A stretch of 36,648 bases of DNA from a virus: IMG/VR virus record IMGVR_UViG_3300044627_002903, positions 1-36,648 of that record; one strand, given 5' to 3'. Both the position numbers and the translations under genes were made by a program. Below, piece by piece: positions 1-36,648 of the stretch. Under the pieces are notes generated by a model that had not been told where the DNA came from, ran no database searches, and saw only the letters and a program-made list of their open reading frames with translations. Each line of letters starts with the position of its first letter. The first letter of the stretch is position 1.

Positions 1-194
1 TACGATTAGCAGAATTTGCCGGAAATCAATTTCAATCTGGAATTACTCTTGAAAGTTTAAGTCTTGATTTTAACCAATCATTTTCAAATTTAAACGAAAC
101 ATATACAGGAACTTTTAATTGTCCTCCAGGGAATACCATAAGCCTACAATTTGTAGCTATGCTTTCTGGAGTAGCGTGGGGAGCAGATATCAAT
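1..194. repeat. Terminal redundancy, left copy
   Basis: These 194 bases recur at 36455..36648 with one difference: A at 67 against G at 36521. The reading frame of the tail gene that runs off the right end re-enters here in phase (757 + 1541 = 2298 bases, divisible by three). The overlap is therefore best read as the closing joint of a circular or circularly permuted genome. It lies inside a gene, which makes a dedicated packaging repeat less likely, though a true direct terminal repeat cannot be excluded. Confidence 0.9.
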
Positions 195-1541
195 ATCTAT
201 GAAGGCTACACGATTACTTTTAAAGAAATAAACGAAGGAGAATTTGCTTCTACTTCCGATGTACTTACCATTGAGCAATGGCTTAGGAGGTGCATCTATG
301 TAATGACTGGAAGCGATAACAAGTTGCTATCAGATACCTTTAGTGAGTCAGGAAATGGATGTGAATGGAGTTATGCCTTAACCAATGGTATCAGGATTAG
401 AAATAATACCGCACAGGCAGGAACGCAGTTAATGACTTCCTGGAAGAAGACCTTTGAGGAACTTGATAAAATCTTCTGCCTTGGATGGGCATTTGAATGG
501 ACAGGATCGGAGTGGAAGATCAGGGTTGAAACCAGAGATTACTTCTACCAGAACTTGGTAAGTCAATCATTTGCCAATGTAGGAGAGGTTGTTCAGGCGG
601 CCAAGGTGGATATGCTTATGAACAATATCACTACCGGGTACACCGACCGGTGGAAAAACATCCAGATTTCTGGTGTTTATGCAGTTCATACAGAGCGCAA
701 CTATTTCATCCAGAATAAGGCAATGAATGATAACTCATCTGCCAAACTGGATTTAAGATCAAACATAATTGCCGAGGGTTATGCGATAGAGTTTTACCGA
801 AGGATGTCTGACATCACCTTTGGTGCGGCATCTTCAGACAGGCCGAATGATAATGAGACATTCATCATCTGGCTTAACCGAATTGAATTTACAATTCCCA
901 CAATTCAAACGAGTAAATATAATTTACCAGAAGAGACCGGGTCGGTCACGATTGCCCCTGGTACTGCTTCGTTAAGTAGTTTTTATGGTTGTAATGTCAA
1001 TGGAGACATACTTGACCATAGGTACAATTTTTCGATTACTCCGGCAAGGATTGCATATAGATGGTGGAAGTGGGTTGGAATGTTTACCTATAAAACTCCT
1101 GATGACATTGTTTGGAATGCTCCTAAACTTCAGTTTCAGGTAGGCCAGTACTTTACCAATATTGAAATAGGCATTATAACTGGTTACGATTGCAATATTT
1201 TTGCCCTTCCAGAGCAGGGTATTAAAGAGAACGATTCAGTCTCTCCATTTTTTCTGGATGAGCCTTATAAGGACTATCTACTCAGGCCAATCGAGGTCAC
1301 ATTTAGTTACCCACAAAGTCTTTGCGATTTCTTAACTTTGAGCCAAGATGAGCAATACAAGAAAGTAAGGCTCACCTCTGGCAGTTTGGTTATTGAAGGC
1401 TTTATAACTTCGGCAACCAATCAACCGGAAGATGCCTCCGGTGGTACAACTCAATTCACATTGCTTTACTCTAATCTGCAATCAGAGTTAGGTGGAGCAT
1501 TCGATGAAGGATTTGATGATGGATATGACAACGGTGGTTAA
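1..1541 (+). CDS. Distal tail / tail-tip protein, C-terminal part (continues from 35698)
   Basis: This is the 3' part of a gene that begins at 35698, immediately after the tape measure gene, and crosses the circular joint. The whole product is 765 residues. The frame is open from base 3, so the ATG at 159 is internal and not a start. The protein is rich in aromatic residues and predicted beta structure, with no signal peptide and no recognisable catalytic motif. It ends in an acidic, glycine-rich tail (DEGFDDGYDNGG). Its place right after the tape measure is that of distal tail or tail-tip proteins in siphoviruses, so a baseplate or tail-tip role is inferred from position. The stop is 2 nt before the next start. 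Receptor binding is possible but not shown. Confidence 0.75.
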   Translation, partial: RLAEFAGNQFQSGITLESLSLDFNQSFSNLNETYTGTFNCPPGNTISLQFVAMLSGVAWGADINIYEGYTITFKEINEGEFASTSDVLTIEQWLRRCIYVMTGSDNKLLSDTFSESGNGCEWSYALTNGIRIRNNTAQAGTQLMTSWKKTFEELDKIFCLGWAFEWTGSEWKIRVETRDYFYQNLVSQSFANVGEVVQAAKVDMLMNNITTGYTDRWKNIQISGVYAVHTERNYFIQNKAMNDNSSAKLDLRSNIIAEGYAIEFYRRMSDITFGAASSDRPNDNETFIIWLNRIEFTIPTIQTSKYNLPEETGSVTIAPGTASLSSFYGCNVNGDILDHRYNFSITPARIAYRWWKWVGMFTYKTPDDIVWNAPKLQFQVGQYFTNIEIGIITGYDCNIFALPEQGIKENDSVSPFFLDEPYKDYLLRPIEVTFSYPQSLCDFLTLSQDEQYKKVRLTSGSLVIEGFITSATNQPEDASGGTTQFTLLYSNLQSELGGAFDEGFDDGYDNGG

Positions 1542-1543
1542 AT

Positions 1544-3607
1544 ATGCCTAACATTACCAGGAGTGCCTTAGATGCACTAAGTCTCACTAACTTCCCGAAC
1601 AATACTTCACAGCTTATTTCTCCAGCTGATCTGAGGAATTGGTTGGAAAATGGGATTGACTCCTTTGTCACCCAGAAGGATTCTTCCAGACTTGAGAATG
1701 TCATCTACGAGAATGAAGGAAGTGGTATAGCGGCATCTGCCTCAATTAATCTGGCAAGTGCAACCGGGAACTATTTACACATCACAGGAACATTTAATGG
1801 CATCACAAGTTTTGGCACTATTCCGGCAGGAGGTCGGTTTGTTCTTGTGTTTGATGATGTATGCACATTGACTTACAATGCCACATCATTGATTCTTCCC
1901 GGTGCATCAAACATTACCACTGCCGCAGGGGATTGCGCTATGCTTGTCTCTGAAGGCTCAGGAAACTGGAGGATGGTTGGGTTCTTCCCTATCTCCGGAG
2001 GAGGAGGAGGAGGCATTACTGCCCTTACCGGAGATGTGACTGCATCAGGCACAGGTTCAGTTACTGCTACCATTGCTAATGGTGCGGTAGACATTGCTAT
2101 GCTATCTGCCACAGGCACACCATCTGGTACTACATTCCTGAGAGGGGATAATGTATGGGGAACTCCATCTGGAACTGGAACGGTTACTTCAAGCGGTAGT
2201 CCTGTAAGTGGAGATTTAGCAAAATTTACCAGTGCTACCGATATTACTAAGGCAACCTCAGGAACAGATTATCTTGCTCCTCCTTCAGGAACTGCTATAT
2301 TAAAAGCAAACTCTGGTGGGGCACTAGCTAATGCTACTGCCGGAACAGATTATGTTGCTCCTGGTTCTGCCACAGGTTCTGGATTGACAATGACAACATC
2401 CAGATTGCTTGGTAGAACTACTGCAAGCACTGGAGCAATTGAGGAAATAAGTATTGGCTCAGGACTTAGTCTGTCTGGTGGTTCATTAAGTGCAACAGGA
2501 GGAGGAGGGAGTGGAACAGTTACATCAATAGCTACTGCCGGATTGATTTCAGGTGGTACAATAACCACAAGCGGAACAATAACTACATCAGTAAACACCA
2601 ATAAACTTATTGGGAGATCAACCGCAGGAGTTGGTGTGATGGAGGAGATTACACTTGGTACTGGATTAAGTTATAGCGGAACAACTCTTAATGTTACTGG
2701 TGCAACGGCAACAATAGCAATAGGAAGCACCATTACCTCTGGAACTAATGGATCAGTCTTGTTTGTTGGTTCAGGCCAATTACAACAGGACAATACAAAC
2801 TTCTTTTTTGACAATACAAATGACCGACTAAGCATTGCAGGAACTACAACACCTGGAGCAAGGTTACAACTTGGAGCAGGAACTGGAGCAGTTCCACATT
2901 TGATTCTTACTCCCACATCCGCTGCAACGATTAGTGGGACTACTAATGGTTCTCTCTGGGTTGATACTGCCACGGGTGGCAACACAAGCATCACAATGCG
3001 CAAGGATAGCAATTACACGAAGATTGTTACCATTGACCGCAACCCAGACTTGGCTACCAGTGGAACTGCTTTATTGCAGGCAGACTCTAATGGTACAATA
3101 AGTAAAGGATCAGAATTAACTGCGTTGGGAATATATACCCAATTTGCAGAGACAAGTACAAGTTCAACAACAGATGCCACACTTGTCGGTGTAAACATAG
3201 TTGGTTCGAAAACGCTTCCTGCAAATTTTTTCGCACAAGGCAAAGCAATACAGATTTTTGTTAGCGGTCAATATACTCAGTCAAATTCAAGTCAAACTGG
3301 GGTTATCAAAGTAAAAATAGGAACGAGTGATGTAGCGACCATAACATTTGCTCATAATGGTTCTTTAACCGATGTTTATTGGCAAGCAAGTTTTACTATT
3401 ATCTGTTACGCAACAGGAGGAACTGGTAGCGTAAGAGCGCAGGGATTTGGTCTATTAAACCATGCTTCTCCTCCTACTTTCGCCTATAACTCCGCAAGTA
3501 GTAATGTTGCAATTGATACAACAACTACAAACATTTTGGATGTAACTGGAAGCATTACTTCTGGAACGATTAAGGCTCAAATTTTAACTGCCAATTACTT
3601 GAACTAA
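1544..3607 (+). CDS. Tail fibre-like repetitive protein
   Basis: The product has 687 residues and is very rich in Gly, Ser, Thr and Ala. A short N-terminal region (about residues 1-150) is followed by a run of six glycines near residue 152 and then by low-complexity modules. Two modules align with each other: one at about 286-318 (LLGRTTASTGAIEEISIGSG) and one at about 354-386 (LIGRSTAGVGVMEEITLGTG). GTDY-[LV]-AP also occurs twice. The last 130 residues look like a compact beta-sandwich head (FVSGQYTQSNSSQTG). This arrangement is typical of trimeric fibres with repeated shafts. No enzymatic motif is visible. The gene sits in the tail cluster and overlaps the next start by one base (TAATG). 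The large antisense open frames here are by-products of the repetitive codons. Confidence 0.75.
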   Translation: MPNITRSALDALSLTNFPNNTSQLISPADLRNWLENGIDSFVTQKDSSRLENVIYENEGSGIAASASINLASATGNYLHITGTFNGITSFGTIPAGGRFVLVFDDVCTLTYNATSLILPGASNITTAAGDCAMLVSEGSGNWRMVGFFPISGGGGGGITALTGDVTASGTGSVTATIANGAVDIAMLSATGTPSGTTFLRGDNVWGTPSGTGTVTSSGSPVSGDLAKFTSATDITKATSGTDYLAPPSGTAILKANSGGALANATAGTDYVAPGSATGSGLTMTTSRLLGRTTASTGAIEEISIGSGLSLSGGSLSATGGGGSGTVTSIATAGLISGGTITTSGTITTSVNTNKLIGRSTAGVGVMEEITLGTGLSYSGTTLNVTGATATIAIGSTITSGTNGSVLFVGSGQLQQDNTNFFFDNTNDRLSIAGTTTPGARLQLGAGTGAVPHLILTPTSAATISGTTNGSLWVDTATGGNTSITMRKDSNYTKIVTIDRNPDLATSGTALLQADSNGTISKGSELTALGIYTQFAETSTSSTTDATLVGVNIVGSKTLPANFFAQGKAIQIFVSGQYTQSNSSQTGVIKVKIGTSDVATITFAHNGSLTDVYWQASFTIICYATGGTGSVRAQGFGLLNHASPPTFAYNSASSNVAIDTTTTNILDVTGSITSGTIKAQILTANYLN

Positions 3608-4452
3608 TGCCACTAACAACCATATATGCAGGAGGTACAAGGGTAATAGGTGGCTCTACTGCCATTCAACAAACACTACACCCTACTGTGATGAACTTCA
3701 TTGCCATAATGAATTCAAATGCCGGTTATTCAATGTCAGTTAATGAGATTGATGCAGTCAATAATATGGTAATGTCTTTAGTGGCTAATGGATTATGGAC
3801 TAAAATTCAAGCTATTTATCCATTTATTGGCAATACTGCGGCATCCCAGAAGTTTAACCTTAAAGACCCAAGAGATACAAATGCGGCATTTAGGTTATCA
3901 TTTCTTGGCGGTGGTTGGACTCATGCCACTACCGGAGCAAAGCCAAATGGTACAAGCTCCTATGCGGATACATTTTACACACCATCAACTTCTGCAAGTC
4001 AGAATAACCATCATTTAAGTTATTATTCAAGGACTAACTCGAATGGAATAGAGGTAGAGCTTGGTTCGCAACAAGGTTTTAACGCAAGATCATTTATTGA
4101 AATTAGAACGACAGGAGTTACATATTTACAATGTAATGGTAATTCTGCAACATTTATCCAATTTAATGATACTAATGCACAAGGATTTTATGTTGTGAAT
4201 AGAACTGCAAGTGCATTGCTAAATGGTTGGAAAAATGGAGTTAGACAAGTTCAATCTACAACAGAAGCAAGTCTAACACCAAATGCCAGAAATTATTGGT
4301 TAGGTGCTTTAAACAATAATAATACGGGTCAATATTTTTCGATCAAAGAGTGCGCTTTAGCATCCATAGGACAAGGATTTACCGATAGAGAAGCAATCAC
4401 TTACTATCAAATTGTACAGGCATTTCAAACTAAGTTAGGAAGACAAGTATAA
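3607..4452 (+). CDS. Tail-associated lectin-like protein
   Basis: The product has 281 residues and begins at the ATG within TAATG. Residues 1-80 are predicted helical/linker. The rest looks like a concanavalin A/LamG-type beta-sandwich: a jelly-roll-like series with SFLGGGWTHATTGAKPNG, then SYADT and a late NYWLGALNNNNTGQYFSIKE segment. Proteins of this shape are common as receptor-binding or fibre-tip components in Bacteroidota phages. The position after the fibre gene fits. No catalytic site was seen. The fold assignment comes from pattern recognition only. Confidence 0.6.
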   Translation: MPLTTIYAGGTRVIGGSTAIQQTLHPTVMNFIAIMNSNAGYSMSVNEIDAVNNMVMSLVANGLWTKIQAIYPFIGNTAASQKFNLKDPRDTNAAFRLSFLGGGWTHATTGAKPNGTSSYADTFYTPSTSASQNNHHLSYYSRTNSNGIEVELGSQQGFNARSFIEIRTTGVTYLQCNGNSATFIQFNDTNAQGFYVVNRTASALLNGWKNGVRQVQSTTEASLTPNARNYWLGALNNNNTGQYFSIKECALASIGQGFTDREAITYYQIVQAFQTKLGRQV

Positions 4453-4462
4453 ATTTAAGACA

Positions 4463-4843
4463 ATGGAATATCAGGGTTATACACTTTATCAAATTAGCAA
4501 CCATCCGACAATTACTACGATGGAGCGTTATGTGTCATGGGCAGGACTTGATATTGCCTCAGATGCCAACTATGGATTCTACATCCGGCTCAAGTATAGA
4601 GTCTGGGCATTTCTGGATGGTGTAGAACTGCCAATCTCACCCGATGCCAAGTATGTAAACTTATTAGCCGATAATTCCACCTGCGTTAATTCTGCCGGAC
4701 AGATAGTTGATTGTGGCACTCCAGATTCAATGGGAGAGTATGACTTTTACATGGCTCTGATTGATGAGCCTATCATAATTCAGGACTTCATCACGCAGAA
4801 GATTACCTGGGCAGACAATGAGGGTAAATTCAATACTTTCTAA
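4463..4843 (+). CDS. Small tail-cluster protein, unknown
   Basis: The product has 126 residues, is acidic and rich in Tyr, Asp and Ile, with two cysteines (CVNSAGQIVDC) that could form a disulfide or be remnants of a metal site. It has no membrane segment or signal peptide. The gene is sandwiched between fibre-like genes, and its stop overlaps the next start (TAATG), so it is probably co-translated. A structural or adaptor role is inferred from position alone. Confidence 0.6.
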   Translation: MEYQGYTLYQISNHPTITTMERYVSWAGLDIASDANYGFYIRLKYRVWAFLDGVELPISPDAKYVNLLADNSTCVNSAGQIVDCGTPDSMGEYDFYMALIDEPIIIQDFITQKITWADNEGKFNTF

Positions 4844-7800
4844 TGGGCAATCCTAATCCTTTTTACCGATTTGAAGTTGGATGGAACTCTGGGTTCTATC
4901 CTGACAACCAGATAGTCTCTGACTTACTGAATGAAGTGTATAGTGCCATCAACACGGCATTACCTACCATTGCAGTAGTTGGCACAACAACCTATGGGCA
5001 ATTGAAGGCATCGGTAAAAAACATAGTGGATAGCTATAATGTAAGTCCATACTTTGGCAACTTTACCGTAACTGCTAACCTGACTTTTGTCAATCCAACC
5101 TATGCTTACATCTTTACCATTAAGGATGAAGGATTATTTGCTACGGATGTCTCTCAGGAATTTACTGTTGCCGGGACAACTGATTCATCAAAGGTTCTGC
5201 TCACGGCAAGCCTAGCCTCATTTACTCCCGGTGCATACACAGCCACATTCGATGCTCCTTTGATTGATACTGAATTAAAGGTCAAAGAGGCATTGAATGT
5301 GGTGGACATGAATGGCTCTGCCTTCTTTCCGATTACCTATAAGTTTGACCCTACAACAAACATTGCCACCTCTGGTCTGGCCAGGGGAAAGAACTGGAAG
5401 CTTGACAATGGTTCAATAGATAGGTTTCCTCCACCTCAGAATCCTTATCAGAATCAAAGGACATTCCAGTTGCCGGAATTGAATGGGGATGATCTTTATG
5501 TCATTTCTCTGATGGAAAGGGTGATTCAGGATTTCCTAACTCCACAGGTTTTACTTCCAGTTGCTCTGGCTAATGAGTTACAAAGTTTACTTCCGGATGC
5601 CTACACGCTAACCTATAACTATCCATCATACCTTGTCTACGAGAGGATTCAGTTTAACTTCATTGATACTAATAGAAGGAATTTTATTTTAGTTGGAAGA
5701 AGGAGTGGAAGTACTTGGTTATGGCAACGATTTGTAAGTGATGTTTACATCAATCCTCCATTTGATTTTGTAAACACTTACTCAGAGACAACTGCACTAC
5801 CCTATGAACCCAATCAGGCCGGAAGGTGGTTATACAATGACGATACTTTTGACTTTGAATTTGTAGAGTTCACATCAGGATGTTTTGAAAGCAAGGAATT
5901 TTATCCCATGCCTGCAAAGCCTGGAGATCAGTTTCAATTCAATGTAGTGGATGGCAATCTCACCTTTATTGATCAGGCCAGTGTTGGGTTATTTACAGAG
6001 TCTGGAGACTTTATTCAGAAGATAGGTGATGCAATAATTTCAACAGTTTCATTCGAATTGTCAGGGTTTTACTGGCAACCAGATTTACAGAATATTGGAT
6101 ATGCTCAATGGTGGTCAGATGTTTATGATGAAACAGGTTTTGACCAAGGAGAAATTAGGTTTCAGTTAGTAAGTTGCACCGGAGAGTTGATAGGTTCTCC
6201 ACTTGGTTTAATTCCAGCAGGAACATTGACTAACAACAATCCGGCTTTATTTGTCAATGCCTTTAATGCTATTGAATGGCCTGCCGTAGTTAAGTCTGCA
6301 TCAGTAGCTATTGTTGGTAGTGATATCACATTTAGCTTTACATTAAGTCCACAAGGCGAGTGCAATTGCGGTATCCAGATGCAAATGCTTAAAGCTGTAG
6401 TTGGTGGAACTGAGCAATATTTATTTATTGATCCTGCCGACCTAACAATAGGCTATCCATCAATTTCTCAACATCAGGCAACAGTTACCATTCCAAGCAA
6501 ACAAGGATGTTATCGGATGGGTTTGTATAGCTTAGGCACATCAGGTGAAATACCAGTCAATGCCTGTGAGGTTACCTATCAGAAGGTACTTAATACTTCA
6601 CATACCGATGATTTTCTTGCCGCCATTTTTGCTCTTAAAGAAACTTTACTCCCATTTGTTTCATTTAGTCTAAATAATCAAACCTTTATTTATACTGTTC
6701 CAGATGTACCAACCTATGATTTAATAGGAGCAGATTTAGCGGCATGGGCAAACTCAACCATTCCGGGCATGGTTTGCACATGGGATGATAACTTTGTAAT
6801 TATAGGTTTTGAATGGACAATTGATTTGCCGTGCGAAACAGAGGCAGAATTTACCGTTTGTGCTTCAAATGATATAGGGGAATGTACAAGTCTTGATTAT
6901 CCTTGGTTCATTACTGAATCTGCCTGTTGCCCTTGTGAGGATAAATGTCAGGCAACATTTGAAAATGATGTGCCTATTTCTGGATGCTCTTGGTTAGCTG
7001 ATCTTGAAGATTATCCAACTGACTATTTTGGTTTTTTCTTGACCGATTCAGAGTCATTTCCCTATGAAAACAAGACTTGTCTTTATAAAATTTCAGTAGC
7101 GGATTTACTTTCTGGAGAATATTCTAATAATTTCTGTGCTTTCTGGGCTAACCTTACTAATTGGTTAGGAGGAATCCCTGAAATGTCATACACATTGACC
7201 TGGCCGGATGAGGATGAGTGTATAGGTGCGGAAGCTTGTGATTATGAATTTAGCTTTCTTTTTACACCTTACATTCCTTGCAATACAAATTATAAGTTTA
7301 CAATGGGTTATCTTGATGAAAATGATAATCTATTAGAGCTTAAATTTAACTTCGATCCTGTATCCTGCGAATGTCCTCCACCACCTCCACCTACCGGAGA
7401 TCAGTTTGCCCTTTACTCACTAAGCAACATCATTAACATTGATAGATCAGAGTGCTTCTCTACCATGCTTGAGTTTTGGGCAGATAGTAACTCAGTTGCT
7501 CAGGGAATGCAGTATTTCAATGATTGGAAGCAGAGAGTCCGCATTGGCCTAAATGGAGGAGGAGAGAAACCTGTCTTTGAGGAAAGCCTATACAGGCAGT
7601 CCAATGGCGTTCACAGAAGACCGCAGAACAAGCAGGATTTATCATTAGATTTGCATACAGATTTTTTCGACTTAGATACACAGCTAGCGATGACCGATGC
7701 CACTCGCCATCCTTACTTAATCTGGGAAGGGAAGTCAATTTTTGTGAAAGGAGATGTTGAAGTTGCCACCATTCAAGATTTCACAACACAATCCTCTTTT

Positions 7801-7878
7801 GAGACTTTATCACAAATGAAGTTTCAGGCACTCATTCAGGGCTTCCAGCCCAGGAACTCAAGTTGCTTAACTTGCTAA
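4843..7878 (+). CDS. Large cysteine-rich tail protein
   Basis: The product has 1011 residues, the largest wholly within the window. The middle (about 480-840) is built of beta-rich, Ig/fibronectin-like stretches with many cysteines, for example CPCEDKC and CNCG. A proline hinge, CECPPPPPPTGDQ, lies near residues 841-850. A C-terminal domain of about 160 residues follows and has few cysteines until a final CLTC. The hinge suggests a flexible connection between a shaft or decoration and an anchoring domain. It belongs to the tail operon between the fibre genes and the putative tail tube gene, so a baseplate, tail-surface or adhesion role is likely. No enzymatic motif is visible. Confidence 0.65.
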   Translation: MGNPNPFYRFEVGWNSGFYPDNQIVSDLLNEVYSAINTALPTIAVVGTTTYGQLKASVKNIVDSYNVSPYFGNFTVTANLTFVNPTYAYIFTIKDEGLFATDVSQEFTVAGTTDSSKVLLTASLASFTPGAYTATFDAPLIDTELKVKEALNVVDMNGSAFFPITYKFDPTTNIATSGLARGKNWKLDNGSIDRFPPPQNPYQNQRTFQLPELNGDDLYVISLMERVIQDFLTPQVLLPVALANELQSLLPDAYTLTYNYPSYLVYERIQFNFIDTNRRNFILVGRRSGSTWLWQRFVSDVYINPPFDFVNTYSETTALPYEPNQAGRWLYNDDTFDFEFVEFTSGCFESKEFYPMPAKPGDQFQFNVVDGNLTFIDQASVGLFTESGDFIQKIGDAIISTVSFELSGFYWQPDLQNIGYAQWWSDVYDETGFDQGEIRFQLVSCTGELIGSPLGLIPAGTLTNNNPALFVNAFNAIEWPAVVKSASVAIVGSDITFSFTLSPQGECNCGIQMQMLKAVVGGTEQYLFIDPADLTIGYPSISQHQATVTIPSKQGCYRMGLYSLGTSGEIPVNACEVTYQKVLNTSHTDDFLAAIFALKETLLPFVSFSLNNQTFIYTVPDVPTYDLIGADLAAWANSTIPGMVCTWDDNFVIIGFEWTIDLPCETEAEFTVCASNDIGECTSLDYPWFITESACCPCEDKCQATFENDVPISGCSWLADLEDYPTDYFGFFLTDSESFPYENKTCLYKISVADLLSGEYSNNFCAFWANLTNWLGGIPEMSYTLTWPDEDECIGAEACDYEFSFLFTPYIPCNTNYKFTMGYLDENDNLLELKFNFDPVSCECPPPPPPTGDQFALYSLSNIINIDRSECFSTMLEFWADSNSVAQGMQYFNDWKQRVRIGLNGGGEKPVFEESLYRQSNGVHRRPQNKQDLSLDLHTDFFDLDTQLAMTDATRHPYLIWEGKSIFVKGDVEVATIQDFTTQSSFETLSQMKFQALIQGFQPRNSSCLTC

Positions 7879-7884
7879 AAAACA

Positions 7885-8787
7885 ATGTCAATATTTTCAT
7901 TAACATGCCCCGATGTCGGGTGCTATCAGAACTTCCAGTGTGATCCGGAGTTCCAGAATAAAATTGTGGCGGTGGCTTATGTCCGTAAGTCTGCTGCCTT
8001 AACCGCTCAAGAGAAGTCCACTGCTGACCTTTGGATTGCTGCTCTTTATGACCGTTACCTAAATGGTGAGGCTTACCTAGTGTTTAACACATCTGGTGAA
8101 AAGCCAAAGCCTGAGACAGCAACTACTGCTGGTCGTGGGATGCAGAACACTAAGGCTCTTGCCAAAAATCATACCCTGACTTATCAGGACATGCAGGGTG
8201 TGGTTCAGAATAATGTTCAGTTCTACAATGACATTCTTGCGACTGCTCAGAACTTTGACTTCTACTATTTTACACCTGGTCGCATCTGGGATGCCTCTGG
8301 CTACTATGTGACAGTTATCGGTGATCCAATAATCACTGCTGAGCTGAACACCTACCAGATGGCTGAGGTCACTGTGAACTGGGTTAGTAAGGTCAATGCA
8401 TTGCCTTATGAGTTCGATACAGACACATTCCTTGAAGGTCTCTACTACATAATTAGCTTTACCGGTTCAGGTAACACTTATGTAGGCAACACTATTACAA
8501 GTGGATGCGGAGCAACAGAGTCATCAAGTTTTTCTGCTGTTCTAAACATTGGAGCTATCTCCGGTGCGCCTGAGCAAGTATGGTCAATTGAGCAAGTAGA
8601 TGGAAGTGATGACATCACAGACATTAGTCTTGAAATTGACCCTGCAACTGGTGACCTTGAATGGACTCCTGGAACAGGCAGTGTTAATGGCACTTACATT
8701 TTCACTGTCACAGTGACTAATGAGTACGGATGTGTATTTGGTCAAGAGACGATCACATTGATTGTTGATTGCTCAGAAGAAGGCTAA
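7885..8787 (+). CDS. Probable major tail (tube) protein with C-terminal Ig-like domain
   Basis: The product has 300 residues. Residues 1-190 form one domain rich in Tyr, Phe and Ala. Residues 200-295 look like a bacterial Ig-like/cadherin-like domain with the characteristic ITDISLEIDPATGDLEWTPG and GTYIFTVTVTNEYGC strands. Siphovirus tail tube proteins often carry such surface-exposed C-terminal Ig domains. The gene lies 7 nt upstream of the portal gene. A tube role is inferred from size, domain plan and position. Another tail-surface structural protein is the alternative. Confidence 0.5.
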   Translation: MSIFSLTCPDVGCYQNFQCDPEFQNKIVAVAYVRKSAALTAQEKSTADLWIAALYDRYLNGEAYLVFNTSGEKPKPETATTAGRGMQNTKALAKNHTLTYQDMQGVVQNNVQFYNDILATAQNFDFYYFTPGRIWDASGYYVTVIGDPIITAELNTYQMAEVTVNWVSKVNALPYEFDTDTFLEGLYYIISFTGSGNTYVGNTITSGCGATESSSFSAVLNIGAISGAPEQVWSIEQVDGSDDITDISLEIDPATGDLEWTPGTGSVNGTYIFTVTVTNEYGCVFGQETITLIVDCSEEG

Positions 8788-8794
8788 TTGAATT

Positions 8795-10600
8795 ATGGAA
8801 GAGTTAATCGGGATACTACTATCAAAGTTGCTAGATCGGGAAATCCGGGAAGGCAGGCACGACTACATTGTGGAAGCTCGTGAGAAAGCCGAGGAATTGG
8901 AGTATCACTTTGAGAACGAGTATCCCGACAAACTCCTCCACACTCAACATCCTAGCGAAGAGCCTTGGATGAAGGAGTACAGGAGGCGGAGATGGCAAGC
9001 TCCAACAACAACTGCCACCGGGAGAGTGTTCACTTTCCTCCAGAAGATTCAGCAGGCTGATGACTTTAAAATCACATTTGAATCTGACTTTAAAAAGACA
9101 GGCATAGCTGAGCGCATAGGGCTAATGGATAACACCCTAAAGCACTATGTGGAATATGAGCTACCAAAGACAGGAAGCCTGGAGAAGTGGCTTTTCAATG
9201 TGTTTTTAAAGACTTACTTAATGGATTCCAATGCGGTGGTTATCACCATGCCTGATTATGATGACTTCATCGAGAACCCATCAGGCACAACTACACTAGA
9301 TTGGTCAAAGCCTTACCCACACATCATAGAGAGTGAATACCTAATCTGGGAAGGTGAGGATTATGTGATTACTAAGACTGAGGACTACAAGGACATGAAC
9401 CGCAAGAAGTGGGATCAGTTCTTGTGCTTTACGACAGAGGGGCTGATACTATTCAGGCAGGTCAATGAGTACACCTATGAGCAGCCTTTCCAGATATTTA
9501 TTCTGCCCTATCAATTTGGCTATCTGCCTGCCTGTAAAGTAGGCAATATAATTTACGAGGAAGAAGATGGTCAGTTAGTCTATGACTCAGTTCTAGCTCC
9601 ATGCCTACCAGCCTGGAATGAAGTGCTGTTCAGGACTGATGACCTTAATATACTTTGGGCAACACATGCCCTGCCCCAGAAGTGGGCATTGAAAATGTCA
9701 CCATGCAAGACCTGCAATGGTACTGGCATAAGGACTAATCGCAAAGAGGAAAAGATAGGTTGTAATGATTGCCAAGGCTCTGGCAGAGCATCCAGCTCAC
9801 CATTCGGCCTGATGGAGATTAACATTGATAGAGTAAGTGCTGTCAATCCAACTCCGCTTGTGCCTCCAGTGCCTCCGGCTGGTTACATCGAGAGGCCAAC
9901 AGAGACAGTTAAGCTATTCCAGGAGGACATACTTCAGAAAGAGTTTCAGGGATTCAAGGCCATTGGTCTGGAATTGCTTGGACAGATTCCAGCTGCTCAG
10001 TCAGGCATAGCCAAGGAGTATGACCGGAAGGAGCTTAATACCTTCTGCTTCTCAGTTACTGTGCATCTGGCTCAGGTTTATCGGAAGGTATGTTTCTACA
10101 TCATGCTCCAGAGGTATAATGCACTTTTTGCATCTTCCTTAATGGATAGTGATAAGATACAGGCTGCACTGCCTCAAATCACTGTGCCTACTGACTATGA
10201 TGTGATGACTGCCGATATGGTAGCAGAGCAACTAAAGAAGGCAGTGGATAGCAAGTTCAATCCACTTATTACCGCTGGAATTGAGATGGACTATGTTGAG
10301 AAACTGTATGGCGAGAACAGCATACAAAAGACATACTTAAAACTCCTGAGCAGTCTTGATCCATTGCCTTTCAAGAGTACAGATGAAAAGACAGTGCTAC
10401 TATCTAGCAATGGCTGCTCACAATTAGACTACATCCTGAGTGCTAACCTTGCTGCCTTTATCACTATAAAGGTTGAGGAGGATGCTACCTGGTATGATAA
10501 GCCATTCAATATGCAGAAAGCAGAAGTATATGCACTAGCAGCAGAGAAGCAGGCAGAGATCAGGGCAGGAGTAGTGCCAATAATGCCTGAAGGATTATGA
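8795..10600 (+). CDS. Portal protein with DnaJ-type zinc motif
   Basis: The product has 601 residues. Length, position directly before a Mu gpF-like minor head gene, and a long helical C-terminal region with polar linkers support a portal, the dodecameric ring that admits DNA and joins head to tail. At about residues 304-331 there is a CxxCxGxG ... CxxCxGxG pair (CKTCNGTG and CNDCQGSGR), as in DnaJ zinc-binding modules. A proline-rich segment (PTPLVPPVPPAGYIERP) follows. An N-terminal helical domain contains EEPWMKEYRRRRW. No Walker motif is present. The portal call is moderate because portals diverge widely; the zinc motif is directly visible. Downstream, 1 nt separates it from the gpF-like gene. 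Confidence 0.7.
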   Translation: MEELIGILLSKLLDREIREGRHDYIVEAREKAEELEYHFENEYPDKLLHTQHPSEEPWMKEYRRRRWQAPTTTATGRVFTFLQKIQQADDFKITFESDFKKTGIAERIGLMDNTLKHYVEYELPKTGSLEKWLFNVFLKTYLMDSNAVVITMPDYDDFIENPSGTTTLDWSKPYPHIIESEYLIWEGEDYVITKTEDYKDMNRKKWDQFLCFTTEGLILFRQVNEYTYEQPFQIFILPYQFGYLPACKVGNIIYEEEDGQLVYDSVLAPCLPAWNEVLFRTDDLNILWATHALPQKWALKMSPCKTCNGTGIRTNRKEEKIGCNDCQGSGRASSSPFGLMEINIDRVSAVNPTPLVPPVPPAGYIERPTETVKLFQEDILQKEFQGFKAIGLELLGQIPAAQSGIAKEYDRKELNTFCFSVTVHLAQVYRKVCFYIMLQRYNALFASSLMDSDKIQAALPQITVPTDYDVMTADMVAEQLKKAVDSKFNPLITAGIEMDYVEKLYGENSIQKTYLKLLSSLDPLPFKSTDEKTVLLSSNGCSQLDYILSANLAAFITIKVEEDATWYDKPFNMQKAEVYALAAEKQAEIRAGVVPIMPEGL

Positions 10601-10601
10601 T

Positions 10602-11468
10602 ATGGCGAAGACTCCTGAGCAGTTAATCAAGCAAATTCAGGAACTCCAGATGGCAATTGAAAGCCGGATGGATGATGCTCTGCCAAGAGTTTTCGCAAAA
10701 CTATCTGACCAAGTAATTGACCTTGCCTCTAATTTATCACTTGATCCTAAAGACAGGGCAAAGTCATTAAAGGAACTAATCAAACTAAAGAAGGACATTG
10801 CTGACACTATTATTACTAACGCTCCTTATCAACTTCAGGTGGCGGAGGTCATCAAAGGATTCGAACTCCTCTCAGAGTTAAGCAATGAATACATCACAAT
10901 TGCCATAGGTGATTTCAGCGAAAAGAAGGCACTCTATAAAGCTATACTGGAGACTAACATAGCTACCACTAAGGATGCTCTGCTAGGTGCTGGCATCAGG
11001 GAGAACTTCGGCACAGCCATTCAGGAAGTGCTAAAGGACAACATTGCTGGCATAGGCTCACGGTCTCAGCTTAATAAGACACTAAGAAAGTTTATTGAAG
11101 GAACAGAGCAAGAAGCACCATTCTTGAACCGCTACATTAAGCAGACTACCAATGATGCTGTAATGACCTTCAATGCTGAATACATCCAGACCATTGCTGA
11201 TGACTTAGATGTGGAATACTACCTCTATGCAGGCACACTTATAGCTGACTCCAGACCATTCTGCCAGGCAAGAGCAGGCAGATACTTCACTACCGATCAA
11301 GTCAAGGCATGGCCTAATCTCAAGGGATGGAATGGGCGCATGGCTGGCACTAACAGCAGCACTATATTCATTTACCGAGGAGGCTATAATTGCCGACATC
11401 AGCTCTGGCCAGTTGCCAAGGAGCAGTATGAGGCTGCTCAGGAGAAAGGAAGAGCAGGCCTAAAATAA
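10602..11468 (+). CDS. Mu gpF / SPP1 gp7-like minor head protein
   Basis: The product has 288 residues. The N-terminal two thirds are helical. The C-terminal part carries the signature of the phage head morphogenesis (Mu F-like) domain: DSRPFCQARAG at about 216-226 and RGGYNCRH at about 259-266, with the expected Cys and His. Members of this family are minor capsid or ejected proteins encoded next to the portal, exactly as here. It ends the rightward head-tail operon and converges on a leftward gene 15 nt away. No clear hairpin terminator is visible in that gap. Confidence 0.85.
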   Translation: MAKTPEQLIKQIQELQMAIESRMDDALPRVFAKLSDQVIDLASNLSLDPKDRAKSLKELIKLKKDIADTIITNAPYQLQVAEVIKGFELLSELSNEYITIAIGDFSEKKALYKAILETNIATTKDALLGAGIRENFGTAIQEVLKDNIAGIGSRSQLNKTLRKFIEGTEQEAPFLNRYIKQTTNDAVMTFNAEYIQTIADDLDVEYYLYAGTLIADSRPFCQARAGRYFTTDQVKAWPNLKGWNGRMAGTNSSTIFIYRGGYNCRHQLWPVAKEQYEAAQEKGRAGLK

Positions 11469-11483
11469 CTGCAAAACAATTAT

Positions 11484-11990
11484 TCAATTATTTTCCCGGT
11501 AGGCAATCAGCATTGAGATAGGCTTTAGGTGCTTCTGCTCCACCACAAGTCTCTTGCCATGCCCTAAATCCATCTCTACCAGGCATTGCTCAATTGACTG
11601 CTTCCTTATGTATCCTAAGATGGAAACTTCCAATGCCTCCTCATTCACATAGCATAATATAAATACATCAGCTCCTATCTCCTTTCGATTGTTAAAGACT
11701 AGCCTGCCTGTCTTATACTTGGTTGATTTGACTTGAATGTCATAATCATCCAGCATCAAGTCAGTGCTGCCTCCATCTCCTTCCAGGTTAATTGTAGTGT
11801 CAAAGGGCAGCTTTAAAGCCTTGGCTACAGCATATTCACCTAGTACACCTAATAAGTCAGCCTGTGATTGTGTATTGCCCCAGCGAGCTACTGAGGGGCG
11901 GTTAGGACTAACCTGATCCTTGAGAAAGTGTCTGCCTGTTGCCAGCACTTTGAGAAACTTGAGTTCTCGCTCTGAAATCGTTATCTTCAA
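11484..11990 (-). CDS. PD-(D/E)XK-like nuclease
   Basis: The product has 168 residues. The core resembles a restriction-endonuclease fold: an N-terminal helix with GVLGEYAVAKAL (Glu), then TDLML and, 6 residues later, DIQVKS, matching the acid-(n)-(E/Q)xK active-site pattern. Such proteins act on DNA, for example as resolvases, host-DNA nucleases or packaging-linked nucleases. The only in-frame start is TTG at 11990, because an in-frame TGA lies just upstream. A nearby ATG at 11997 is in another frame. It is a single gene transcribed against its neighbours. Substrate is unknown. Confidence 0.65.
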   Translation of the reverse strand: MKITISERELKFLKVLATGRHFLKDQVSPNRPSVARWGNTQSQADLLGVLGEYAVAKALKLPFDTTINLEGDGGSTDLMLDDYDIQVKSTKYKTGRLVFNNRKEIGADVFILCYVNEEALEVSILGYIRKQSIEQCLVEMDLGHGKRLVVEQKHLKPISMLIAYRENN

Positions 11991-12038
11991 GACTCATAAG
12001 GGGTTACAATAATAGCACATAATTATTGATATTTGAGC

Positions 12039-12170
12039 ATGAAAAAGGCAAAAACAGGCAGCACTCCAGTTGCTAAAATTAGCTTCGGGAAGAGAAGAGA
12101 GGGCAAGCACCGGAAGGCTAGAAGGCCAAAGGATGGCAATGTAAAGAAGTATAAAGGACAAGGAAGATAA
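12039..12170 (+). CDS. Small highly basic protein
   Basis: This is a 43-codon gene with a product rich in Lys, Arg and Gly (KRREGKHRKARRPKDG). The stop overlaps the next start (TAATG), which supports translation as part of the lysis-side operon. The composition suggests nucleic-acid binding or a small virion-associated protein. No homology can be claimed. A near-consensus -7 box (GATATTTG, 12029..12036) lies only 2 nt before the ATG. Confidence 0.6.
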   Translation: MKKAKTGSTPVAKISFGKRREGKHRKARRPKDGNVKKYKGQGR

Positions 12171-12403
12171 TGGCAGAGAAGAAGTATAAGACCAAGGTCA
12201 ATGGCAAGACTGTCAAGTTCGGGGCTAAAGGCTACTCCATTGCACCTGGTACTGCCAAGGGAGATAACTACTGCGCTCGTTCTTCTGGGATCAAGAAGTG
12301 TAAGAACCCACCATGTGCCAATGACTTGAGCAGAAAGGCATGGGGATGTGTTGGCAAAAAGTCTGTAAAAAGTGCAGCAAAAAAATTCACTCGCATCAAG
12401 TAA
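12170..12403 (+). CDS. Small basic four-cysteine protein
   Basis: The product has 77 residues, with cysteines at 35, 44, 49 and 60 in the block GDNYCARSSGIKKCKNPPC ... RKAWGC, and a Lys-rich tail. Small proteins with a GD-YCARS-GI and LSRK-W-C pattern are common in tailed phages of Bacteroidota and beyond, but have no function known to me. The cysteines could bind one zinc ion. It is translationally linked to the 43-residue gene before it (shared A of TAATG) and lies 9 nt before the endolysin gene. Confidence 0.75.
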   Translation: MAEKKYKTKVNGKTVKFGAKGYSIAPGTAKGDNYCARSSGIKKCKNPPCANDLSRKAWGCVGKKSVKSAAKKFTRIK

Positions 12404-12412
12404 CTTTACAGA

Positions 12413-12772
12413 ATGCAACTAAAGCATTTTACACTTTCGGAGTTTGACTCTCCAGATGCTCCAGGATCAGGTAGCAACATGAAGCCTGCATTCATGCAGA
12501 GACTTGACAATGCCAGATCATTAGCAGGAGTTCCATTTAAAATCAACTCAGGCTTTAGAACCACTGTTCATAATGCCAAGGTTGGAGGAGTTGCTGATAG
12601 TTCACACACTCAGGGATGGGCAGCAGACATAGCAGCTACATCCGGCACATCTAAGTTTCAAATTGTGAATGCTTTGCTGAAAGCTGGATTCACTCGAATT
12701 GGGATTGCAAGTTCATTTGTGCATGTAGATTGTGACCCTGCAAAGCCTGCCCAGGTCATCTGGACATACTAA
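12413..12772 (+). CDS. Peptidase M15 endolysin (L,D- or D,D-carboxypeptidase type)
   Basis: The product has 119 residues, the length of a single Peptidase_M15_3 (VanY/hedgehog-type) domain. Zinc ligands are visible as H65 and D72 in SHTQGWAADIA and H104 in FVHVDCD, with the upstream NSGFRT typical of the family. It would cut peptide cross-links of peptidoglycan at lysis. No signal peptide is present, so release should depend on a holin, and a holin-like gene follows at 13381. The start is the first ATG after the preceding stop. Confidence 0.88.
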   Translation: MQLKHFTLSEFDSPDAPGSGSNMKPAFMQRLDNARSLAGVPFKINSGFRTTVHNAKVGGVADSSHTQGWAADIAATSGTSKFQIVNALLKAGFTRIGIASSFVHVDCDPAKPAQVIWTY

Positions 12773-12773
12773 T

Positions 12774-13067
12774 ATGACACACGAATTTAGGGAGGAGCTG
12801 GTTAAATTCATACATGATACTCCTGCCTATGGAGCTATCATAATTACTAAGTTGTCAAATCCAGAGCCTCATTTTTACAATCCGGTTGAGGAGTGGCTGT
12901 ACCATCACGGTTGGTCAATTATTCTATTATACAGACTCTACCGGATGGTTCTTGACATCCATAAGGAAAACATGCAACAAGTGATGTTTTATAATGATAA
13001 TGGTGATCTTGTCTCTATGACTCTTTATGCCAAAAAAATTCAGCAAATCAAATCCATATTTAAATGA
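12774..13067 (+). CDS. Unknown 97-residue protein in lysis cluster
   Basis: The ATG at 12774 follows the endolysin stop by 1 nt and is preferred to the upstream in-frame ATG at 12732, which would lie inside the endolysin gene. The product is rich in Tyr, His and Ile. It has one moderately hydrophobic stretch (HGWSIILLYRLYRMVLDI) but no certain membrane helix. Its end overlaps the next gene by ATGA. It sits among lysis genes, and a membrane-associated accessory role is only a guess. Confidence 0.6.
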   Translation: MTHEFREELVKFIHDTPAYGAIIITKLSNPEPHFYNPVEEWLYHHGWSIILLYRLYRMVLDIHKENMQQVMFYNDNGDLVSMTLYAKKIQQIKSIFK

Positions 13068-13384
13068 AAATCTCAAGAGACACATTTGTGACACTGCTGG
13101 CATTTCTATTATACATAGCAGGAGACATCTATATTGCTCGCAATGCTCACCAGAAGCTGGACAAGCTCATTAAAGACAATGAGGAATGGACGGCAGCAGC
13201 ATATTGGAAGAGTGCCAGAACAGAGGGCAGAATTGATAGTCTTAAAGTTGAGACAGAGGCACTGGCTAAGACAGTTATCTACCTTGACTCATGCCAGAAC
13301 AACAAGACACAGAAGCAGGACAGAGCAGAGAGGAGGGGCAAGTTCGTGGGAGGACTGCTGAAAGGACTGTTTCCAGGGCTGTGA
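13064..13384 (+). CDS. Spanin-like membrane-anchored protein
   Basis: The product has 106 residues. Residues 8-24 form one N-terminal membrane helix (FVTLLAFLLYIAGDIYI), followed by a charged helical, probably coiled-coil region and a final GKFVGGLLKGLFPGL amphipathic tail. This plan matches inner-membrane spanin subunits (Rz type) that link inner and outer membranes at lysis. It starts in ATGA overlap with the preceding gene and ends in GTGA overlap with the holin-like gene. No separate lipoprotein (Rz1-like) gene with a lipobox was found. Confidence 0.5.
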   Translation: MKISRDTFVTLLAFLLYIAGDIYIARNAHQKLDKLIKDNEEWTAAAYWKSARTEGRIDSLKVETEALAKTVIYLDSCQNNKTQKQDRAERRGKFVGGLLKGLFPGL

Positions 13385-13614
13385 GCCATCATGCCCTATT
13401 CAGCAAGCGCATGCAAGTCTATGCCTACACTTGCACATCTGTGGTGATGGTAGGCTTGCTACTAGGTGTAGGTTGGCTGTATAAGATTGAGAAAGTAAAT
13501 CCATCAGATTCCGTGCTGATGTTTATTTTAGGGCAGGTATTGAGTGCCTGGGTAGCCTTGACAAATAAGATATTTCGCATCACTGCACCCAATATCGGCA
13601 GTGCTGATAATTAG
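13381..13614 (+). CDS. Holin-like two-helix membrane protein
   Basis: With the GTG start at 13381, which overlaps the preceding TGA as GTGA, the product has 77 residues. It has two membrane helices at about 14-33 (YAYTCTSVVMVGLLLGVGWL) and 45-62, joined by a short polar turn. Small size, two helices and linkage to an endolysin without signal peptide fit a holin. The frame is open further upstream to an ATG at 13291 (107 residues) lying inside the spanin-like gene. That longer form has an unlikely Gln/Glu/Arg-rich head, so the short form is preferred. Confidence 0.6.
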   Translation: MSHHALFSKRMQVYAYTCTSVVMVGLLLGVGWLYKIEKVNPSDSVLMFILGQVLSAWVALTNKIFRITAPNIGSADN

Positions 13615-13615
13615 T

Positions 13616-13623
13616 TACTTTTG
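13616..13623 (+). promoter_or_regulatory. Candidate -7 box (TACTTTTG)
   Basis: TACTTTTG matches the Bacteroidota -7 consensus TAnnTTTG. It ends 5 nt before the ATG at 13629, so transcription would begin at or very near the start codon (leaderless mRNA). No TTG is seen at the expected -33 spacing, so confidence is low. Confidence 0.3.
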
Positions 13624-13628
13624 TGATT

Positions 13629-14663
13629 ATGAATTGCCTCCAGAACTACATCGGACTTAAAGGCTGCACTGCTGGTGAGCCATTGTCTGGCATATACATC
13701 AATGATTATCCGGGCATGAGTTCGGAACTGCTCGATAAGATTGCCACACCAGAGCAGGCTAGTTATGTGGGCATGTGGAACTCTGCTCAGTCTGTGAGCT
13801 ACATCAGGATCAAGAGAGACATTCAGGCTGCCTTATTCACATCAGCAGAGGCTCAGCTGGATCAGGTGCTATTCCAGTCTAACAAGCAGTTTGTCCAGCA
13901 GTGGCAACAGATTACAACTGTGCCAGCAGAGGCAATCCTAAAGGGTGCATTTGTAAGTGTTCAGGGGAGTAAGTATCTGGCCTTGAGAGTTAAGCAGATA
14001 TATGTTTACAATGCCGGTGCGCCTGTTGCCGGAGTGCCTTGGTATATTTATCAGACTCAGGATGGTAAGTTGCTGGATAGTGGCACTGCCGACTTGATTT
14101 CCGGCATGAATTACATTCCGGTAAATAATGAGTTCTACTCTGACTTTGACAAAATCAATATGATGGTGGCAATTGATTGCACCAATGTACCTACTACTTC
14201 GGGCTTCTTTATTGATTGGGGATGGAATCAGATGGACTTGGAATGTGCTACCAGATTCACTTATCTCTGGCGGAATGGCTGGAGCATCTTCCCAGTTACT
14301 GCTCCGCTAGGTTATGGCTTTGGGGATAGCTGGACTCAAGACAATAGCCAATCAGGAGTTTACATAGATGCTCAGTTGCTATGCTCACTTGATAGCTTCA
14401 TCTGCCAACAGCAGGAGTTTCTGATTGATGCCTGGGCAAACCTGCTCTGCTATCAAATCCTTTGGCAGAAGGTAGCATCACCGAGGGCTAACTACTTCGC
14501 TCAGGGCAATCGTGAGTTCACCGAAAGGGCAATGGCTACCTTCTTAGATGGCTATCAGCAGTCGCTGGCTATCTGGGCTAGGCAGCTAAACCTCAGAGGT
14601 GAAGGCCTTTGCTTCAATTGCGATAATGCAGGACTAATCCAGCAGGGGTTTGTAAGGCCTTAA
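13629..14663 (+). CDS. Virion-type protein of unknown function
   Basis: The product has 344 residues. It starts MNCLQNYIGLKGCTAGEPLSG and continues with IYINDYPGMSSELLDKIA, a beginning I associate with conserved structural proteins of Bacteroidota phages. The remainder is rich in Trp, Tyr and Gln and ends with a CFNCDNAG motif. No membrane segment or enzyme motif is seen. ATG 13629 is preferred to GTG 13623, which lies inside the candidate promoter box. It is the last rightward gene before a leftward block, with a hairpin pair overlapping its stop. Confidence 0.6.
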   Translation: MNCLQNYIGLKGCTAGEPLSGIYINDYPGMSSELLDKIATPEQASYVGMWNSAQSVSYIRIKRDIQAALFTSAEAQLDQVLFQSNKQFVQQWQQITTVPAEAILKGAFVSVQGSKYLALRVKQIYVYNAGAPVAGVPWYIYQTQDGKLLDSGTADLISGMNYIPVNNEFYSDFDKINMMVAIDCTNVPTTSGFFIDWGWNQMDLECATRFTYLWRNGWSIFPVTAPLGYGFGDSWTQDNSQSGVYIDAQLLCSLDSFICQQQEFLIDAWANLLCYQILWQKVASPRANYFAQGNREFTERAMATFLDGYQQSLAIWARQLNLRGEGLCFNCDNAGLIQQGFVRP

Positions 14664-14693
14664 TACCTTTTGGTATTATACCAATTGGTATAA
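14662..14693. repeat. Tandem palindrome element, copy 1 (likely bidirectional terminator)
   Basis: Two inverted repeats lie side by side: AATACC-TTTT-GGTATT (14662..14677) and TTATACCAATTGGTATAA (14676..14693, a perfect 18-bp palindrome). Their centres are 15 bp apart. It occupies the 34-base gap between convergent stop codons at 14663 and 14698. A near copy lies at 16168..16198. Position suggests transcription termination or mRNA end protection, although the stems are AT-rich and there is no long T run. A repressor operator is an alternative. Confidence 0.6.
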
Positions 14694-14697
14694 TGGT

Positions 14698-14982
14698 TTA
14701 GGATAATTTCTCAATCTCCCGATTAAGATACCACTGGGCTTTCTTCAAGTCCTCCAGCTTGCTGCCTTTCTTGCCTGCCCTGCTAATGTACTTTACTACA
14801 TTGCCAAGGCAGAAGCCTAGCTCCCAAGCATCAATAACCTTGATAGCCTCATAGGTGCTTTCTGAGCCACCGTAATGCTCTGGATGATTGACAGCTTCAG
14901 CTTTATTAATCATGTCCTCACGGTGCTTCTGGAGTGTCTGCTGATAGTGTGGTTCTGAGAAGTAATCAATGATGTTGCTCAT
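14698..14982 (-). CDS. DUF3310 family protein
   Basis: The product has 94 residues. The DUF3310 signature is clear: VNHPEHYGG at 31-39, then EAIKVIDAWELGFCLGNVVK and YISRAGKKG, ending with LKKAQWYLNREIE. DUF3310 proteins are small and common in phages, often fused to or beside nucleotide-metabolism enzymes. Their biochemical role is not settled. The start overlaps the stop of the upstream small gene (ATGA). Confidence 0.85.
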   Translation of the reverse strand: MSNIIDYFSEPHYQQTLQKHREDMINKAEAVNHPEHYGGSESTYEAIKVIDAWELGFCLGNVVKYISRAGKKGSKLEDLKKAQWYLNREIEKLS

Positions 14983-15197
14983 GGATAGTAGAACAGTTGC
15001 TTTGGTTTGTTGCTCATTGATATTGAATTGCCTTTGAGCTGATCAAGTGACTGAACCATCTGCCCGTTAAAGTACCAGCCAGCATGCCTAGGCTTTGAGC
15101 GCATATTGATTAGCTCAGCCTTAATCAGCACATCATTCAGGTCAATCTTGCCTTCATTGACAATCATGAAGTCAATTAATTCTTCTATTGGATTCAT
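14979..15197 (-). CDS. Small unknown protein upstream of DUF3310
   Basis: With ATG at 15197 the product is 72 residues (MNPIEELIDFMIVNEGKIDL...). A TTG 21 nt upstream is in frame but weaker. The N-terminal helix is acidic and hydrophobic, and the C-terminal half contains GWYFNGQMVQSLDQLKG. It overlaps the DUF3310 start by 4 bases, so the two are probably co-translated. No function recognised. Confidence 0.6.
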   Translation of the reverse strand: MNPIEELIDFMIVNEGKIDLNDVLIKAELINMRSKPRHAGWYFNGQMVQSLDQLKGNSISMSNKPKQLFYYP

Positions 15198-15283
15198 CAG
15201 CGTATCAAATTGAATCAAATCGTATCAGTCGCAATTATAGCCAACTTTTGCGACACATCGTTAATGGCAACGAGGTGTTTTAG

Positions 15284-15371
15284 TAGTCAGGACAGGAATC
15301 GAACCTGTATTCAGGGACTTGGAGTAAATTCCCCCTCCGAGTTTGTATGGTAACCAATATACCACCTGACT
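15284..15371 (-). tRNA. tRNA-like gene with non-canonical anticodon arm
   Basis: On the minus strand the tRNA frame is excellent. A 7-bp acceptor stem AGTCAGG/CCTGACT has a discriminator A. TG follows at positions 8-9. The D arm is GTAT/ATAC with GG in its loop. The T arm is ACAGG-TTCGATT-CCTGT. The middle is abnormal: instead of 5 bp plus a 7-base loop there is an 8-bp stem ACTCGGAG/CTCCAAGT (one G-U) with a 10-base loop GGGGAATTTA and an 8-base variable region. No loop register gives U33 and a clear anticodon, so the amino acid is undetermined. No CCA is encoded. It may be a decayed tRNA, a tRNA-like regulator or an unusual functional tRNA. Confidence 0.7.
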
Positions 15372-15373
15372 AT

Positions 15374-16124
15374 ATTAATTCTACGGCAATTGTTCTGGTT
15401 TGCCGTTGTGTTGTGCGCCATATATCACGCAATATTGCGGCAATAGGATAGTTATGCAAAATTTACAGAAGCAAGTCTATTTCCTTTTCAATTAATTTAT
15501 TATTTAGTCTTGAATTTGATAATATCCCTGACTTCAATTTATCATATTCATCAATCATTGCTTTTGCGAGTTGATAAATTTTGTGACATTCTTCTTTTAT
15601 TGTTGATGTGTGCAAACTAAGGCGTTTGCCCTCAAAACATATTGATGCTGTATAATATTCTTTATGTTTGGTAACACCAACCGCACCAGTTTTATTCGCT
15701 TTAATCTGCTTTATTGTTCGTCTTGTTATTATTTTTATATTTTCAAGTTTGTTGTTTAATCTATTTCCATCTTTATGAACAACTACTTTTTTATTATCTA
15801 AATCAATATTGTTAAATGTTTCATAAACAGCTCGTGCAATCATTATGTGGTGGTGTTTATTTTCGATTTTAAATTGTATAATAGCATATTTATATTTATC
15901 ATTAGAAACTCTTGGCGGTATTATTCTTTCAGGAATAATTCTTTCTCCTTTCCCGTTGGATACATATCTACTAAGCGACTTAACATTACCTAAATTGCTA
16001 ATAAATAAATACTCTTCAAATTTTCTCAAAGGCTTCCAAATCTCTTTCATAATTTAAAAAACTTCGCACAACATCGGTTTAGCGCAATGCCGATATGAGT
16101 GCAGTGATTAAACATTAATTCTAC
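15374..16124. mobile_element. Putative homing endonuclease cassette with flanking repeats
   Basis: The AT-rich endonuclease gene at 15463..16050 is bracketed by an 11-bp direct repeat, ATTAATTCTAC, at 15374..15384 and 16114..16124. Inside these lies an 8-bp inverted pair, GTTGTGCG (15410..15417) and CGCACAAC (16065..16072). The flanks 15385..15462 and 16051..16113 hold no gene. Just outside, GCGGC...GCCGC at 16130..16149 can form a hairpin. The repeats suggest insertion of a cassette between the tRNA-like gene and the next leftward operon. The boundaries are inferred, and the repeats are short enough for coincidence. Confidence 0.4.
15463..16050 (-). CDS. HNH homing endonuclease (NUMOD4-HNH-AP2-like)
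   Basis: The product has 195 residues in three parts. Residues 1-30 match the NUMOD4 DNA-binding motif (EIWKPLRKFEEYLFISNLGN). Residues 66-105 form an HNH nuclease with HHHIMIARAVYETF, VVVHKDGNRLNN and the expected His/Asn positions. Residues 121-165 resemble an AP2-like DNA-binding domain (TGAVGVTKHKEYYTASICFE). Such free-standing enzymes cut at a specific site and spread their own gene. The gene is much more AT-rich and Lys/Ile/Asn-rich than its neighbours, consistent with recent transfer. It is not inside a recognisable intron. Confidence 0.88.
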   Translation of the reverse strand: MKEIWKPLRKFEEYLFISNLGNVKSLSRYVSNGKGERIIPERIIPPRVSNDKYKYAIIQFKIENKHHHIMIARAVYETFNNIDLDNKKVVVHKDGNRLNNKLENIKIITRRTIKQIKANKTGAVGVTKHKEYYTASICFEGKRLSLHTSTIKEECHKIYQLAKAMIDEYDKLKSGILSNSRLNNKLIEKEIDLLL

Positions 16125-16167
16125 TTTATGCGGCACTTCGCAAAGCCGCCAAATGTTATCAGCAATT

Positions 16168-16198
16168 AATACCATTCGGTATTATACCATTTGGTATA
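16168..16198. repeat. Tandem palindrome element, copy 2
   Basis: AATACC-ATTC-GGTATT (16168..16183) and TATACC-ATTT-GGTATA (16183..16198) repeat the architecture of 14662..14693, with the same 15-bp centre spacing and changes confined to the loops. It abuts the stop codon of the leftward gene at 16199. It could end the 18190-to-16199 transcript before the endonuclease cassette. The conservation of both arms with variable loops is what RNA hairpins or dyad operators would show. Confidence 0.6.
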
Positions 16199-16441
16199 TC
16201 AGCTCCCATAAGTGGCCTCATAATACTCTAAGCTCCTGTCAAAGCCTCGGAAGGCAAGGTTCATGGCAATGTAAGCGGCATCGTGAGCATCAATGATTTG
16301 GTCTCGTTCCATTTCTTTGGCTTGGGCAACTATTGAAGGCAAACACCTTACTGAATGAATCTCATCAGAATAGACTATTTCAATCTTATTAGATTCAATT
16401 TGCTCGACGAGCCACTCAACTGCTGTTTGCTTATTCTCCAT
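16199..16441 (-). CDS. Small unknown protein, paralogue of the adjacent gene
   Basis: The start is placed at ATG 16441 (MENKQTAVEWLVEQIESN), giving 80 residues. An ATG 12 nt upstream is also possible. The TAVEW-L-EQI beginning and EYYEATYGS ending match the neighbouring product (TVVQWMLDKI ... YYDKTYGE), so the two are probably distant duplicates. A central AKEMERDQIIDAHDAAY helix is acidic. Small proteins with this beginning and end recur in Bacteroidota phages, without a function known to me. It overlaps the upstream gene by 11 bases. Confidence 0.65.
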   Translation of the reverse strand: MENKQTAVEWLVEQIESNKIEIVYSDEIHSVRCLPSIVAQAKEMERDQIIDAHDAAYIAMNLAFRGFDRSLEYYEATYGS

Positions 16442-16682
16442 AAGTTTTGTCATAGTAAGTCTGAAAGTCATCTGGAGTTTCTTCGCCTGGGAAGAATAAC
16501 TTTCCTTCACTTAACTCCTCAATGTATTTGCACCGTTTAAATCCTTCTGTGTAGGCACGGGACATCTCCTCATTGTGCATTCCCATTGCTGTTCTAATGT
16601 CATTCATCGGTAGGATGCCATTATGCTCAATGATTTTATCCAGCATCCATTGTACCACTGTTTCTTTATACATCTTCTTCAT
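16431..16682 (-). CDS. Small unknown protein, paralogue of the adjacent gene
   Basis: The product has 83 residues (or 80 from ATG 16673, MYKETVVQWML, which aligns better with its paralogue's start). It is acidic and helical, ending DDFQTYYDKTYGE like the next gene. It overlaps the upstream 58-residue gene by up to 17 bases and the downstream one by 11, an operon packed tightly enough for coupled translation. No function recognised. Confidence 0.65.
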   Translation of the reverse strand: MKKMYKETVVQWMLDKIIEHNGILPMNDIRTAMGMHNEEMSRAYTEGFKRCKYIEELSEGKLFFPGEETPDDFQTYYDKTYGE

Positions 16683-16842
16683 TTATTAATCTGTCAATTA
16701 CATGCTTAACATAGTTGAGAGCTGAGATTCCTCCTTGCCAATACTGATTAGTCATAGGAGTGTTGGCCTCCTGCTCAGCCATCCATTTTTTTACCTTGAT
16801 CTCTTTCTCTACAATGACTTTGAGTTGCTCAAGCTGTGTCAT
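16666..16842 (-). CDS. 58-residue unknown protein
   Basis: This short frame fills the gap between two larger leftward genes. It starts at ATG 16842 (MTQLEQLKVIVEKEIKVKKW) in an ATGA overlap with the upstream stop and ends TAA at 16666. The first half is a charged amphipathic helix, and the second contains NTPMTNQYWQGGISALNYV. The overlaps at both ends and normal codon choice support it as a real gene. Function unknown. Confidence 0.65.
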   Translation of the reverse strand: MTQLEQLKVIVEKEIKVKKWMAEQEANTPMTNQYWQGGISALNYVKHVIDRLINEEDV

Positions 16843-17069
16843 GATATTAGCTCTCCTAAGTTAATTCCATACTCTTCAAAAACTGCCTCCACTTTGTCTG
16901 ATAGATAATCGCCATCTACATGCTTTCCATCTTCCGACTCATCAATGGCCTTGTGAATTACACTCCTGAGCTGGTATAATGCCAAAGCCATGTTAGTTGC
17001 CTTGGTGCATCTCAGGTGCGCCTGGATGTCATCCGGATCATCCATGCTGAAGTAAAGTGCTGCTCTCAT
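16839..17069 (-). CDS. Small acidic unknown protein
   Basis: The product has 76 residues. The start MRAALYFSMDDPDDIQAHLR and the following RCTKATNMALALYQL form a pattern I have seen in small phage proteins of unknown role. It is acidic and helical. ATGA overlaps join it to the glycosyltransferase before it and the 58-residue gene after it, indicating one transcript. No metal site or membrane helix. Confidence 0.65.
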   Translation of the reverse strand: MRAALYFSMDDPDDIQAHLRCTKATNMALALYQLRSVIHKAIDESEDGKHVDGDYLSDKVEAVFEEYGINLGELIS

Positions 17070-17773
17070 ATTGGTCTTTTCTTAATTGAATGTAAATGCC
17101 CTATATGCTTAACAAATCCTCGGCATAGGCACATGCCTACATATCCAGCTTCGTAGTACTTCTTATTGTATTGCTTCTCTGATATGATGTGGTCATTACT
17201 TCTCCACTCACACATGTCACTAAACTTGCCCATTGCAATGTAGTCTGATAATCTCCGAAGACCAGGAGACCAAGTCATGCCATGCCAATCACCTTTGAAC
17301 CGATGTGCCAACTGCTGGTATCTAACTCCCTGCTTTGTCAATTTAACACCTGGAAGCACATTGTGTCCATTGCGGTCATTCGGATGCCTAATCCATACAC
17401 AGGCACACTTAGGCTCAGCCTCTAGCACAGAGCGAGAATCACCTATAAACCCAGTATTATAAAACTCCCAGTCATCCTCGCAGTGGAAAATGTATTTAGT
17501 CTGGACAAGCTGATAAGTCTTATCAATTGCCTGTGGCTGACCTTCTCTGTTTGTGAATGTCCAATCAGCCATTATTTGCCAGTGCCTCATAAGGAAGCGA
17601 TCAAGCTCACCCATGAGTTTCTGATTAATTTCTCCTGAGTCATCATGTATGTAGAATGCAGCCGGAGGCTCACCATCCCAATAAGTAACCAGACTGCTAA
17701 TGGTTTTCTCTAATAAATGCCACCTGCCGCAACTGGTCAGGCAGATGGTTACATCACGATTACCCATTAACAT
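17066..17773 (-). CDS. GT-A fold glycosyltransferase (family 2-like)
   Basis: The product has 235 residues (233 if ATG 17767 is used). The N-terminal VTICLTSCGRWHLLEKTISS is the usual nucleotide-sugar-binding beginning of GT-A enzymes. HDDSGE at about 43-48 and FHCEDDWEF at about 97-104 provide the acidic metal/nucleotide site corresponding to the DxD motif. It would transfer a sugar from an activated donor. The acceptor may be a virion protein, host surface glycan or modified DNA, and sequence does not decide. It overlaps the tiny membrane-protein gene upstream and the small gene downstream. Confidence 0.75.
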   Translation of the reverse strand: MLMGNRDVTICLTSCGRWHLLEKTISSLVTYWDGEPPAAFYIHDDSGEINQKLMGELDRFLMRHWQIMADWTFTNREGQPQAIDKTYQLVQTKYIFHCEDDWEFYNTGFIGDSRSVLEAEPKCACVWIRHPNDRNGHNVLPGVKLTKQGVRYQQLAHRFKGDWHGMTWSPGLRRLSDYIAMGKFSDMCEWRSNDHIISEKQYNKKYYEAGYVGMCLCRGFVKHIGHLHSIKKRPI

Positions 17774-17891
17774 AAGTAATGAATTTGATAATGAGCAGGG
17801 TAATCAAAATGACATAAACGGAGACAAATGTAAACTTCCAGATTATGTCTTTAATTAATTGAGCAACAAGTCTGTTCATATCGATTCTCAT
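17760..17891 (-). CDS. Tiny single-helix membrane protein
   Basis: From ATG 17891, which overlaps the upstream TGA as ATGA, the product is 43 residues. From ATG 17879 it is 39. A hydrophobic helix (FVSVYVILITLLIIKFITYV) occupies most of the C-terminal half after a short charged head. The stop overlaps the glycosyltransferase start. It could be a membrane anchor or partner for that enzyme, a superinfection-exclusion peptide, or a small holin-type protein. Only the helix is evident. Confidence 0.55.
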   Translation of the reverse strand: MRIDMNRLVAQLIKDIIWKFTFVSVYVILITLLIIKFITYVNG

Positions 17892-18190
17892 ATAAAGTAA
17901 AGGTTGTCGGCTAATAATAATTCAGTACCTGGAGCGATGTTTAAGTAATTATCTCCCCAAGAGCGCATTTGAAATTCAAATTGCTCTTTCGAAATAGTTA
18001 GTCCATAAAAGTTAAGATTAACTCTTTCGCACTCATGGACAAAGCCAAGATAGTAAATTCCATAAATCTCATACACAATCATTCTGCCACCTAATAAGGC
18101 TACATGATGGAGTTGATTGATACTAGTTACCTTGATGTCTATCCACATGCTATTGTAAAGCATTCGGACACTTGTTTTTTCGAAATTCAT
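17888..18190 (-). CDS. Unknown 100-residue protein, first gene of leftward operon
   Basis: The product is rich in Tyr, Leu and Ile with predicted beta strands, for example GGRMIVYEIYGIYYLGFVHE. It lacks a membrane helix and known motifs. It is the promoter-proximal gene of the leftward block ending at 16199, sharing a divergent intergenic region with the rightward gene at 18265. Confidence 0.6.
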   Translation of the reverse strand: MNFEKTSVRMLYNSMWIDIKVTSINQLHHVALLGGRMIVYEIYGIYYLGFVHECERVNLNFYGLTISKEQFEFQMRSWGDNYLNIAPGTELLLADNLYFI

Positions 18191-18202
18191 AAGTATTTTG
18201 GT

Positions 18203-18249
18203 TAGATTTGGCTGGCAATTAAGTCAAAGGAAAAATAACTGCAAAATTA
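18203..18249. promoter_or_regulatory. Divergent promoter region, 18190(-)/18265(+)
   Basis: Plus strand TAGATTTG (18203..18210) and minus strand TAATTTTG (18242..18249) both fit TAnnTTTG and face each other across the 74-base gap between divergent genes. Each would give a leader of roughly 45-50 bases. Neither has a clear TTG at 17-23 bases upstream, so the call rests on the -7 boxes and on the gene arrangement. Confidence 0.4.
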
Positions 18250-18264
18250 TTTTCAAAAAAGTTT

Positions 18265-18816
18265 ATGCCAGTTTATGACTCTACATCTGCCTTCCTGAAG
18301 CAACAGCTCAAGAACTTTAAGGAAGCATCCAAGGCCGACAAGGTGCTGAGGGCAGCTGCTCTTTATGCTGCTCCGGCTGTTAGTGATAGAGTCCAGGATA
18401 GCGGCAGAAAGTCTGATGGCTCTGAACTTCCTCCATATGACTCAACCAGAGTAATAGGCAAGGGAAGCCCTATAAGCAGGAAGTTTGGAGAGATTGCTAG
18501 CAAAAAGCAGGTTAAAGCCAGAATGAAAGCCTTTGGTGATACAGATGAGTTCTATGGCTATGCTGATTTCCGTAGATCATTAGGACTTCAGACTGCCTAT
18601 ATGGATTTGACATTGACTGGAGATATGTGGAAAAGCTGGAAACCTGTGCCAATAAGCAACACAGCCTATGGCGTAACATTCACATCTACTGAGCAGGCCA
18701 AGATTGCAGGCTATTTAGAAGAGCGTTTTGGGGCTATCTTTGAGCTTTCCGATCAAGAACTAGAGCAATCACTTAAAATAATCAACCGCTTAGCAGTTGA
18801 ATTTCTCAGTAAATGA
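18265..18816 (+). CDS. Probable head-tail joining / virion morphogenesis protein
   Basis: The product has 183 residues. An N-terminal helical region is followed by RVQDSGRKSDGSELPPY, FRRSLGLQTAYMDLTLTGDM, and YGVTFTSTEQAKIAGYLEER, a pattern resembling phage virion morphogenesis (gpG-like) or HK97 gp10-like neck proteins, where a residue run describing a tested beta core is followed by a helix. It opens the rightward block leading to scaffold and capsid, and overlaps the next gene by ATGA. The family match is tentative. Confidence 0.55.
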   Translation: MPVYDSTSAFLKQQLKNFKEASKADKVLRAAALYAAPAVSDRVQDSGRKSDGSELPPYDSTRVIGKGSPISRKFGEIASKKQVKARMKAFGDTDEFYGYADFRRSLGLQTAYMDLTLTGDMWKSWKPVPISNTAYGVTFTSTEQAKIAGYLEERFGAIFELSDQELEQSLKIINRLAVEFLSK

Positions 18817-19298
18817 TAGTTACCAAAGTAACCGTTGAGTCTGCACTAAAGAATCTCTGCGAGAATCTGGCAGGCACATTTGTCAATAACATGCTGAACT
18901 ATGGCGAGGCTGTGGAAAGCATTGTAGAAGGATCAGCTGGTAACTATGTGACCAAGGATGGACAGACTTATTGCGCTGTCAATGACACCTACCCACTTGT
19001 TGTGTTCCTGGTAAGGGAAGGAGCTTCCGTAGAAACTACTCCAGCAGGAGGCAGAGCTAATAGCCTTCTCAGGACAGTCAATTTTAAATTAGTAGCTAAC
19101 TCAACTTTTGAAAATGCCGAGTTTGGCATCACATCTATAATTAATCGCACTAAAGGCATAACCTATGCAGGCACAGACTTCAACTCAAAAGCAATCGCAA
19201 ACCAGTACTTCGGGATACCAGAGCGAAATTTTGAAACCTACTTCTTCGCCATTGACTTCACGGTCACCGAGCGAATCAGCTGTGAAGTTGCCTGTTGA
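18813..19298 (+). CDS. Probable tail terminator / neck protein
   Basis: The product has 161 residues and is a mixed alpha/beta protein with no membrane segment. Size, mixed fold and location right after a putative gp10/gpG-like gene suggest a tail terminator or neck component. It contains YPLVVFLVREG and a C-terminal TYFFAIDFTVTE strand pair. It starts in an ATGA overlap and ends 17 bases inside the glycosyltransferase gene. No sequence signature proves the role. Confidence 0.45.
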   Translation: MIVTKVTVESALKNLCENLAGTFVNNMLNYGEAVESIVEGSAGNYVTKDGQTYCAVNDTYPLVVFLVREGASVETTPAGGRANSLLRTVNFKLVANSTFENAEFGITSIINRTKGITYAGTDFNSKAIANQYFGIPERNFETYFFAIDFTVTERISCEVAC

Positions 19299-19950
19299 TG
19301 CTATCTACTTTATTAGTCTGCCTAAAGCAGTACAGAGGAGAAGGAGGTTAATTGACCATTTCAGGCAAATAGGACTTACTGATAAGCACGGAAATAAGCC
19401 GGAGTTTCACATTGCCTCCAATGGCAATCACATTACTCATCAAATAGACAATAGGCTTAAAAAGTCTAATAAAAGGCCAATTATAAGTATTAGCGAAATT
19501 GGGTGCTGTGCCTCTCATAGAGCAGTTTGGCAGAAGATGCTGGACAATGGCAATGAGTATGCCTTAATTCTGGAAGATGATGCCAGATTTGATGTGAAGA
19601 AAACAAATCAACTTGTGACAAATTGGAACAGGTTGCCAGAATTTGACTTCCTGCACTTAGGCTGGAATTATTATCCAGGATGGGGAGAGCAGAAAATTGA
19701 AAGGGTTGAAATTGATGGCCTTCCCAATCTCTGGAAAGGCAATCACATGTGGCTGACTCATGGCTACATAATCAATCGTAAAGCAGCTAAATTATTCTTA
19801 GAGCATACTTACATCCAGAACAATGGCCTAGATGCCATGACAGCATGGATTCAAGACCTGATGTTAAGCTATGGCTTTAAGCCGGAAGTCTGCTTTCAGG
19901 CACAAGACCTGAGAGGCCATCAGAGAAGCCAGATTCATCATACAGGGTAA
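19282..19950 (+). CDS. Glycosyltransferase family 25-like protein
   Basis: With GTG 19282 the product is 222 residues and starts MKLPVDAIYFISLPKAVQRR, the normal N-terminus of GT25 (LPS/collagen-type glycosyltransferases). Family motifs are SEIGCCASHRAVW (about 71-83) and LILEDDARF (about 96-103, metal/nucleotide binding). The frame is open to ATG 19165, but that extension is Ser/Thr/Gln-rich and lies wholly within the preceding gene, so it is rejected. The position inside a head-protein operon suggests a virion protein or host glycan as acceptor. The reaction is inferred from family. Confidence 0.8.
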   Translation: MKLPVDAIYFISLPKAVQRRRRLIDHFRQIGLTDKHGNKPEFHIASNGNHITHQIDNRLKKSNKRPIISISEIGCCASHRAVWQKMLDNGNEYALILEDDARFDVKKTNQLVTNWNRLPEFDFLHLGWNYYPGWGEQKIERVEIDGLPNLWKGNHMWLTHGYIINRKAAKLFLEHTYIQNNGLDAMTAWIQDLMLSYGFKPEVCFQAQDLRGHQRSQIHHTG

Positions 19951-19967
19951 CTTATTAATTAACATAT

Positions 19968-20438
19968 ATGGATAATTTACAATACATCAGGGATGCCATC
20001 CGGGATGGAGGGCATAACTCACAAGTGACGGTAGTCCGCTGGGAACTCAACCCAACAACAGGAGCGCAGGATCATGCGTTTAAGTTTCAAGTCAATGCCA
20101 GAATTGCTCTCCGTGAGCTTCAGAAGCCTATCAATAAGCGTTCATATAGTTGGTCAAAGGTCAGGCCACTTGGTGATGTCGTTGTCGGAAAATCAATTTC
20201 TGCCGGAGGAGACATGAACAGCCTGAGCAATCCAGAGCTTCTCAGCAAGCTAAAGGAGGAGCTGAAGGCACAAGTCAGGGCAGAGTTAGAGGCTGAACTA
20301 GCAGCAGCAACTATGACGGAGGAAGAGGATAAGCCTAAGCGCAAGCGCAAGGTTGTAACTGATGAGGAATCACTGATTGCCTTACCTTCAGAGTCTCCAT
20401 TTAACACGGAAAAAGAGTTAAACGATTTACCACTATAA
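19968..20438 (+). CDS. Capsid-operon protein, unknown (possible head accessory)
   Basis: The product has 156 residues. The first 80 look mixed alpha/beta. Residues 85-120 form a charged helix (LKEELKAQVRAELEAELAAA). A basic cluster PKRKRKV and an acidic tail follow. It directly precedes the probable scaffold gene by 3 bases. Possibilities are a head decoration, maturation or scaffold-like protein. No protease triad was seen. Confidence 0.55.
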   Translation: MDNLQYIRDAIRDGGHNSQVTVVRWELNPTTGAQDHAFKFQVNARIALRELQKPINKRSYSWSKVRPLGDVVVGKSISAGGDMNSLSNPELLSKLKEELKAQVRAELEAELAAATMTEEEDKPKRKRKVVTDEESLIALPSESPFNTEKELNDLPL

Positions 20439-20441
20439 TTT

Positions 20442-21341
20442 ATGAATGTTAAAGAGTTTTTAATCCAGCAGGCTAAGCGAGCTGGGGTAAGCGATGATCC
20501 TGAGTTCAACCTGATGATTTCAGCTTCTGTCCTTGGTGAAATCCAAGTTCCGGAGGCAGTCAGCAGTAAGTTCAATACCAATCTCTATGACTTTGAACTT
20601 GCTAAGACTAGCCTAGACTTGAAAAAGCACTTCATCAGTAACTATATGATGGGCTATGATGAGGAAATAATTAAGATGGCTAAGGAATATGGTTTGGATG
20701 GCAATGCCGTAGAGGAGCTTCGGGTGACCAAGAACAGCGGAGATAAAATCAAGCTAGCACTCAAGAAGATGAAGGAGCTGGAGGAGAAGGCTAAGAATGC
20801 CACCAATAGCAATCAGTCTGATGAGTTCCTAAAGAAGATGGCAGAGGCTCAGGCCAAGTATGATGACCTGGTAAGTAAGGCAGAGGCAGATAAGCATCTG
20901 ATTGAGCAGAAATTCGTAAGCAAAATGAAAAACCTCTGGGAGCAGACTCAGCTAAATGGCATCCAGTGGAATGATCAGATTCCAGAGGCTGCCAGAGTTC
21001 CAGCTTATCAGGCTGTGCTGGATAAGAAGCTGGCTCAATTGGATGGTCAGCTCATCTATGATGCTGAGCGCAATATTGCCCGGCTAGTTAATGCTAAAGA
21101 TGCAAGTTTACCTCTTGTGCATAATGGAAGAGAGTTTTCATATTCTGATCTTTCTGCATTAGTTTTACAGGAGAATAAGCTGTTGAAGGAGCAAGGTCAA
21201 GGTGGCACTAACCAGGTTCAATTCGCAGCAGGCACACCATCAATACCGACTATTCCTACACAGGCTAGTCAAGGCACTCCACTTCCTGCATCGGTTCGCT
21301 CAGCACTTGCTGACATTTCGAATCTTGCAGCTAAACTTTAG
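20442..21341 (+). CDS. Probable scaffolding protein
   Basis: The product has 299 residues, highly charged and helical. A long Lys/Glu-rich stretch at about 100-160 (KMKELEEKAKNATNSN..., AEAQAKYDDLVSKAEADK) is a likely coiled coil. The C-terminal 60 residues are flexible and rich in Thr, Pro and Gln. It lies 8 bases before the capsid gene, the usual place of scaffolds. This is a position and composition call. No protease signature is visible. Confidence 0.7.
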   Translation: MNVKEFLIQQAKRAGVSDDPEFNLMISASVLGEIQVPEAVSSKFNTNLYDFELAKTSLDLKKHFISNYMMGYDEEIIKMAKEYGLDGNAVEELRVTKNSGDKIKLALKKMKELEEKAKNATNSNQSDEFLKKMAEAQAKYDDLVSKAEADKHLIEQKFVSKMKNLWEQTQLNGIQWNDQIPEAARVPAYQAVLDKKLAQLDGQLIYDAERNIARLVNAKDASLPLVHNGREFSYSDLSALVLQENKLLKEQGQGGTNQVQFAAGTPSIPTIPTQASQGTPLPASVRSALADISNLAAKL

Positions 21342-21349
21342 TTTAAAAA

Positions 21350-22474
21350 ATGTCACTTTCAACAGCTAATGTCTGTCCAGCGATATTAACCTCCCTGGCT
21401 GACAACCTAATAAACAACCCAAGCAATGTGCAGATTCATGGCGGTATGCTTGCTGCACTTACCAGCCCATCAAATCTGGCAGCTGGTCAAATCATTCGTC
21501 AGGCCAATGACAATGGCACAGGACAACTCAAGGAAGTTCGTGTGGTTTACAAGGAGCGCAAACTAGCTTCTTCTGCTACCGACACCAAAGATTGCGTGGC
21601 TGATGGTCAAATGAACTACATCGAGGAGACAGTTCCAATCAACAATTATCGTGGAGTTAGCTTCACAATGTCTGAGGCTCAGATTCGTACATATTGTGAC
21701 AGCTATCTTGAGCTTACTCAACTTACGGGTTCGGTTCAACCAGGGCAAATTGTGGAAAGGGCTAATGGCATCGGTGCAGCTCAAGGCGCATTATCGGTCA
21801 TTCGTGAGATGTTCATGGACTTCCAGCTTTCAGCCAATGCTCTTGTGCAGGCCATCAATGATGACCTGATCACTGCTGCACTTGGAGGAGTTGGTAATTG
21901 GTTTGGAGGTGGAACTAATCCTAGTTACACCGTTGAGAACTCATCCGATGGCTCTGTAAAGGCAAAAGGTCTGTTCGAAATGAAGCAGAACTACATGAAC
22001 ACTGGGTTCAACGGTGCGCCTATCATTGTAGGTGGTGCTGGTGCGCTTCAGCGTGTATGGATGAATGATAGCCGCTACTTCGGTCAGGGTGCTAATGGTA
22101 TCAACTTTGCAACTGTTCGTGACAACACTGGCATTGCTGACTTCTATTTTGATACCAACATCGCTGGCAATATGACCGATCAGGATTCTGCCATCGTGTT
22201 TGCTCCGGGTTCACTTCTGTATCTGCCTTACCTCAACTATGTTGGTAACTATGGTCAGATTGGAGTTATGAATCGCTTTACTATGCCGATTCCGGGCTTA
22301 CCCTCTGTGCGTCAGGACATTAGGATTCTTCCGGATGAATGCCAGGAGACATACCAGGTCTTTTGCGAGGCAGCGTTTGACCTATATTCTGCTCCTACTG
22401 CTATGTTCCCAGCCGGTGATTCAAATGCAGGTGTGAACGGAGTATTCAAAGCTCAGTTTGTTGCTGGTGTTTAA
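21350..22474 (+). CDS. Major capsid protein
   Basis: The product has 374 residues. It follows the probable scaffold gene and is followed by a strong terminator, as expected for an abundantly expressed shell protein. It contains no enzymatic motif and is rich in Asn, Gly and Ala with segments such as APIIVGGAGALQRVWM, DQDSAIVFAPGSLLYLPY and an early YKERKLASSATDTKDCVADG. These fit an HK97-fold subunit, but the fold was judged by eye. No separate protease was found, so maturation may not need cleavage of this protein. Confidence 0.8.
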   Translation: MSLSTANVCPAILTSLADNLINNPSNVQIHGGMLAALTSPSNLAAGQIIRQANDNGTGQLKEVRVVYKERKLASSATDTKDCVADGQMNYIEETVPINNYRGVSFTMSEAQIRTYCDSYLELTQLTGSVQPGQIVERANGIGAAQGALSVIREMFMDFQLSANALVQAINDDLITAALGGVGNWFGGGTNPSYTVENSSDGSVKAKGLFEMKQNYMNTGFNGAPIIVGGAGALQRVWMNDSRYFGQGANGINFATVRDNTGIADFYFDTNIAGNMTDQDSAIVFAPGSLLYLPYLNYVGNYGQIGVMNRFTMPIPGLPSVRQDIRILPDECQETYQVFCEAAFDLYSAPTAMFPAGDSNAGVNGVFKAQFVAGV

Positions 22475-22490
22475 TTAACCACAACTCAAA

Positions 22491-22522
22491 AAAAGAGGGA
22501 GGCCAAAAACCTCCCTTTTTTT
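22491..22522. terminator. Bidirectional rho-independent terminator
   Basis: GGGAGG-CCAAAAA-CCTCCC (22497..22515) is followed by seven T and preceded by an A run, so it can end transcription on both strands. It lies between the capsid gene stop and the convergent leftward gene at 22548. Flanking A/T pairs extend the stem. Confidence 0.88.
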
Positions 22523-22547
22523 ATTTGTAACATTTACGCAATAACTC

Positions 22548-22793
22548 TTAATTGTCCTCAATATAGCAATCCTCAAACTCTTCCTCACTGCTCTTAGCAC
22601 TTGGGCATCTGACCAGGATTAGTGGCCTGCCTCTTCTTAGATGCCATTGTCCGTATGTGGCAAACCAGTTCTCGGCTACTCTCCTGCTGTCAAACACTCC
22701 TATGTAAGGCTCTTGCCTGCCACTTATTGTGCTGATGACATCAAAGCGATACTTTGATTTGTCCGGTGCGTTATCTGATGCTGAGTGATACAT
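22548..22793 (-). CDS. Unknown 81-residue protein, last of leftward early operon
   Basis: The product has 81 residues. The middle reads VISTISGRQEPYIGVFDSRR and AENWFATYGQWHLRRGRP, and the tail is acidic with SEEEFEDCYIEDN. It overlaps the Gp157-like gene by 23 bases and faces the bidirectional terminator. No function recognised. Confidence 0.6.
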   Translation of the reverse strand: MYHSASDNAPDKSKYRFDVISTISGRQEPYIGVFDSRRVAENWFATYGQWHLRRGRPLILVRCPSAKSSEEEFEDCYIEDN

Positions 22794-23274
22794 TTTCTTT
22801 TAGTTGCGCTCCTGGTACTTCTTCACCATCCTTGATGGCCTGACTAATGGTAGACTTGCTCACTTCCTTCTTGATCACCCAGAACTCAGCTGGAAGGATA
22901 GTCTCATCAAGTACTTCCACTGCCTGACTCTTACGAGTGCTTAGTTTGGCTAGTGGAGTCTCATACCTCCTGATGCCCTTTGCATCCTCTTCAGTAAACA
23001 CCATAAGCGCAGCTAGTAGTGACTCTCTTAGGCGCAGCACAGTGTTCTCCTTGGCTTTTTTAAGTGCCTGTATGCGCTTAATCTCAGCAGAGGCCTGGTC
23101 AGCCTCTGATTCCAGCTTCAGTATGAACTTGGCATAGGCCTCAGCTTTGTACTGAAAGTTCTCCCTCCTGATGGCAAGTTCCTCAATGATCTCATCATTG
23201 ACCTCGCCTCCGTTCTCCTCCATCAATGCGATGAAGGAGGCCTCTTCTTGTGTTAATTGCCAAAGTGTTGCCAT
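22771..23274 (-). CDS. Gp157-like (Siphovirus Gp157) protein
   Basis: The product has 167 residues. Residues 1-95 form a helical coiled coil (FQYKAEAYAKFILKLESEAD, then KRIQALKKAKEN). The C-terminal part has the Gp157 features LSTRKSQAVEVLDETILPAE and FWVIKKEVSKSTISQAIKDG, then EVPGAQL. Gp157-family proteins occur in early operons beside ssDNA-binding or recombination genes, and the neighbour here is ssDNA-binding-like. The precise function of the family is poorly defined. Confidence 0.8.
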   Translation of the reverse strand: MATLWQLTQEEASFIALMEENGGEVNDEIIEELAIRRENFQYKAEAYAKFILKLESEADQASAEIKRIQALKKAKENTVLRLRESLLAALMVFTEEDAKGIRRYETPLAKLSTRKSQAVEVLDETILPAEFWVIKKEVSKSTISQAIKDGEEVPGAQLKENVSLSIR

Positions 23275-23276
23275 GA

Positions 23277-29972: not shown

Positions 29973-30449
29973 ATGGCAGCACCTAAAGGAAACCAATGTT
30001 GGATGCTTCGATTGAAGCATGGGCTAGATGGCAGATTCAAAACTCCGGATGAAATTCTTGAAAACTTTGAACAGTATGTTCAGTGGGCAGAAGAGAACCC
30101 ATTGATTGAAGTTGATTTCAGAGGCAAGGATGCAACAGAGGTCAGATTGCCAAAGAAAAGGCTATTGACAAAGGAAGGCTTTGCGCTGGCCTGTGGCTTC
30201 GCTTCATGGGCTACCCTAGCAGTTTATAAAGGCAAATCAAAAGATTTCGCTCAAGTCTTTACACGCATAGAGCAGGCCATCTATACAAGCAAGCTGGAAG
30301 GGGCTGCCAGTGGCCTATTCAACCACAACATCATAGCCAGAGATTTAGGCCTGATGAACCAGGAGCAAGTGAATTTGCAAGTGGTGGAGGTGATTAAGCC
30401 AAGGCCTAATAAGAAGGGAGCAGAGCAGGAGGCTGATGCCGAAGGTTGA
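29973..30449 (+). CDS. terS: Probable terminase small subunit
   Basis: The product has 158 residues. The start MAAPKGNQCWMLRLKHGLDG matches the (G/A)xxKGNxxW N-terminus of several phage DNA-packaging small subunits. Residues 70-110 are helical and suit oligomerisation (LACGFASWATLAVYKGK), and the C-terminal region is flexible and charged. It overlaps the large subunit gene by 14 bases, the classic order. It would recognise the phage DNA packaging site. Confidence 0.78.
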   Translation: MAAPKGNQCWMLRLKHGLDGRFKTPDEILENFEQYVQWAEENPLIEVDFRGKDATEVRLPKKRLLTKEGFALACGFASWATLAVYKGKSKDFAQVFTRIEQAIYTSKLEGAASGLFNHNIIARDLGLMNQEQVNLQVVEVIKPRPNKKGAEQEADAEG

Positions 30450-31770
30450 TCTCTCAAGTCCTGACTTATGGCAGGAGAAGTACCTTGATGCAGTCACCGA
30501 TCCAAAGACTTACAACATTCTCTGGGGTGGAGCAGGAAGCGGAAAAAGCCAGACCATGATTCAGCTGTTTCTGGCTGAGATATGCGACAACAAGGCCAAC
30601 CAATTCCAGACTTTCTTTGTCATCCGCAAGGTAGCTGCCACCATCAGGAACTCAGTCTTTGCTGACTTCCGCAATAAGATTAGCCAATGGGGTCTGGACA
30701 AGCTCATCAAGGCTAAGACAGGCTACATGGAGCTTCAGTCTGGCACTAACAAGATTGTGTTCCTTGGCTGTGATGATCCTGAGAAGCTGAAGTCACTTAG
30801 CCAGGCAAAGTACATCTGGATTGAGGAGGCCACTGAGCTTACTCTGGAGGACTTTACCCAGATAACTCTCCGACTCAGGGGTAAGTCAGAGCATCCTAAA
30901 AGATTCTTCTTGACCTTTAACCCAGTCTCAGACTCACACTGGATTAAGAAGCGGTTTTTTGATGATGTACCAGCCAAGGAGCAGAACCAGGTACTCCGGC
31001 TGCACGGCACTTACAAGGATGCCATTGACTTCCTCGATGATGAATATGTCACCAGAATGGAAGCACTGAAGTCAGTGAGTCAAACCTATTATGAAGTCTA
31101 TGCTCTTGGTCAGTGGGGCATCTGGGATAGGGAAAGCCTATTTGCCACTAGCTTCGAATACGCTAAACATGTATATGACGGCTACATCAAGGCCTCTCCG
31201 GTGCATAACCTTTACCTATCCTTTGACTTCAATGTCACCAACACTTGCGTAGTCAGCCAGTACATCAAAAACTCTGAGGAAGGCATCTACTATGCCACTA
31301 TCAATGTCATCAAGGTGTATCGGGTGGGTGATCTTGCCAGCCTTTGCCAGACCATCCGGCAGGAGTTCCCTGGTATGACATACATAATCAACGGTGATGC
31401 CTCCGGTGCTTCCCGCAATGCCTTTACTCAGGACAACATCTCAGCTTATGCCCTGATCAAGAACTACCTTCAGGTAAATGACATGCAGCTTCAGGTGGCT
31501 AAGTCTAACCCTAGCCACATAGCCAGCAGGCTGGTGACAATCCTGGTACTCCAGAAGGCCAAGGTGCAGATAAGTGGCAAGCGATGTGAGGAGCTAGTGA
31601 CAGACCTAAAGGAAGCCAAGGTGGACAGGCAGGGCAGCCTTGATGCCTGGAAGAACAAGAACCCAGACAAGTCTCATGCTCTGGATGCCTTCCGCTATTT
31701 TATTTTCTCTAACTTTGCCGAGATAACTAGCAACTTTAATCTGGAAAAGTATGGCACTATGCTGCAATAA
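30436..31770 (+). CDS. terL: Terminase large subunit
   Basis: The product has 444 residues, the usual full length. The ATPase shows Walker A GGAGSGKS (31-38), Walker B YIWIEEATEL (126-135) and the coupling motif FFLTFNPV (157-164). The nuclease domain shows SFDFN with D264, NGDASG with D321 and SHALDAFRY with D417. It powers DNA translocation through the portal and cuts concatemers. It follows the small subunit directly, and its end overlaps the next gene by 20 bases. Confidence 0.96.
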   Translation: MPKVDLSSPDLWQEKYLDAVTDPKTYNILWGGAGSGKSQTMIQLFLAEICDNKANQFQTFFVIRKVAATIRNSVFADFRNKISQWGLDKLIKAKTGYMELQSGTNKIVFLGCDDPEKLKSLSQAKYIWIEEATELTLEDFTQITLRLRGKSEHPKRFFLTFNPVSDSHWIKKRFFDDVPAKEQNQVLRLHGTYKDAIDFLDDEYVTRMEALKSVSQTYYEVYALGQWGIWDRESLFATSFEYAKHVYDGYIKASPVHNLYLSFDFNVTNTCVVSQYIKNSEEGIYYATINVIKVYRVGDLASLCQTIRQEFPGMTYIINGDASGASRNAFTQDNISAYALIKNYLQVNDMQLQVAKSNPSHIASRLVTILVLQKAKVQISGKRCEELVTDLKEAKVDRQGSLDAWKNKNPDKSHALDAFRYFIFSNFAEITSNFNLEKYGTMLQ

Positions 31771-32155
31771 ATGCTACCCAATCTGCCTGCCCTTGCCTAG
31801 CTGCCCAACAGCGGTTTATCTATTCACTCCTCCTGGTGACTATGGCAGAGGCATTCTGGTCAACATCATTAAGCCAGGAGTCAATGTCCAAGGGCAGCAA
31901 TTGCTCAGCATTGGAGGTGATGGATTTGTTGAGATTGACTTAGAGGCACTGCCTGAAGGCTTCTTCAACCCTTGGGGTGGACAGTACACCATCAGCTTTT
32001 CTGACCCTGACTTACCAAATAAACCATTGACCTACATCTCAGTTGATGGTGAGCAATACGACAGCATCTGCCTGAGCTTCATTCAGACAATCAGCAATGA
32101 GGAGACAGTGATAGCAATTATTAATCCTATAAATAATGAACAACCCGATTTATGA
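31751..32155 (+). CDS. Cysteine-rich small structural-type protein
   Basis: The product has 134 residues. The N-terminus MALCCNKCYPICLPLPSC packs five cysteines in eighteen residues, after which the chain looks like one beta domain (VYLFTPPGDYGRGI, then GGDGFVEIDLEALPEGF). The cysteines could bind metal. It overlaps the terminase end by 20 bases and joins the next membrane-protein gene by ATGA. It is probably a virion or assembly protein, because it is placed with packaging and tail genes. Confidence 0.65.
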   Translation: MALCCNKCYPICLPLPSCPTAVYLFTPPGDYGRGILVNIIKPGVNVQGQQLLSIGGDGFVEIDLEALPEGFFNPWGGQYTISFSDPDLPNKPLTYISVDGEQYDSICLSFIQTISNEETVIAIINPINNEQPDL

Positions 32156-32354
32156 TATTGATGCAAGTTGTGGAGGCAAGCGCAGAGGCTGTTGCCTTAT
32201 CGAATTACCTAACGATGCCGAGCCTGCTGATGTTGTTGCTGATAGCTGCACTCAGCGCATCCTTCTCATTGTTTCTGGACTACCTGCTGGAGGATCATCC
32301 AGTTGGGCAGTGGTATCTGTCACAGATTCAGAAGCTCCCGACTTATTGGGCTAA
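32136..32354 (+). CDS. 72-residue protein overlapping a membrane-protein gene
   Basis: The product starts MNNPIYDIDASCGGKRRGCC and ends SWAVVSVTDSEAPDLLG. Codon use is normal. However, most of the frame (32152..32354) is also read in another phase by the membrane-protein gene, which has better start context (ATGA with the preceding stop). Both may be real, or this one may be chance. Cysteines CGGKRRGCC recall the cysteine-rich start of the preceding gene. Confidence 0.4.
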   Translation: MNNPIYDIDASCGGKRRGCCLIELPNDAEPADVVADSCTQRILLIVSGLPAGGSSSWAVVSVTDSEAPDLLG

Positions 32355-32547
32355 GCCCTTAGGGGAATGCCCATTCTGCTCCGGTGCTTGGCAGTTCCTC
32401 ATTATCTCTTGCCTTATTTTTCACTATCCATTTTACTTATGTTCAATATTTTTAGGCGCAAACCATCTGCTCCTGCTCCTGTTCAACAAGTGGCAGAAGA
32501 AGCTGCTGCTCAAGAACAAGGTGACAGAATACTTTACAGGGGTGTAG
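32152..32547 (+). CDS. Small membrane protein with CxxC motif
   Basis: The product has 131 residues. Membrane helices are visible at about 25-45 (LLMLLLIAALSASFSLFLDY) and 82-105 (FLIISCLIFHYPFYLC), with PLGECPFCSGAW between them, a CxxC next to the second helix that recalls small DUF1360-like membrane proteins. It starts in ATGA overlap, and its 3' end overlaps the chaperone gene by 109 bases. A later ATG at 32215 is possible. Function unknown. Confidence 0.6.
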   Translation: MILMQVVEASAEAVALSNYLTMPSLLMLLLIAALSASFSLFLDYLLEDHPVGQWYLSQIQKLPTYWAKPLGECPFCSGAWQFLIISCLIFHYPFYLCSIFLGANHLLLLLFNKWQKKLLLKNKVTEYFTGV

Positions 32548-33191
32548 CTCCGAAAGACCGCTGGGATCAGATTGAGTTTGCCTTCACCTCCGGTGGAGTC
32601 AATTACTTCAAGTTTACAGCAGAGGTCAATGTGCCATTCCAGAGGGCAGTGGCAGCCAGAGACATCTTCACCGAAGAGCTTTGGCAGATTAACCCAGACT
32701 ACCTAAAAGGCTGGAACAATGGCCTAATCAATCTACTGCTGGACAAGAAGAAGAAGGATGATAAGAAGCTCTATGAGATAGGCATTCTCGCATCCCGGCT
32801 AAAGGAGCAGATGGAGCTTTCGGTTAGCCTGGTTAGGCAGATGAAGCTGGCAACGGTTGTCTACTTTGACGAACATGAGAATCCACTGGACTATCAATAC
32901 CCATACAACAAGTCTAAGCTCAGCCATTGGATGGAGCATAATGATGTTCAGGGTTTTTTTTTGAATCTGCCGGAGTACGCCTATCTGCCCTCTTTGACCG
33001 AGTACAGCACGAATTTCCCGAACTATTTGCAGGCAGAAACTCTGCAAAACCTAAACAACCTGAAGCACATTATTGGACTGCAATTACCAGACAGCACAGA
33101 CAGCGATTTGATGAGCAGTATAGAGTTGCAAATGGAGATTTTGAGCGAGTTAAATACTTGGTCGAAAGGCCAATCTACGAGTACTATTTAA
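32439..33191 (+). CDS. Tail assembly chaperone G-like protein (unshifted form)
   Basis: The start is placed at ATG 32439 (MFNIFRRKPSAPAPVQQVAE), because the upstream frame lies inside the membrane gene. The product is 250 residues: a Pro/Ala-rich head, a central domain (ILYRGVAPKDRWDQIEFAFT), and a helix-rich middle. It is the last gene before the tape measure, where tail assembly chaperones are encoded. A run of nine T at 32954..32962 marks a likely frameshift point. After it the normal frame continues for 76 codons and is rich in Leu, Asn and Ser. Confidence 0.6.
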   Translation: MFNIFRRKPSAPAPVQQVAEEAAAQEQGDRILYRGVAPKDRWDQIEFAFTSGGVNYFKFTAEVNVPFQRAVAARDIFTEELWQINPDYLKGWNNGLINLLLDKKKKDDKKLYEIGILASRLKEQMELSVSLVRQMKLATVVYFDEHENPLDYQYPYNKSKLSHWMEHNDVQGFFLNLPEYAYLPSLTEYSTNFPNYLQAETLQNLNNLKHIIGLQLPDSTDSDLMSSIELQMEILSELNTWSKGQSTSTI

Positions 33192-33244
33192 TTGTGAGTA
33201 GCTATATTGCGGATCAAAAGAAGAGGACTAATGTGAGAACATAA
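32439..33244 (+). CDS. Tail assembly chaperone GT-like fusion by -1 frameshift
   Basis: Slipping back one base in T-TTT-TTT (32954..32960) leads into a frame open for 93 codons from 32963 to TAA 33242. The fusion has about 268 residues. Its tail is balanced and helical, rich in Arg, Glu and Tyr (FDEQYRVANGDFERVKYLVE then RPIYEYYLIVSSYIADQKKR), more protein-like than the unshifted tail. In many siphoviruses the T domain is made by such a slip and binds the tape measure. A sequencing error in the T run is the alternative. Confidence 0.55.
32954..32963 (+). promoter_or_regulatory. Slippery T9G run
   Basis: Nine T followed by G in the frame GGT TTT TTT TTG. It contains the canonical X-XXY-YYZ heptamers T-TTT-TTT and T-TTT-TTG. 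A -1 shift here accesses the frame ending at 33244. Confidence 0.6.
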
Positions 33245-33274
33245 TTGTTTAGTGTTTTGGTTTAGTGAAACAGT

Positions 33275-33304
33275 AAAGAGCCACTGATATTCGGTGGCTT
33301 TTTT
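33275..33304 (+). terminator. Rho-independent terminator before tape measure gene
   Basis: AGCCACTG...CGGTGGCT (33279..33299; AGCCAC/GTGGCT plus a wobble and G-C pair) closes over an ATATT loop, is extended by A/T pairs and is followed by a T run. It ends the packaging/chaperone transcript after 33244 and separates it from the tape measure gene. Confidence 0.88.
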
Positions 33305-33310
33305 AATTGT

Positions 33311-33318
33311 TATATTTA
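33311..33318 (+). promoter_or_regulatory. Candidate -7 box for tape measure gene (TATATTTA)
   Basis: TATATTTA matches TAnnTTTG at all but the last base and lies 4 bases before the ATG at 33323, directly after a terminator. If active it would give an essentially leaderless mRNA for the tape measure and tail genes. No TTG lies at the expected -33 distance. Confidence 0.35.
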
Positions 33319-33322
33319 CGGC

Positions 33323-35698
33323 ATGGCAACGATTTCAACTAATGACATTAAGATTAGGTATGTTGTAGAGACAGCCAATCTGGAGGCAGCTGCTAATGCC
33401 TTTGATAAATTATCCGCAGAGGAAAAGCAGGCATTGGCTGAGTTAAAAAAGTTTAACCAGGAGAGCCAATCCACCAACAAGTCAATGGGTGAACTTGGCA
33501 GTATAGCTGGGAAAGTAGGTGGTGTTCTTGGTGGATTATTTGCTGTCGGTCAAATTAAGCAGTTTGCATCGGCTGTCCTTGAGACTACCATTAAGTTTGA
33601 GGCGATGCGGAAGGCAATTGACTTTGCCTCAGGCTCTGCCGAAATGGGACAGAAGAACTTTGAATTTGTTAGGCAGACAGCTCAAAAACTAGGCCTTGAT
33701 TTGAAAGGAGCAGTTGAAGGCTATAAGACCTTTGCCTCTGCCTCTAATCTAGCCGGGCAGAGCAGTCAAGAGACCAACAGACAATTCGCAGCAGTTGCCA
33801 AGGCTGCACAAGTGATGGGATTGTCTGCCGAAGATACTAAAGGCGCATTCCTCGCACTTGGACAAATGATGTCCAAAGGTAATGTACAAGCTGAAGAACT
33901 AAGAGGGCAGCTTGGTGAGCGACTTGTAGGAGCATTTGGAATAGCTGCTAAGGCTATGGGAGTGACTACTGGAGAGCTAAACAAGATGCTTCAGAAAGGT
34001 CAGGTACTTGCTGCTGACTTCCTGCCTAAGTTTGCCACTGAGCTTGAAAATACATTTGGTAAGGGCAACACTCAGGTTACAACTCTTGCCGCCAGCCAAA
34101 ACAAGTTTAACTCATCCATTGACCAGCTGATTCTAGCAATTGGCAACAAACTTAATCCATTCCTGAAGGGTGCATATGATTTGGCTGCTGGTATTGCTGT
34201 TTCACTCGAAAGAGCAGCCGGAGGCAATAAGGCAGCACAAGCTACTGCTGATCAAATTGCAGCTAGAAGAGTAGAGTCTGAACTAGCTCAAAAGATTCTT
34301 GACATAAGCATTAAGCAAGGTGTATTTATAAGCAGGCAATCGGCTGCCAGAGCATTACTTGGAGAAATTGATCAAAGAATTTATAATGCTCAATTAAAGC
34401 AAGTAGATGCTAGATTGACCAAAGATAATCTTAGACTTCAAGCTGCAACCAAAGAAATTTCTGTTCTTCAAGAACAGGAAAAGATTTATGAAAAGATTGC
34501 TGGTGTAATAGTTACTATTCCTCCACCTCCTCCACCAATTGATGAAAAAGAGCTTAAAAAAAGATATGAAGCTGAACTAAAACTTTTAGAAATACTTAAA
34601 GAGCAAAGGATTTTAATGGGTGAACTTTATGGCGATCCATTAGCTAGACTAGGAGCAGATAAGGAGTTTTATAAGGAAAAAGAAAAACTGCAAAAAAGAT
34701 ATAATCAACTATTTCTTGCTGAAGAAATTAAAAATGCTGAGCTTCAGAGTGATGTAGCTGCTGTGGAGTTCGAAAAAGGTGCAAATAGATTATTAATTGC
34801 TCGAAAAGAAGCTAATGTTGAACTTGTAAAAGAAGATAAAGACCTTTATGAAAAGCGACTTGCCGAAATGAAGAAATGGCAGAAGGCTTATGAAAAGGGA
34901 TTACAAGATGAAGTTGAAGCGGCAAAAAAAGCAGAAGAAGAAAAACAAGCAATTAAGCAGCTAACCATAGAACTAGGCCAAACACTTGTAGATGGAGCAT
35001 TTAACTTATACCAGGCTAACCTTAGCAATGAATTATCGGCATTACAGAAGCGATACAACGAGGAAATAAGGTTAGCTGATGGCAATGAGCAAAAGATTAC
35101 CGAAATCAATAATAGAAGAGATCAAAAGGAAAGAGAAATTAAGACTAGGCAATTCCAGGCTGAAAGAAATGCTGCTGTGGCTAGAGTTGTGTTTGAAACT
35201 GCATCAATAATTGCTAAATGGTCAAGCAATCCGATTACATTGCCACTTGCTGCCTTGACTCTAGCAACTCAAGCTGCTCAGATTGGCTTCATATTAGCCC
35301 AACCTGTGCCTGAGTTTGCAGAAGGTACTAAGGGAAAGGCATTCAAAGGAGGTAAGGCAATAGTCGGTGAGCGAGGGGTAGAGAAGGTTGTCACCGAGTC
35401 AGGCAAGGTTTACTTCACTCCACCAACTGCTACTCTGGTGGACTTGCCTAAAGGATCACAAGTAATTCCTAACCACTCCCTGAGCAGGCAGGAGGTGTTC
35501 CTGGCTAACCACTATGCCAACAGAACCACCAGCATTTCTGGCTCTCCGGTGGTAGGCAAGTTAGATGAGCTTGGAAGCATACTCAAAGGCCTGCCCATTA
35601 CTCAGCTCAACATGGATGAGCGAGGCTTTGAGAAGTTTATCCGCACACCAAGGCGAAGCACTAAGATTCTTAACAATAGATTTGGCATCAATAACTAA
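33323..35698 (+). CDS. Tape measure protein
   Basis: The product has 791 residues. The tape-measure N-terminal domain spans about 75-265, with TFASASNLAGQSSQETNRQF, KGAFLALGQMMSKGNVQAEE, LRGQLGERLVGAFGIAAKAM and ADFLPKFATELENTFG. A PPPPPP hinge lies near 400-405. A long charged helix (about 405-620) and two hydrophobic stretches around 625-660 follow (ASIIAKWSSNPITLPLAALT). It sets tail length, near 120 nm at 1.5 angstrom per residue, and is probably ejected. It overlaps the next start by one base (TAATG). Confidence 0.93.
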   Translation: MATISTNDIKIRYVVETANLEAAANAFDKLSAEEKQALAELKKFNQESQSTNKSMGELGSIAGKVGGVLGGLFAVGQIKQFASAVLETTIKFEAMRKAIDFASGSAEMGQKNFEFVRQTAQKLGLDLKGAVEGYKTFASASNLAGQSSQETNRQFAAVAKAAQVMGLSAEDTKGAFLALGQMMSKGNVQAEELRGQLGERLVGAFGIAAKAMGVTTGELNKMLQKGQVLAADFLPKFATELENTFGKGNTQVTTLAASQNKFNSSIDQLILAIGNKLNPFLKGAYDLAAGIAVSLERAAGGNKAAQATADQIAARRVESELAQKILDISIKQGVFISRQSAARALLGEIDQRIYNAQLKQVDARLTKDNLRLQAATKEISVLQEQEKIYEKIAGVIVTIPPPPPPIDEKELKKRYEAELKLLEILKEQRILMGELYGDPLARLGADKEFYKEKEKLQKRYNQLFLAEEIKNAELQSDVAAVEFEKGANRLLIARKEANVELVKEDKDLYEKRLAEMKKWQKAYEKGLQDEVEAAKKAEEEKQAIKQLTIELGQTLVDGAFNLYQANLSNELSALQKRYNEEIRLADGNEQKITEINNRRDQKEREIKTRQFQAERNAAVARVVFETASIIAKWSSNPITLPLAALTLATQAAQIGFILAQPVPEFAEGTKGKAFKGGKAIVGERGVEKVVTESGKVYFTPPTATLVDLPKGSQVIPNHSLSRQEVFLANHYANRTTSISGSPVVGKLDELGSILKGLPITQLNMDERGFEKFIRTPRRSTKILNNRFGINN

Positions 35699-36648
35699 TG
35701 GCGAACTGGAAGTTTTTTCTTGATGGGAATGAAGTAGAAGAACCAATCGGCTGGGATGCTATTGAGTTCACTGCCATTCGGATGGATAGTCATGGCATAG
35801 ATCAACCATTCAGTACTGAGGTCAGGTTCTATGCGGAAGGAGCGAGATACATAAAAAGGATCTATGACCAGTACTTCATCAATCAACCCATTGCCATAAC
35901 CATTACCTCAGATGTAGGCTATGGCAACTCCTCATACCAGTTCGATGGCCTTCTCAATCTGGCAATCTATCAGGAAAAGAATGTCTGTGATACTGACTCT
36001 TGGGAGATTACAGTAGGGATTATTGATGATAATTTCAGGGAGGACTTCAAGGCCAGAACTGATGTAGAGATTGACCTAACAAAAACCAAAGATCTTAATG
36101 ATAGTACCATAAACGCATTGGCATTCCGGAATGTCCGGATGCACCGGATGCCTCTTTACTTGACTGCATCTGGTAAGAACTATGCGGATATTACTGGCTA
36201 TGTAAATTACACTTCAATTGTGGCTCTACAAGCGGCTCTTAGTGTTCCAACCTATTGGAGTCAATCAGATTTAAAAGAGGCTTTTGGAAGTACCTTAGAT
36301 ACAGGTACTATTCAAATAGTAAATGGAAACAATTTTGATGACGGTGCAATTTTTGTCAATAACACAAGTGTAACAAGGACAATTGAATATACAATAAAAA
36401 TCTCATTTGATGGTGTAAGATATGGAGGTGCGGCTAATGCAGAAAATGTACGGCTACGATTAGCAGAATTTGCCGGAAATCAATTTCAATCTGGAATTAC
36501 TCTTGAAAGTTTAAGTCTTGGTTTTAACCAATCATTTTCAAATTTAAACGAAACATATACAGGAACTTTTAATTGTCCTCCAGGGAATACCATAAGCCTA
36601 CAATTTGTAGCTATGCTTTCTGGAGTAGCGTGGGGAGCAGATATCAAT
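35698..36648 (+). CDS. Distal tail / tail-tip protein, N-terminal part (continues at 1)
   Basis: This is the 5' part (317 codons in window, 765 residues in all with 1..1541). It starts MANWKFFLDGNEVEEPIGWD, then GIDQPFSTEVRFYAEGARYI. A beta-sandwich-like insert (ISFDGVRYGGAANAENVRLR) follows at about 235-300. Its start within TAATG at the tape measure stop implies coupled translation. Location right after the tape measure suggests a distal tail protein. The residue at 36521 is Gly codon GGT, whereas the left copy at base 67 gives Asp. Confidence 0.78.
   Translation, partial: MANWKFFLDGNEVEEPIGWDAIEFTAIRMDSHGIDQPFSTEVRFYAEGARYIKRIYDQYFINQPIAITITSDVGYGNSSYQFDGLLNLAIYQEKNVCDTDSWEITVGIIDDNFREDFKARTDVEIDLTKTKDLNDSTINALAFRNVRMHRMPLYLTASGKNYADITGYVNYTSIVALQAALSVPTYWSQSDLKEAFGSTLDTGTIQIVNGNNFDDGAIFVNNTSVTRTIEYTIKISFDGVRYGGAANAENVRLRLAEFAGNQFQSGITLESLSLGFNQSFSNLNETYTGTFNCPPGNTISLQFVAMLSGVAWGADIN
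36455..36648. repeat. Terminal redundancy, right copy
   Basis: This segment repeats bases 1..194 with a single change (G 36521 for A 67, Gly for Asp in the tail protein). Removing one copy gives a circle of 36,454 bp. Confidence 0.9.

Follow-up and report, generated by a model that had tools for sequence, protein, structure and literature searches.

A slippery site joining two conserved reading frames ahead of the tape measure gene: a putative G/GT-like chaperone pair in a virus of Bacteroidota

In many siphoviruses, tail length is determined by frameshifted tail assembly chaperones. These G/GT proteins bind the tape measure protein and the major tail protein and are absent from virions, and in the textbook pair the unshifted form is simply the fusion minus its extra domain. 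The locus described here raises the question of what such a gene produces when both reading frames past the slip site stay open over a long distance. It lies in a window, meaning the whole stretch of DNA that was analysed, of 36,648 nt of viral DNA (IMG/VR record IMGVR_UViG_3300044627_002903, positions 1 to 36,648). The probable answer, to which we assign a likelihood of about three in four, is that a −1 ribosomal slip yields two proteins forming a G/GT-like chaperone pair in a virus of Bacteroidota bacteria. A direct terminal repeat of 194 bases with 99% identity (1–194 and 36455–36648), the copies of which differ slightly, suggests that the contig is circular or terminally redundant.

The features of the locus are listed in Table 1. 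An earlier note on this DNA had pointed to an in-frame run of nine T, a −1 frame lacking a start and open as far as the TAA at 33242, two long distinct tails and a location ahead of the tape measure gene, and all of these were recovered. The run occupies codons 172–175 of the gene for the unshifted protein, which read GGT TTT TTT TTG (32952–32963); complete relatives of this gene in the main clade are 250–252 codons long. Among 65 distinct main-clade sequences, the −1 frame contains no ATG, GTG or TTG before codon index 68, where TTG occurs in 15 of the 65, and a −1 stop is located 6, 12 or 15 bases 5' of the T run in every one. An internal start for the −1 frame was therefore rejected, none of the three start codons being within reach. 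Words of eight T are common in the window (five, against a mean of 4.95 in shuffles), and the argument thus rests on conservation of the site and not on its rarity. When the zero-frame protein of four sequences was held fixed, the −1 frame was free of stops in at most 0.05% of 2,000 codon resamples and in up to 2.2% of codon shuffles. The slip site and its two open frames are real and well beyond chance.

Table 1. Features of the slip site region and the adjoining tape measure gene in the window
Feature	Position	Strand	Details
Gene for the unshifted (G-like) protein	32439–33191	+	250 aa; residues 1–174 common to both products
TGA closing the −1 frame before the slip	32942–32944	+	
Nine-T run	32954–32962	+	
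Slippery heptamer T_TTT_TTT	32954–32960	+	P-site TTT 32955–32957, A-site TTT 32958–32960
−1 tail (T-like)	32960–33244	+	94 codons from TTT 32960–32962, then TAA 33242–33244
Zero-frame tail	32961–33191	+	76 codons (after two Phe codons) and TAA 33189–33191
Terminator-like hairpin	33275–33303	+	past the −1 stop and ahead of the tape measure gene
Tape measure gene	33323–35698	+	791 aa; PF20155 TMP_3, E 8e-29; PHROG tape measure families, best E 5.6e-64

Relatives were collected in four IMG/VR scans of increasing divergence (the best 80 of 133, 152, 169 and 267 loci, respectively), in a further IMG/VR scan using the tail as query (21 of 21 loci) and in genome contigs, where a first scan found no relatives and a second gave five loci. 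By their titles, the five genome contigs belong to MAGs of Bacteroidetes, Bacteroidota or Candidatus Azobacteroides. The census covers these collected loci, comprising 297 sequences, 285 of them with the N-domain motif. Of the other 12, eight are loci that belong to a different gene and two are isolate phages; the remaining two are locus L144, which begins too late, and locus L235, which escaped the motif yet has eight T and an in-phase heptamer. The 285 loci represent 161 distinct haplotypes, which group into 18 clusters when N-domain identity is set at 70% and into 9 when it is set at 50%.

An in-phase xxT TTT TTY word, 20–75 codons past the N-domain motif, is present in 285 of 285 loci and hence in all 161 haplotypes, including L190, where it sits behind a contig-specific frame break. 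Upstream in these genes, that word is found in phase at 2 of 22,379 codons. Such in-phase conservation of T_TTT_TTY, without exception among the 161, is expected of −1 frameshifting on an X_XXY_YYZ site, and the conserved slippery site leads into a start-less frame, as in G/GT genes (161 haplotypes, starts having been checked in 65 sequences). The T run itself is nine long in 154 haplotypes, ten in one, eight in two (L224 and L228, besides L235 outside the census), seven in three (L225, L226 and L227) and six followed by C in one (L241). The third codon of the site is TTT in 160 haplotypes and TTC in one. The first is GGT in 96, GAT in 28, ACT in 28, AGT in 6, GCT in 2 and GTT only in L190, owing to its frame break; it encodes Gly, Thr, Asp, Ala or Ser and always ends in T, the third base of 18–24% of the GGN, ACN and GCN codons upstream. 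The fourth codon is mainly TTG, with TTA, TCG, ACG or ATG in some haplotypes, so a second possible heptamer, T_TTT_TTG, is dispensable; it was rejected as a required site because it is disrupted in L225, L226, L227 and L241. The slip site of the earlier note is thus present, but conservation falls on the first heptamer, T_TTT_TTY (32954–32960), and not on the nine-T run as such. Both tails are complete in 151 haplotypes (L221, L082 and L190 excluded), in which the zero frame is open for 42–88 codons counted from the first codon of the site and the −1 frame for 88–112 codons past the slip; in seven haplotypes one or both tails extend off the contig.

The position of the gene is that of G/GT genes, the tape measure gene beginning 131 bases past the zero-frame stop. 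A long downstream ORF (729–1168 aa) lies −14 to 437 bases away in 15 of 15 relative loci checked, and only two of nine downstream ORFs from relatives (L236 and L269) gave a tape measure Pfam match. Three hairpins were found in the region, against 1.5 expected in shuffles. The terminator-like hairpin occurs in 87 of 91 haplotypes with GGT at the first codon of the site, in 3 of 26 with GAT and in 0 of 25 with ACT, and in L236, L219, L225 and others the −1 stop overlaps or almost touches the tape measure start. The hairpin may adjust the dosage of the tape measure protein in one clade.

Upstream of the chaperone-like gene are a membrane-type ORF, a 134-aa ORF and the terminase. The membrane-type ORF (32152–32547) has a weak match to DUF1360 (E 0.73, below the cut-off) and shares 109 bases with the start of the chaperone-like gene, with a similar overlap in L143 and L145. 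In lambda, the gene immediately upstream of the chaperone gene is that of the major tail protein, whereas here that neighbour is the membrane-type ORF, and no major tail protein gene was identified. At 7885–8787 a 300-residue protein is encoded that is present in 10 of 12 related records searched and has no PHROG match; as a guess, it is a candidate major tail protein. A capsid-sized protein of 374 residues (21350–22474) likewise lacks a PHROG match, and tblastn against the phage records found nothing for it.

The shared residues 1–174 are predicted to form a strand hairpin and helices, with pLDDT mostly 58–89 over residues 31 to 170. Both tails are predicted to be helical, the zero-frame tail at residues 186–192, 196–214 and 222–242 (pLDDT about 40–75) and the −1 tail with a mean pLDDT of 69. 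The G model overall has a pLDDT of 67 and a pTM of 0.46. Nothing significant emerged from scans of Pfam, PHROG and NCBIfam or from a profile search against PDB sequences, and tblastn with the fusion proteins of the window and of L217 against 50,697 phage records gave no match at E up to 1. In fold searches with the low-confidence G model, the best viral match had an E of 0.11, and the solved structures offered no notable match (best Z 5.8, covering two helices). The chaperone pair named in the earlier note therefore stands as regards slip architecture and position; no relative among known chaperones was found by sequence or by fold, so its identity, and with it the probable chaperone role, is inferred from synteny and architecture. 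The slip and both frames could be real and the protein another tail or head–tail factor, a reading consistent with the lack of a family or fold match and with a membrane-type ORF, not the major tail protein, as the adjacent upstream gene. It is unlikely, however, as a −1 site in a gene positioned before the tape measure gene is an established mark of G/GT, as described in the literature (PMC5009743).

In the proposed mechanism, one gene would give rise to two tail-assembly proteins sharing a 174-residue N-terminal part. The majority of ribosomes would stay in frame and produce the 250-residue G-like form. A minority would slip by −1, with two Phe-tRNAs on the TTT TTT of U_UUU_UUU (32954–32960), and continue in the −1 frame to make a G–T-like fusion of about 268 residues with the other tail. 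Both forms would presumably act on the tape measure protein of the adjoining gene, like lambda gpG and gpGT.

The heptamer is constant and the length of the T run varies, which favours −1 ribosomal slippage on U_UUU_UUU over slippage of the polymerase. According to a study in E. coli, motifs of the H_HH.U_UU.Y class are efficient, U_UU.U_UU.Y included and U_UU.U_UU.G not listed there, and U_UU.U_UU.U gives more than 0.10% without stimulators (PMC4066793). A search for stimulatory RNA structure gave no signal downstream of the slip in the window (z −0.36) or in eight sequences (z from +0.82 to −1.28), and such a stimulator was rejected on these grounds. Transcriptional slippage would proceed differently: the polymerase would add a U on the nine T, and ribosomes reading ten U would make the fusion without slipping, with the corollary that loss of one U would give GGT TTT TTT TGA, ending the protein as soon as the shared part is complete. 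The prevalence of nine T, in 154 of 161 haplotypes, leaves room for this, and the ten T of L221 would be understandable if both lengths arise anyway. Many bacterial genomes are also reported to avoid slippage-prone runs at a length of nine A or T, with some genes using 9A/9T sites for transcriptional slippage, programmed in IS elements and in Thermus dnaX (PMC1088944). The likeness to these sites is that nine identical bases join two frames; the difference is that relatives here keep the layout with six to eight T. In particular, the three haplotypes with seven T and the one with six T and C retain the two-tail layout and the heptamer although their runs are short for polymerase slippage, so that a slippage-prone homopolymer length is not conserved (at most seven consecutive T in 4 of 161). 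Moreover, the two T beyond the heptamer are equally accounted for by a Phe codon of the −1 frame. Transcriptional slippage is thus quite unlikely, and −1 ribosomal slippage is the preferred mechanism.

Selection on the two frames was assessed in 65 main-clade sequences out of 73 distinct ones, those with indels in the overlap and the distant clades being left out. Changes were placed by parsimony on one FastTree tree and counted per opportunity according to their effect in each frame. In the overlap, the rates were 10.96 for changes silent in both frames, 1.48 for those silent in the zero frame only, 1.04 for those silent in the −1 frame only and 0.30 for those silent in neither. The corresponding rates were 5.49, 5.28, 0.23 and 0.26 upstream, and 4.59, 1.03, 5.00 and 1.46 past the zero-frame stop. 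Relative to doubly silent changes, those that alter the −1 frame alone run at 0.13 (0.08–0.22) in the overlap and at 0.98 (0.65–1.74) in the upstream control, where only the zero frame is coding. Those that alter the zero frame alone run at 0.09 (0.06–0.16) in the overlap and at 1.12 in the control past the zero-frame stop, with a wide interval (0.60–6.57). The doubly silent class in the overlap comprises only 12 sites, but when the silent rate upstream is taken as the reference, the two one-frame-silent rates are still lower by about 3.6-fold and 5-fold, and the order of the rates is unchanged with kappa of 1, 2 or 4. Four-fold sites, few in number, point in the same direction: the mean number of changes is 9.92 at 26 upstream sites, while in the overlap it is 3.71 at 7 sites of the zero frame and 0.50 at 6 sites of the −1 frame.

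The same tendency is seen in smaller groups when the two kinds of one-frame-silent changes are compared between the overlap and its single-coding flanks: 0.53 versus 2.42 and 0.40 versus 1.09 in a group of 26 sequences, 0.10 versus 0.49 and 0.19 versus 0.97 in a group of 10, and 0.39 versus 0.69 and 0.29 versus 0.68 in a group of 8, the weakest case. In L145, both tails have diverged together, with identities to the window of 0.48 in the shared part, 0.38 in the zero-frame tail and 0.39 in the −1 tail. In the main clade, strong purifying selection acts on the overlap in both frames, and the site is kept in 161 of 161 haplotypes, in agreement with the expectation of the earlier note for its relatives. 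The unshifted protein therefore retains a 76-residue tail of its own, and the shifted protein would carry a different one of 94 residues. It is very improbable that the zero-frame tail has no function and is conserved merely as a by-product of the −1 frame. With the −1 protein of four sequences held fixed, the zero frame is open by chance in 4–13% of resamples and 2–10% of shuffles, so its openness alone says little; but zero-frame-altering changes silent in the −1 frame are held to 0.09 in the overlap, against 1.12 past the stop, and nine residues of the zero-frame tail (L177, P178, P184, S185, E188, E200, H210, W241 and S242) are invariant in 38 diverse members.

Three haplotypes depart from the two-tail layout. 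L221 (4440–4460) is the single one of 161 with ten T, the length that would give one continuous frame according to the earlier note; its −1 frame terminates within a few codons and its T-like tail accordingly falls in the unshifted frame, possibly through a sequencing error or a reversed arrangement. L082 (940–975) has nine T, and an extra base about 31 bases further on puts a T-like tail of the type found in L136 into the zero frame. The contig resembles a recombinant or chimera between the main clade and that type. In L190, a frame break immediately 5' of the T run shifts the reading. Each of the three may be an error or a genuine variant. For the locus as a whole, a sequencing or assembly artefact hiding a run of ten T or another indel in a single continuous frame is scarcely credible, since, error-prone as homopolymers are and despite the ten T and continuous fusion frame of L221, nine T recur across independent samples (154 of 161 haplotypes) and purifying selection acts on the zero-frame tail as well, the conservation of both frames having led us to reject assembly error.

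The pair resembles gpG/gpGT of lambda in its common N-terminal part, −1 slip, start-less downstream frame and adjoining tape measure gene. In lambda, these features are described together with a slip near the 3' end of g, and many other phages also shift near the 3' end of G (PMC5009743). The slip considered here is not near the 3' end, a trait that is typical of G/GT genes and not strictly defining: from the heptamer to the end of the zero-frame stop codon there are 231 bases, whereas the slip-to-zero-frame-stop distance reported for the SEA-PHAGES set averages 26 nt (PMC10885494). Further differences from lambda are the selected zero-frame tail, the U_UUU_UUU heptamer and the absence of any sequence relation found. 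The SEA-PHAGES chaperones and a GeneTack HK97-like cluster, for which a frameshift efficiency of 6–7% is reported in two tested genes (PMC3711429), are likewise frameshifted pairs, with no Pfam, PHROG or NCBIfam match to the pair of the window. The genes preceding the tape measure gene in the Bacteroidota phages Arctus_1 (Leeuwenhoekiella) and P12002S (Polaribacter), assigned to PHROG 32987, encode about 208 aa and occupy the same position; they differ in being a single ORF that reaches the tape measure start. Kinship with these genes was rejected, the profile comparison being not significant (probability 0.3%, E 0.22), even though the alignment seemed suggestive by eye. In the open-licence literature, no report was found of a long dual-coded G/GT overlap or of chaperone frameshifts in Bacteroidota phages. 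On the best reading, the pair of the window would behave like a G/GT pair and may be placed among them by analogy.

Since the unshifted form also has a selected tail, the slip would exchange one C-terminal segment for another, unlike in lambda. We lean towards a domain swap by overprinted, mutually exclusive functional C-terminal segments, the two-tailed chaperone being ancestral to a broad lineage, here the tailed phages of Bacteroidota that have no match among the phage records searched. Gene finders calling one frame only would overlook the T-like protein of this lineage. The natural runs of 6 to 10 T are sites for which ribosomal and transcriptional slippage predict differing outcomes. The locus also provides a DNA virus in which dual coding can be studied as a clean natural case, flanked on either side by single-coding controls, and because both forms carry their own selected tail over about 200 bases, the role of the tail of the G-only form becomes testable.
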